Of a stretch of DNA of 64,000 bases, positions 1-64,000 are shown in pieces (position 1 is the first letter of the stretch; each line of letters starts with the position of its first letter). The notes beneath the pieces are model-generated. The model saw only the letters and a list, made by a program, of their open reading frames with translations. It was not told the origin of the DNA and searched no databases. A program made the position numbers and the translations under genes. Origin of the DNA: Pezizomycotina sp. ARF18 (lineage: Eukaryota > Ascomycota); the NCBI GenBank assembly GCA_002224055.1, contig AZLU01000030.1, forward strand, positions 62,001 through 126,000, read 5' to 3'.

Positions 1-3000
1 ATAACTACGTTTCTTAAATATAATAAAGTTTAGAATATTACTAGTAAACCGCTTAAGGCTATAGTAGCTAACGTAAAGCTAAGTACTAAAGATTAAAATA
101 ATAACTTAAAGACGTATATTATTATTAAAGCTTACTATAAGGTAAAGACTTAATATACTTATCTATAATCTACTAATAGTAGCGTAAATAAGGTATAAAA
201 TACCTTAAGTTTAGCGTATATCGCTATTACCGCTATTAGTAAGCCTTATATTAAAAATAATTAAGGTAAATTTAACTTAAGAATAAAGTTAATATTTAAA
301 AATTTATATAGAAGTATCAAGATCTTATTAAATATATAATAAGATATTAGGCTCGATCTTAATAGAGAAGACTAAGGTAGAAATAATAAAGAAAATAGAG
401 CTAGGTATAGGCTTAAAGAATAATATAGCTATAATAAAGGCTATTAATCTTATCTATAGTAACCTTAATAGCGACTAAAAGACGTTTATTATAAACTTTT
501 AGTAGATAATAAATTTAATAGTAAAAAAACTAACCTTTAATATACTTAAAAAGATACTACTTATTAAAGAGGTAAAGCGTAAAATATAATATACTAAAGA
601 CGTTAGCTTTAAGAATAATAAGACGCTATTTAGAAAGAATAGTTAAGGTAAAACCTAAAGAAACGATAAAAAAGGCTTATAAGTTTAAGGGTAAATACTA
701 TTATTATAATAAGGTTAAATATAAGAGAGCTAACTATAGGAAACGTATAAAGAATAAAAAAATAGCGGTAATAATAGGGTATTAGATCTTATAGTATAAA
801 TCTTAATATAAGATACCGGCTCTTAAAGAATAATCTAGTAATTCCTTAACTTAGGCGTATCTTTTTATATAATAATAATAAGAAAAGTATTTTTATCTAT
901 AAACCTCTTTTAAAGCTATAGAATATTATAATTAATAATAAAAAAGTATTATAAGCTATCGATATTAGCTTAATATTTATAAGGCTTAATAGAGAGTATA
1001 GTAATAGTCTTATTAAATTTAAAATACGTTATACGTTCTAAAGATAAAGTATAGCCTATTCTTAATCTCTCGCGTAAATAAAATAGAATATATAATAACG
1101 ATTTAATAAGATAAATATATAATAATTAGATTAGGACTAAGAATTAAAGCTATTATAAAAATAAAATTATAAAAAATTTTAGGTAAGATTATAATATTTA
1201 TAAAGAAAGTTTAGCTTTTACTACTATATAAAAAGTATATAAATAGCTTAAATATATCGGTAAGAATTATATTAAGTAAATAATTAAGTATAAAAATATT
1301 ATTAGTATTACTAAAAATAATAAATTTTAAAGCTATATTAATTATAAGGTCTATAAACTTACTAAATTAAAGGTAATATTAAACCGCGAAAAATCTTAAT
1401 TAGATAAATATAAGCTAATAAAATAATTTTTTTAAATTTTTATTAATAGGCGTATATAAAGAGCCTTAAAGATTATATAGAATTATTACCTTTTTTAAAG
1501 AAAATAGTTAGAAGTTCTAGATCTACTTTATAAAAGATAAAAAGGTAGAAATAATATTCTTATACTTTAATAGTACTCTTAAGATAGCTAAACGTTAATT
1601 AAATCTTAAGCTTATTAAAATATAATATAATAAAAATAAAAATATATCTTAATCGATAGATACTATAATAAAATAAAGATTATAGTCTATATCTTAGTTA
1701 TATATATATCTTAATAAAATAGTATACCTAAGAAGCTTAATTAGATTTTTATCGATAGATTAAAGATAATATTAGCTATATTAAAATTATCGCTATAGCT
1801 ATAGATAGAGGCGGTAAATTATTATAATCTAATTTATAACTATACGTTATTAAGACCGCTTAAAATACTAAAGATAATAAATAAATATATATAAGAAAGA
1901 TAGAAAGATAGAACTTCTAATATTTTAAACTTTAGAATATTAGTAAACTATATTATATATATATCGATAGTAAACTTTAGAAAAAGCTAAATAATATTAT
2001 TAAGAAGATATATTTTATAGGTTTAAAGACTTATAATATTTATTAAGTCTAGAATTCTATTATTTATAAGTATTAATCTATAAAAATATTAGATTCTTAA
2101 ATAAATTAACCTTTAAAATATATAACTTTATAGAAGATAATAAGATTTTTTAAGTATAATAAAACGGCGATAACGTTAGATTATAATTAAAAGTTAATTT
2201 TTAATAGTTAGTTAAATATTTATAAAATAATTATATTAGAGTAGCCTAATTAGCTAGATTATAAGGATAAAATAAAAATCTTAATAACGCTAGTCTATAA
2301 CTAAGATCTAAAAATACTCGCTCTCGTAGAAAAAGTTATATAAATACTATAAGATAGATCTATAACAATTAACTAAAGATAATAAACGTATTTTTAGAAT
2401 CGCTAAAAATAAGATCTAATAGTTAAACTACGAAGATACTTTATAGGCTAAATATATTAATAAAGATCTAATAGCTATATACCTTAGAGAAAAGGCCTAT
2501 AAAAGATTAATAGTAATATATAATAAAACTAAAGCTATTTATCTATAAAGAGGCTATAAGCTCTATAAACTATTAAGAATAACGTATATTAATAGATCGA
2601 GAACTATCTTTAATTAAAGAATAAGACGTATAAAAACTTATAGATTTTTAAGATCTTTTTTTAAAAGATAATATTATTAATAGTAAATAAGTATTTAAGT
2701 ATAAGCGCGATACTATCGATTAGATTATAATATTTAAGTTAAGACTAGTCGCTCGAGGCTTTATATAAAAATAAAAGATTAATTATACGAATATACGTAC
2801 TAGTAGCTAAAATATTAATAGTAAGGCTATTTTTTATACTAGTAGCCTAGCTTAATCTTAAATATAAGTAGATAGATATAATAATAGTCTTTCTTATACC
2901 TAAACTAAAATAAAAAATTATCGTTAGGCCTTTAAAAGAGAGTAAATTAATAGATTAGTTTAATTAATAAAGACTTTATACGATCTTAAATAGTTATCTT

Positions 3001-4345
3001 AAAAATAATATAAAATTTACCTTAGTTTTAAATTACTAAAGTTTAAAGTTTATTAGCTTAATAATAGCTTATTATTAATAAGAATCGTTAGTTAATAATA
3101 ATTATCTACGTCGATAATCTATTAATAGCTAGATCTAATAAATATAAAGTTAAGATATTTAAGTAAGATCTTAGTTTATACTTTAAGATAAAGAATATAA
3201 GGCTAGTAGCCTATTTTTTAATATATAGGTAAAATAGACTAGGTTAGAGATTAACGTTATTTAATACTATATTAATCTATATATATATAATCGCTCTTTA
3301 AGAGATTTAAACTTAAGAATACTTCTAAAATTAATACTTTTATAAAAAGGAGAGGTATTTTTTAAATAAAAGATTAAAATACTATATTAATAATATAGTA
3401 TTAATAAATAATAAAAGTTTAATCTATACTCTATTTACTAGGCTAATCGATACTTTACTATCTTAACATTAAAGTAATACGTTAATAAAATAAATTAAAC
3501 TTATAAAAAAGTAATAAAAGAATATTATAATATTAAAAAAATTCTTTAATTATACGCTTACGTACTATATCTATAAGATAAAAATAAGATACTAAATCTA
3601 TATATTATATAGACGTCGACTAAACTAAATATAAATTTACTTATAAATCTACTACTAGCTATATAATAATATTTAATAAATAGCTATCTTATACTATTTA
3701 AAAATAACGTACTATAACTACTAATAGTACTAAAATAAAATATAAATTATAGAGAAGGCTTTATAAAAAGCTTTCTAAATACTTTAGATACTAAAAGATA
3801 TATAGTAGCCTTTAAGTTTAAGACTCCTAATAGTATCGAGATAATATAAATAATTAAAATATTATTAATATTATAAAGGATCCTAAATACTATAGTAAAA
3901 CTAAGTATATCGATATATAATATTACTTTATAAGAGAACTAGTTTAAAAAGAAACTATCGAGCCTTAATATATAAGATTAAAAAATAATATTATAAATAT
4001 ACTTGTTAAACCGCTTATAAAGATATCTTACGATAGCGCTATAAAGGCTATAGATATAAGAAGATAAGATAAAAATTATTAATATTATTGATAAAGGAAG
4101 ATATTAGCTATTAGGTATACTAAAGAGGTATAATAAATCTATAGGTATCGAGATATACTTATATAGCTAAGAATAAAAAACTTTAGCTAGAGATATTAAG
4201 ATCTTAGCTATAGATGTTAAGGAGATTACGACGATAAGGCTCTATAAGCTATCGAGATAGACTATATATATTATATTAAGATTATAGTATTATTAGTTTA
4301 TTATATATAGTATTATATATTCCTTAGTTAGTCTAGTTAGTCCTA
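1..4345 (+). mobile_element. Ty1/Copia-like LTR retrotransposon fossil, RIP-degraded, 5' end outside window
   Basis: Extremely A+T-rich block with no usable reading frame. CpA and TpG are almost absent while CpG remains, as expected of repeat-induced point mutation in Pezizomycotina. Family assignment rests on the order of traces on the plus strand: a gag-type zinc-knuckle trace near 0.69-0.74 kb, a Copia-type reverse transcriptase start region near 2.74 kb, the RT active-site region near 3.1 kb, and RNase H expected downstream to about 4.0 kb. Protease and integrase would lie between 0.8 and 2.6 kb but were not individually confirmed. The element is broken in very many places and is clearly old or heavily mutated. 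Composition returns to normal between 4.35 and 4.40 kb. Terminal repeats could not be paired because the 5' end is not in the window. Confidence 0.8.
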
Positions 4346-4440
4346 TAGTCAAATCCATAAGTTTAATCCTATTCTATATTATTAAATATATACCATACAT
4401 CTGCGCCAGCAAGTGACCTTGAAGTACCCCTCGCCTCGAA
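4346..4440. other. Transition from RIP-mutated to ordinary DNA
   Basis: CpA dinucleotides reappear from about 4350 and base composition is normal by about 4400. This brackets the right edge of the retroelement or of RIP spreading beyond it. No target-site duplication could be identified. Confidence 0.6.
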
Positions 4441-4688
4441 CTAGGAAAAAAAATATTCTGGTTGTTTCCTCTTCTTTTTAAAATTCATTTGCCGCTTCTG
4501 TTCTCGCCTGCCAAATCCTATGGATTTAGCTTTTCGAATCAAGCCGTTTTTATAGCAAACCGTCATATTGCTCCGAAAGGCTTTCTTGTTGGAGCAGTAC
4601 CTCGAACCGGTCAAGATTTGGCTCAACATTTTCAATAAATCTATAGTATCATTGCACCATCGCCCAGGGAGAACTTAATTACCATCGA

Positions 4689-5665
4689 GACTGGGACCAG
4701 CTTAAGCATATACTCGAGACGATGCTGCAGTTTCTTTTAGGAGAACGCTTGTCGCGAATTCAAAAGCTGCTAGTTCAATGGAAGGTTGATTACTCAAGGT
4801 GAAAACCAAGAATTCCTGAAAATTTGAACTTGCAACATTACCCTTTTTCATAGTTTTCTTTTTTGGAATAGATAAGGAAACACCATCGCTAATTAGATTC
4901 ATGAATGCTGAGACGATCTCGTCCGTCGCTGAACAGGATCTCGCAACCAAGCAGTGATACTATAATAGATGATATAGCAAACCGCTTTAGTAAAGTTTCA
5001 GTTCTGAGGCTCCTCCAAACGTTAAACGACAGCATAAAAGTCAAGATAGTGGCGAGTATTTCGCCGGTCCGTCTCATGCTTCGGCTTCACCCCGGAGTCC
5101 GATGGCTCGGAATCCGATAGCTCAGGGTCTAATAACTCTGAAAATGGAGCTTCCGAAACAAGCTCAAAGGGAGAATCTGTAAATGGCGACTCTGAGGACG
5201 ATGATTCTGGAATCGAGAATTCGAAGATGAGACCTCCCAGCAAGAGGAATCTGAGGAAGAGCAATCCCAGGAAGAAGACTCTGACGGGGATGACTTTGCG
5301 CATGATGACTCTGGATACGGGGTTATGATGCGACGGATCCCACGGGTGGATTAGATTTTGAATGGGAACTATGCCAGGAAAAGACGTGGAACCAATTGGA
5401 GCTGGCAGCTCACCTCAGAACTCCGTCCCGGAGGCCAGAGCGGATCTTGGAACACAGGATTAAAGTAATCAGAAATCTTGACACGATCCCTCGAGCGGTA
5501 TTTAGGGTTAAATGGTATTGTAGTGAAGGCAGTTCGGATGACCTTGCGGCCTGGGCGAGAGCCGGTTATGAGGTCAAAGAAAGTATACGTATCCCCGTGA
5601 TCAGAGAACAAACAAACACCACAATGGAAAATCGAGTGGAAAGACAGTTGGGAGGTCTATGTTGA
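4689..5665 (+). CDS. Unrecognised protein with acidic Ser/Glu/Asp-rich middle, frame-broken
   Basis: Not recognised. Plus-strand coding can be followed through several frames. A helical segment begins DWDQLKHILETMLQFLL near 4689. A segment DTIIDDIANRFSKVSVLRLL lies near 4960. An acidic tract (runs such as SDGSESDSSGSNNSEN, then EEQSQEEDSDGDDF) spans about 5095-5310. A folded-looking C-terminal part from about 5335 starts GLDFEWELCQEKTWNQLEL and runs to the stop at 5665. The parts join only if single bases are added or removed near 5080, 5225 and 5330, and possibly across a short intron near 4800-4875. The start codon was not located. The gene lies a few hundred bases from the RIP-mutated block but shows no obvious RIP itself. 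It may be a real gene with consensus indels or a young pseudogene; the conserved composition across the breaks favours the former. Confidence 0.5.
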
Positions 5666-6513
5666 CCACAAGTCGTGGAAGCTCATGGAGGAAAAATATT
5701 TCGGTCAATGAGTTAATAAACTATATTAATGCAACAAATCAATTTACGTATCGACGGTAAGTCGTGGCAAATACGTCGCAGGTTGACAGTTTACCGTGCA
5801 TATCGTAATTGCAATATTCTTATCCCGGAGTTTTATCATGTTAATAAACCAGAAGTTGCTTTCTAACAGAAGGCGTTTCCTCTACGTATTCCCAACTGTT
5901 AGCAGACAAGGCTATAGAGGAAACAGTTTATATGCGAATCACGAAGGATAAAGCTAATTCTTAGGACAAACCAGAGAGTATCCTAAAGGGTCATATCCAT
6001 CGGGTTTTCCAACCTAAAGATATCTTTACTATAATAATATTCTGCTCATATTAGCTGGCTTATTGATCTTATGTAAATAGTATACTAAGAAGCTTCGAAT
6101 ATTCTTTGGCTTTCCATCTTTACAGCAAAAAAAAAAAAAAAAAAAAAAGGGGTATTCAACGACTAACGACTAACGGGTCCGCGCATACAAACAAAAATTT
6201 AAACTAATAACCTACAACCAACCAATCCTAACGTCAACAACTATCGTCACCTCATCGTCATTAGTCCTAACGATGGCTGCCTCAAATGAGTCTCCATTTT
6301 AATCATTTCTTGATCCAGTTACCAGCATCTCAGGCGCAAGTGTCAGTCCACGATCTCCATGCTTCAAATTAGCAAACGCCAAAAGTTATAATAACAGTAT
6401 AATCTTAAGAAGAAGCTTCTTCAGCCTTCTTTGTTTTCACGTCATCTCTCGCTTTAACGCGGCGTTCTTTCATTTCCATCAAGTTCGCTTGGCCTTCCGT
6501 CTGTTGTACGAAG
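5666..6513. other. Intergenic, no gene seen
   Basis: No convincing coding stretch. It contains an A homopolymer of about 22 bases at 6127-6148 and ordinary AT-leaning sequence. The 3' part is the presumed upstream region of the RBR gene. Confidence 0.5.
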
Positions 6514-9117
6514 ATGCGAAAGTACATGTTCCCCGAAAGCGATATCGCTCAACCGTCCCAGCCGAACGCCGGCGCCTCGCCCTTTGCGACGTAATATAAC
6601 TCCGCTTATAATCGAGCGATCGGACTCAGAGGGCTCGGATATCGACGCCAAGAAGGATGTTACACCGAAAAAGCAAAGGATCCTAAGGCCGGAAGCTCCG
6701 ACATTCAAACCACCTTCTTCGCTCACAGTATACCCCGGTAATCCGCAGCAGCAAGGCGGTATATCATACAGCAATGACACCCACGCGGCGAAGAGGCCTT
6801 ATAAAATCCCAGAGGGTGATATAACCGGACGTCCCACCTATCCAAGGTTCCTTGCAGGTTCTTTAAAACGGCTACGGGCTGTAGGTACGGCGCGGCGTGC
6901 TGGTTCGCTCACGACAGCGAGAGTGCGCCGAACAACAATTACGAACAGCAGGGTTACGGAGGGATGAGCGGGCGCAGCTCTACTACGATGCGAATCCAGG
7001 CCTTTGTACACGTGAAATTGGCAACGCGTTCGTCACGTTCACTGACGGTGCTGAGGTTGCGAGCTTGCAGCTACCGGGTGATTTCTCTTCTGTTTGTCTG
7101 AGTGATCTACCGCGGACTATGGATATTATGTCGAACCAGCCGTCTATCAGTAGTGTTTACTTCGCTGAGACGGCGTCTACTGGGGAGTCTCCAGCCTCCG
7201 CTGGCGGAAATTTATGGCTGTCGAAGTTGAGTGTATCGACCAAACCGCCGCCGAAGGATTAATCTGGAAACTAGAAAACGAAAAATCAGAGAAGAAAGAC
7301 GGTGTTGAAGACACAAGCATACGAACGCAGCCAGTTGCAATCGAAGAACCTTTCATGCCTCACGATGAAAGGAGATACAGATGTGTTACGTCAAATTCAG
7401 CTGGGAGAAGCCATTCCGCGTAGCGGTACTGATATACGCCCGCGCCCACCCTACCCGCATCGCCGTAGAGCGTCTTCAGGATCAGCACATCTTGGGTAGG
7501 CGGGTAAATGCCATGTACAAGCACGACATCGAGGAATTAGGCCATCGCGTGATTGTGACCAGGCTAGACTGCAGGGTCACGCCGAGGATATATACGATGC
7601 TTTGATTGCGAACCTTCCGGAGGACTTTAACGTCGATTTATGTCCGATCGACATCCGCGTTGGTGATCCGAACTACGGGATTTTTTCTCCCGCGGTCCAA
7701 GGAGATATAGTCCGAGATCTGTGCGCCAGCGTAGGGCAGTTCCGGTTTGGGAAATCTCAACGTCGAAAGGGAACCCGAAAACCAGAGCTCTCGCGAAATT
7801 CGCGACCGAGGAAGAAGCGATCAGCGTCGCAGAGAAAATGGACGGTTGAGGGTTCCTCAGTTTTCCGGCTTGCAGATCAGAGCCGACGTCGTCGCTTGCA
7901 TCAGACTCGACATCCGCAGCGACGTATACAACGCCATCGAAAGAAACTTCTTGGATTTGTACAGGGAAGCGGGCCTGGAAGCTGTATATATTCGCGCGTA
8001 CGATACTTACAAAAACCCCCAGGGTTTGGCTTCATGCGAATATCGGGCCCAGATTTCGAGTCAGTCATGAGTACAAGGCTAGGATAGGGAGGATTATGAT
8101 GGGAAGCATCGCGAAAGATGACGAGGGATAATCTGGCATCCTTACTTCCAACTGGACGACGGCGCGAATTCCTCTGGAGCTTACAGGAGATCTGCGGTTC
8201 TTATATCGACGTCGAACACTATCATCGCAGATTACGCATTTTCGGCTCACCGATGGGGGTTATATCCACGCGGTCAGCGTTGAGGACTGAAATCAGAGCG
8301 TTAGAAATGAGTATGAGGTACATAGAGCTCCACCCCGATCAAGTAAAATGGTATATCACCGTCGGCTCTCGCATCCTCGAACCGTACTTCTACGGATGCA
8401 ATGCGGTCTTCGACGGGATTCGCTACCCACCATCGCTCAAGATCACGGGAGTTATTACACCCTCCGTCGACACGGCATTGGAGATTCTACGGGCCGCTCC
8501 AGGTGAACTTACGGATATAGCAAGTATTACACCAGGAGAGACGCAATGCAAACTCTGCGGGAAGATTACATTCGATCCGGTCCGTTAACGCGGTGCGATC
8601 ATCCGTTCTTCACCATCTGCAAGATATGCTTCACGGAACAATGCTACTCGTACGCATATAGCGGGAAATTCCCCGTACTGTGCCATCGCTTGCGCTTCCG
8701 GCTTTGTCAATTGATGCGTGCGACAGGTCATGCGGCTCGACGATATATGCGCGCTACTTCCGCAGGACTTAGAGATGGTGTTAGAAGCTGCTGTTACTGC
8801 ATATGTAAAACGTCATTCAGATAGTTTGCGTGCTGCCCTACGAATGGTTGTGAGGCTTTGTACAGGTTGTATGTCGCAGTCTCTACGGATTCAGAGAACA
8901 TGGCGGTGAAGACGTTGGAGAAGAGGAAGACGTTCGATTGTCCGAACTGTCTTAATATTTTGTGCATTCCTTGCAACAGCAGCACGAGGGACTCGCTTGC
9001 GAGGAGGGCAATGCTACAACGGGTACTGGTTCAGAGAATGAGGTTCTATTTTACAGCAGAGCTAGAGAAGGATCTCCAACTATGAACGCCAAACCAGCGC
9101 TTTCTGATTTTCTATAA
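6514..9117 (+). CDS. RING/IBR (RBR-type) zinc-finger protein with RRM-like segment, frame-broken
   Basis: Likely RBR-type E3 ubiquitin ligase. A start at 6514 (MRKYMFPESDIAQPSQ) gives a low-complexity N-terminus. An RRM-like stretch near 7735-7850 reads VPVWEISTSKGNPKTRALA followed by KFATEEEAISVAEKMDG. The C-terminal zinc region begins near 8545 with CKLCGKITFDPV, then a C-D-H core and CKICFTEQC (RING1-like). A segment PQDLEMVLEAAVTAYVKRH precedes the IBR, as is typical of fungal RBR proteins. The IBR includes CCPTNGCEALYRLYV and FDCPNCLNILCIPCN, then an HEGLAC motif. The frame carrying HEGLAC ends at 9117; another frame ends at 9085. At least seven frame changes are needed, although the motifs themselves are intact. 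RRM plus RBR fusions occur in fungi. Catalytic activity depends on a RING2 cysteine that I could not place with certainty. Confidence 0.7.
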
Positions 9118-9700
9118 CCACTATACAATACGGATATATTTTTCTTTTTTGTCTTTTTTTACACCATACCTTACAGCATTCTCATCTTATACCCTTTCTA
9201 CTTCGATATTTACTTTTATCCTCCATTTTTTCTAGGCCTACTTTCAAGTGGCACCACTATTCTTAGGTGGGTTTTTTTTTTTTTTTTTTAACGCATTTCA
9301 GTCTGCTTTACTGCCATTCCTTCCTCAAATCTGTATTCTGATTAATCCTTCTCCTATTTTGTCTTTCATATAAGTAACTAAGTAATGCTATACCTGTCAT
9401 TGTTTTCTGCACTACTGCCACTATATCCTATAAATTGGAGTTTATCTATCGAGATATTAGTCTAGTCTTGTCTCGTAGCCAGGCGTATTTATTTTCTTTT
9501 TAAAAGCTATAAGACAGAACTTCAGTTTTGTACAACGATCCCCCTGCCATCCCTGGTCCAGGTTTATATCTCCGCGGAGACTTACGACAGTGCGTGCCAC
9601 AAAAGTGGATCTAAGTTTTCTGGTTCCTGGTGGCAAACTAGCGCATGGCAGCCTAGCCTGAACTTTTCCCTAGTTGTCAACCTTGTTACCCCTCATCGCG
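9118..9700. other. Intergenic, pyrimidine-rich, no gene seen
   Basis: 3' flank of the RBR gene followed by T-rich sequence, including a T run near 9270-9289. No coding evidence. Confidence 0.5.
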
Positions 9701-9713
9701 ATAACACTTGATA

Positions 9714-9725
9714 GCGTATATAAAA
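9714..9725 (+). promoter_or_regulatory. Putative TATA box of the PaiB-like gene
   Basis: The sequence GTATATAAAAAA lies about 115 bases before the ATG at 9838, a plausible core-promoter spacing for a fungal gene. It is based on sequence match only. Confidence 0.35.
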
Positions 9726-9837
9726 AAGTCTTTCCCCACAAAGATAGCAACAAGTCGAATTGCCGTAGCTGTAGCATAGAGAGGTGTACGTGTATTAGTC
9801 TTATCAAAATACAAAGAACGCTCCACGTCATATAGCC

Positions 9838-10576
9838 ATGCATCTCCGAGCCGACCACGCCGAGCGAGACATCCCCACCCTCCGGCAGTTCATCAGAGAC
9901 AACCGCTCGGTATCTTGATTACCGGTATCCCGTCGGATAAGTATCCCACGCTGCAATGCTCGCATATACCCTGGATACTAGACGACACATCCACCGAACT
10001 TGGCAAGCTCCGCGGCCACATGGCGCGCGCTAACCCTCACGCCAAAGCCATAATCGAATCCCTGTCAGCCACAGGCAAAACGGCACCCTAGAGCAAGAAA
10101 TGACGGTCCTCTTCAACGGTCCCGCGCACCACTACGTAACGCCGAAATTCTACGTCGAGACGAAACCATCCACGGGTAAAGTAGTACCGACGTGGAACTA
10201 CTCCGCCGCGCAAGTATACGGTAGAATGCGTGTGTACTTTGATACGAAAGATGAAGAGACGGATAAATTTTTACAGAAGGCTGTGGAGGACCTGACCAAG
10301 CAGTCGGAGGAAGATATCATACGACATGATGTCCCGTGGGAAGTTAGCGAGTCACCGGTGAGCTATGTGGAACTATTGAAGAACGCTATTATTGGGGTTG
10401 AGGTTGAGATTACGCGGTTAGAAGGGAAGTACAAAATGAGTCAGGAGATGGCGAAGGGAGATCGGGAAGGGGTGATAAAGGGATTCAGAGAAATGGGGAC
10501 CAAGATTGGGCTTGAGATTGCGAAGACGGTGGAGGAGAGGGGGGCGATGAAAGACGCGAAGAAAGCTGCGTCGTGA
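9838..10576 (+). CDS. PaiB-family FMN-binding protein (FMN_bind_2)
   Basis: Family of FMN-binding split-barrel proteins related to Bacillus PaiB, widespread in fungi. The substrate is unknown, and the bacterial transcriptional role should not be assumed. Start 9838 gives MHLRADHAERDIPTLRQFIR. Family motifs follow in order: PLGILITGIP, SHIPWILDD, LRGHMARANP, VLFNGPAHHYVTP, VVPTWNYSAAQVYG, DVPWEV and the C-terminal ITRLEGKYKMSQEM. Length is about 245 residues, normal for the family. Two frame breaks, near 9905 and 10090, are each repaired by one extra C in a C run, and nothing else is damaged. I read them as sequencing errors. The last 158 codons (10100-10576) are uninterrupted. The gene stands alone, with the RBR gene about 700 bases upstream on the same strand. 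Confidence 0.9.
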
Positions 10577-13049
10577 AAAGGTTAGGAAGTCGGGAGCTAC
10601 TTTGAAACGGTGTGAAGTGTTTCTTTCCAGTTGCGAATCGCGTCGGTTTCATACCGTGACTTTCCTGCTGTCAGGAGGTTTATATACGGAACCAGAGTTG
10701 CGATAATCCTCGCGTAAATGTCTCATCGGGAATAAGAGGACCCACCGGTGATAGTGTTTTCGATTCTGTCCTGTCCAATGGTATCGCTACATCGATTTCT
10801 TAGAGTGCTAGAGGCGTGAAATATTGGGTTTTGGAAGCGTAATTCTGGTATAGAGCATGGCGGCGAAGTATGCCACACAGCTTTTCCGGAGCGACACCCT
10901 CTAGAATTGGTTTTGTAAACTGTCAAAATTAGAATATAGCCTCACTTCTGTTCCTAGTACTTAAATTTAAAGAGTGATAGAGAAATTTCGATTAAATATT
11001 ACTTCATTATTAACGTTATTCTTGATACTAACTAGAGCGCAGGAAGAAGAACAAAGAGATCCCATCTATAGGTTGGGAGAAAGTCTATAAACTTTTTTTA
11101 ACTGCTGCAGGTAGAAACCAAAAGCGCTACAACATCAACCGATAACTCCGACAAACAAAGAAAAAACTACAGAGGAGGAATATGACAAGGACGTAATATA
11201 ATATGAGGGTATAAGGTAAAGTTGAAGAAAAAGAAGGGTCTATCTCTTGCCATCAGCTGTTTCGAATGGTGGAACCTTGGTGCCAGTCTTGTTGGTGACG
11301 AGCTAAGTCATAGGAATATGGTTGTCGGCCGTGCGTTGCAATTCCGATCCTTGTCCTGGCTCCCTCCGAGAAAACCGCCGAAAGTGGAAATCGGGCCCAC
11401 ATATAACGATAGAAATTTTGATCGGGATTTCCATCAGTTCCGATGGTAGGTATGCGACCGGTACGCTCCGGTCAGCTGGTACATTAGGTATGCCCTGTCG
11501 ATCATCCTCTTCCTTTCTACAGCGATGTTCCTCGGTCGTTCAGGGTTGCGGAAGTGTTTCGGGTCGCGCAGGTTCGGCGTTGACTTGTTGTTACCGCGAA
11601 CAAGACCGGGGTTATATGCGTACGACCGGTTTGCGGACTCGGGTTCGGGCGGAGGTGGGAATCGGTGTTCTGAGACCATTTTTTTCGAACGATAAGAGCC
11701 GATGAGTCCGTTGTTGGAATATTAGTCGCTGGGATGAACGAGGATGAGGTTGCTAATAGGCGAATTTTCGACCAGCTTTGGAGAGAAGCTTGCGGTATCG
11801 GTATGAAGCGAGTGGTTGTGAGGATCGGATGAAAAGATTAGATTTATATTCCAACGACGATGGGCTGTGCTATGTCATAAAAAGATGTCGCAATGATTAC
11901 AGGTAACTGGTTTCTGATTCCTTTGTATTGTTGGAGTAGCAAGATATCCCATGATAATGATTCTCTAACATCCCAAGCTTCCAGCCGAAAATAATATATA
12001 TAAAAAATTTCGTCCGAAAAGCAAAGGGAACATGACGGAATTATAAAGACCTGGGATATAGCATTACGCAATAAAAAGGCAATGACAACAGACATGCAGC
12101 ACCTTGTCGGCAGTTTCCAAGTTTGTCACAAGCTGAGCCGCCGGTCTTTTTCTTCTTCCTTATATGAAACCACACAGCCCGTATCAATGACCCTGAAACT
12201 GACAAGGCCCGAGTTAACCCATTCTTATTCATGATAAAAAAAGACAGAAAGGGAGGAAATAAAAAGCCTCCACGTTGCATTGTGAGCACAACAAACAGAG
12301 ATAACAATATTTACTTATTTGCTACCGTAGCGATCGGCGGTAAATGTTACCGGATACCGTGCCACAGGCGAAATAGCAAATGTAGATAGGGCTGTCTCTT
12401 CTCGTTGGTTTCGATGCCAGCTAATCGCAAATCGTCCTCTCTCGCTATGTTCTTTTTTGCTAAAATTACCTCTCGATTTGCGAAGGGAGCGCCGCTTGCT
12501 TGGTGTTTGGTTTCAGTTGTTACCGCTATTCGGGTGTTTCCCCCGAAATTTCCGAACGGCTCGGTGATCTGTTCGATTGAAAAGTTTAAACATATTTCTT
12601 GAAATGGGTCGACCCGGAGGTTTCTGTTACACAATGCGATGAGATGGTGAGATAAATTTCTGGAAAGACTAATCGTACGGAAAGGCTAATCGTAGGGTAT
12701 ACCGCATGGATGGCGCGAGAATTGAAAGACATTCGTTAGGTAGGCAGCAATACAGTTTTGTTGTCTCTAGATTTTATAATTTGCCTGCAGATAGACGTTC
12801 GACAGATTGTATTATTGGAATTAAAAGGTGATTGAGAACTTGTTTGATTATTGTGAATGCAAACGATGTTAATCGGGAGTATATATATACAAAGAGGACG
12901 ATAACATCCTTTCAGTGTGGAAGATAAAACGTAAAAACACCTAATAATGATGCATTATCAAAAGGACCCTATAGAATGTAAGTGCAAAAAAAAAAAAAAA
13001 AAAAAAAAGGCCGAAAAAATCGACGTGTAGTCTTTTCAATATCCTTTTG
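10577..13049. other. Long intergenic stretch with one weak open frame
   Basis: No recognised gene. A minus-strand open frame at 11434-11679 (81 codons, MVSEHRFPPPPEPESANRSY at its start) has a protein-like composition rich in Pro, Arg and Asn, but has no recognised family and may be chance. Open frames of similar length on the opposite strand overlap it. An A homopolymer lies near 12987-13008. Confidence 0.35.
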
Positions 13050-15098
13050 TCACTTCTTCTCATCCGCATTGACGTTAACAATACGGTGTGGCTCCTCTTC
13101 GTTGGCCCTGTTATCCGATACGTCCTTACCGAGGTAAGTACTCGCCTGCAGCGCGTTGAGCGCATCCTCTTGGGCATCCAAGTGCCTGAAGCACAGCCAG
13201 AACGCGATACCAGCGACAAATGCCAAAATCGCGGCGACACCGTAGTTCCAGATCAGCAGAGGATCGGCGACGAGGTCGACCATACCGTATCCAATGGCGG
13301 TGCTGAACGCGTTCATGAGCAGGAACATGGACATGACGATACTCCTCATGTTCTTCGGCGCCTTGCTGAAGGCGTATTCCAGACCGGTGATACTGGCGAA
13401 GATCTCGCTGATGCCGATGAGCAGGTAAGGTCCGACCTGCCACCACACGCTGATGTCGGCGATCTTCTCCCTGCAGTCCTTCGTCGAGGTCGGGTAGTAA
13501 CCGCACGGTGATGGGTGTAGATCTTCCACTGGAGGATAGCAGCCCAGAGCATTGCGAGGACGCCATGAAGAAACCGCTGGTGATCTTCTTGAGAGGGGTG
13601 AAAACGATGCCTTTCTTGCGGAGGGACGGGTAGATAAGGATGTCGAAGATGGGGATGAAGATGATCAAAGTAAGAGGGTTGATGTTGTTCAAGAACTCGT
13701 TGGGGAGACCGTGGGTGTTCATCAAAGCAGCTTGGGCAGTCAAGTTGTTGTCGATTTGACCATAAGCGAGCCCTATATAGCGTTGTTAGTTTGAGTTATA
13801 ACAATAATATCAACAGTCCAGAAAGATATGCCAGCTTACAGTAGATAGGGTAGAAGCAGAAGACCTTGCACGCCGACAGGGCACGCTTTAGCTCATCAAC
13901 CCAGGCGTCATCGAAGACCATCCAGTATGGCTTCTGCTCATCGGGGACCTGGCTGGGCTTGCTCCTCTCCCAGAAAGTCCCGTCGTTGATGTTCTTCACC
14001 AGAGTGACGGGGTTGATCGACCACCTTCCCTTCATCGCAAATCCAACAAACTTGAAGAATGTAGCCATAACGCTACCGGTCGGCGGCGTCCTCTTATACC
14101 TTGTCCTACCCCAACCATAATCGCGGGGCAGAACGAGAACATGAATGTCGGCAGCAAGAACGCCAGCCAGAATCCCACCCATTTTTCCGCGAAGACCATG
14201 GTAATCTGTCCGATCAGGGAACCGATGTTGATCATCATGTAAAAGTACATGTAAATTCGCGAGACGGTAAGGTTCGGATCCATGATGACCCTTTCGCCGC
14301 TATCAAGGTGATGACCTGCTTCTTCGTGACGGTGTACTGTTCGGCAATCAGAGGGGAGATGTTCGACTTGAAACCACCGGTACCCAGGCCCATAATCGTT
14401 ATAGCGGCGCAGAAAACGCCGAAGGCGGTTTTGGCGTGTACGATCACGGAGGGGGCGGCGGACACGACGAGGAGGATGTGGCCGACCATTGCGCAGGCAA
14501 TAGAGGCCATGATGGTTTTGTAACGACCCCTACAATTCTCTTTAGTATAAAAGTTTTTAGGTGATACCACTTGATTAAGGCTTACCAGTAGGTATCGGCG
14601 AGGTAAGCGCCCAAATTGGTGTCACGTATGCCCAGAATTTATTGTACTGGGAAATAGCGTAGGCAGTCTTCTGGCCTTGGCCCAGAGCGCCGGATTTACC
14701 CTTCTTGCCGGCACCCGTCGTAGAACCGGGAGGTAAATCCAGAGAACGAAGTTGGAGACTGTAAAATAATAAGTACTGTTAGCCCGAATACAATTAAAAT
14801 ATAATTTACTGTGCATTAAGTAGCTATAGATTACTTACATAGCGTGGTCGTTCCGTACCACGAGAAACGTTCGCACAGCTCGACGAAGGCGACCGTGTAA
14901 GCATTGAAAGGCACACTTCCCGCGACTCGGCGGAGGGTTTGGAGCTCTTCCTCGGTCGGTTCGTGGCTGACAATCGAGCTCGAAGGCGTACGGTCGGAAT
15001 CGTACCTCGGCGGATCATCTTCTCCTCCGACGGAGCGCTGGGGCGTGAGCCTCGGCGATGGCGGCGGCGCCATCGTCAACAGATACCGTCGTTGCCAT
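13050..15098 (-). CDS. PTR2-type proton-coupled oligopeptide transporter (POT family)
   Basis: Plasma-membrane di/tripeptide:H+ symporter of the POT/PTR2 family. From the N-terminus: a cytosolic Pro/Asp-rich tail, the family signature VELCERFSWYGTT near 14860, a lumenal or cytosolic segment KTAYAISQYNKFWAYVTPIW, TM segments with GLGTGGFKSNISPL and IYMYFYMMINIGSLIGQ (PTR2 signature 2), then PTGSVMATFFKF. The later half includes NPLTLIIFIPIFDILIYP and WWQVGPYLLIGISEIFASIT. The C-tail ends with charged residues at 13050. Three introns are visible, near 14760-14848, 14530-14585 and 13773-13839. Expected length is about 600 residues, matching the family. At least five single-base frame breaks occur, two of them within 60 bases near 13505 and 13555, both fixed by one G or C in a run. 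The start may be 15098 (MATTVSVDDG, one indel away) or 15079. Confidence 0.9.
13773..13839 (-). other. Intron 3 of the peptide transporter
   Basis: On the minus strand the donor GTAAGC and acceptor TATAG bound 67 bases. Joining them restores the reading FYPIYWLAYGQIDNN, which matches the family across the junction. Confidence 0.8.
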
Positions 15099-15182
15099 AA
15101 TTTTCTGAAGCTTATTTCAATCTGTTCCCCTTTTCTTTTTCTTCTTTTACCTTAGAGGTAACAACCTTCTAGAAGGTGTCAA

Positions 15183-15196
15183 TCTATATATAAGGA
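15183..15196 (-). promoter_or_regulatory. Putative TATA element upstream of the peptide transporter
   Basis: A CTATATATAAGG-type sequence lies about 90 bases upstream of the minus-strand start at 15098. The core is nearly palindromic, so the strand is assigned only from gene position. Confidence 0.3.
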
Positions 15197-15199
15197 GGG

Positions 15200-16764
15200 G
15201 AAAAAAACGGTCGTACTGACTTCGGTCGGACGTTGCAAGCTCAACGGGGCACCAAAAACGGACATTTTCGCGGAGGGTGCGTTCGTTATATATTAGAGCA
15301 GAATAATTCCCAGACACGTTCGAGGCTCACCTCAGACAAATTAAACATTGAGAAAAAAAAAGAAAGGAATAAAGAATAATAATACAGCAAAAAAGTAAAT
15401 AACAACGATCGGTTCAGGAGAGTCATCTGGTCGGTGAGATTGGATAGAAACGCTATATCGAAAGTCTGTACCACTGAAAAGGGGAGGTGTTCCAGAACTG
15501 CTCAACTCGAAAGTTCTTTTACCGCCCCTGTTTACGGTATAGTGCGTGAACATCCACCCCGTCCAATGGCGAATTCTGTATCACTGCCGAGAAATTCTCG
15601 AAGGGCTAACTGGTCGCCGAGGGACAATCAAATTATTGGGGAAAAGCAAAACCGAGCAGACCTTTGTGTTCCGCCCTTCCAAGAGAAATGACGGTGCATA
15701 GTGGGGAACTTCCTTGGTCAGCGAATCGGTGGCGGTTCCCAGGCAGCAAGAATTGCCCCAAAAGATGCCCTGCAAAGAAACGTTTGGTTCGTCGTGCTAC
15801 CGCTAGATTCGGAAGTTTGGATCGAGCAGAAAAAGAGGAGATGGAGTGAACGTTTGTTTTAACGTGCTCTAGTACTTAGGGGGTTGCATTGGAAGCTCTG
15901 GAGGCGGATCCACCGATTATCACAATACCAGGTGTTTTTTCAACTGAGCTGAGGCAGCGAACATGAGAGATTCTTCATATCACGATCGAGCAGAATAATT
16001 CTCAGTTACCTATTTATTCTAGACTCTACTTCCATCACGCTATCTAAGCTTCGTGATAATGTCCACCCGAATAACTTCTCTTATCTTCGCATTCTTCTGG
16101 GAGTACAAAAAGGGGCTGGTGAAAAATCCCGACATCTGAAGCAGAGATATCGAGATGGCCACAGAAAACCCCCGCAAATGCGCTTTCATCCCTTCAACCA
16201 CGATAAACCACGAGAAAAGTAAGAAAATTACCCTCAAGGTGAAGAATCTTATTTTTCTTATTAGGTTAAAGCTCATTTGCTCCTCCAGAGTCCTAGGATT
16301 AGGGTAGTAATCAGGTCGGAACATGGTTCTGCCAATAGTTTGGTGATATCCGAAAGTCTGGGCATCTCGACCCTTCGGCTAAGGGACCTGCTGGTTTCAG
16401 AAGCTTCTGCTATTGGACCTTCCGTTTTGTTGTTGCAATTTCCCAGAAACATCACTAGCGTGCATCTTCTATTGCGCCTCTTCCGCTAATCTTGGCGATA
16501 CAATAATAGTGAAAGCGGTCGATGAGCAGAAAATTGTCGGTCATGAATTTATAGTAAAACAAAAAAAGTTTTATGTTACTTTGTGAACTCTTCCATAAAT
16601 AATATTTATTTGCCTAAGATTCTTGCTCAAAATGACGCGCGGCGAAGGCGCTTAGTGTCTTACCTGCGGATGGGGACCACATCGTGATCACTAGTAATTC
16701 GTCGTAGGACAAAGACACGGCAGAGAATTCTGAGCTCATACGCGTAATTATCAATTTACACGCT
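15200..16764. other. Intergenic with weak open frames
   Basis: No recognised gene. A minus-strand frame at 16040-16324 (94 codons) contains one hydrophobic stretch (VIFLLFSWFIVVEG) that could be a membrane segment, but there is no other support. The remainder shows only overlapping short frames on both strands. Confidence 0.35.
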
Positions 16765-17085
16765 TTATTTGTCTTCGCTCCAGGCGTCGATAGTTCGAAA
16801 GATATCTGTATCCGGCAGATAATATAAGACGATATAAAAGCTATAAGCTCCGGTCGGCATGATCACTGGAACTAATCCTCCGCGCTTCTCAATGGCATTG
16901 CCGACTGCGGAATTCCCGCTGTTATCTGCTCTCAACGCCTTCTCTCGTCGTTCTTTTCTTGTTCTTTGCCTCAAACTACTTGTAGCGTGATGCCAATTCA
17001 AAATACCGTCTTCGCGGTTCGAAACCTGAAGGACTTCATCCTTTCTTCGCCAAAAGTCTTGTTTATTGCCTAATCCACGAATACC
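16765..17085 (-). CDS. Unrecognised C-terminal coding fragment
   Basis: A minus-strand frame stays open for about 107 codons upstream of the stop at 16765 without an obvious start. It begins near IRGLGNKQDFWRRKDEVLQV and ends YYLPDTDIFRTIDAWSEDK. The middle is Arg/Lys-rich and then hydrophobic. It looks like a 3' exon or a frame-broken gene body rather than chance, but no family was recognised. The upstream part toward 17.5 kb could not be followed. Confidence 0.35.
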   Translation of the reverse strand, partial: GIRGLGNKQDFWRRKDEVLQVSNREDGILNWHHATSSLRQRTRKERREKALRADNSGNSAVGNAIEKRGGLVPVIMPTGAYSFYIVLYYLPDTDIFRTIDAWSEDK

Positions 17086-18895
17086 AAGAAAAAGAACAAA
17101 GTGATCGTCAAGTTCTAGAAGGTCTCAGCATCCCTTACAGTGGCTTTCCACGGAGCAGAACACACCAAAACTTTAATTATTCCGCAAAATGAAAGAAACG
17201 AAATCCGACCGAGTAAGAAATCCAGCAGATTTTTGTCAAATCGAGAAGGTGTAGCGTTCCCTACGAACAGTTAACGTGTTAGCTCTGTAACCTTGCTCCG
17301 TTGCAAGGGGGATATGGATGAAGGTTGTTATGCATGCCTCCCGTCCCTACTCATCAACTCCTGCCCCGTTCTTTTTGTACTTATTCCGTACCAATTGCCC
17401 TTTCGTGAGAGCAGGAAGGTAGAAACGACGGTTTACCGCAAAGAAAAGCACGTGGCCAGTAAGAAATCGCATTGAGCCAATCAAATGAAGACGGTGTCAT
17501 ACTCGCAAAACACCGTTACCTTTCAACAATGCAAACGAAGCGGAATTAAAGCGGGAAAAATACATAGTAATGTAGGTACAAATAACCTTATTCGCCCTTT
17601 GGGCGGATTTTCATATAGTGGAGACTGAGGATGAAGGCCAGCCGTTGAAAGTGTGGAGGAACTTTGATGGATCGATCGTGATCCCTTTTTTTTTATTAAA
17701 AAGAAAAACCCGAAATTTCGAAAAAAGAGGTTTTTTGTGGATACCTCCCCACTGCACGTAAATATGAAGAGATTTATACAAGAAATAGTTAAAATTTCGA
17801 CGAATTTCCATAAAAAATACCGCTGCTGCTCTTTCGCATTTGATATTCGCAGTTAACTTTGATAGCTTCTTCGCATCACTCCCTAAAGTCTTGGACAACG
17901 GGGGGTAAAAGAGTCCTCATTTGATCTCTATGGCCGTGGCGGCACCACCAGCCCTAATTGCCCCACGGAATACTGTTCAAGCCATGCGCTTTCCCCATCA
18001 GCTGACGGCTAACAATCCCGTTCAATCGCACATGTAACTTGGAAAGCGCTCGAAAACAGTCCACGATAGTAACCATTTTTCACTTTCAGCCTTCGTCTTT
18101 TTCCAGCGCCATGGAATCCCTTGCTTTGTGAAAAGTGCTGATCGCAAGTTTCTGGACCTAGCTCGGTGAAAGTCCTTGCGAGTTCCGTTCCAAATAGACA
18201 AGACAGGCTTCTTCTTTTGCCTTCTATTGCCGTCTTAGAGCGACAAGGTTGGCGGTTCTTGGTCTTTTTTTGATCTTCTTGGGGGTAACGCCGGGGTAAC
18301 CCTCAGGCGCAAAAAGCGTGGCCTAAAGGTTGGTTTCACAAGTCGAATAGTATTATCTGACCACATTTAGATAACTTTACGGAGTATATTTTGCTACAAT
18401 CCGTTTGTTTACAGCTAACACAGTTTTCCTGCAAAGAATGCGATGGAAAGTTCTTGCTCTGCCGGAACTAAGTGTATCAAGAGAAATATATACAAGAATA
18501 ATCGTATACTCTAGATTAGTGAATATAACGGTATAGGCGCTGTTTGCTTGGCCAGCACTGCTAATATTTTCTTGCGTTTATATTCTCACTAAGGCCTTTC
18601 TCTAGCGAGCCGCAATTCTGTTTCGTGCTGTCCGCTCGCGGCTCTTATAATTAGTACTATAGCTAGGAATCTCATAATTATCTCAAGTTCTACCTGAGGA
18701 ATCTATATAACACTCTTTTCTTTACCACCAATATAATAATTTCGGTAAATAGTTTTGTCGTCTCGCGATACCAGGAATCTTCATACTTACCAGATCCTTG
18801 AGTTCTTACTCTGTCTCCTCAAATATAAGCGCATAGAAGAGGACAGACTATTTAAACCATTATTTATAACTTAATACTACGAACTGTTCCTACCG
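17086..18895. other. Gene-poor stretch, nothing recognised
   Basis: Only short frames on both strands, including a 95-codon minus-strand frame at 17611-17898 of low-complexity character. No RNA gene or repeat structure was recognised. Confidence 0.4.
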
Positions 18896-18994
18896 ATGAC
18901 CTCCGAGCGCGACTGGACCGCCTATCCATCTTCACCCTCAGTCCAGCGGGCTTTAGTAGAAAGGCTTACACGGTGGCTACACCGAAATTAGCCC
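18896..18994 (+). CDS. Short open frame, possible first exon
   Basis: A 32-codon frame starts MTSERDWTAYPSSPSVQRAL and ends RLTRWLHRN. Its composition is protein-like and it could be a first exon of the unrecognised gene downstream. It could equally be chance. Confidence 0.2.
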
Positions 18995-19519
18995 GTAGCA
19001 GATCCTTAATTCTAGACCCGAACAGGTGTTGACAAGCTGGAGCTAATGACGGTCATTCTCCACTCTAATTAAATGATACTTCCCCTATTCCCTCCCTCGC
19101 TGTAAAATTAGTGTTCATTAACAGTTCATAGAGAAGCTCATTAATACTTCCTAATTAGGAATCCTGTGAGATCAACTACTAGATTGGGGGCGGGAGCTAG
19201 TCTGATTGAAATTTACTTCCTGTTTCGGCTAAATTTAACTCCGAAGTCTAAACTCACTTCACCGAGGCAGCCTAATTTATCAAGCCGCGCGTTTAAAGCC
19301 TTCGGTCGGCGGTTAAACAGCGGTAAAGCAAAGATTTCGACGAAGGATCACGAAGGACCAACAGCCATAAGGTAGGAGAGAGTGAAGAAAGCTTAACTGC
19401 CGACCGGTGATAGCTACGGTTGGGGAAGATCTGCGACGTCATCGGTGTTGTTCCGAGGGGGCCTTTCGACATTTGCCGTATCGTATGATCTCGCTTAATG
19501 GAAAGTCTATCCTCGTGAT

Positions 19520-20323
19520 ATGAGCATTTATTTGAGCGTTCGATTTTACTTCCTGATTTGGTTACAGTATACGGAGAATTTTTTGGAGAAGGATTGCCTC
19601 TTAATCTCCTTATCAAGTCCCTCATTTAAAAAAATATTGGGTTCGTATATAAGGAGGCTCCCACCCGCGGAAAGAAAGTCTTTTGAACGTTCGCAATATT
19701 CTTTTGTCGTCCTTGGTGGGAATGCGAAATATTTGCGAAGCAAGAGGATTCCGAGTATCGTGAATAACGTATACGATACTCAGCTCCGGAAAGAGTACGT
19801 CACCGAAAAAGCCAGTTCGTGGGTATATTTTATCGACCGCAGAATCCGGTTTGTTCAGTTCGACCGATTCTCAAAAACTCAGTTCTCTAGCCTAAGGGAC
19901 TTTAACTCCATACCCAACACACCCAACCCCCGAATTTTCCCAAGAAACCGTTTTAAGTCTATCTCTCAACCATCGCGCGCACTTTCACGGTACTTTCAAC
20001 GATGCTATCTATAATAAACACCAGCAACTTCCCCTCGAGTTTTCGAACGGACCAGCGGGGAATCGCTCGGGGGTTTACAACCCCAGCGCCGCGCGCCACA
20101 GCATCGCGATAGCCACTGATTCGGGAAACATATCCGAGCGATCGTCGACCCCACCACATTAGTTCACCCGGCTAGGCGAAAAGTCATCGACGAGGCCTAC
20201 ATTAGCTACCAGTCTTCCGGCTTGCATGAACAGCACTCGTACCACCAGTTCGGCCAGGATTGGAACAGATTGTTAATGGAGCCGAACGCGAGCTTGGCTA
20301 CGATCGACATGGCGTACCGGTGA
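19520..20323 (+). CDS. Unrecognised gene, 3' part most credible
   Basis: A 164-codon frame at 19520-20014 is rich in Arg, Ser and Phe. It is followed in other frames by a convincing coding tail at about 20127-20323, reading KHIRAIVDPTTLVHPARRKV and then GLHEQHSYHQFGQDWNRLL, with the stop at 20321-20323. I link the two only because of strand and proximity. No domain was recognised. The opposite strand also carries long frames over 19.55-20.16 kb, so the strand of the first part is uncertain, while the tail is clearly plus. Confidence 0.35.
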
Positions 20324-20815
20324 CGACTGGGTGTATTTTTGCGTTGTTATTGTAATTTTATCGGGATTTTCTGCAAATGGAGGCGTTGGGTTATGATTGT
20401 GTTTTGGTGATTTTACTGTTTCTTCCGCATTATACGTAAATTTCAATCTAACGATGATAATGTCCAATTCATCGAATATGACATTTCATATCCTCTTGTT
20501 ACATATTTATCAATTAATTATGATTACTCTCTATTAAATTAACCCTAGCTATCAACGCTATTTAAGACTGCATCGGATGTATAAGGAAGGAATAGCAGTA
20601 TGCAAAAGGGATATTTTGAAAAAAAAAAAAGGAGGAAATGAAGAAGGAAACAAAACCAAGTTAACTCCAGAGATCATTCTATTGACAAAACAGATATTCT
20701 TAAAACCATTAATGCCGCAATGCGAAGAGACTACGCTTCCTGATTATGATATACATTATCATAAGCTCCAGTCAAGCAAAATTTAGCAGAAAATCTATAT
20801 AATCTCAATTCTCCT
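20324..20815. other. Intergenic, no gene seen
   Basis: AT-leaning sequence between two 3' ends. It contains a short A-rich tract near 20620 and no recognised element. Confidence 0.5.
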
Positions 20816-22554
20816 TCATATGCTCACAGGAACACGAACATCCGCCACATTCTTTTTCTCCGTTCTTTCCGATTCTGCCTTAATCCGCAATATCTCCTGC
20901 AGAAGCGCCGCGGTCTCCTAAGTGTCTCTAACTGACTCTCTAGTGACGCTTCCGTGGTGTTTTTGCCGAGGCTGCTGTCGGGTGCAGCCTCGCGGTGGCC
21001 GAAGACTTCGGTTAAGCTCGGTAAATTTACCGTCGGCCGCCTCCTTGAGTAAGTCTCGGTAGTGCAGGGGTTGAGCGTCATGCTGCCAGAGGTACTGCCG
21101 ATACGACGGCGCTTGGAAGGCGGAGGACAAGAAAGATAGAAGTTCTTTCTGCGGGAATTGGAAATGTATCTATCTGGCAGTCAGGATTGGTAACGGTGGC
21201 GTTGTTGTCATTGCGCTCCGGTTCGAAGATCGTAGTATCTTCTGCAGTGGGGCTACGCTCTTCCATGGCTGCATCTGTGACACTGACGTCCCGCTTCGGG
21301 GTTTCTTGGGGATAATCACAACTTTCTTTGGGCGGCGACCTGAAAATCAACATATAACGTTAGAAAATGAATAGCAGTCTACCTTCGCAACAAGGGCTTA
21401 TATTACTCTCTTCTTCATCCTCCTCCCTAAAATCTCAGAGACACTCTTCTCCGTTGAGCGGTACTCCGACATACTCTCCCCGCCCGTCTCCAGCATATCT
21501 TCCGTCTTCCGCTTATTCTTACCCCTCATCTTCCGACCGTCCGGCCGCGGAACGCAAGCCTTTCCGGGCCGTTCCTGTCTACACTCCAGGCAACCGTCAG
21601 GGTGGTCGCGGTCCCGGCACTTCATGTGCGCCTTGTGGCACGCGAGGCACGCGGCGCGCACGAACTTAATCTCCGGCTTGCGTGTCGTACCGGTTCCCTT
21701 TCCCCGGGGCCGACCGGGTTTGGCCTTTGGGGTACTGCTCGGGTGGTCATGGACTAGCATTCGGAGTGGGCGTTGGAGATGGGGAACGTGATGCGCTATC
21801 GCGGGTGGTAACGCCGAGGAATTTGGACGAGTGGCGGGCCGGTGCGGTGAAACGCGGGAGATTGGCGTGAACGTTATCGCTGGGTGTCCGGCGTTGGCTC
21901 GCGGGAGGGGGTTGGGAAGATACCTGCGGTAGCGGTTGAGGGGTTAGTCAGGACCTAATTACTCTACAAGCTGCTAGGTTATGGGATTTACTTACGTCGA
22001 CCATGATCGCATCTTTATTTGCGCTCGCTTGGGTTTCCGGCGTTGGCGATGGAGAAGCCATCTTGTTTTCCGGTAAGGGAGAAGCTGACTCTTCACCGCT
22101 ATCACCTCGTGAAAAGGAGAGTAGAGATGCCGCTGCGAGTGTAGTATCATCGGTATCGTTAGCTGTGCCGTTTCGGTTGTTTCATTCTCGGGCGCGGCCT
22201 TAATAACTATTTCCTCCTCTTGACCTATTGATGTCTCTTCGTCTTCTTCAGGTTTGATATCGTCGTCTTGATCTTTGTCCCTTTTCCCGACAACGATGAT
22301 GGCATCTTCCGCAGTTCCCACCGTCATTGTCTCCGCTGAGTGACAGAATACCTTCCAGGAGCGTCCTTGTCTTTACGCTTTACGGTAAAGTTGCACTGTA
22401 TGCTGACATCCTTTGACGTTCGTCTTTCTATGATCATTTCCGAAATAGATTGCTTCCGGGTGCAAATTTCTGTTAGACTTTGACAGACTGCAGGTATTTC
22501 AGAACTAAGAGAAAGGGTCTGAGGTGTTGTCGTCTGAACAGCAGCGTCCTGCAT
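20816..22554 (-). CDS. Zn2Cys6 (fungal-type) transcription factor, frame-broken
   Basis: Probable nuclear DNA-binding regulator. The zinc cluster lies near 21570-21670 on the minus strand with the spacing C-x2-C-x6-C-x8-C-x2-C-x8-C (CLACHKAHMKC, then CLECRQERPGKAC). It is preceded by a basic Pro/Gly segment KAKPGRPRGKGTGTTRKPEI and followed by basic GRKMRGKNKRK. N-terminal to it, from 22554 (MQDAAVQTTTPQTLSLS), are acidic and Ser/Thr-rich regions (DDDIKPEEDEE) and a Ser-Pro repeat (SRSPSPTPTPNAS). The C-terminal part carries YLWQHDAQPLHYRDLLKEAA and a coiled-coil-like tail ending near LRIKAESERTEK. The zinc cluster is unusually internal for this class, where it is usually N-terminal. An intron is possible near 21355. 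At least four frame changes occur. No target genes can be inferred. Confidence 0.7.
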
Positions 22555-24200
22555 CTGGAAGTGGCAATATATAGAGAAAAAATGTTGGGGTAGATATTAT
22601 GAACAAGACAAGGGTTTCTTTTGTTAGCGGGAAGTCTAATTAATCAAGGACAGATAGTGGAAATCAAGGAGACGATGAGAATATAAGGGAACACAAAAAC
22701 GGAAAGCAAAATCAAGGATATCGGCTATTCAAATTTATTGAGCAAACTTGGATCAAGTTTCTAGATGAGCTGAATATTAGGGCTTGATGAAATGGACGAA
22801 GATTTAGGTAGTCAGCTCATGCGGCAGTCAGACGATCTTATATATCGCAGCTTCGCGATGCAGTACGCTCTCCGGAGCAGATCGTGGAGCGAAATGCGTC
22901 TTCCCAGAAAGTGGACTGAAAGAAGCTAGACATCATGAGGAGAATATTCTTCAGACGAATAATACCCTTTCCCGAAAAATATTCCTCTTTGACACGAAAC
23001 GCTTGTCTTAAGATCTTCGAGAGCATCGGAATACCCTTTGGACAGAAAAGCGGCAGTGTTGCAACCATTTACTCTGCATGTGGCAGGTCGACGTGGCTTC
23101 TGAAGGCCAGCACGGTCCCTGCAACCTTTGGTGTCAAACACAGTGAAGCATCGCCGGCGGTATCTTCTGCGACTTCATGAAAGGAGAATAAGATACCTCA
23201 CTGGCATTCCTCAGGGGATGCTCTTTTTGCATCCGCAATATTACTGGCGAGACAATTTCTTCATGAGAAAGCGTATTTGTGATACCTAAGATTATGGTAC
23301 TTTCAGTGCGGGTATCGCGGTGAATAATGTTCACACACCCTGCATAGCCAAAGTCAATCTTGGATCCCAGACTTTCATTTTAGATCAGCAGCAGAGACGG
23401 ACAAAGCCCTTGTCAGAGTAGATGCTACCCGGCCTTTGCCAGAATTTGATACTCCAAACCAGATTATAGCAGGTCTAAAGGGGTAAATTAGACGAAGTTT
23501 TCAGGGTTTCACCCTCACTACATGTGTTAGCTTTCAGTGTTTCGATACAATAAGCACGTTCATATTGTAGGATGAGGATATGCACCTTGCCGAGCGCCAC
23601 TTCCGTGATCCTAGTAGCAAAGGGCAGGGATTATCTCCCCGGTCTCTTTCCTCTTTTTTTGATCCTTTTCTGGTGATGAAACTTGATAAAGAGTACACAA
23701 AAAAAATGCGTTTGGAGTGATGCGACAATAAAGCACAACGAAGGCTCTCTGTCCATAGGAGCGACTGCATACACAGATGCGAAGACTTCACGATCCGGTC
23801 AAATATATATGTGCTACTCTCTCTAGAATGAAGTTTAGACTGGAGAGCCAACGTCTTGTTTTTGTTCGGCAGCTAAATCGATCAGAATACAAAAGGCTAT
23901 GTAATCGCCGCTCCACTCAGTTGCAATCTCCTGACTTTCCCGCAAGTATAGTAAGGCAGACAGTTAGGGCCACAGGTACGACGCTCTCCTCGCCGCCGCT
24001 AGTATTGATTGTTTTTAATGGCAGCAGCAGCGTTGAATAAAGGGATTAGTACATGAGGTATCTTTTGGTCCAGTATCCTTCGATGAGATATCTTTCGATG
24101 AGGTATCATTCAACGGGTATCTTTCCGTGGACCACCTCTGGATGAGGCATCCTCCGAAGAAGCATCTATACTGCCTCAACCATTAGCCCCCTTAAGCTAC
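22555..24200. other. Mostly non-coding; minus-strand fragments of unknown nature
   Basis: Minus-strand frames at 22838-23068, 22926-23141 and 23134-23334 overlap in different frames and could be parts of one broken gene (for example FDTKGCRDRAGLQKP and NGCNTAAFLSKGYSDALEDL, vaguely ankyrin-like). The evidence is too weak to name a family. Confidence 0.3.
24052..24125. repeat. Imperfect minisatellite, period about 15
   Basis: Four to five units of roughly TATCTTTCGATGAGG occur in a row, each starting TATC and differing by a few bases. They lie between two gene-poor segments. Confidence 0.6.
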
Positions 24201-24498
24201 TTATTTCTTTGTTCTTGTTGATAGCGTCACCTTCCACCCTGGTACGTCCCTCGTGCCCTGAAGGAGCTTGATCATTTCGGCCAACTTCTGGTTTTCTTCC
24301 TCAGAACGGGCCTCGGCTTTTGATTCTCGTGCAGGCGTTCAATTAATACCATATGCTGAGCTAGTGAATTGTACTGGCGTGTCTTTGATCTGATAAGCCA
24401 TGAGTAAGGCTGAACCGATTTTCACTGCGGAGCTCTGGACCAAACTGTTGAATGAGTTCCCTTTCTTTGTACCAGCAATCTGCAAAATTCACCTCCAT
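24201..24498 (-). CDS. Small unrecognised protein with helical C-terminus
   Basis: Start at 24498 gives MEVNFADCWYKERELIQQFG, followed by PELRSENRFSLTHGLSD. After two single-base frame changes the C-terminal half reads SLAQHMVLIERLHE and then KAEARSEEENQKLAEMIKLL, a likely short coiled coil, ending TLSTRTKK at 24201. Total is about 97 residues. The charge pattern and helix periodicity across the breaks support a real short gene. No family was recognised. Confidence 0.4.
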
Positions 24499-25395
24499 TT
24501 TAGTAATCAGCTCTGATTAGGGTTTCTCTTAAGGATTATTCTCAAATATAAGAAACTAGATGCTACCGCCGTAATTACCTGAAATAAAGGATGACCAGTA
24601 TTTGGGGTATTCCTCCAAATTCGGCATGTCGTAAGTGCTTTACTGGAACCTCCAGTAATTGAATGATTTGATTTGAATATTATTTGTAGTTCCAGAGGAA
24701 CGGCGAATCGATCTTGGTCAGAGAAAATTCTGTTGTATTATTGTGTAGGAAAGATAAATTCCTAGTCCCGCTACTCCTCCAGGTGCAATTATGGCCGTAC
24801 CTAATTGCATTTATGTAAATATAACTATATTAAAGGGCCAAATTTGCCTTCTTTCATTATTGTAGAGGAATTGGATAGAACTATTGAGAATTGGGATCGA
24901 AGTTTCGTTAAATCTTGTTTCATATATCAAGTGATATCGATATATCATAGGCACACCAAGCAGTAAATACTGTTGCGATTAGAGAATAGCCCTTCCTCTC
25001 TTTGTTTCACTTGTGAATGAATCAAGAATATCCATATCAACTGTGTGCATCCTATTTGAACTCACAAAAAATCGATTATAACCAATGGAAAGAGTTTATG
25101 AGACTTCCGCGATCTTTTATTCCTTTTTTTTTTTTTTTTTTTTTTGACTCATCCAAGATTTCATTGCCTCAACTAAATTGAAGAATCAAGACAGAAAATA
25201 ATATAAGTGTATCTAGGGTGGTATCCTTCAGCCTGTGGCCATCGGCATCAGAGTGAAGAATAGCGCGAGTGATATGCCATTACCTAGTAACAAAAAGGAC
25301 AATCGTCACCACGCAAACGTCTTTTCGGAAGTATAAATTGCATTTAAGGTTATAATAGTACGCGCCAAGAACGTCCGTTAAAAATCTCAAATTTC
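24499..25395. other. Intergenic, no gene seen
   Basis: AT-leaning, with a T homopolymer near 25124-25145. No coding evidence on either strand. Confidence 0.5.
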
Positions 25396-27145
25396 TTAGC
25401 ATATAATCGTACCTCGTTCTTTAAGGATCTTCCCTCGGAGTCGCTCAAGGACCGTAGACCTCTCTAACGCCGAGAGATATTCCAATTCTGGCAGTTTTTG
25501 CTTTCTGCGCCGGCCGATGACGTGACGACTTAACGCATAAAGCGACACGAAGTCGTTGAGGTGCCTAGAGACTAGCGGTCGGCTTCCCCTTTGGATCGTA
25601 GATATCTCGGTAGCCAATCAAAAATCTCCTCGTCCCTGGCGTCACAAAGGTTTGCGAACCGAAATCGATAAGACCTTTGCAATCGCGCCTGCAAGTATCG
25701 AAAGATATTTGACAAGCGTATATCCGATACCCCTTCTCGATCACGTAGGACGATATCTTCCAGGATGAGATGGGTAAGCCGAGGAAAACATCTCAAAGTA
25801 CCGCGAAGACTACTTTGGATCCACGATAAGGAAGGGCTACAAGAAATATGGAGCTTTCGTAGGCCGGATCTCTGTAATTGAGGCCCGGTCGCCGAGCACG
25901 GAGGTACGAAGCTGAGAAGAACCTTTTGCAGGCGCAGCATGGCTTTGATGTGACTTTTTCTTGATTCCTTCTGAACGTGGGTAAGAGTTCGTTACGAATT
26001 GCTCAACGTAACTACTAGAAGCGTAGAAGAGATAATGAATCGAAATTCTGTAATTTTGCGCAAGGCTATTGCTATTCGTGTTTTTATGCCGAAATTCATC
26101 TGAGCGGCTGCTATCTCTTATGAGTCTGCCGCCATATGTGGAAACGAAAGAGGGTATGTCTTGTTCTCTAAAGAGCTTGTGAATCTCGCTAGGTCATCCA
26201 ATGAGTGATAATCTGTGCCTCCAATATTGATAACGTCCGGGAGATTCAATAGTTCGTTGTAAGTCCATAACACTCCCAACATAACTTCGGCGAGGCTGTT
26301 GTCCAGTATCTGTCGTATGGTTCGAAATTTATTCCCGAACGAATAATGAGGGCCTGAAGGCGGCGAGTGCATTGGGAGAATAATGCTTTCAAGTTGTCAA
26401 AAAAGACTATCTCGCATGCGTTCAAATGCTCTACACTAGGAGCCAAAATGTATCCAAGTGCATGATTCACCGCACTGCAGCGTATAATAGCCTCATTTGT
26501 CTCATAATGAAGGTGACGTTGCGGATACCACATTTGAGATTAACTATAGATACCAATAATGCGATAACCTTCAGCGATACTACTTAGAGAGTAGATTCTT
26601 ACCTAGACTCCGTTTTCTAAACGCAGATTGTGGAATTTGACCCCGAGAAACACTTGAAGCTTTGAGAGTCCTCCTTGTCGAAATCTGTTCTCTTTATCCA
26701 TAAAAGTATGCAGGTACAACGGCGTTGGCTCGGATGGTTAAGTATTTGATTACTTTGCTACGCCAGTCATCGCAAGCGCTGCATTTGCTTTACAGAGCGT
26801 TCCAGTCCTGAGCATATCGTAGTTTGCTCGTAGGAACATTTTCGGCACATGCATGAAATGTTTTAGAAACTAATAGGCAGCTCGCGAGGCTTTCTGGTCG
26901 CCCTGTAGATACTGTAAAATCTTTATTCACCAACAGAATGGTAGCGGAGCAGTTCGTGAGCTTGAAGCATTGCCCGCGGAATAGGTAAAGGGGCGTCTCG
27001 GATAGATGGGAAACTGGGACTCAAATACCTCGAAAACGATATCGTGGGGAAGGAGATTTTCTTGGAGTGAGGCCTCCTGGAGCGTGTTTCTGAATATAGC
27101 TTTTCTGGTGTTTTCGTCCAGCCTTCTTGAGCTTGATTTCTCCAT
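25396..27145 (-). CDS. F-box/LRR-like protein, copy A, frame-broken
   Basis: One of three related genes in 25-31 kb. The likely N-terminus at 27145 (MEKSSSRRLDENTRKAIFRN) leads to an F-box-like core LPHDIVFEVFE. A middle part near 26.25-26.5 kb reads FFDNLKALFSQCTRRLQAL, corresponding to FLNELSALLSQCNNTLAKI in copy C. Leucine-rich segments near 25.75-25.9 kb read LRKLHISCS and then RLTHLILEDIVLRD. The C-terminus ends RGKILKERGTIIC at 25396. F-box proteins act as substrate adaptors of SCF ubiquitin ligases; the LRR-like part would bind the target. The segment 26.54-26.92 kb could not be followed and may hold an intron. Several frame changes are present. Confidence 0.5.
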
Positions 27146-28250
27146 ATTGTTAGAAAATTGCAGTTCGTTGATTCACGCACGTAGATGAAAGGTCGACCTC
27201 GGAGCACCACGAATGTCAGCGAGCTCTTTATTAGGGCTTTTAACAGCTTTAAAAATGTTTTGGAAATGCCAGTTCTGCTATTGTTATATATCATGGAGCA
27301 AATTCAGAGTGAAGTCCAGAGAAAATGGAGGATGTATAAAGTTCAAAGAAAATTTTTTTTCTTAGCTGTCTTGGGTGATTGCCTTCACCACTTTTCACCA
27401 GCCTCATATATATTCTAGCCCATTTTGCTCGGCTTGTTGTTTGTTTGGCCCGAGAAGAGTAAAATGCTTTCAATCTGATAAGCCTCTACAGGGCAAACAC
27501 GGGTAAATGCAGCTGATAGATGGTGCATGCAAGGCTGATAGGTTACCGATGGCACAAACAATAGCGTTATTGCAGTCAAACAACGCAACAAAAGTTATCA
27601 TCTCTTGTAGGATATTCTAGATGCACGGAGAATGGGAGATAGATCTGGAAAACTCCTAAGTTCCCAAATGTATGGAAGGAGAGAGACTTGTGAGAATACT
27701 TATTTATATTTTATATTCTTACTATTGTAAACTTCTTCTTCTTCTTCTCGTAATTAGCTAGCAAATGAAGATATTGGTTACTACATCATCGAACTTGGGC
27801 CAACAATCCTTCCACCTCAATCAGTCCACATTCACAAATCATTGCTATTTTATGTTTCTCTGACCCGTGTAACAAACCCTCGAAAGCTAGAATGACGTCT
27901 AAGGGTGTATCGTGGTATCCGATCTTGAACTAGATCGTGAGGAAGAGTGTGTGAACTGTCCAGCTTCTCGCAATGTGAGTCCGAGTGATAGGTTCCATAA
28001 TTACCACCGCAAGCTTATAAGGACCAGCTCAATGTTTCCCGTGAAGACTTTATTAGTGATCTATAAGAATAGATTTATTAAGCTTCATTGCAACCTATTC
28101 ACCTTTAACCCACCTTGCATTTTGATACAATACCGAAGCTCGCTAGGAAAAGGGATTGAAGATCAGACTCCTCAATTTCGGTGAGATATTCCGCATAACG
28201 CAGTTTATATCGAGATATTCGCGATAGAAACCACGCCGTACTAACCAACG
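27146..28250. other. Intergenic between divergent F-box copies A and B
   Basis: Shared upstream region of two genes that point away from each other. Contains a short CTT microsatellite near 27728-27745. Short frames, such as a 90-codon plus-strand one at 27912-28184, have no recognised family. Confidence 0.45.
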
Positions 28251-29827
28251 ATGTCTCGTTTTTCCGACCAAGTTCTCCTGAAGGTATCAAGTTTTTTTTC
28301 AAGCAAATTTTGGACGCTGCTGCTAGATATCATACCCGTAGCATAACTAAATTAAATTCTCATTTACGTTAGATCTTTTCATGTCTCCGGGACGATGGCA
28401 TATGCATGCTGCGCTATATCTTAAAACGCTTTGCAGTCTTGTCGATGCCGCTATATTTCCGCAATGTCACGATGAAATCTAGGACTAGAGGTTCAATAAC
28501 GCAAATGTAGGTCTTAGCAGAATCTGCTTAGCTAGGCACATTAAACGTCTCAGTACGAACGTCCTGTCTCTAGCTCCGAAGGAATTTGTGGGAGACTATT
28601 TGTATCCTAGCCTCGACGACGATATAATTATGCAAGACGATTTTGACCAGGAGAAAATGCAGATAGAGTCCGAAAGATGTCTCCAAGTTTTGAACATTGC
28701 TGTTAAAACTGGGAAGATTACCGACAAGAATCAACTGGTGGAACTGTTTAAACAGTATTTCCCTGATATGATTTACGAGGATGAGCCGCCTACAGAACCG
28801 CTAAATCTCATGGTACCGACGGAGCAAGACTTGGGACAGAAGAGTAGCGAGTTTTTAAACTGCCTCTGCAATATACTGTCGGCGTGCCATTCCCATATCG
28901 AAGAGATGTCGTCAAATGCCATGGCCTTTCCAATAAAGGCTATGATACCCTCTGGGCGGAGCATTCACTGAAGCACTCTCAGCGGCGTTTATGGTCTATC
29001 AATATCCCTGTTTGAAATCCTTCAGCTTTTCCACCATGAATCCGTCCTGTTTAGCGCGTTTCGTAGTCCATCCTGAAATGGGCGGTCACAGTAGCTTTCA
29101 GCCTTCTCGTCTTTTCGACTCAAACTACGCCGAATCTATCCTGTATTAGTCTCGATCGGGGAGTTCAGGTCAAAATATTCAAGAACGAGTTTACCGGCAA
29201 GACCGACGATGCTTCCTAGCAAGTCACACAAGGCGCGATCGATACCTTAGTCCAAGAAGTCATTCGCGCATGAGCTCAGTTGAAAGCCTCGATATTGGAA
29301 TCTACGCCGTGGACGCGTACAAAATGGACTTTAGCAGTATCCTAGTAACTCTGCGCAAGCTTACTATTACGGAGATTCAATATGACGATAATAGCTTGCT
29401 TGAAACTCTACGGCAATGCAAAAGTATTACAGACCTAACTCTGAGAGCCCTATTGTTATCGGATAAGAGCGGAGTTGCTTAGTCTGAAGTTTGCAATACT
29501 TGCATAAAATATATGGTGAGCTAGTTTATTTCGATTTTAACCTCCTCAGCTATACCGCACACATAAAGGAGGCGATGCTTTATCAATTTGGCAACTTGAG
29601 CAAGGATTACGGTTTTGCGACCGTTCCGAGTTCCCTCGGGATTACGATGGTTTTGTGAAACTGCGAGACACGGCAATTACGTAAAGGATTGGTTGGGTCT
29701 TCCTCAGTGGAAGAAATTGTCGGTAGATTATCACGAAGATTACTACTTAGAAGTCGCCGATGAAAGCACGTGGGATGGCCTTGAAGAAGTCGCAATGGAA
29801 CTGGATACCGATCGCCAATACGTTTGA
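28251..29827 (+). CDS. F-box/LRR-like protein, copy B, frame-broken
   Basis: Start at 28251 gives MSRFSDQVLLK, matching the first helix of an F-box, followed by FFFKQILDAAARYHTRS. After a probable short intron comes VLSMPLYFRNVTMKS, typical of fungal F-box proteins, then HIKRLSTNVLSLAPKEFVGD. The longest open part (28588-28971) contains KSSEFLNCLCNILSACHSHI, matching copy C. A leucine-rich part near 29.3-29.46 kb reads LRKLTITEIQYDD and SITDLTLRALLLSD. The C-terminus near 29.68-29.83 kb reads WLGLPQWKKLSVDYHEDYYL and ends DTDRQYV. Predicted role: SCF substrate adaptor. Frame changes are frequent. Confidence 0.55.
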
Positions 29828-30318
29828 AGGAAGTAACGCATACCGGAACAAAGCGGCTCATGGGCCCGGGACCGATATCACTAAATGAAAGAGATCTCAT
29901 ACTCAGATTTCTTAAAAAAAAAAGAGGAGTGATACATAGTTTGCCTGCAAGAGGATCATGTATTTTAGAAAGTGACTTAATCCTACCTACACTTGAGCAT
30001 ATTAGAAATTTTCTTGAGTCCCCAAACGGATTTCCCAATTCAAAGGCTTTCTATTCATATACACCCGTTCCGCAAACATTTAAAGACCAACATTTATTGC
30101 TAGTAGAGTCACCCTTGTAGTTTACGCCTTATATGCAATATCTATTGCGTAATTGCTCTAATTTTGCTACTGTTTCTCTAACTTCTAATCCCGATCTTTT
30201 AGGGATGTGCCTGTGCTGTGTTGTGAGTTACTTCATGCCCTGCTGTTTAATACAGTATGGAAGCTGAGTACCTTGAGTACGTCGACTTCATTCCAAATTG
30301 AATTCACCAATACCGATA
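29828..30318. other. Intergenic between convergent F-box copies B and C
   Basis: 3' ends of two converging paralogues. A 98-codon plus-strand frame at 29824-30120 overlaps the end of copy B and has no recognised family. Confidence 0.4.
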
Positions 30319-31381
30319 TCAGAGTCTGAGAGCTCTCGGCATATTCAAGCTTGAATGCCCGTATTCAATATTATTCCAGTCCTTCGTAGTCATCACTCTC
30401 AAATATCGCTTCCTCTGATATTTAACAGACAAGAGTTCGCAGTTAGGAAGTTCGAGCTCTTTTCGTCTAGCCGAGACTAGATCTCGAAGCCATTGAAACT
30501 CTATATAATCTTCCTTGTATGCAGATATTAAAGGGCGTTTCAGCTCCTCTATCTCATCGAAGTATACCAAAATCTCGTCTGAAATATCGTTTTCGTAACA
30601 TAAATTTTCGAATTCAAAGCGCGTGAGCTGTTTTAAATATTCCGAGCAGGTCTGGAATGTCACCGCCCAATTGAGCTTGAGGACTGTCCGTCATGATAGA
30701 CTTAAGAGTCAAAGTTGAAAGGCTGGGGCAACTTTTCAGGATATTAACCAAGCCCCGGAGTCCGATATAAAGATCATGTATAGAAAGGCTTCGCAAGTCA
30801 TTATGCTTTATGCTGACGAAGAAGTCGTCAAGTAGATAAGTCGAAGTTCGAAGTGCTCTTAGCATTTCATCTTCGTTACAAGGCTCCTAAGCGGTCGAAG
30901 AGCTTCCTTCATATTCTCTTTTTTGTCTATTAACTCCTTTGGGTGATCTCGCTGGTGCGGTCGTCAACCATTGAGATTGAAAGTTGCTTTAGACAGGACA
31001 TGATGGGTGAGGAGAAGAGATTTTCCAATATTCTTGAGTTTTCGCAAGCAGAGTGTTTACTGCCATTCCTTCCTTCTCAACTTTGCCGGCAAGGTAGCCT
31101 AAAGAGCTCTCGGGAAAGCGTTGCAGGATATATTCGAGGCTGAAGGAGTCGATTATCTCGAGCGACATGTGCCCATTATTGGCAGAGAAAACACCAATAA
31201 CGCCATGGAAGCATTTTATTAGTGTTTCATTCCAGATTTGGTCAATTTCATTGATGGTCGTATGCTCGATGGCAATTTTAGCGAGCGTATTATTGCATTG
31301 AGAAAGTAGCGCGGATAATTCGTTTAAAAATTCCTCACTACTTTTCACAATGTCCGAATACGCTGGAGTCCAGATCGGCAT
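30319..31381 (-). CDS. F-box/LRR-like protein, copy C, frame-broken, 5' end uncertain
   Basis: Minus-strand coding from about 31381 starts MPIWTPAYSDIVKSSEEFLN and continues ELSALLSQCNNTLAKIAIEH, aligning with copies A and B. The leucine-rich part (30614-30865) reads LRSLSIHDLYIGLRGL and SLSTLTLKSIMTDS. The C-terminal part (30319-30663) has LTRFEFENLCYENDI and WLRDLVSARRKELELPNCEL. The F-box itself was not found. Upstream, 31470-31737 on the same strand stays open (TAANDLDDGSSTEKIAGEDD) and may be its N-terminal exon. The copies are similar in architecture but clearly diverged in sequence, so the duplication is not recent. Confidence 0.5.
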
Positions 31382-32470
31382 TTGCTATTGTTTTAGCCCT
31401 CTCCTGAATCTGATAAGTTGGTGTTGTGTACGTGTAATAAATATGTTGTACCAAATGCTGTCATTCTGAGTTAGTTGTACTGATTGATTTTCCATGCCTT
31501 TGGTGTCCGCAATAGGATTTTCTGTTTCGCTCCTATCGTGAAAAGACTGTTGCGACTGATGGCCATCTTTCCTTGATTCCTGTGAAATGTCGTTTGTACC
31601 GAATAAATCAACTTTTCGTCATTATCTTGTGCGTCAGGTCCCACCTTATTAGAGTTTTCGGGTTTTGCATCGACGTCGTCTTCTCCGGCGATTTTCTCGG
31701 TGGAAGATCCATCGTCTAGATCATTTGCTGCAGTCTAAATGTTCTAGAGAAGTGAGATACAATTTGGGAACAATCGCGTCGCTTTTATTGTCAAGGATTT
31801 AATGAATCTCCCTTTCCAGTTTCTACTAGAGCTTCATTTGCGCGGTCGATCTTTCGCGCTCTGAACAAATTGTAACGTTTCTGAAAATAACGGTCCTACA
31901 AGCAGCGAAAGTATTTTGAAAACAAGGCGTATTGGAGAGACATCTTAATCCTCATCGAAATATCCGAAGATCTAAAGCAGAGTCAGAACTCGCAGCGAAA
32001 GACGGTTACCCTTTGTCGAAAAAAGGAACTTACCTCAAAAAGGATCTCATTGGGCAGCGACAGCGCAGTCATATTCAGCAAGGGTAGGGGAAATTTTGAG
32101 CTGTCCCCGACGCAGTAAATGAATTTCTCATTCGATTGTAGTGTGATAGAGTAGTTTAGAATCTCTTGGATAATGTTCAGTAATAGGAATACGTCTAGAA
32201 ATAGCCTCGGATAGAGATTTAGGTGTAGAAGTTATCAAGACAGGCAAAGAAAGCAAAGAGAATGTTTTAGATTAACTCCGCTATATCTTGCGTTAAAATC
32301 TTATAGAACTCAGGCTTGATCACCAGCAACTTCCAGAGTTGTCCTCTTCCACGGGAAAAGTTTCTAGGCACACGAAATAAACAATAATTTAATTGTCCGT
32401 ATAAATAAAGTTATGGAGGAATCTTTTGGTCGCTTCTAGTACAGAGCCGAAAGAGCTATCGCAGATTTCC
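31382..32470. other. Intergenic with a possible upstream exon of copy C
   Basis: Apart from the open minus-strand segment at 31470-31737 mentioned for copy C, no coding evidence was found up to the BTB gene's 3' end. Confidence 0.35.
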
Positions 32471-34032
32471 CTAGTTTCTGAATTGTGGCCTGTATCGCAT
32501 GAAATCCTCTGGGGACAGGCCCTTCACATGATCCCTTTCCAGCTGCAACAACTTCTTCAGATCCTCCATGCAGCGCCGTACGCCACCTAGGCGGACTACC
32601 CCTACCAGTATGCGCCTCCTTAGTACCTGTAACTCTTCTAGTTCACTAAAAAGACGTTTCAAGCTATGATTCCAGCCCTGGACCGGCGCTCGCCTCAGAT
32701 ATTGAGACAATTCTTCCTTTTCAAAAACCGGCGGAAAGATCCACAGGCCATGCTAAGACACCGCTCGGTGCAAGCGTACAATACAAAGCAGACGAAGTTA
32801 TCGAACTGGACGCTGTCGTACGTGTATCTGTACCTGGAAATGCATCGGATTCGAACCTGATTCAGAAGCCTGTCGCTCGTCTAGCTTTTTCTCGAAGGCT
32901 TCTAGGATACGGAAGACTCTTTGGAGAATTATTTGGCGGCGCTCTAGAATGGCCTCTACGATATCGATTTTGTCAATATCATCGTTAAATTTTTTTTTTC
33001 TTTCTTTCTTTCTTTCTTTCTTTTTGTCAAATTGCAGTGGAGAGTCGCCATGAATATTTCTGCGTACCTAAAATTTTATGAGGTATCAAACCACCACTGA
33101 TATATTCTTTATCCAAAACCAACCGATCCCGTTCTTCTATTAATTCGTTTTCAACTTCAATGAGCTTAGCCCGTGCCCAATCTCCGCCTCCTCTATGAGC
33201 TTTAGCGTCAAACGCTCAAAGTTCGCGTCGAACCCGAAAACCGATCCGATAAACAGCCAATTTATATACCCAGGTCCAGCGAAAGCGTAGCCCACATATT
33301 TAACCACGGTCGCGCGATCCTTGCAAGAGCAGTTGCGCAGTCGTACTTGTCACATATGACAGCGAGGTCTTCGAGCTGCTTGAACGTTACTGTCCCGGGC
33401 ACCCGTACTTCATCGTGCTTTAGGGTATTATCCAGAGTATCATTTCGAGAGTCTCGCAGTTGTCTTCCTTGAGGTTGAGAACATGGAAGATAGTGCCGTC
33501 GCTAAGCCGTGCCTCGTAACCTTGCCGGGGAAAAGGCGAGAGAGGGTCTAGCATTTGTTCCATATCGTGAAACCATTCGGAGCGAGTAGGACGCCACGCG
33601 TAGGTAGCGCGTCTCGCCTGTGTTAAGCACACCAAGAGGTCACCAAAGGCGCGGGTTGTTCCATGCCAGAGATATCTATATCGATCTATAGTACTCCCCT
33701 TAAAGGTTAAAATCAGTCTAGGCTAGAATAAAGGCGCGAAATGCGAAGCGGAATTCTGATGCGAGATCTACCTACATAGGACTCTGTCAAAGAATGTGGA
33801 ATCATTCCAGAGCTGACGCAAACACTAGCAGGTTCTAGTTTAGTATTCCATAGCTCCGTGGCAACACAGCGCTTTCGTATATCCCCATCGGTTCTATAGG
33901 TGCGAGAGTCGGAAAGGGGGTATATCCTCGATATTGGTCTCGTGTGTTCATCACCATCTTCCTGTCAGGTCCAGGATCAGAGTAGGACCAGTCTGAGGCT
34001 GATGCTAGAGTAGAGGACGAGATATCTGACAT
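32471..34032 (-). CDS. BTB/POZ-domain protein, frame-broken
   Basis: Fungal BTB proteins often act as Cul3 adaptors. The N-terminal Ser-rich tail starts at 34032 (MSDISSSTLASASDWSYSDP). After a probable intron between about 33640 and 33830, the BTB fold is seen near 33280-33520: ARLSDGTIFHVLNLKEDNCE, TLEMIL, then VTFKQLEDLAVICDKYDCAT and ARIARPWLNMW. The C-terminal part has YINWLFIGSVFGFDANFERL, a family-typical helix, then IEVENELIEERDRLVLDKEY and a coiled-coil region (IVEAILERRQIILQRVFRIL). The last 79 codons (32471-32710) run uninterrupted to SPEDFMRYRPQFRN. At least four frame changes occur elsewhere. The gene sits between two clusters of F-box genes. Confidence 0.65.
32990..33025. repeat. 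(TTTC)n microsatellite inside the BTB gene
   Basis: A T run followed by about six TTTC units. It coincides with a point where the BTB gene's reading frame is lost, so it may mark an intron or a low-quality consensus spot. Confidence 0.8.
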
Positions 34033-35157
34033 AGGTTTTCTATTGTTTCTGCAGTGTAACTCTGTCCTTCTTATGTTACTACGTCTTGATGATCGGGCGT
34101 GTAGGTTGTGTATATCTCAAAATAATCTGAAAATACATAAATATTGTAAGTATCGATTGTAACGAGAAATGAGAAGGGATCAAAAGTAGAAACCTGGTCC
34201 TGAGAAAGCAGAACTCGCATATATACATTATATGTCCATCCCGCAACCGTTTAAACCAGTGCAGCATTCACACCTAGCCCCAGAAGGCTTTGGAAAGCAC
34301 AAGCTGTCTCTTAAATTACATTAGGCGCGTTACCTCCGTAGCTACATCGTTATACTTTTTTGATCTCTGAGATCGTAACAACGTAATCACAAATCCAGGG
34401 CTGGTGCATATCTCTTTCTGCTTATGCAACTTGACAATCCGGACGCAATCTGGGCCAAATATCAAACTGCAAGAATTCTTGTCATTACTTTTCTGTAAAA
34501 TAAACCAGCTCTCGAATTATTGCTACCTTCATTGTCCGAACCAGGCCTTGTCCGTAGCGAGATATAAGCTAGGTACCTGCCCTTAGGCGGGCGTTATGGC
34601 TTGTCAGATGAAAGGTCGAGAATAACTGTGGAAAACATGACGAGAGGTATACATCTTCGATCAAGGTGGGCTATGGAACGGTGAATTTATGTCCAGATCC
34701 CTTTAAATATATTATATTATATTATACCTCAAGGGATACGTAACAGATACATAAATTCGAGGATAAGGAGCGCTCTCAAGACGAAACTCTACAGAAGGCT
34801 CGGGCGAGACGGACGAAACGGCGAGATCGGGTTCTAAACTCAGTAAGCGTTAGACGGAGTTTAGCGTTACTGTTTTGCACGCGGTAACACTGTGCCGCTG
34901 CTAGGCTTTAAATTGAGCCTCGTGATATATCTGTTGGCCAACGTCAAAGCTTCTTCTTCGCCTATTAACAGGAAAAATATCCGAGAAACTGATCCTCTCT
35001 CGCATAGTATATAATAAGTCTAAACGTCAGACTTGAACGAGCCTTTTGGTTTCTTTCCTCTTATCCTTCTAGCATTTCTCCTCATCCCCGCCTTTTCTAG
35101 GTTTTAAATATACCTCCGACCATCGATCATACTTGAGCATCTGGTATTCCACAGTCG
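34033..35157. other. Intergenic, no gene seen
   Basis: Upstream region shared by the divergent BTB and F-box genes. Contains a TATAT tract near 34709-34727. Short frames at 34079-34267 and 34404-34586 look like chance. Confidence 0.45.
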
Positions 35158-36120
35158 ATGACTACATTCTACGATATCCCCGCCGGAATCCTGCTCGAGA
35201 TCTTCATCCATCTCGACTACTTCACGCTGAACAAGATCCGCACGGTCTGCCGCCTGTTCGATGTCATGATCCAAGGCACGAGGGAGGAGACTTGCCGAGA
35301 TCCTCTTCCGACACATACCGCGGCGGCGGTTCACGCCCAGGCGGCAACTTCCGACGCCAACAATCCAAGCGGCGACAACGGCAATAAAACCGAATACATC
35401 TACGAATTCCACCCTTGCATCCCCTTCCTCGTCGCGAAGTACCATGCCTCCGAAATCCAGCTCAGCGGGTCTCTAGGAAGGAGAAGTTCATGGAAGTCGA
35501 GAGATCGGCTTCCTGAAATCCGATCCCGAGGCGGAGAAATTCATATCCTTGGAATCAACCACGCTGGGTCGGAACAGGCGCTTTCGAGGGTATACCGGCC
35601 GAGAGTTCTGGGCTTCGGAAGATGATCTGTTCAACAGGCTGCCGTTCGTCATCTATTGCGGCCGAAGATTCCAAATGTCACCGTGCGCGAGCTGGTAGAG
35701 AGACTGGCTCCTTCTGAACCAGTGCGATCGGCGCGACCTATCATGCACACGCGGCCTCTAAAGACAAAGGCTACGAAGCGCTTCTGTGTATGAACATGTT
35801 CGACTGCGGTAACTCCTGCAGGGAGCAGCCCGACTACGAGTTCATGTTTAAAGATATATTCGGCGATGTCGATGTCTGCGCGAGAGTTCAAGAGAATATA
35901 TTGCCGAAGTGATAGACTGCTTGGACAGTCAGTGGTGGCCTCCCAGCAAGAAAGCTTTAACGTTAATGATCTGGCTTCGCAAGAGTTCGGCGTCCCACCT
36001 TACTTATAACGTTTACCTGCAATCTCCGAAATACAATATCATTCCGATAAAGGAGCAACAATACCTCCCTCTGAAACACAGAAACACTCTGCTAATTCGT
36101 CGAGCTTATTACTGAACTGA
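35158..36120 (+). CDS. F-box protein, second family, copy 1
   Basis: Start 35158 (MTTFYDIPAGILLEIFIHLD) gives an N-terminal F-box: IPAGILLEIF, then LNKIRTVCRLFDVMIQG. The body shares landmarks with the gene at 39268: EFHPCIPFL against KLHPSLHKL, LPFVIYCG against LPFVICGG, VTVRELVERL against VTVGDLF, and DYEFMFKDIFGDV against DYFHTDVFGEW. A His/Cys segment ALLCMNMFDCGNSCREQPDY is notable. Likely SCF adaptor; the target domain is unrecognised. About three frame changes are needed, near 35490, 35665 and 35890. The end at 36120 is in the frame ending SSSLLLN; an alternative stop lies at 35911. Confidence 0.6.
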
Positions 36121-36201
36121 AACTCCACTTTTCAAATATCAATAAGCTATTATCAAAGGATATAAAGCACCTTAGAAGGCATGTGAGCTTCGTATAAGAC
36201 A

Positions 36202-36560
36202 TTAACATGCTAGCATTTCTCCTTTTGGTCGGTTGCGGCTCTGCTCTGCTTTGTCCCGCCACAATCTCCTCAAATAAGCTAGCTTTCCCAATAAATAAGT
36301 TTTATAGCTAAAACTTCGTAATTTCTTGAGTATAAATACATGCCGTTGCGAGTGTTGTACAAATATAAGAAGCTTGTCAATCTTGTAAAGGATAGAGATG
36401 CCTGCGGACAATCTATTAAGGGTGCTCAGCCGAATCACGGATCGGCTTTGAGGCAAATCTAACTCCTCTTTAGATATCATTGCATTTATGCACACGGCTT
36501 CCAAAGCAGTAATAATGATTCCCAGGCCCTTCGAGAGATCTTCCGGCGGTTTGAATAATC
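36202..36560 (-). CDS. Unrecognised helical protein fragment
   Basis: A minus-strand frame stays open for about 119 codons. An ATG at 36504 gives MEAVCINAMISKEELDLPQS; codons upstream of it (FKPPEDLSKGLGIIITAL) also look coding. The rest is strongly helical and basic (KLLIFVQHSQRHVFILKKLR), ending RNRPKGEMLAC. It is convergent with the F-box gene at 35158. No family was recognised. Confidence 0.35.
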
Positions 36561-36804
36561 ACGAAACAAACAAGAAAAGAAGCGTTGTGGTTAATCCTCG
36601 CCAACCTATCTCCTCCTTAATGTAAGTTTAGAAGCAAATAGACGTCTGCCGAAGGAGGTGAATCTATGGTGGGCTCTCGTCTTAGGCGAGGCACCTCGGG
36701 AACTGCAGTCTGTGTATGAGATATAAAATAAGCTTACGAAAGGTTCCGCGAAGGTATGCTTCAGCTTCCGGGTATTGTAAGACGACCTCCGTGCCGGTGG
36801 CCGA

Positions 36805-37133
36805 TTAAATGGTCGAAACCACGAATGCTAAAGATGTGAGAGTTTTTGGGAGCTCAGGGGCATGAATGGTGTCAGGAAACGTTTGCAAAGTGGATCCAGC
36901 AGCTTGTGCTTGTCCCAGAAAGCCTTTAACGTAGGTCCAACCATGAATTCGCAATGCATTATTTGACCACTCAGCCGTATCGTTCGGAGCCAAAAAGGTA
37001 TGGATGTAAGGTTATTGGGCGACGGCTGTGAGGTATTGAACTCAAGAACAAGGATGCCCCATAAATTTCTCCAAATAGGGAGAACTTCTGCGTCAGGGTT
37101 TCTTCCCTGTCTAAGAGGCCTCAAGATCCGCAA
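36805..37133 (-). CDS. Unrecognised gene fragment, possibly F-box/LRR C-terminus
   Basis: Minus-strand coding begins LRPLRQGRNPDAEVLPIWRN and continues LWGILVLEFNTSQPSPNNL. After one T insertion or deletion near 36995 it reads LAPNDTAEWSNNALRIHGW, then VKGFLGQAQAAG, ending LTSLAFVVSTI. The break lies in a run of five T. The style resembles C-terminal parts of fungal F-box proteins, but no domain is certain. Confidence 0.35.
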
Positions 37134-37279
37134 ATTCAGATTTAAAGATGCCCAAAGAATGAACGCAAGATGAAGGAAGTGCTAATATTCCTTCTGACTA
37201 GTCCGTTTCTTCTGCCATGATCGATAGTTAGCTGTCCCTTGGCGACTGATTCTAGAGCGGCAGCGGCTCTGTACTCAGG

Positions 37280-37767
37280 TCACGCGGAGTGAGCCCATGA
37301 TAGGACGAATGGCCTGCATTGATCGACAGATCCAAGTTGGTCCCGGCCGAACGATGGATGAGATAACGTCGTTGCTAGAAAAGCACTCGCAAATCTGGTC
37401 CGGACAGATGTATCTAGGTTATTTGAGGGCCTCGACTTCCACTTCATTTTCCTCACTTCCCCCTCTTCCATCTTCCCCTCCTCCCTTGCCCCCATTATCT
37501 CCAACACTATATCGCTGCCGTCGCTGCCGTCGCTGCCGTCGCTCCCACTAGCACCGTCTATTTCATGACATTATCAGCACCCGATGCTCCTGGAACGTCG
37601 GCGCCTCCATCTGCTTCCCTATAACTCCCGTCCGTATAATCTTCCCGGAGACCTCTCCCAGCTTCCCATCCCCGCAGCCCTGGATTTGTCGCCGCCGCCG
37701 TTTTGATATTCTTCTTTTTCTTGACCTGGACCACCTCATTGACCTTGCTAGGACCCTGTAGTGTCAA
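37280..37767 (-). CDS. Unrecognised protein with Asp-Gly-Ser repeat
   Basis: From 37767 the minus strand reads MTLQGPSKVNEVVQVKKKKN, then a Gly/Asp/Ala-rich region. It continues in a shifted frame with tandem DGS units encoded by the repeat at 37513-37543, a charged tract EEGKMEEGEVRKMKWKSR, and an end at 37280 (PFVLSWAHSA). The opposite strand over the same region is also open but gives only a proline/arginine low-complexity product. No family was recognised. Confidence 0.3.
37513..37543. repeat. Short tandem repeat CGCTGCCGT x3.4
   Basis: Three complete 9-base units and part of a fourth, perfect. On the minus strand they encode Asp-Gly-Ser units. Confidence 0.85.
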
Positions 37768-37827
37768 GATTAGGTCATGTTTTGCCTATCTTTCCTACCT
37801 CCTAGGCTTTTTCGACCCTCCCGGAGC

Positions 37828-38491
37828 TCAACTTATGGTCGATAGAATTATAGAGCGCCCTAGGATACTGCAGACAACAGATTCTGCCCAGTAAGTGTTC
37901 GTCTCCATGCCTAAAAATAGCTCCGCGATTTTGGCGCCATCCGGGACTATATTTTGAAAGTGAGAAATATCGTTCTCGATGGTTTAACGAGCTTTGGCTA
38001 AAGATTGTTCGAGGAATAGCAGTAGCGATTTAACACCTATTGGATGCTTCGCCGCTCCGCCATCGTAGCACGTTAGGGTGACAATATCTTCGGCGAGTGT
38101 GAACCGGTCGCCATTAGCCAAAACTTGGCGACATTGGAGCGCCACCTCTTTGTGAAGCAACTCGAAACCTGTTCGATTCTCCTTCGATGCTCTCGTGCTG
38201 CCATGCCCAGACATCCCTGCAATGACCGAATCCCGTGCGTAGGTCTCACACGCACGGATAAGAATGCGTGGCTGAAAACCTCGAGAATGCTTTCGACGAC
38301 GATGGATATCTTGGGTGTATCGGTGATGAGTCAGTGTTGTTTTTCCACAACGGCCGTATATAATCTGAAGAAAGATCACGATACGGTGAAAAGCGTGTAG
38401 AGAAGCGAGTTGGTTCTTGGAGGTCGTGCGGGCGACTCGACTGAAACATAAACGTGGCTGGAACTAGCTCAGTCTCACTTGTGGAGCACAT
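37828..38491 (-). CDS. Unrecognised protein, about 220 residues, frame-broken
   Basis: From 38491 the minus strand reads MCSTSETELVPATFMFQSSR, then ISIVVESILEVFSHAFLSVR. A long clean part (37984-38220) includes FELLHKEVALQCRQVLANGD and GVKSLLLFLEQSLAKA. After one frame change near 37990 it continues IENDISHFQNIVPDGAKIAE and ends LGRSIILSTIS at 37828. The helix-rich middle and tail are protein-like over about 170 codons. I did not recognise the family. Confidence 0.45.
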
Positions 38492-39267
38492 TTATAATTC
38501 GTTTTGGCGTTCATGACGGAATAGGAAGCGGCCAGCAGCAGCAGCATTCACTTGAATCAATGCCCCGCGCTACAATAAAATCATGTTGAATTAAGTATTT
38601 GCATATAGTATATGGCTTATCTGCATTACAGAGCTTGCGAATCGAATTTTCGAAAGTGAAACCAGCTAGACTAGCCCTTTGGATATCTGAACATCAATTT
38701 TGTGGACATGCAACAGGAGTCTCACAGGCGTCAAGGCGAATCAATTAACGACCAGAAACATGGCTGGCCTTTTGCATTCAGACGCATTGATGATCACGCA
38801 GCCTCTGGTTGGCAGAAGTCAAATGAAGCATATTTAGTTGGACTAATTTAAACTACTGGTTCGAAAACTCTCTAACTTTGACCTATGGCAACATTGTGTT
38901 ATTGATCTAGATATTCACATCGTTGGGTAAAAGTGAAAGAATAAAAACACACGCTCTTTTTTTTTTTTTTTTTGGTATAGAGTTGAAAGAAATAGCCGGA
39001 AACCAGTCTGGATGTGAGAACTGAGATTACTATGAGTGGCTACTGTGTCGAAATTTCCACATAGTTCGATAGGAATATACTACCAAGAGCTTAGAATCCA
39101 AGTTACTTAAGCTGACAAAGTTTTTCCCTTTTTGAGTGCCCAACACGACGGAAATACCTGAACATATTTGAAAAAAGATAACAAGCATCACTATAGGGTT
39201 TATTTTTGTCGATTATTACTATTAAACCTGCAGCGATCGTTCCTTATGCAGACAAGACTAGGCCCTA
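38492..39267. other. Intergenic, no gene seen
   Basis: Divergent upstream region between the unrecognised minus-strand gene and the F-box gene at 39268. Contains a T homopolymer near 38957-38974. Confidence 0.5.
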
Positions 39268-40165
39268 TGAGTCTCGACACACTTCCTACAGAGCTCCTCG
39301 TAGAGGTGTTCTCCTACCTTGGTATATAACACCGAAGACCAAAGTCCGTCCTGTCTGCGCCGATTCAATGATGTCATCCAAAGTAGCACGCACTATGCTC
39401 TAGCGGAGAAGATGTTCCAAGTAGCCGCGATACCTGCGGGTAAAAAGACTTTCGAGCACGACCAGTTCGTCTTCAAACTTCATCCTTCCCTTCATAAACT
39501 TATAATCACAGCGAAGTCATCCCGGAGACCGACAAAGACATGCTAGCTGCTCTAAAGAACACCAAAGAAGAAAACATCGGCTTCTTGCATCCACTCACCA
39601 AGAATTTTACCGTGGCATGAGGTCGACAAAATCGCATCACTCGAATCCGAACACGCTTTTTCCCGCGGTGTTCCGGAAAGGCCGTTTCTCCGCTACGATA
39701 TGAAAGAGGGATTGCCTTTCGTCATCTGCGGAGGTTCTGGAATCGAAGACGTTACTGTCGGTGATTTATTTCAGTTCTAGTCAAGGATGTTCGACGTCTT
39801 TCCACCAAGTTATCATTTCTGTACTCCGAGAGCTTCATGGCCACTGATGACGGCAACTTAGCTAAATGTTTTGGTACAAACGGAGCTGCACCACTGATGC
39901 AAGTGCTCAAACGTCTCGGATCTAACGGTTTCGCTGCCGTGGAGATCGCGACGGAGAAGCCGCACGAGCACGTCTGCCGCGGTACGATTATTTCCACACG
40001 GATGTATTCGGAGAATGGAGCGGCTTTGGTTATGAGGGTCGATATAAAGGTCCGAAAGTTGCGTTCAAAGGTGATGATAAGAAAGCAGCAGAGAGAACAA
40101 GTGAACATCGAAGAATGGAGTGGAAGCAGGCGATGCGCAGGGCTCGCTGGTGGAGAGGTACATGA
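39268..40165 (+). CDS. F-box protein, second family, copy 2
   Basis: Start 39268 gives MSLDTLPTELLVEVFSYL, a textbook F-box first helix. After a one-base break it continues CLRRFNDVIQSSTHYALAEK. The middle carries KTFEHDQFVFKLHPSLHKL, ASLESEHAFSRGVPERPFL and GLPFVICGG, then VTVGDLF. The C-terminal part reads YDYFHTDVFGEWSGFGYEGR and ends KQAMRRARWWRGT at 40165. A longer-looking alternative frame at 39837-40241 overlaps this but loses the match to the paralogue at 35158. At least four frame changes occur. Predicted SCF adaptor. Confidence 0.6.
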
Positions 40166-41239
40166 GAAAAGCGCCGAGATTGAATTAACCTCGAATCTCA
40201 TGGTGGGTTTGAACATTTTTGGCATTTCATTTCCCCTCTAGCGTTGAGGCGGAGTTGGTCTTCCATCCCAAAATAACCTGAATAGGAAAGCAGCTAGACG
40301 ACTCTAGGTGGGCTTTCTACCTGTAGGCAACGTGCCAGATGAAGCCTGGATTATAAAAGCGTTTTTCCCATCTGTAAAGAAATCCTTGTTCAGAGGTGAA
40401 TGCTTTTTTTCGTAGAGATAGATATTAACGCGGATCCATGAGTACTCGATATCACTATACATCGTTACTTCGTGTTCATTAGCCAGTTTTATCCCACCTT
40501 ACCATTTCGTCCTTGATTTCCTTCCTTGCGTAGTTAAAGAAGTGCCCACCTGAGTTCATACCTTGTATCCAGTGAAGTGTTGCCCAACCACCACGAAGAA
40601 CCCGTAGGTTGAAAGTATGATAAACGTGGATGCATGTTGATTTCGACAGCGGGAAGTGTTAACATGACAAGGGTGAATGCGGCAGCCTGTATAAAATCCT
40701 AGGTAAAAATATGCCTGCCCGCATACTCCACAAATGACATTGCCTGCCGACCAGGAAAATCACGCTGAGAAAAAAAGCACATGCATACAAGATTCCCTGT
40801 GTGACTATAACTCTCGTCAATAGTATCTCCGCAACGGACAGGGCTGTGGTAGGAGTATGATCCAAATTCTTTTTTCGGAAATATTATATTCAAAATGTAA
40901 CGATGTATTAACATCTTGCGAGTACTCAGGAAAGAAGTTAAAGTTCATGGGGCTGTCCTGACGTAAATTCCTGGAACCTGGCACAGAGGATTCATATTTA
41001 ATTGGAGAGTTTTATAAGTACACAAACAAGTAACATATTATACATTCCACTGAGGCTTTGAGCATGAGTAATGCTACGTCGATTTTGTTATTCATGAGGG
41101 TAGATGAGGGCTTTGCCACGTCAGTAACCAATTGCCAGCAATTTATATTTCATGTTGTGATATAACTAAGACCTCTCCATGCAGCTGTATTCTATCAATA
41201 CGCCTGTCCCTCTTTTCTCTAGTACCCATCAATCACGTC
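40166..41239. other. Intergenic, no gene seen
   Basis: Short overlapping frames only (for example minus strand 40659-40914). No recognised feature. Confidence 0.45.
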
Positions 41240-41928
41240 ATGATGTCAACGAGGCCCAGCCGTGAAAATCCCTTAGATATTCTGGAGGAGCCTGAAGGTA
41301 TCTTTCTGCTTCTTCGGTGTATGGTTTCATAATCTAGCTTGCTAAATTTTATATTTTCTGCAGAGGTATCGAGAACGCTCCTTATCGAGAGGAGCGGCCT
41401 AACTTGGGCGTTCTCGGTCATCCAACCACTTGAAGTCTCCAAGAGGAGACCGTTTTTGGTGAAAAAGATCGTCCTCGATACCTCCCTGACTTTGGCGCTG
41501 TGGCTACAGTGCACGCGATCGATCTGCTCTCTTCAGATACCGTGGATACGGCTTCCACGAGCAATACCGAACCGACGGTCGCGGCAGAAATGGGTAAATT
41601 CTACGATGAGACTTGTGTCAACACGCTCGACAGCTACCTCGGAGCCTCGGAAGATAAGAGGAAAATTTACGTTCGGCAGATGGTAATCTCAAGGATGGCT
41701 ACAGAAGGCTGGCGAGGTTGTGGGAAGCAGCACCAGTACCAGTTACGTTAATGTCGGTACCGTCGAGGTCCAATTTCCCAGGAGATTCCGCTGACGAATA
41801 AGTTGACGCTGGTTGCTTTCATTGTCCAGCCTCAGTTCGTCGGTTTGGCTTACGTTAGGGGCGTGGTCATGTTAAGTTTTACGGGAGATCTACCTGAATT
41901 GGCCGCTTCGACTTCCGGTCTTGATTGA
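41240..41928 (+). CDS. Unrecognised two-exon gene
   Basis: Exon 1 starts at 41240 (MMSTRPSRENPLDILEEPE). A GT..AG intron at 41298-41363 or 41298-41365 fits. With the second acceptor, exon 2 reads GIENAPYREERPNLGVLGHP, meets a TGA near 41430, and continues in the same frame ETVFGEKDRPRYLPDFGAV, AAEMGKFYDETCVNTLDSYL and ASEDKRKIYV. The last part is ambiguous because all three frames are open; one gives a hydrophobic end (TNKLTLVAFIVQPQFVGLAY) with the stop at 41926-41928. The in-frame TGA could be a substitution or a frame error. Family unrecognised. Confidence 0.45.
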
Positions 41929-43048
41929 CCCAGTATAGTTAGAATATTCTTCTTCAATATAAAGCTGTAAATAACGATACATCAGTACCACTTAAGAAAA
42001 GTCTTAATTAACTCTCAAACATATCTTTTATGAGCAATTTAAAATTCCATTATAATGATATAGAACGTATTACGAAAGAAAATGGTGAATCTTCAATAGG
42101 AATGTTAAATACGAAATATACGTATAATTCCCATAGCTGATAAAATCGAACGTTTATTGCGAAAATTGGGATTTACCGTAACAACAGTTTGAGGAGGACG
42201 ATCCCGCATTTCGCAAGAGTATCACACCTCAGAAAAATAGGGCTACATGCTTATAAGCTTCTTCAGATCACTTCACAGCGTTAGTCTGCAGCGACATAGT
42301 TACACAATCAATTAATACTGCACCAAACCAAGCAGATAACTCAAAGTCTAATAATCTCACATTTATTGTGTGGTGCTAAATCTAAAAAGGTAAATTTAGC
42401 GAGCCTTCGGAGTCCGATAGCTGTTTGCTTTCTCCCCCGGGCGGGAAACGACGATTTTCCCAGAAGTACCACGGAGATGTTACTGATCAATTGATAGACA
42501 GGCGTCCGGTTAGCCCATTGAATTTGCGTCCGAAAGGCTTTTAGTATCACAATTGCGCCGATAAGGCATGTATGCCTAGCGCGATAGTCTCGTCGGTGAA
42601 ATTTCTCCCCAGCAGAATCCACCGGTATACCTCAAGTATGGAAGGAATACCGGATTCGCGAAGACTATGGCTCAATCGCGCTCATAAATAAACTGGTTTA
42701 CTGATTCATCGGTCCGGGGATGGCAGAAAATTGAGAAACTAAATTCGGAGGTCACGATGCATCGATGAATTGTCAATCCTCCGAGGAAGCTTCACTATTG
42801 GCTTAAGGTTCACGCAAAGATACTTCACAAGCCAAATTCAATCGCAGTAAAACATTCGCATCCCTTGTTTGCAAGGGTGAACAGGACCGCGTCGGCGCGC
42901 AGTAGAATTTTTCTCTCAACCCCTGCACGTCTAGCTGCATGCGGCATGAACAGCGAAAAACCCCTCACCTTCCTCAAGCGAAAAACCAACGACGCAACCA
43001 CCATAACTTTATATAACTATTTCTGAGCTCCGTGTCTCAACAAATTCA
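41929..43048. other. Intergenic with a weak open frame
   Basis: A 93-codon minus-strand frame at 42341-42622 has no recognised family. No other signal until the tRNA gene. Confidence 0.4.
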
Positions 43049-43145
43049 GCTCTTATAGCTCAGTTGGTAGAGCGCATGACTAGTACCTTGGCACTCCAAT
43101 GTCTAGTTTAATCATGAGGTCTCCAGTTCAACTCTGGATGAGAGC
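43049..43145 (+). tRNA. tRNA-Thr (anticodon AGT) with 25-base intron
   Basis: The acceptor stem GCTCTTA pairs with TGAGAGC at the 3' end (one G-T pair). The D-arm AGCTCAGTTGGTAGAGC is intact. The anticodon stem CATGA/TCATG encloses loop CTAGTA with anticodon AGT at 43082-43084. A 25-base intron (43086-43110) sits after position 37, the canonical site, and contains CACT able to pair with the anticodon. The T-arm TCCAG-TTCAACT-CTGGA is perfect. A run of 13 T follows at 43152-43164 as Pol III terminator. CCA is not encoded. Confidence 0.93.
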
Positions 43146-43151
43146 ATTCGA

Positions 43152-43164
43152 TTTTTTTTTTTTT
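43152..43164 (+). terminator. RNA polymerase III terminator of tRNA-Thr
   Basis: An uninterrupted T run begins seven bases after the mature tRNA end. Confidence 0.85.
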
Positions 43165-44393
43165 GTATCGATCCTATCGTACAAAATTTTTTTTTGTTGC
43201 TTTGGCCAGCTGCGTTTTCTCAATTCAACCAAACAGACAGATTTCTAGCGTGGAATTTGCCGCTTTCGGCTTCACCGCCGAAGCTCCGCTAGTAACTCGC
43301 GGCGCTACCTATCTTCCAAGGTTGCTCGTGTAAACGTCGTCTTTCTGACGTATTACTGGCATCCTTTCTCGTTTGTAGAGTGGGTTTTCGGAAGCTGTTA
43401 ATTTATAGTATGACTGCTTCAGAATTATGTCTCTCAGTAAGGGTCGCCGCTTATATGATCTCGCTTGTCCGTCTGTTGTTCCTTCCTAAGCTGTCCAGGG
43501 AAATGGTTGTTTATCTACATCGATGAAGGGAAATTTTTAACTTCTTCACCGTACAGCGGCAAAAGAGAATTGTCGTTCGAAACTTATTCTTCAAAAGACT
43601 AGGTGGCATTTTGAAGACTCAAACTTTAAAAGTTTGTAAAATAATAAACAAAACAGCCGAAAGTATATCTAAAGGCTGATCGAGTATTGCGTTCCACATG
43701 GAATTAGGGCTTACTTTGAAAGAGGGTTTAACGAACGACGTACGCCTTCGTTTACGTCTCGTATAAAGCAAAACAAACTGCGTTGCGTAAGTGCGTTATT
43801 TTATTTAAATCTACGAAGTTCACAGGTGCGTACATTAAAATGTCTCCTGAGCATGTCCCATTTCCATTCCGTATACTCAAACTTCTTTAGACTTTGCTTC
43901 TCGGCAAGAAGAAAGGAGTATATCGCTTTCATTGACTAAATCTTATTGACTAAATCTTAAGTAAAGCTAGTCTCAAGTTTTTCGAAGTATGTGCCGACCC
44001 ACGTAGAATATCAGGTAGGCTTCATGCGTCTTGGAATAGAATGTAAGATGAACATTTCATAAAGATTCTAAGAATAGACCGGTATACGAGCGCGATTCTA
44101 ATCACACATAATGAGGATTATTTACATAGGGGAAAAAAAAGGAAGTTCAGTGTCTGAGATTTAAGTAATCCTCTTATAGATGGTTTCCGGAGCACCGTCT
44201 CTGAACTATAAAGCTGCGCAAAAGTTAAAATAATAAACAAAATAAAATGAGATAAATACATGATTGACTAGTTATAAAAAAGACTGTATATTATCAAATC
44301 GTACCTATATTTGGAGAATATACCGAGAGTCCCGCTTTTGGAAGGAAACCTCAGTGGATACGTCAAGATTAGACTTTACAGGGAACTCTTGCG
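43165..44393. other. Intergenic, no gene seen
   Basis: No coding stretch or RNA gene was recognised. Ordinary AT-leaning composition. Confidence 0.45.
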
Positions 44394-44786
44394 TTAGTAC
44401 CGGTAACATGATTTTAGTAGATCTCCCAGCCTCTTCTTCATCGGTTTCAGAAGGTGACTTGCTCTTTTAGAAGAGGTAGTTCTTGGTAGACGGGCCTCCT
44501 GTATGTCCTGCGTCCCCTTTTGTACCCAGTTAAGCTTTGAGAAGTGAAACCTGTAGCCTTCAAACGTTCCATGTTGACTCTTTGAATTTTCTTCATAAGG
44601 GTTAGGAAGTTTTGGCGCGGTCAATTTTAATTTTGCTTTTAGGCACGCCGCAAAAAATTCATCGGGATTCATTATTAAGCCGGTCTCACTATTCTTATGA
44701 GGCCCTTCATGCGTTACTGATCGCGCCAAACTTGCATGGGTTGGAAGTATTGCCTTTTGGAATAGACAAGTCGGCAAGCAACGCAA
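44394..44786 (-). CDS. Weak open frame, 130 codons
   Basis: Starts MRCLPTCLFQKAILPTHASL and includes MNPDEFFAACLKAKLKLTAP. It is basic and helix-rich with no recognised domain. An overlapping upstream frame (44714-44938) contains KLLGNHHPKTLNAFFAL, faintly like a TPR unit. It could be a remnant of a larger gene or chance. Confidence 0.25.
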   Translation of the reverse strand: MRCLPTCLFQKAILPTHASLARSVTHEGPHKNSETGLIMNPDEFFAACLKAKLKLTAPKLPNPYEENSKSQHGTFEGYRFHFSKLNWVQKGTQDIQEARLPRTTSSKRASHLLKPMKKRLGDLLKSCYRY

Positions 44787-45062
44787 AATCGATCTCTAAT
44801 AGTCGTTAATGCGAAGAAGGCGTTTAATGTCTTCGGGTGATGATTTCCTAAGAGTTTCTTGCGTTTCCTGAAACTGCGCTCAGGTCTACGAGTAGTGCTT
44901 CGAATATTTCGTCGCGTTACAATATATAGCATTAGCATTTATTTAATATATTACTAACCTAATATTATATATATTTATTTATTACAAAAAAAACAATACG
45001 TAATTTATATATAAAATGAACTTGATTATTAAAAAAATTTTACGCCTTTAAATTCATGGATT

Positions 45063-45127
45063 CTGTCTACTCTCTCTGTCTCTCTGCCTGCCTGTCTGTC
45101 TATTTTTTTTTTTTTTTTTTTTTTTTT
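45063..45127. repeat. CT/CTGT microsatellite ending in a 25-base T run
   Basis: Imperfect CTCT, CTGC and CTGT units are followed by T25. Confidence 0.8.
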
Positions 45128-45377
45128 GATGGGATAATTGCTATCAAGCTTAGCAGCGCATGTCAGTACATCTAATACGGTCTCTTGGGTACGTATTAGT
45201 AAGAGCATGATTAATATTAGAGATATTAATACGCTAATACGCGCCTCCTGCTCTCTTTACCATCAACGCTCTATGAATGTTATGATAATATGCGGATGTA
45301 CTATATTCCTCCGTAAAAAAAAAAAAAAAATGGCGTATAACTCTGAGATCTGGGATTTTTGTCAAGTAACCTATACG

Positions 45378-45412
45378 CCAGGGGAAATCATTTCAAAGAA
45401 ATTAACCCCTGG
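45378..45412. repeat. Perfect 7-base inverted repeat (CCAGGGG / CCCCTGG)
   Basis: Arms of seven bases are separated by 21 bases in otherwise AT-rich DNA. It could form a hairpin; its role is unknown. Confidence 0.5.
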
Positions 45413-47933
45413 TAGAAATATGAGTAGTATATATTATTATTAGTATAAAACCCATATAATATTATTTACGGCTCAGAATATTACCCATCTGAATAACGGA
45501 ATACTGCCTGAGTTTATCATTCTACCACTTAAGCTTGGATTGATATATAATTTACGCAATCTAGATCGCTACGTGCCAAGGGCTCCATCCTCGTTTCATT
45601 AAAATCTTTAATCATAAAAATTGAAAACAAATTTTTTGTTTCAGGGATAACCTATAGCTTGCCGCGCTTCTTTATAATTTCTGGATCTTGCGGATCACGA
45701 CTGAGCAAAACGTATAACATCAAGCATAAGTATGAAGAATTGCAATGTGATATGTCTCTCTTTGATTAAATATATATAAGACTGCGACTTTTCGTATTCT
45801 CGCCTCTTGCCCGTCATGCTCCCTTTGCGATTATGTCTATGCTAAAGCCACTGCCACACCTAAACTCCAAGCAATACGGCTCACCATATGCACCCCGCCG
45901 CTACGTACCCACCGCTACGTAAAAAGGCCCAAAAATAATACAAACGAAAGAATTTTACCAGTCTGTATAATATAACTATTCCTGTACTTAAACCCGCCAG
46001 CTATATACGTAAAATATCAATATATTATTATTGTAGGTTCAAACCTTGCAATCGTATATGTGAGCGAAAGGATTTTATGAAGTATAAGATTTAAAATGCA
46101 CAAGTTGTAGGCACGTCTGCTTTAAATACAATAAGGATATAGCTAGCTGTAACTGCGATAATACTAACAGCTAAAAAAAACATAGTGAAGTTCTTTGTTG
46201 AGGGCTTAAAACCTAAGGTTTTAGCCAGATGCAGAGACATCGCGGGGTATTTGGATGGGTCATCAAGGAGAACAAGGTTTATACGCCAATCTTTATTCTA
46301 TATATTCGATATATATATTTTATATTTATAATACCATAATTATTATTTAGCTATCTTATACTACTATTATAAAGTTAATAGCTTTATATGAAAAAGATAG
46401 CGATAGGCTACTATTAGTTTATAAGCGCGCTAAAGTGGACGCGGACGTTCTCGTTTTTTATTTTTTGTGAAAAAGGCTGGCAGATTACAATATTAGAGTG
46501 GCTTTACCAGAGAAATAGTTGCAGGGGGGGCGGGGGGTAGAGGACGAGAATATGAAAAGTCAAGGTTGCTGGCTTATTACATACACTAAGAATACTAATA
46601 TCATGAAAACCAAGCACGGTTCCTGATTAAGCGCCAAACCCCAGCCAGATCGACGATACTGCGCGGTTATTAATGAGAGCTAAGCTTCTTTTAAAGCTTT
46701 ATACGCCAAACACTACTTACCATTAACTCAAAAGCTTCTTAAAAAAAAAAATTTTCCAACCATAAAACATTTTAAGTTCATCTCACCCCATTTCCCTTCA
46801 TTAAACACCTAATCCGGAAAAGAAGCTCGGAGGGAGAATAAGCTTTGAAATATTTTTTAGGTTATATTACTACAATTTCCTCGTAAAACGTTTAAGCTGC
46901 CGTATACACCTAAGGGTATATATATCACGAAACCACCAGATTTTCTTCGAAATGGCTAATGGCTAGCTAGTCAAAATAATCCCCGATACTATTGTATAAA
47001 TCTTCCTAGCTAATGTTTTTTATCAATGTGTGTAGCTCATTGCGGTGAAAAAAAGGACTCTGTCCGTGCAGAGTTACGAATCGAAGGTCTTTTTTTTTTT
47101 TTTTTTTCGTTCTACTCTACGTTCTACGTTGGAGTGAAAAAAGTACAAAAAGCAAAGGGGGTATAAGTGATGTAACCACTTTAGCCCACGAGAATGCACT
47201 CGCGATGTTGTATACGCTGCTCTGCGAAGTCTACGGTGCCTTTGCTACTAGGAGGAAAGGCTCTAGAATGAAGGATTCGAAATATTGAATGGCGGCAAAA
47301 GAACGCCATGCTACCTAATGCAATACAGAGTTTATGAAGCTCACGAGTTCCTCGTGATATGTCCTGATGGTGAAATAGACACAGATATTCGGTGCTCTAA
47401 TTTATTCAACGATTTTCAAAGGCTAAAGTAAAAACATTTAAATACAGGCAGGACAGACTCTTTTTTTTTAAAAAAAAAAAAAAAAAGAAAAGTAAAAGTA
47501 AAAGTAAAAAGAGCGTCGCAAGGATTTGACAAATTAGAAGCAACCGGACTACGACCCCCCCAAAAAAAGAATCAAACCAAACGCCAACCCGTTTCCAACC
47601 TTCAATAACCACAAACGGCATCCCAAAAGGAAAAAAATAAATAAAAGAGAAACAAAAACGAGAACGATACATAAACCGCGATCACACAGCTTTCACCGGC
47701 GGCTGACCGACTGGAGTAATAGAGCCACTAGCATCCCTTTAATCATCCCGTCATCCGTCCTAACATCGCTAAGCCTACTAACCAAACTCGCCGCCGTATC
47801 CGTCCTGTGCTTCCGGCTCTTCCAGCTTGCAACATAACTCGGCTTATCCGCCGACTCGTCCGTCTAAACCACATCCAATTAAAGTCTTCGCCTTCTGGCC
47901 CGGTTTCCTCCCAACTTCCTCATCTTCTCCAAC

Positions 47934-49484
47934 TTATCCGCAGCTCATTCCCACAAAGCACCCTCTCTCCGGGTCCATAACGCTCTCCAAAAGCGCTACC
48001 TGCCGCTTCTCAGATACCAGACCCACCGTTCTTCTTCCTTTCCGTCGACGTTTATGACGGTGCGGTGGTAGGTCCAGTCTGATAGGGCGTCGCTCATCCA
48101 TTTTTTGCCGGAAGCGGCGGAGAGCTCGACGCGGGCGCGGACGCACGGGTGGATCTCCTCGTTGGTGTGTCCTATCGCACCTGCGGTGGATAACTCCTTC
48201 AACCGTTCCTCGTTATAATACTCTCCGGGAGTCCTTATGCTCTTCCCGCGAGCCGTTGAATTCCTTGTAGGAGTTTGTAAATAACTCCGTTGGCCCAGTG
48301 ACCTTCATCGTGGTCCTTCGGCGGCGGCGCGAGCTCGTCGTCGGGTATTGGTGCAAGTTCTCCAAAAACTCCTCGTCGAAGGTTAAGAACGGCAGGCACT
48401 GCTCTACCATCCAGACGAGCGTGATACGGCGATTTCCTGGTCAGGGTAACCGCCGCCAATGTTGGTGTGCACGCCGGGGAACCATACTTGTCTTAGTACT
48501 GTGGGCCTGGAGGATACCTGCGGCGCGTCGCTGGAGGAGTTGCCTTTGGGGATGACCTGCGAGGCTGTTACGCCGGACCTCGTGGCGGCCTTTGCGTTTT
48601 CTTTGTGGGCGGGGTTGTTCGACGTATCTAATTCGCGAGGTTTCAGGCGCCATAATGTTGCGAGAAGGGACGGCGGCGTTCGTCGAGGGCGAGGCAGTGG
48701 AAGGCGTTCTCAATACCGGGGCCGAGGGCCGTGTCGTGGAACCGGTACTTGTTGTTCTGCAGATGGACAAATGTTAGAACGGTGGGTTCTTAAAATCAAA
48801 CGAACGAGATAGAAAAGTGACCACTTACGACTCCAGTGCATTTCGTAAACCAATTCTCCGGCAAACCCAAGCTCCCACCGTATCCCAGCACCCTACAACC
48901 GCGATGCGGACGTCCTTGATGCGGTCCACTGCGTCTGCGTGGCGACGTACTCGTCGTCGCGGAGCTTCATGTTCATGTAATCCCTGTACACCTGCGGAAG
49001 AACTCCATGCCCTTTTTCGTGAGGATGCCGATGCGGCCGATTAGACCGGCGAGGGAGCGGGCGGTGTAGGCACCCCTCGAGAAGCCGAAGAGGTAGATGC
49101 CGTCGCCGGGGTGGTAGTTGTTCGCCAGGAAGAGGTACGCTTCGCGGATGTTCTCGCTGAGACCCCGCCCGGTCCCGCCGGCGATTAGTTTGGAGATGCG
49201 GGAAGCGGCTCCTGAGGTTCCGACGCCATTCTACGGCAGTAAATACCACGATTAGCATCTCAATGTGAGATTGGAACAGAGAAAAAGGAGAGGTTGTCAT
49301 GCTCACCTGGTAAAAACAATCTGCGGTACACCCTCTTTACTGACGCTCTTCAGCGCCCTCCCGATGCGCGTGACGTTCGTGGGGACTTCCTTATCGCCCT
49401 CGTCGCTGTTCTGCCACGTCCCGTCGCAGCAGATGATGATCCGCTTGCTCTGCGGCTTCTTTACGCTCTGTCGACGAAAGGCAT
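47934..49484 (-). CDS. DUF2235 (alpha/beta-hydrolase-like) protein
   Basis: Fungal members of this family are mostly uncharacterised hydrolases; bacterial relatives include T6SS phospholipase effectors. The N-terminal motif KRIIICCDGTWQNSDEGDKE and TNVTRIGRAL lie near 49.35-49.45 kb. After an intron comes NGVGTSGAASRISKLIAGGT, then GDGIYLFGFSRGAYTARSLA (the GFSRGAY nucleophile elbow) near 49.1 kb. Next are VRIAVVGCWDTVG and SLGLPENWFTKCTG. A second intron near 48.78-48.83 kb precedes YRFHDTALGPGIENAFHCLA, then VWFPGVHTNIGGGYPDQE. A start at 49484 (MPFVDRA) needs one extra base; the open frame also extends up to 49815 but that part looks like 5' leader. Five or more frame changes occur. The C-terminus is uncertain. 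Confidence 0.8.
49231..49306 (-). other. Intron of the DUF2235 gene
   Basis: GTGAGC donor and GTAG acceptor, 76 bases on the minus strand. Splicing joins PQIVF (one T missing in a T run) to NGVGTSG, as in the family. Confidence 0.7.
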
Positions 49485-49815
49485 CGTCCTGGCTCCTGTG
49501 AAGTAGGTACTCGAAAACTCGTGTTGTGAAGAGGTGTTGCTGCTGTTTGAAGAGAGACTGCCAGCTGATGCGGCGGCGTACTGTGGGAAATGTTTGGCTC
49601 CGACGTAGAATAAAGCCAGTGAGGAACAGGGATTGGTGATTTTTTGAAGTTTGGAATAGAGTAACGTGCGATGATTGATGAAACGATATACGATTGAAAT
49701 GAATGTCTATGATAGAGAAGGGGCGAATCCGAAGGGGGATAGTGGGATTTATATATATACTAAAGTAAGTATCGTGGGAGGAGAGGAGGAGGATGATGAT
49801 GATGATTACAGACAA

Positions 49816-50385
49816 GAAGGAGGAAACATTTTTATTATAGCAATCAATATAATATACCTCCTTGCACAGTACCTGGGTACATATGTATTCTCGAAACAGG
49901 CAGGGAAGGGCTGGGCTGACAGGTACCTGAGTATCTGATATGATATTCGTTCGGTAGCAGCGTATGGTGATACAGGAAATGGCAGTGTCGACCCAGCGAA
50001 TTGGGGGGAAAAAAATAATTACATTTTTGTATTTTTATCTTATTTATTTCATTTAATTTATTGATTTATTTGATTGTTTATTTTACATATTATTCTCACC
50101 ATCTTGGTCACTGCCATATGACACTTCTTTCTACTTCGTTCTCCACCGCCATGCTCGCTCTCAATCTTACACACACCCCCTCACGATCCCCTTGTCCTAC
50201 AATTCAAAATTGCACCGTACCCTTGGCGTCCAAATTGCTGATATTACTGATAATTCAGCCTCCGCAGGGATCAATCCCTCCTCGAAGCCTTTCTACTTAC
50301 TATACTTACCTTTTCGTCCTGCTTCATGAAAGGCAACCCCGGTTCCCTTACCCTTTCGGTTCGGAGAACCCGCGTTTAGTTTGTC
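49816..50385. other. Intergenic, upstream of the DUF2235 gene
   Basis: A short ATC/GAT microsatellite lies near 49791-49806, just inside the leader. A 119-codon plus-strand frame starting at 50061 has no recognised family. Confidence 0.4.
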
Positions 50386-50736
50386 ATGAGCTCGACGTCG
50401 ACGGTGTGCGGACGGGGTAACGGCTGTCGCGCGGTCGCAGAAGGCGAGATTGTCACTATCGAGGGAGTATCTTTCGAACCGAAGGGAAAACCTCGGCGTG
50501 GTCAGATCCTTGGATCTATCTTCGCCGCCTTTGGTGAGAAGGAATTTACCGATATCCCTGAAGAAATTTGCTATTTGGTCCTCCTCATCCCATCTTTTCG
50601 AATTTCATGCGTAAGGATCGAACGATATCCTTGTCGATCGAAACATATAAGGCAAAATTTTCACACCGCTGGCACCTGTTTCCTTTCCGTTTTCAACTGG
50701 ACCCTTCTGCTTTTCCGGCTTGTTGGTGATGGATGA
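50386..50736 (+). CDS. Unrecognised open frame, 116 codons
   Basis: Starts MSSTSTVCGRGNGCRAVAEG, then EPKGKPRRGQILGSIFAAFG and EFTDIPEEICYLVLLIPSF. The first 65 codons are protein-like and the rest less so. It may be a gene fragment; no family was recognised. Confidence 0.3.
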   Translation: MSSTSTVCGRGNGCRAVAEGEIVTIEGVSFEPKGKPRRGQILGSIFAAFGEKEFTDIPEEICYLVLLIPSFRISCVRIERYPCRSKHIRQNFHTAGTCFLSVFNWTLLLFRLVGDG

Positions 50737-51915
50737 TTAGTATAGGCTAGCCTCTATTTGTCGGCTTGCAGAAAAACTTTTTTTTGTGTAACCCCTGCGG
50801 AGTTCAGCACCCAGCCCTCCTTAGGCTTAAGCTGGCCAACCACGGTCAACCACCAAGCGGCCTTTTCTTGCTATTTTTGATAGGAACTTCTGCAAGCGCA
50901 GCCTATTTTAGAATACAACCATCAAATTTCTAATGTAATGACACCACACCGTTTCTGTATTCAGGTCGAAAACGGGCTTTCTATTTCATAAGCTCGAAAC
51001 GGAGTCATCGACAGGTATGTGCATTTTCATGGGTTCTTATAAATCATCAATCATAATGAGGCGTGAGAGAGGCTCCCGCGAAGATTGGCCAGGAAATCCC
51101 TTCCGTTTCTGGGAGACATCTGAGATAAGGAGCTAAGTAAGATATTCGGGGTTCGTGCGGAGCACCCGATTGACCACAACAACGAAGGTAAGCAGGAAAT
51201 CAGGTTTTTCTCGACGGGGGCGGGAAAAGCGTGTGTCAAATACATGTTCTTTTTTCGAAGGACTTTTGGATAGACGTTTTCTTTCAGCGGTCGGATACGC
51301 ATCACTTTTTTTTTTTTTTTTTTTTTCCCCGAAAATCGTCAAGGGCGCGAAATTGCCACGAGAGAAGCGAGAAAACGCTTGTGATGAACAGGTCTTCGAC
51401 TTCGAAAGAACATTTCGTCTAAAAGGACTACGGATATTACCGTTCTGCATGCCAGATTTTTCAGCGAAGGGAAGAGCTGAAGAAAAACCGCCCTGGAAAT
51501 ACACTAGCGCTAGCGGCCGTATAATTGTCTAATGCCAAGGCTGTTCTTGACAAAATCACGCTACCAAAAGTCACAAGAGCTTGTTTTTGTAGGGCTGAAG
51601 GATATTAACACTTTTCAGCTTTGGCGGTCAAACCGGTTTGAAAAGAGTTTCGATATATTTGATTTAGGAACAGATATAAATTTTTTTGGTGAATTGCTTG
51701 AAACGATACAGCATAAGTCCCGGAAACTTAAAAAAATAACACCTTCCATACATATAAGCTTCTTCGTTTTACTTATTATGCATTCGCTAGATGAGCTCCT
51801 ATTTGATGTTAGAGGCTTCTGCAAGGGCCGAGAGGCTGAATGGAACGCTCTGGGCCTGGATATATAGCTGACTGGCTGCTTCTCAACAAATGAAAACCAG
51901 ATCCGGACCTTGCTA
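50737..51915. other. Intergenic with overlapping chance frames
   Basis: Frames over 51.13-51.53 kb on both strands overlap each other and include a T22 run near 51306-51326, so neither is credible. A 111-codon plus-strand frame at 51532-51867 has no recognised domain. Confidence 0.4.
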
Positions 51916-53106
51916 CTACTCCCTCGAATCCAAAAGCTCGTAGATGGCCTTGAGCTCCGGAACTTTCCCCTCGAGCTCGTCCCTCGTTTCACGCCAGACC
52001 TGCTCCTGCGCTTTGAGGCCGCTGTTCCTGTTCATGAAGGGAGGGTAACTAACATTACAATATCAATCATTAGCAATCTATATTCTCCTACCTCTCCAAA
52101 AGATAACGAACGAGTGGAGTTAGTAGAAATAAAGGAAAAACACTTACGGCGCAGTGTGAAAATCCATCATAATCTTCCGTGACCCTTCCCATCCGCAGAA
52201 ACACCATTAACAAGCGCCGTCGCACCGATAAGCGGATCCCTCGCCCCCAAATTCATTATCAAACGCGGGATAAGCTTCTCTTTATTCGATTCGTAAGCCC
52301 CGTCCACGCGGATCCCGGATCGGCGCTGTTAATCGTAACGCTCATACCCGTCGCCGTCGCGCGCGCCGCTAGCTCGCGCGCGAAGTAGAGTAGTAATCCC
52401 TTCGAGCGTCCGTACTGGTGTCCTGATCCAACTCCCGCCTTTATTATTGCTCATCTTCTTAAGGTACGATCCGGTCTTCGGCACGCCCATGGTGAAGCTC
52501 GACGGTATATCCCGAACGTCGTGACGAACGTTAGCACCGGCGATTAGCATTCTCCGGCGACGACTTCAACAGCGGCAGGAAGAGCAGCCCCAGCAGCGCC
52601 GTAGAAATAAAGTTAACCTGCACGGACGTCTCCCACCCTTGCGGCGACTCCCTGCGCTTAAAAGACAGTATTCCGGCCGTCATGAGCACGTGGTCTAAAT
52701 GCTCCAGCTCCTCCTCGCCTTCTTCGCTAGCGCTGGCAGTCTTCGTAGTCCATCATGTCGACGCGCCAGACGAGGATGTTCGGATCGGTTTCCCGTCGGC
52801 TTTGAGCTCTGCTTCGATGGATTCTTTGACGGGCGCGCAGTCCATCAGGTCGACCAGGACCAGCGTCTCGACGTCGGCGCGCGAAGATTCTGGCGGCGCG
52901 GGAACCGAAGGCGCCGTTGGCACCGGTTACCATGGCCGTGCGGCCTTTGTAGGACGGCGTGGTTACGGTGGGCTTGTTCTTGCGCTGCTGGACGAGTTCT
53001 GGTAGGGAAGTATTCGCGGAGGAAGAGCGGGATGCCGATTGAGAGGAGCACTGCGAGGAGCGCGATGCCGACGCCGATGGCGAGGTAGAGGGTTCGGGTC
53101 CTCCAT
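51916..53106 (-). CDS. Short-chain dehydrogenase/reductase with N-terminal membrane anchor
   Basis: NAD(P)-dependent oxidoreductase of the SDR family, retinol-dehydrogenase-like fungal group; the substrate is unknown. From the start at 53106, a hydrophobic anchor reads YLAIGVGIALLAVLLSIGIP. The Rossmann motif GRTAMVTGANGAFGSRAARI (TGxxxGxG-like) lies near 52.9 kb. Next are ETLVLVDLMDCAPVKESIEA, NILVWRVDMMDYEDCQ, DHVLMTAGILSFKRRESPQG and WETSVQVNFISTALLGLLFL. The Tyr-x-x-x-Lys region is seen as QYGRSKGLLLYFARELAARA. After a 99-base intron the C-terminus reads YPPFMNRNSGLKAQEQVWRE and ends KAIYELLDSRE. About six frame changes occur while the motifs are intact. Confidence 0.85.
52049..52147 (-). 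other. Intron of the SDR gene
   Basis: GTAAGTG donor and TTAG acceptor, 99 bases. Splicing restores FHTAPYPPFMNRN in frame. Confidence 0.75.
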
Positions 53107-53721
53107 TTTGGACAATTGACGATTGGGGGTTGTTTGGTGGAAGTTGGGGTGAATTGGGAGGAATTCGTTGGAGAATTGAGGTTTTAAATTTCCACGCGTT
53201 GACGTGTGTAATTTTTTTTTTTTTTTTTTATGCTGGGAGCTTAACCCCTGTGCCGGGAAGTTTCGGCCCCGTTCAACCGACAGCTAAAGATTTTTTTGGG
53301 GGAATTTGAGCGTGCAACTACAGCACGCACTAGGAATACGCACCAACCATCACGGTATCAAGCAATAAGTACCTATACTGATGTTGTGAATATATTTGAA
53401 AGCTATATTCAATACTATCCAGATATAGATAGGTAGTTTCAGTATCTTAAGCAAAAAAGTAAAACTGTATTTCTCATCGAGAGAAAAATTTTCAGGTGAC
53501 GTGAATGAAAAAAAAAACCCCTTATTCGCCGCATCGCGTCGTGGAGCTGAAGCTCGGATTCGCAGTGAAATATACGCTAACACTTCCAAATCTAACGCTT
53601 TGGTTCACTACTTGCATAGACACAATTGGATCACTAATATCTACTAAGTACTCAAACTCCTGAAATCATTCGGCGCTATTATCCTAAAATCCTCTAAGAT
53701 ACCCTTTTATAAAACCTCCTC
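53107..53721. other. Intergenic, no gene seen
   Basis: Contains a T run near 53211-53229 and a 79-codon minus-strand frame of low credibility at 53350-53589. Confidence 0.45.
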
Positions 53722-54119
53722 TCAATCGCACTTGCGCACGCCACGTTCTCCGCCTATCGACGTTCTTCGTAAGCTAACAAAAACGACCGGTTTCTTCGTA
53801 TAATTATCCCTCAAAATACCGATATCGGCCCATTTAACACCCAAGCGCGTTGCGTAGATTTCCAAGTCCTTCAATATGCTTTCGAATATACCGTCGCCGG
53901 ATCCTCGTCAGGTAAGGGTAAGTAATCTGGCGCTCGGGGTTCGAGGGAAGATTGGTTGGGTCCAGCTTTATTCGGAAATCTAGTTCGTCTAGGTCGTCGA
54001 TGGTGAAGTTGTATACGTGACACCAAGGCGCGATCGTAGCGCGGGGCGTTACGTGCCGGGATCGCAATATGCGCTCGAGGCGCTGGAACCGCTCGGAGTC
54101 TTCGGCGGAGTGCGGTCTT
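53722..54119 (-). CDS. Unrecognised coding fragment
   Basis: The minus strand reads EDSERFQRLERILRSRHVTP, then CHVYNFTIDDLDELDFRIKL and QITYPYLTRIRRRYIRKH. After one frame change it continues EIYATRLGVKWADIGILRDN and KKPVVFVSLRRTSIGGERG, stop at 53722. A CAG acceptor lies just upstream of the first residue (about 54120), suggesting an internal or last exon. No family was recognised, but the coding look is good. Confidence 0.45.
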
Positions 54120-56496
54120 ACTGCGAGGTCATCCCGTCATCTTTCTCAAGGAAATGATCGCCTCGAGCGGAGATGGAGTAAGAAAAGGAATAAATGGATA
54201 ATACGGACTATTACCGAACTTTTAATATATATTGAGCCTCATTGCGGATACGGCGACATCTGATTGGATATGGGCGATTGCGGTTCTGACTCCCACGATA
54301 TCCAAATTTCGGCCAGAACTCTTTTTTTTTTTTCTTTTTTTTTTTTCTTTTTTCCAAAAAGAAATTTTCCGCTATATTTTTTCTCTCGCTAAAATTGAAA
54401 ATAAATTAGCAAACTTGAAATAAATAGCAAATAATAAACAAAACGCACAACAAATAACAAATACTAGTATACTGTTCAACTTGGCACTCATCGAGCCACT
54501 CATCGGTTATAGTAGTATAATCATTACGCATGCATCCATTAAAAGTTACGTTATTCGGCGGTGATACATTATAGCGTTTTGATTGCCGATACCTGATATT
54601 AGAAGCGTTAACACTTGCTTTCGCCCGCGAAAGCCCTCAATACGGCCACGGCCCTTTCAAAGCGGAACGCGATCTATCAATCTAATATCTTTACAAACTA
54701 CCCAATACGAGGGCGCATAATCTACATGCCTTATACGTCCTGAATACGAACGATACAGAACGTGACATTTCGATCTCCGACGTTTCAAAACCGTATCCCA
54801 TCAAATCGCCTACTATATGAGAAAAGTCATGAACATCTTTCGTAGTGATTGATATACCAGTACCATCCACACGTGTATGCCGATATTATCGTAGAAAGCC
54901 GCTTGGAACCAAATCAATTATAATACCTAAGTGTAAACGAAGACTAAAAAAAAAAAAAAAAACGGGCAGCTGATATCTTCAAGTTATCAAGAACGTCTCC
55001 AATATCTTTCCATACACCGTGCAATATCGAGGATGGTACATAAGCAATGGAGCAACTAGCGAGCTGTCTCGAGACTACGAAGATGGACAACGGAAGACGT
55101 AGAGAAAAGAATAAGGCTATATTAAGAGGAGCTCAACTCCGAGTCGGGCCTGGTTGAAGACTGTAGTTCACGTATTGGCTTAATTCCATTGAAGACTAGC
55201 TTGGCTCGATAAGGCCAAATGGTGGGACTCGAAGAATACGTCGCTTTTCCGGTTAATCCCGACAGGTGCTAGAATGTCGGAAATATCGCGCCTCAAGTGA
55301 CGCTCTATCTTTCGCAAGTATCATAAAGAGTAGAAGTATATCGTCGAACAGTATATAAAAAGAGAAAGATGGCAAACGAATGTTTCACCAACCTCCGATG
55401 TCCGCCTCACTAAAGTCCGCCGATGGGCAGTCGCGTCAACGAGCGAAATCGTAAAGAAGCTAGAATTAATTCGGTATTTTAATCAGAAGGGCGTTTGTTC
55501 TCGAAAGAAAATACACGTAACACACGTGTCATCCTCAAACGAAACGGAAGATAAAATAGAGATCCGGGTGAACAAGGGCGAATCATTTTTGAGAGCCGAA
55601 CGTTCGGCATGCAGTCCAAATATTCGTAACTCGAGTTTCATCGTTTCTTCATAACGCGAATGACAAAAGCATGAAGAACTCGACTCCACGCCCCGAAGAA
55701 CGCCTAAAAATCGCTTGCAGAACATGGCGTCATATCACTCTATGTACCGTGAAAAGACTCGAGTTAGTATACTTGATAGAAGATTCAGAGAATGCTGCAT
55801 GAGTATCGAGCACGATAGACTACAACGATACACAGTCTTATCTGATTGTATTAAATTTATGATGATTAATAAACGGCAAGAACGGGCGGAGATGAATCAG
55901 TCCTCTCGGTAGATTGCGAGCAAGCGGGGAAGAATAAGCGAGAGATGTGGAACGAAGCATGAGCTCACTCGCGAAAATCGCTAGCATAGCCGTCGTCCCA
56001 GATGTAGCTTGAAAATATTATTTACGGGTTCCACACGCGATATTGATACCACCATTCTTTATGAGGCTTGAATGCAGCCTAAATCGCCCACACGGCCCGG
56101 CGATAGAAGCTTGAGGTTATTTACCCAAATTTAACCCTTCACTTCCTTATGCTGAGCCACGATTACACTCCCAGTAACTTAATGTACGGATGATCATGAC
56201 GCAAGATCGGTGCAGAGAAGCCTTTATAAACACTTACTTCGAAGAAAGCCTAGGAGTAGTCGTCGGATTAATGCCTATCGGATGAAAAGTTTCGAAGCGG
56301 GACATACGTAGTCGTCAAAAGCCAGAGTATTGCTCGAATCACGTCAGCCTCGTATAGCCTGTCCAAGTTGTGGCGATGATTTATATGAAGATTGTGATTT
56401 TGTTTGATACGCTGGAAACTACATACGCGAGGATTTAGCCTTTTATTAGTTAAGTAGGGACGTTACTCTTCGTAGGACCTCAAGAGAGAGAGCGGG

Positions 56497-56525
56497 AAAA
56501 AAAAAAAAAAGGGGGGGGGGGGGGG
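56497..56525. repeat. A14 followed directly by G15
   Basis: Two adjacent long homopolymers. A G15 run is rare in genomic DNA and could be an artefact of the read consensus. Confidence 0.9.
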
Positions 56526-57363
56526 ATTGTAATTCGTTCCATACCACTAAGCTCCTTAAGTAGCAGTATTTAAATCAACTGTAAAAGATCTTACAAAAAG
56601 AACGGTAGTAAGATTGGCACACAAAGCAACCGACTCCACGAACAACATGCTACAACTAACTTGGCCCCCCCACCTTTCGAAAATAACTACTACGAACACT
56701 AAGTACAAATCTCACGCCTCGATCTAGTAGTACTATCATAGCACGTATACGGCGAATGGCTCGCGATTTATATGCCCTATATACCACAAAATAGCCCGGC
56801 GTTCTGCCCAAACGATACTTCAGTGAAATGGAGGAGTGCACAAACTAAAAGTTTGACAATCGTTCTAATCTTAGGCCTTGGGCGCGATCATTGCTTTCTT
56901 TAAAACGAAAACATGATTAATAAATCCGCGATATCGATAGAAACTATAAGGAGCTCTCCGCATAAAGAAAAGCGGATCATCTACAAAGCCTCGCACGTCC
57001 TACGCACTACGATACTACAAGAGACGGAAATCACCTAACTTTGTGCAAACCGATCGCGCGATATATGAGGGAAGGAAGAAGTGCGCCGTGGTGATATATT
57101 ACCCAGAAACTCTTAAATCCGAGACCAAAGTCGTCTTACCATAGACGTACTAGGTGGTGCTTGAATTACTCTATAAATAGCGAGGAAAGTTTCGGAAGCA
57201 TGGCCAAGTCAGATTATATTGTAAATATATTACCAAAATAGTCTCACGGAAGAACTCCTCATTCATAAAACATTTCGATGCTGAATGGTAATGGAATGAA
57301 GCACAGCAAAGAATCAGTCTATATTATTAGAAATTTAACGACGAAGTGGCTCATTAAGGGACA

Positions 57364-57888
57364 CGAAATCATACATGTTGAATTTCACTTGGCCTTGACT
57401 TCGTTTGTGTAGAAACCGAAGGGACGGGCATATATCGCTTTTTCTCAATTAATTCTGAATAAATGCTTAAAATGCGGAAGATATCCGTCTCAAGGGCACG
57501 TAGCTGGCGCCCCCTTTCCGGGAATATGTATTACATTGTATTCAAGATATAAATGTAACCTTTTCTATATCGTAAAAGTAGTAAATTTTCTTTTTCGTCT
57601 AGGCATTCTAAACAGAGAAAGACGAAATCATACATGTTGAATTTCACTTGGGCCTTGACTTCGTTTTGTAGAAACCGAAGGGACGGGCATATATCGCTTT
57701 TTCTCAATTAATTCTGAATAAATGCTTAAAATGTCGGAAGATATCCGTCTCAAGGGCACGTAGCTGGCGCCCCCCTTTCCGGGAATATTGTATTACATTG
57801 TATTCAAGATATAAATGGTAACCTTTTCCTATATCGTAAAAGTAGTAAATTTTCTTTTTCGTCTAGGCACCTTCTAAACAGAGAAAGA
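57364..57888. repeat. Tandem duplication whose copies differ only by indels
   Basis: Copy 1 is 57364-57622 (259 bases) and copy 2 is 57623-57888 (266 bases). By eye the two align throughout with no clear base substitution. They differ at eight sites by one or two bases inserted or lost, for example C5 against C6 near 57510 and 57774. That pattern is typical of long-read consensus error rather than mutation. Confidence 0.85.
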
Positions 57889-60800
57889 CGAAAAATCAGA
57901 GTTCCTTACGACTTTCCATATTTACCTAACCAAAATACGACCGACGAGAATCTCATCAACGAGCGAAACAGTATAACGACTAGAAAATTAATTCGGCGTC
58001 TCGGTTCTGGAATCGGGTTTGTTTCCAGACAAAGCATATGCCGTGTATTTATTCATTCAAGGGGGAATACCATACTTCTCTTGATCAAGAGTTGGAGGTT
58101 TTCGATAGTCGACCATTTGGCATGTAGGCTAAAGTCCTGGCATAATTGGGAATTTCCTAACGAAGACGAAACATCGGATAGTTTTTCAATACAAGAACGG
58201 AAAAATGGCTCGTACATCAATATTTTGATACTGATGATGGACCATAATGCTTTTTATGGTTTCGACAAGCCAGAGATACCCTGTCTACAAGCACACTTAT
58301 CGGGCAATAATCGTCAAGAAAAGCTATATGGGAATTGTCCATAATAGAGAACCGTCAATACACGCTCGCGTATCATCGACTCTTTTTCCGCATTTTCGCC
58401 GACGGATACGTAGTAATATGAGCTGAGGTCAAATGCTTGAGCTTGCTCTCTCGGACTGCAAATGTAACTACTCCAGCTTCTCGAACGAAACAAGCTCTGT
58501 GAATTAGATATCTTTAGATACTACAGCGAGTATTTTAATCGGAAAAGCGCAATCGCATAAAGTTTGTTTCACTTCGAGCATTCTCCATACAGAAAGCCAT
58601 TTCTTGAGATCTTCAAATGACTTGACTCTATTCAAACCAATTCAAAAAAAACACATAATGTCGTATACGCCGTTACTTTCGCAAATGTAGTTTCTTCTGC
58701 GTCCGCCCACGACATTCTCCGAAGATAGAAGATGCCAGGAGTTCTTTAATGATATTAGAATCCGCTACTCACTCCATAGATTTTCAGAAACTGTAGTAAA
58801 TGAAATATCAAAGACCCCTTCGATACTAGTGATATTGGTCAAAGATAGAACCCTCCCATAAGCCTTGAAATCAGATGGGGAGGTAGACAAGTGCGATAGA
58901 ATCACGAAATCCGGTCATGAAGAGCTCTACCCCGAACCTCGAGAAGTCGACGCGATATGATAAGTATGAGTTTCCAAGAAGAAAAATTTGGCTCCGAAGT
59001 CAAACGATATTATTGTAGAAGTGTGTGGGTTGCTTAGTGTCCCTCATCGATATCACCATTGCATAGGTATCTGGAAAATATCGAAACACCCATCCCAGGC
59101 GTCGGAAAGCCGAAAAAACGTAGCTGGCAATTATCCTCCGCGAATGCTGCATAGGTGATTGTGGCCAACATGATTAAGTCGTATAAGTAGGTTAGCAAAC
59201 AGGGAAAACTAGGCACTGTTCCAAAATCCAATATCAACCACACGGAAAAGCGGCCCCTTGTGAAATTTGACGGACGGTGATTTTGGTGCATTTGCCTATA
59301 ACCGTGTAATCTTCCAAGAGGCATACCGTGAATACTAATGTGTGTCTCACTCATCAGACGCACGGTAGACCGTCGGAGAAGGTCATAACTCCTCATTAAA
59401 GAGACGCCAGTAGTATTCGATAGCGTATCCATCCAACACTCAGGCCAAAAAGCACACTTCCATTTCACTCTTTCCTCATTCACGAACGCCCAGACTAGGA
59501 AAAACAGATGAAACTCAAGGCAAAGGCTCAGAAAATAGCGCAATGTTGTACGTAGAGAACGTATAACGATCTAGTGTTCACGCGGGCGCATACTATGAGT
59601 TCTTGCCTTTTCCAGAGATCAGACGCCGGAACGTGACGTAGGGGATTACTTGGATAACCTGAACGAATAAAGTTTGTATTTCCCTAATCAACTTGGCTGC
59701 GGAGACTAGGATAGAAAAATGGGATCGGAGAAGTAGAGACAACGATGGAGGCGGTAGAATGTTTCCCACGCGCACGTCGTGATCAATCTTGGAGGTATAC
59801 TTGAGAAGTAGAGGAGAATCCCACGCGCGCTCCCTCGGCTGGTTGCAAGATACAATTCAACATGGCGCTTGAGGAATATTCACTCATACTAGTGGATATC
59901 AGTCATAAAGGTCCAAGCTTCCATATATAGCGAAAAGAAGTTTAGAGGTAAAATCGGATGTGAATACACCCACGAGCGAGGATAGCATTTTAAATAATTT
60001 TTAACAGAATAATACTATCGAGTTCCCCCAAATATAAGTAAGGCTCCTCCGCTGCAACTCGTATCAAGCTCACAGTCTTAATACGTATATGGAACTTTAT
60101 TATCGCGCCGTCAATAGTAAACAGTACCTTTACAACCTAACTCAACACGGATGTCGCCCTCCTAGAAGGTACTAGTGCATATATATCTCAGGACCCATGA
60201 ACCGCCAGCTCATGTGTTCCGGCAAACTAGTAATTGTGGAGGGGCCCTTCGGCTAATTTTTGCCCTGGAAAAAATAATATTCTCAATTTTCCCCCCGCTT
60301 AAAAATTGAAAAATAATTACGAACGAAAGGGCAAAATTATAATAAGCAAGAAATAACGACAACGCACAATTGAAAGGCTACAGTTAACTAAATGCGCGCT
60401 TTATCCAAATACCAGAATGAACGGCTCTACCATAGATCATTCTCTCGGTATAGTACTCAGCGCTCTACGTTTTCGTCAATGACACACGAAGCACGGCCTG
60501 CATTTTGTTCGGAAACTGCCAGTTATATAAGTTTATCTAAGAGTTAAGCCGCTGCCAAACCTCGAACGCTACCACTCCTTCTCATAATTAAGGGAGGTTA
60601 GTAAAAATAATGATATCTACAGAAACTACAAGCAAAGCGTAAAACAATAGGGCGGGAACTGCCAGCCTCCTGCCTATCGGATGAGCATCTTCGCATACAG
60701 AAGGTGACATTTCCCAGCCTCCGAATGTACCCGACGTTAAACGGTATGCGGGCCTGCCACGTGATATGACAAAGTGGCGTCGAGGACGTTCACCCATCGT

Positions 60801-61608
60801 ATCCAGTCTCTCTATCTCTACATCTCATAACTCGTATGAAGACGCCTAGACAGTTCTCAAACGCACCGCACAAGTTCTCTGGAAAAGCTGTAGCGCGTAT
60901 GATCGATAATAATACCGGAGAAGAAGTATTGCGAAACTCCCCGTAAGGGTATGAATCCCAAACGATAGTGGACTAAGTAGAACAAGGAATGAAGCTATAT
61001 TCAAAGGATCCCAATTGCCGAGTCGGCCTCTGCATCATGAGAGCAATTATTCATGCGTATTGAATTCCACTTGGGGCTAGCTTCGTTCCGATACAGTTTT
61101 CGGTATATATCGCTTTCCCCAACTAATCGTGTTTCGTTCATAGAGACCGTAATCAGATCTTACGTCTCATAAGAACGCAGGCAGCACTCATTTTCCCAAA
61201 CAGTGCATAAATTTCTTGCGTTTGCTTGATGGGCCAATAAATCGGTAACACTGTAAATAAGGACTACTACTCACTCTGATATGTCGGTGATCAAAATATT
61301 CACATGCCTTTTTTGAACACCGCTTACCCCGCTCATAAGCTAGAGAAGAGTTTGATGTATCACCAGAATTCGTTACTCACATATGTATTCGTTCATTAAA
61401 CTGAAAGGCCAACAAGGGCTCAAATACTCCTCGATGGATAGATGGGAGGAATTTTCGATAGACGACCGTCCAACGTACATGTGGAGGTTATTTCCTTTTA
61501 GATCTTTTCAGTACACGCAATAACCATAGCCGAGAAGTACGACAGACTTTGACCCAAGAACAAGTTATACGGGAGAAGGTGTTATAGCGATCTTTAATTT
61601 CTGAAAAA

Positions 61609-61842
61609 ATGAGCGAAGATCTGGCCTGCGCTCTGGCACTTGTTGGACAGCAGACACGAGAGAAATATACGGGGAGCGTCTATAACATACCCCCTTCAAT
61701 GCACGCTCGTATCATATCAACTCTCCCTTCAATGCTGAGAATAATGGATAGAGGTGGGAAGGAACGGGAAGTTGATATCTCTTCTCTGATAGATTTCGAG
61801 GCAAGCGAAGAGAATATACGCAAGAAATATAAGATTCGATGA
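61609..61842 (+). CDS. Open piece of the repeated unknown family, copy 3
   Basis: A 77-codon frame reads MSEDLACALALVGQQTREKY, then PPSMHARIISTLPSMLRIMD and ends ENIRKKYKIR. The middle aligns with PSIHARVSSTLFPHFRRRI in copy 2 (about 58352-58400), and the DNA around 61735-61830 aligns with 55855-55950 in copy 1. Retention of related residues in two copies argues that this frame was once translated. Function unknown; it may be a pseudogene. Confidence 0.35.
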   Translation: MSEDLACALALVGQQTREKYTGSVYNIPPSMHARIISTLPSMLRIMDRGGKEREVDISSLIDFEASEENIRKKYKIR

Positions 61843-62391
61843 GCAAACATGAAACTCGTTATCAAAATGCCTGCCGAGGTAGCTTAAAAACGTCTGGGAG
61901 CCGTACGTGCGATATCGATGCCACTATTTCCCACGAATCGTTGGTACAATTTCAATCAGGACAAAGCCCGAATGATAGTCACCTATGATGGGTTCTAAAA
62001 GTCCTCTCGAAAGAGAAATCGGGGATAGTAATCAAGTAGTGTTTATCGGATGAGGCTGCCACCTGCTCATACTTGATGTCGAATCCTAGAAAAAAATTCA
62101 TGGCACCGTACACTACAAGAGCCTAGTATAGTTCATCAAGAGTGCTATCGCCGTTCCATATGAAGCTCGTGGACTTTATTCGTCGCGTCCGGAGCTGGAT
62201 AAGCGCTCTGTTGTTGTGGAAGGATACTACTACCGAACTAACTTACGAAGAACAGTTTTCCTCTTTCTTTATAGGACACGAGCTATAGGCATCGTAGAAC
62301 AGCGAAAACCCGCCGGCGCATATTGTGCAAGACTCAACTACGTGGGCACGGAGCCATTCGCCATACCGGAAAAAGTAGAAGAATGAAGATC

Positions 62392-62598
62392 TGAACAATG
62401 CAGACTAGAGTACAAGCCTGTAGTCGAGAAGGCCGCAATAGCTTGGATTAAATTAAATAAGAGCACTGAGGTCCCGGAACATACGGATCCAAAAAATACG
62501 ATAGAATTTAATGAAAAGCCTCAAAAAATTGTGCAAACATGCCACTCAAAGAAGAGCTTCATAACGCTCTTAAGCTCGGAGGATGCCATAGTATGATG
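62392..62598 (+). CDS. Open piece of the repeated unknown family, after copy 3
   Basis: About 69 codons without a start: QCRLEYKPVVEKAAIAWIKL, then STEVPEHTDPKNTIEFNEKP and KKSFITLLSSEDAIV. Part of its DNA (near 62509-62545) resembles 59500-59545 after copy 2. Protein-like composition, unrecognised. Confidence 0.3.
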
Positions 62599-63005
62599 CA
62601 CGCAGCCCTGTGTGACATTTCTAAATGGCAGACGTCGAAGAGGGATAGAGGGGATTGCGCAGAATAAATAGAACCAGTGAGGCAGTTTCGTCGTTGACAA
62701 TTCTTTCGTAGTTTTGTCGCAGTGTAGATCGTTAATAGAAGAAATACAGGCAACGACGAATGCGGAATAATGTTTTCTCGTACATAGCGCACTAATCGAC
62801 AAAGATACAGCTGCAGAACCAAAGTGACCGTGTGCGAGCTCCAAATGAAAGCCACTCTCACAATCACTGGTAGTAGTAGAATCAAAGTGAGACTTTCATC
62901 AAACTTGATACTAATCTTATCGTCTTCCGGCACTAATGGCGTAAACCTAGGCGATAGAAGTCTTAGTTTATTTCCGAAAATTAAGATCTCGTATTACAAG
63001 AAACC

Positions 63006-63233
63006 GTGATAGCCATCAATCGACATTTATCGGATAGGGAAAGGGAGTCATTTCATATTTTATTTCTTAAACGATCCGCGATTGACGCGATAAGCTCTTA
63101 TAAACCTTCGAAATCGAAATCTTTCGATATCAAGCTCGTGACCTTGCTTCGTCACATCGGGACTTGGAGACGCACTGCGACCTCCATAAGCATACCTCTA
63201 CAAATCGACCTTACGGAGAAATTGCCCTCGTAG
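63006..63233 (+). CDS. Open piece of the repeated unknown family, copy 4
   Basis: A 75-codon frame contains FDIKLVTLLRHIGTWRRTAT and ends QIDLTEKLPS. The DNA aligns with 62034-62270 in copy 3, where the related reading is KLVDFIRRVRSW. It is probably an internal part of the unknown protein. No domain was recognised. Confidence 0.35.
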   Translation: MIAINRHLSDRERESFHILFLKRSAIDAISSYKPSKSKSFDIKLVTLLRHIGTWRRTATSISIPLQIDLTEKLPS

Positions 63234-64000
63234 ATAGATATGCGTCGACCTTGGGGCTCGTAGAAACCCAAAACTGCGAGTCAAACGATACATCCGGACA
63301 CTAAATAATTGCTAGAGCGTCCTTCATGGATATGGCAAAAATAAAGGACCTAGAGTTATGCAGCTCCCGTTCGAACGAACATTCAAGCAGTATACTCTTC
63401 CTCAGGCGAGCACTACGATAGCTCCCGCTCCGTAGGAACGTTGAACCTCCAGGCTATTGGTAATTCAGATTACTCGACGAGGGCGACTTTTGGGAATAAG
63501 TCTCATAGCTGGAGCTTTCGATAGCACATTATTCCAGTTCCAAAGCCCCAGCTTTACATTTTGCCAGAAGTTGGACTGTGACTGGTTAAGAAAGACTATT
63601 CTGACTTTTACCATGATGTTGTCATAAAGGCTATCTGAGAAATCCAATGCGCGCTCGTGAATTACCACAATATAAATCCTTGAACTTGGACAATAACGGT
63701 CGATATTTCTAAAAGACTAGAAGCTGATTGACGCGACCGTGATAATCATTTGGCTACTTGAGTGCAGGAGCGTCCATAAAGTCTTCGAAAGAACATTAGG
63801 GAGATCAATAAAATCTCAGTTATCACCAAAGAAGAGGATACCGCCATAGTTTCATCCACGCGCTACCCAAATGCAGGTACAAAGCAGCCTGAACAGTCTA
63901 ATAACCCGCCATACTTAACTCTGAGCCGTTCCAGTAATCCAAATGCCGTCGTTCTGTGACGACAGCTCACCGAAAAATGCGTAACAACAAACTGCAAAGA

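Follow-up and report, generated by a model that had tools for sequence, protein, structure and literature searches.

Indel-only differences between two tandem copies point to uncorrected consensus errors in the assembly of Pezizomycotina sp. ARF18

Contig 30 of the Pezizomycotina sp. ARF18 assembly (46,361,250 bases in 408 contigs) contains, at about 119.4 kb of its 286,541 bases, two directly abutting copies of one sequence, which differ at eight sites by insertions or deletions and nowhere by a substitution. These eight differences are most likely uncorrected consensus errors and not biology, whether the duplication is real or false. The window, i.e. the whole stretch of 64,000 bases that was analysed, corresponds to positions 62001-126000 of contig 30 and is devoid of N; positions below are those of the window unless another contig or locus is named. 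The pair and its differing sites were as follows.

57364..57622: copy 1, 259 bases, shorter than copy 2 at seven of the eight differing sites
57623..57888: copy 2, 266 bases, one base short relative to copy 1 at one of the eight sites
~57650, 57734, 57770, 57788, 57817, 57828 and 57870-57871 (+ strand, alignment coordinates): the seven sites with extra bases in copy 2
~57407 (alignment coordinates): the eighth differing site, with the extra base in copy 1

Local alignment of the two copies gave 258 identical columns, no mismatch and eight gap sites amounting to 9 bases, and the pair was also recovered by a blastn self-comparison (0 mismatches, 8 gap openings). An earlier note on this DNA had described two halves with eight indel sites and no substitution, and this description proved to be exact. 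Five of the eight sites are changes in run length (GG/GGG, C5/C6, T/TT, G/GG and C/CC), and the other three are not. With the settings used, this was the only local pair of 40 bases or more that the self-comparison found in the 64-kb window, and a search of the whole assembly with the unit matched one place, the pair itself, with no further copy. The pair was absent from the Tandem Repeats Finder listing at the default score. No frame of at least 120 amino acids starting with ATG, GTG or TTG overlapped the pair, and the duplicated unit is probably noncoding.

Consensus error is expected to produce indels with few or no substitutions, as was found here. The probability of observing no substitution among eight changes would be about 1.5e-5 with substitutions making up three quarters of real changes, 0.004 with half and 0.10 with a quarter. 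Real divergence by indels alone, resulting from an old duplication of which both copies underwent slippage, would agree with the changes in single-base run length at five of the sites. We consider it improbable, in view of the complete lack of substitutions over the 258 columns, of the three sites that are not run-length changes, and of the presence of single-base indels in 5S rRNA, actin and RNA polymerase genes as well, where they are expected to be harmful.

The errors in these intolerant genes, which are borne by other contigs, also support the proposal of the earlier note that indels without substitutions are the mark of an uncorrected single-molecule consensus. The assembly contained 15 matches to 5S rRNA. 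The 5S error rate was determined with eleven near-identical copies belonging to two types (L022 to L032, with L022 and L026 as references); three diverged copies (L033 to L035) and a truncated one (L036), which also hold indels and substitutions, were left out. The eleven copies, representing about 1,320 bases, showed 12 deletions, 1 insertion and 9 substitutions, two of which form a paired change in L029. L025, L028 and L032 had 2, 3 and 2 indels, respectively, and no substitution. Some of the 5S copies could be pseudogenes. The 5S genes (L022 to L035) are dispersed and of two or more types, between which paired changes in sequence are seen, and contig 36 carries five of the 15 matches.

In the actin gene, on contig 382, successive conserved stretches were found in different frames, with overlapping HMM matches. 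When compared with solved actins (375-residue numbering), residues 102-164, 167-259, 267-305, 307-336 and 337-375 were in frames 2, 1, 0, 0 and 2, respectively. The best-scoring solved relative for three of the five stretches tested was chain 8a5d_V, presumably from a Chaetomium complex, with which residues 102-164 were identical at 63 of 63 positions. The DNA was one base short at 164/167, at ~259/267 and at ~336/337, as 5 bases cover residues 165-166, 20 bases cover residues 260-266, and codons 336 and 337 share a base; the breaks near 259 and 336 are placed to within about a codon, the last residue of each stretch being a mismatch. Residues 305 and 307 are separated by 102 bases, which we take as one codon plus a putative intron. 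The HMM matches suggest that the frame changes once more, near profile position 95.

Similar breaks were observed in RNA polymerase second-subunit genes on three contigs. The frame switched between two matches sharing one base on contig 15, pieces of the gene were in different frames and contained stops on contig 236, and one match on contig 82 contained two in-frame TGA. A break of this kind also occurs locally, within the window itself.

12998..15000 (- strand): POT/PTR2 peptide transporter gene, with Pfam PF00854 matches in different reading frames

In this gene, 91 bases separate the matches to profile positions 218-290 and 316-382, 16 more than 25 profile positions require; this excess is not a multiple of three and leaves no room for an intron. 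The stop codon of the gene is closely followed by a long T run, which reads as an A run on the + strand. The window also encodes FMN_bind_2 and Tle1-like hydrolase domains. With these and the PTR2 domain, the actin match to 8a5d_V and the RIP-like block described below, the assembly has the appearance of a filamentous ascomycete genome.

Since single-base errors, mostly deletions, are present in conserved genes elsewhere, a background process explains the eight differences of the pair without a biological cause. The length differences would arise in a noisy long-read assembly that mostly drops bases and was not polished by accurate reads, long-read origin and lack of polishing being what we infer from the type of errors. 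In the organism, both copies would probably be identical or nearly so.

The earlier estimate of three indels per 100 bases is correct as a pairwise figure; per copy, 8 events in 525 bases correspond to about 1.5 per 100, and to ascribe the errors to this place was too narrow, as indel errors were found on several contigs, with an uneven density. At the 5S rate (1.0 per 100), 5.2 events would be expected over the 525 bases of the pair; 8 were observed (P = 0.15 for at least 8). The actin rate is about 0.4 per 100 (3 in 822 coding bases), lower than the per-copy rate of the pair, which indicates that the error rate must vary from place to place, with the pair near the top of the range. The missing bases are split seven to one, copy 1 being the short one, which is lopsided for independent errors (two-sided binomial ~0.07); given the predominance of deletions in 5S rRNA (12 of 13) and in actin (3 of 3), seven of the eight errors of the pair would fall in copy 1.

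Another conceivable explanation is that the locus is decaying under repeat-induced point mutation (RIP) or some other mutation process producing short deletions. The genome does contain a stretch that looks like the product of RIP, at one end of the window.

1..4380: AT-rich stretch, GC 0.197, TpA/ApT 1.42, (CpA+TpG)/(ApC+GpT) 0.03, adjoining normal DNA

To judge from its composition, this stretch appears to be an almost fully RIP-saturated, RIP-like block. RIP causes C-to-T changes, not indels. Both indices of the pair (TpA/ApT 0.90, other index 1.00) are those of DNA that has not been mutated. Substitutions are absent from it, so that the lack of transitions already contradicts this explanation, which we regard as very improbable. 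The first 4,200 bases of the block contain 5 CpA/TpG as against 280 CTA/TAG sites, a figure that sets a limit of about 1.8% on a single kind of deletion and is of no use as a gauge of error. Two other features of the window concern its composition. A run of 14 A followed by 15 G occupies positions 56497-56525 and includes the sole G run longer than 7 from position 4401 onward. Throughout positions 54001-64000, A exceeds T on the + strand (AT skew of about 0.1), and only two frames of at least 120 amino acids are listed there.

The lengths of the reading frames are consistent with such errors. The longest stop-to-stop frame in 59.6 kb of the window had 243 codons. Nineteen stretches of about 10 kb were also sampled, and in the 17 that were retained (L004, which was incompletely read, and L013, of only 348 bases, were dropped) the longest frame had 161-370 codons. 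Compared with Markov resamples, frames of at least 100 codons were about 2- to 8-fold more frequent. Their excess, together with the short maxima, indicates that coding sequence is present but chopped, although short frames prove nothing by themselves, because introns also shorten frames.

Cleaner stretches were also found. The rDNA copies of contig 189, which were located via 5.8S, showed 3 indel columns and no substitution column over 7,787 compared bases, and contig 257 contains an uninterrupted frame of 879 amino acids. As such DNA may be multi-copy, its cleaner consensus would fit an error limited by coverage. The rDNA repeats (L045 to L048) are spaced by about 10,867 bases; in the 5.8S series, one expected position was unreported, and the last copy, in an incompletely read locus, was short and below the family cut-off. 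The 879-residue frame of contig 257 (56,537 bases) encodes a diverged RPB2-like RNA polymerase subunit in a region with a GC content of 0.36 (L044, positions 15001-18000 of the contig). The best, but weak, matches of this protein were to subunits of the archaeal type and of the Pol III type, and a second weak match was found at 53690-53908 of the same contig. Contig 257 may represent a plasmid-like element or one derived from a virus.

One may also imagine that the deletions are real and are restored in nuclear mRNAs and in 5S rRNA by insertion-type RNA editing, the two copies being then the record of a deletion-prone genome. We regard this as extremely improbable, because the apparently noncoding copies, the near-identical rDNA and the 879-residue frame favour sequencing error limited by coverage.

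We consider it more likely than not that the duplication is a real and recent tandem duplication of about 265 bases. Short repeats are found at its ends and at its junction.

57363..57371 (+ strand): short repeat ACGAAATCA at the left end of the duplication
57622..57630 (+ strand): short repeat ACGAAATCA at the junction between the copies
57888..57898 (+ strand): short repeat ACGAAAAATCA at the right end, with 6 exact bases (ACGAAA), or 9-11 if the A3/A5 difference is an indel error

Short tandem duplications flanked by microhomology carry a short repeat on either side and another where the copies meet. In the assembly sequence, the pair resembles them in this respect. The start of the unit and the right flank share 6 exact bases. 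When 178,105 breakpoint pairs were taken at random from the same 10 kb, 377 shared at least 6 bases (P = 0.002); as the end repeat is a single event, the probability is only suggestive. Two short direct repeats (ACGAAA..TCA) may have given rise to the duplication, either through slippage or through microhomology-mediated repair.

It is, however, quite possible that the assembler or a consensus step wrote one locus twice, each time with its own indel errors, and that the genome holds a single copy. A single locus for which two noisy consensuses were made independently would indeed yield copies that differ by indels only. The excerpts considered of PMC9516828 and PMC8081667 describe such 'homotype' false duplications and link them with sequencing errors and, for one case, with a bug in the assembler. 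Like the pair, these are near-identical copies of one locus with sequencing error as the sole difference. According to the same excerpts, they often lie at contig boundaries, are about as long as a read and have a gap between the copies after scaffolding (PMC8081667; see also PMC9516828). These features are typical, not obligatory; unlike the typical cases in what PMC8081667 describes there, the pair has a unit of 260 bases, is gapless and lies well within its contig, with no N in the window. In addition, random joins seldom share 6 end bases.

We also applied the same blastn self-scan to the sampled loci L003 to L036 (226,900 bases, part of them counted twice because the 5S loci overlap, and with L004 incompletely read) and found no other local indel-only duplicate of about 260 bases in them, which also argues against a false duplication. 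The scan yielded two other things only. One was pairs of neighbouring 5S genes, with both mismatches and gaps. The other was a short-period tandem array on contig 40 (L009:8238-8400), in which two of seven self-match rows had gaps and no mismatch; this indel-rich array can be counted in favour of a false duplication. Taking the end repeat together with the unlikeness of the pair to known homotype false duplications, we lean towards a true recent duplication and infer that it exists in the cell.

The type of error is already known. As described in the part of PMC12007338 (the Kastor paper) considered here, the errors dealt with in that work were, like those in this assembly, short insertions or deletions, often in homopolymers, which cause frameshifts in genes. 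One draft mentioned there had less than 0.05% errors, unlike the present assembly, which had about 0.4-1.5 events per 100 bases where this was measured.

The finding is therefore a data warning and not a discovery. A short tandem duplicate serves as an internal replicate, from which a hint of the rate of consensus error can be had even when there are no reads. As actin illustrates, several false frameshifts may be present in a 1-kb gene, which makes gene calls, pseudogene counts and claims of protein loss from this assembly unreliable, and conclusions at the protein level require that it be polished first.
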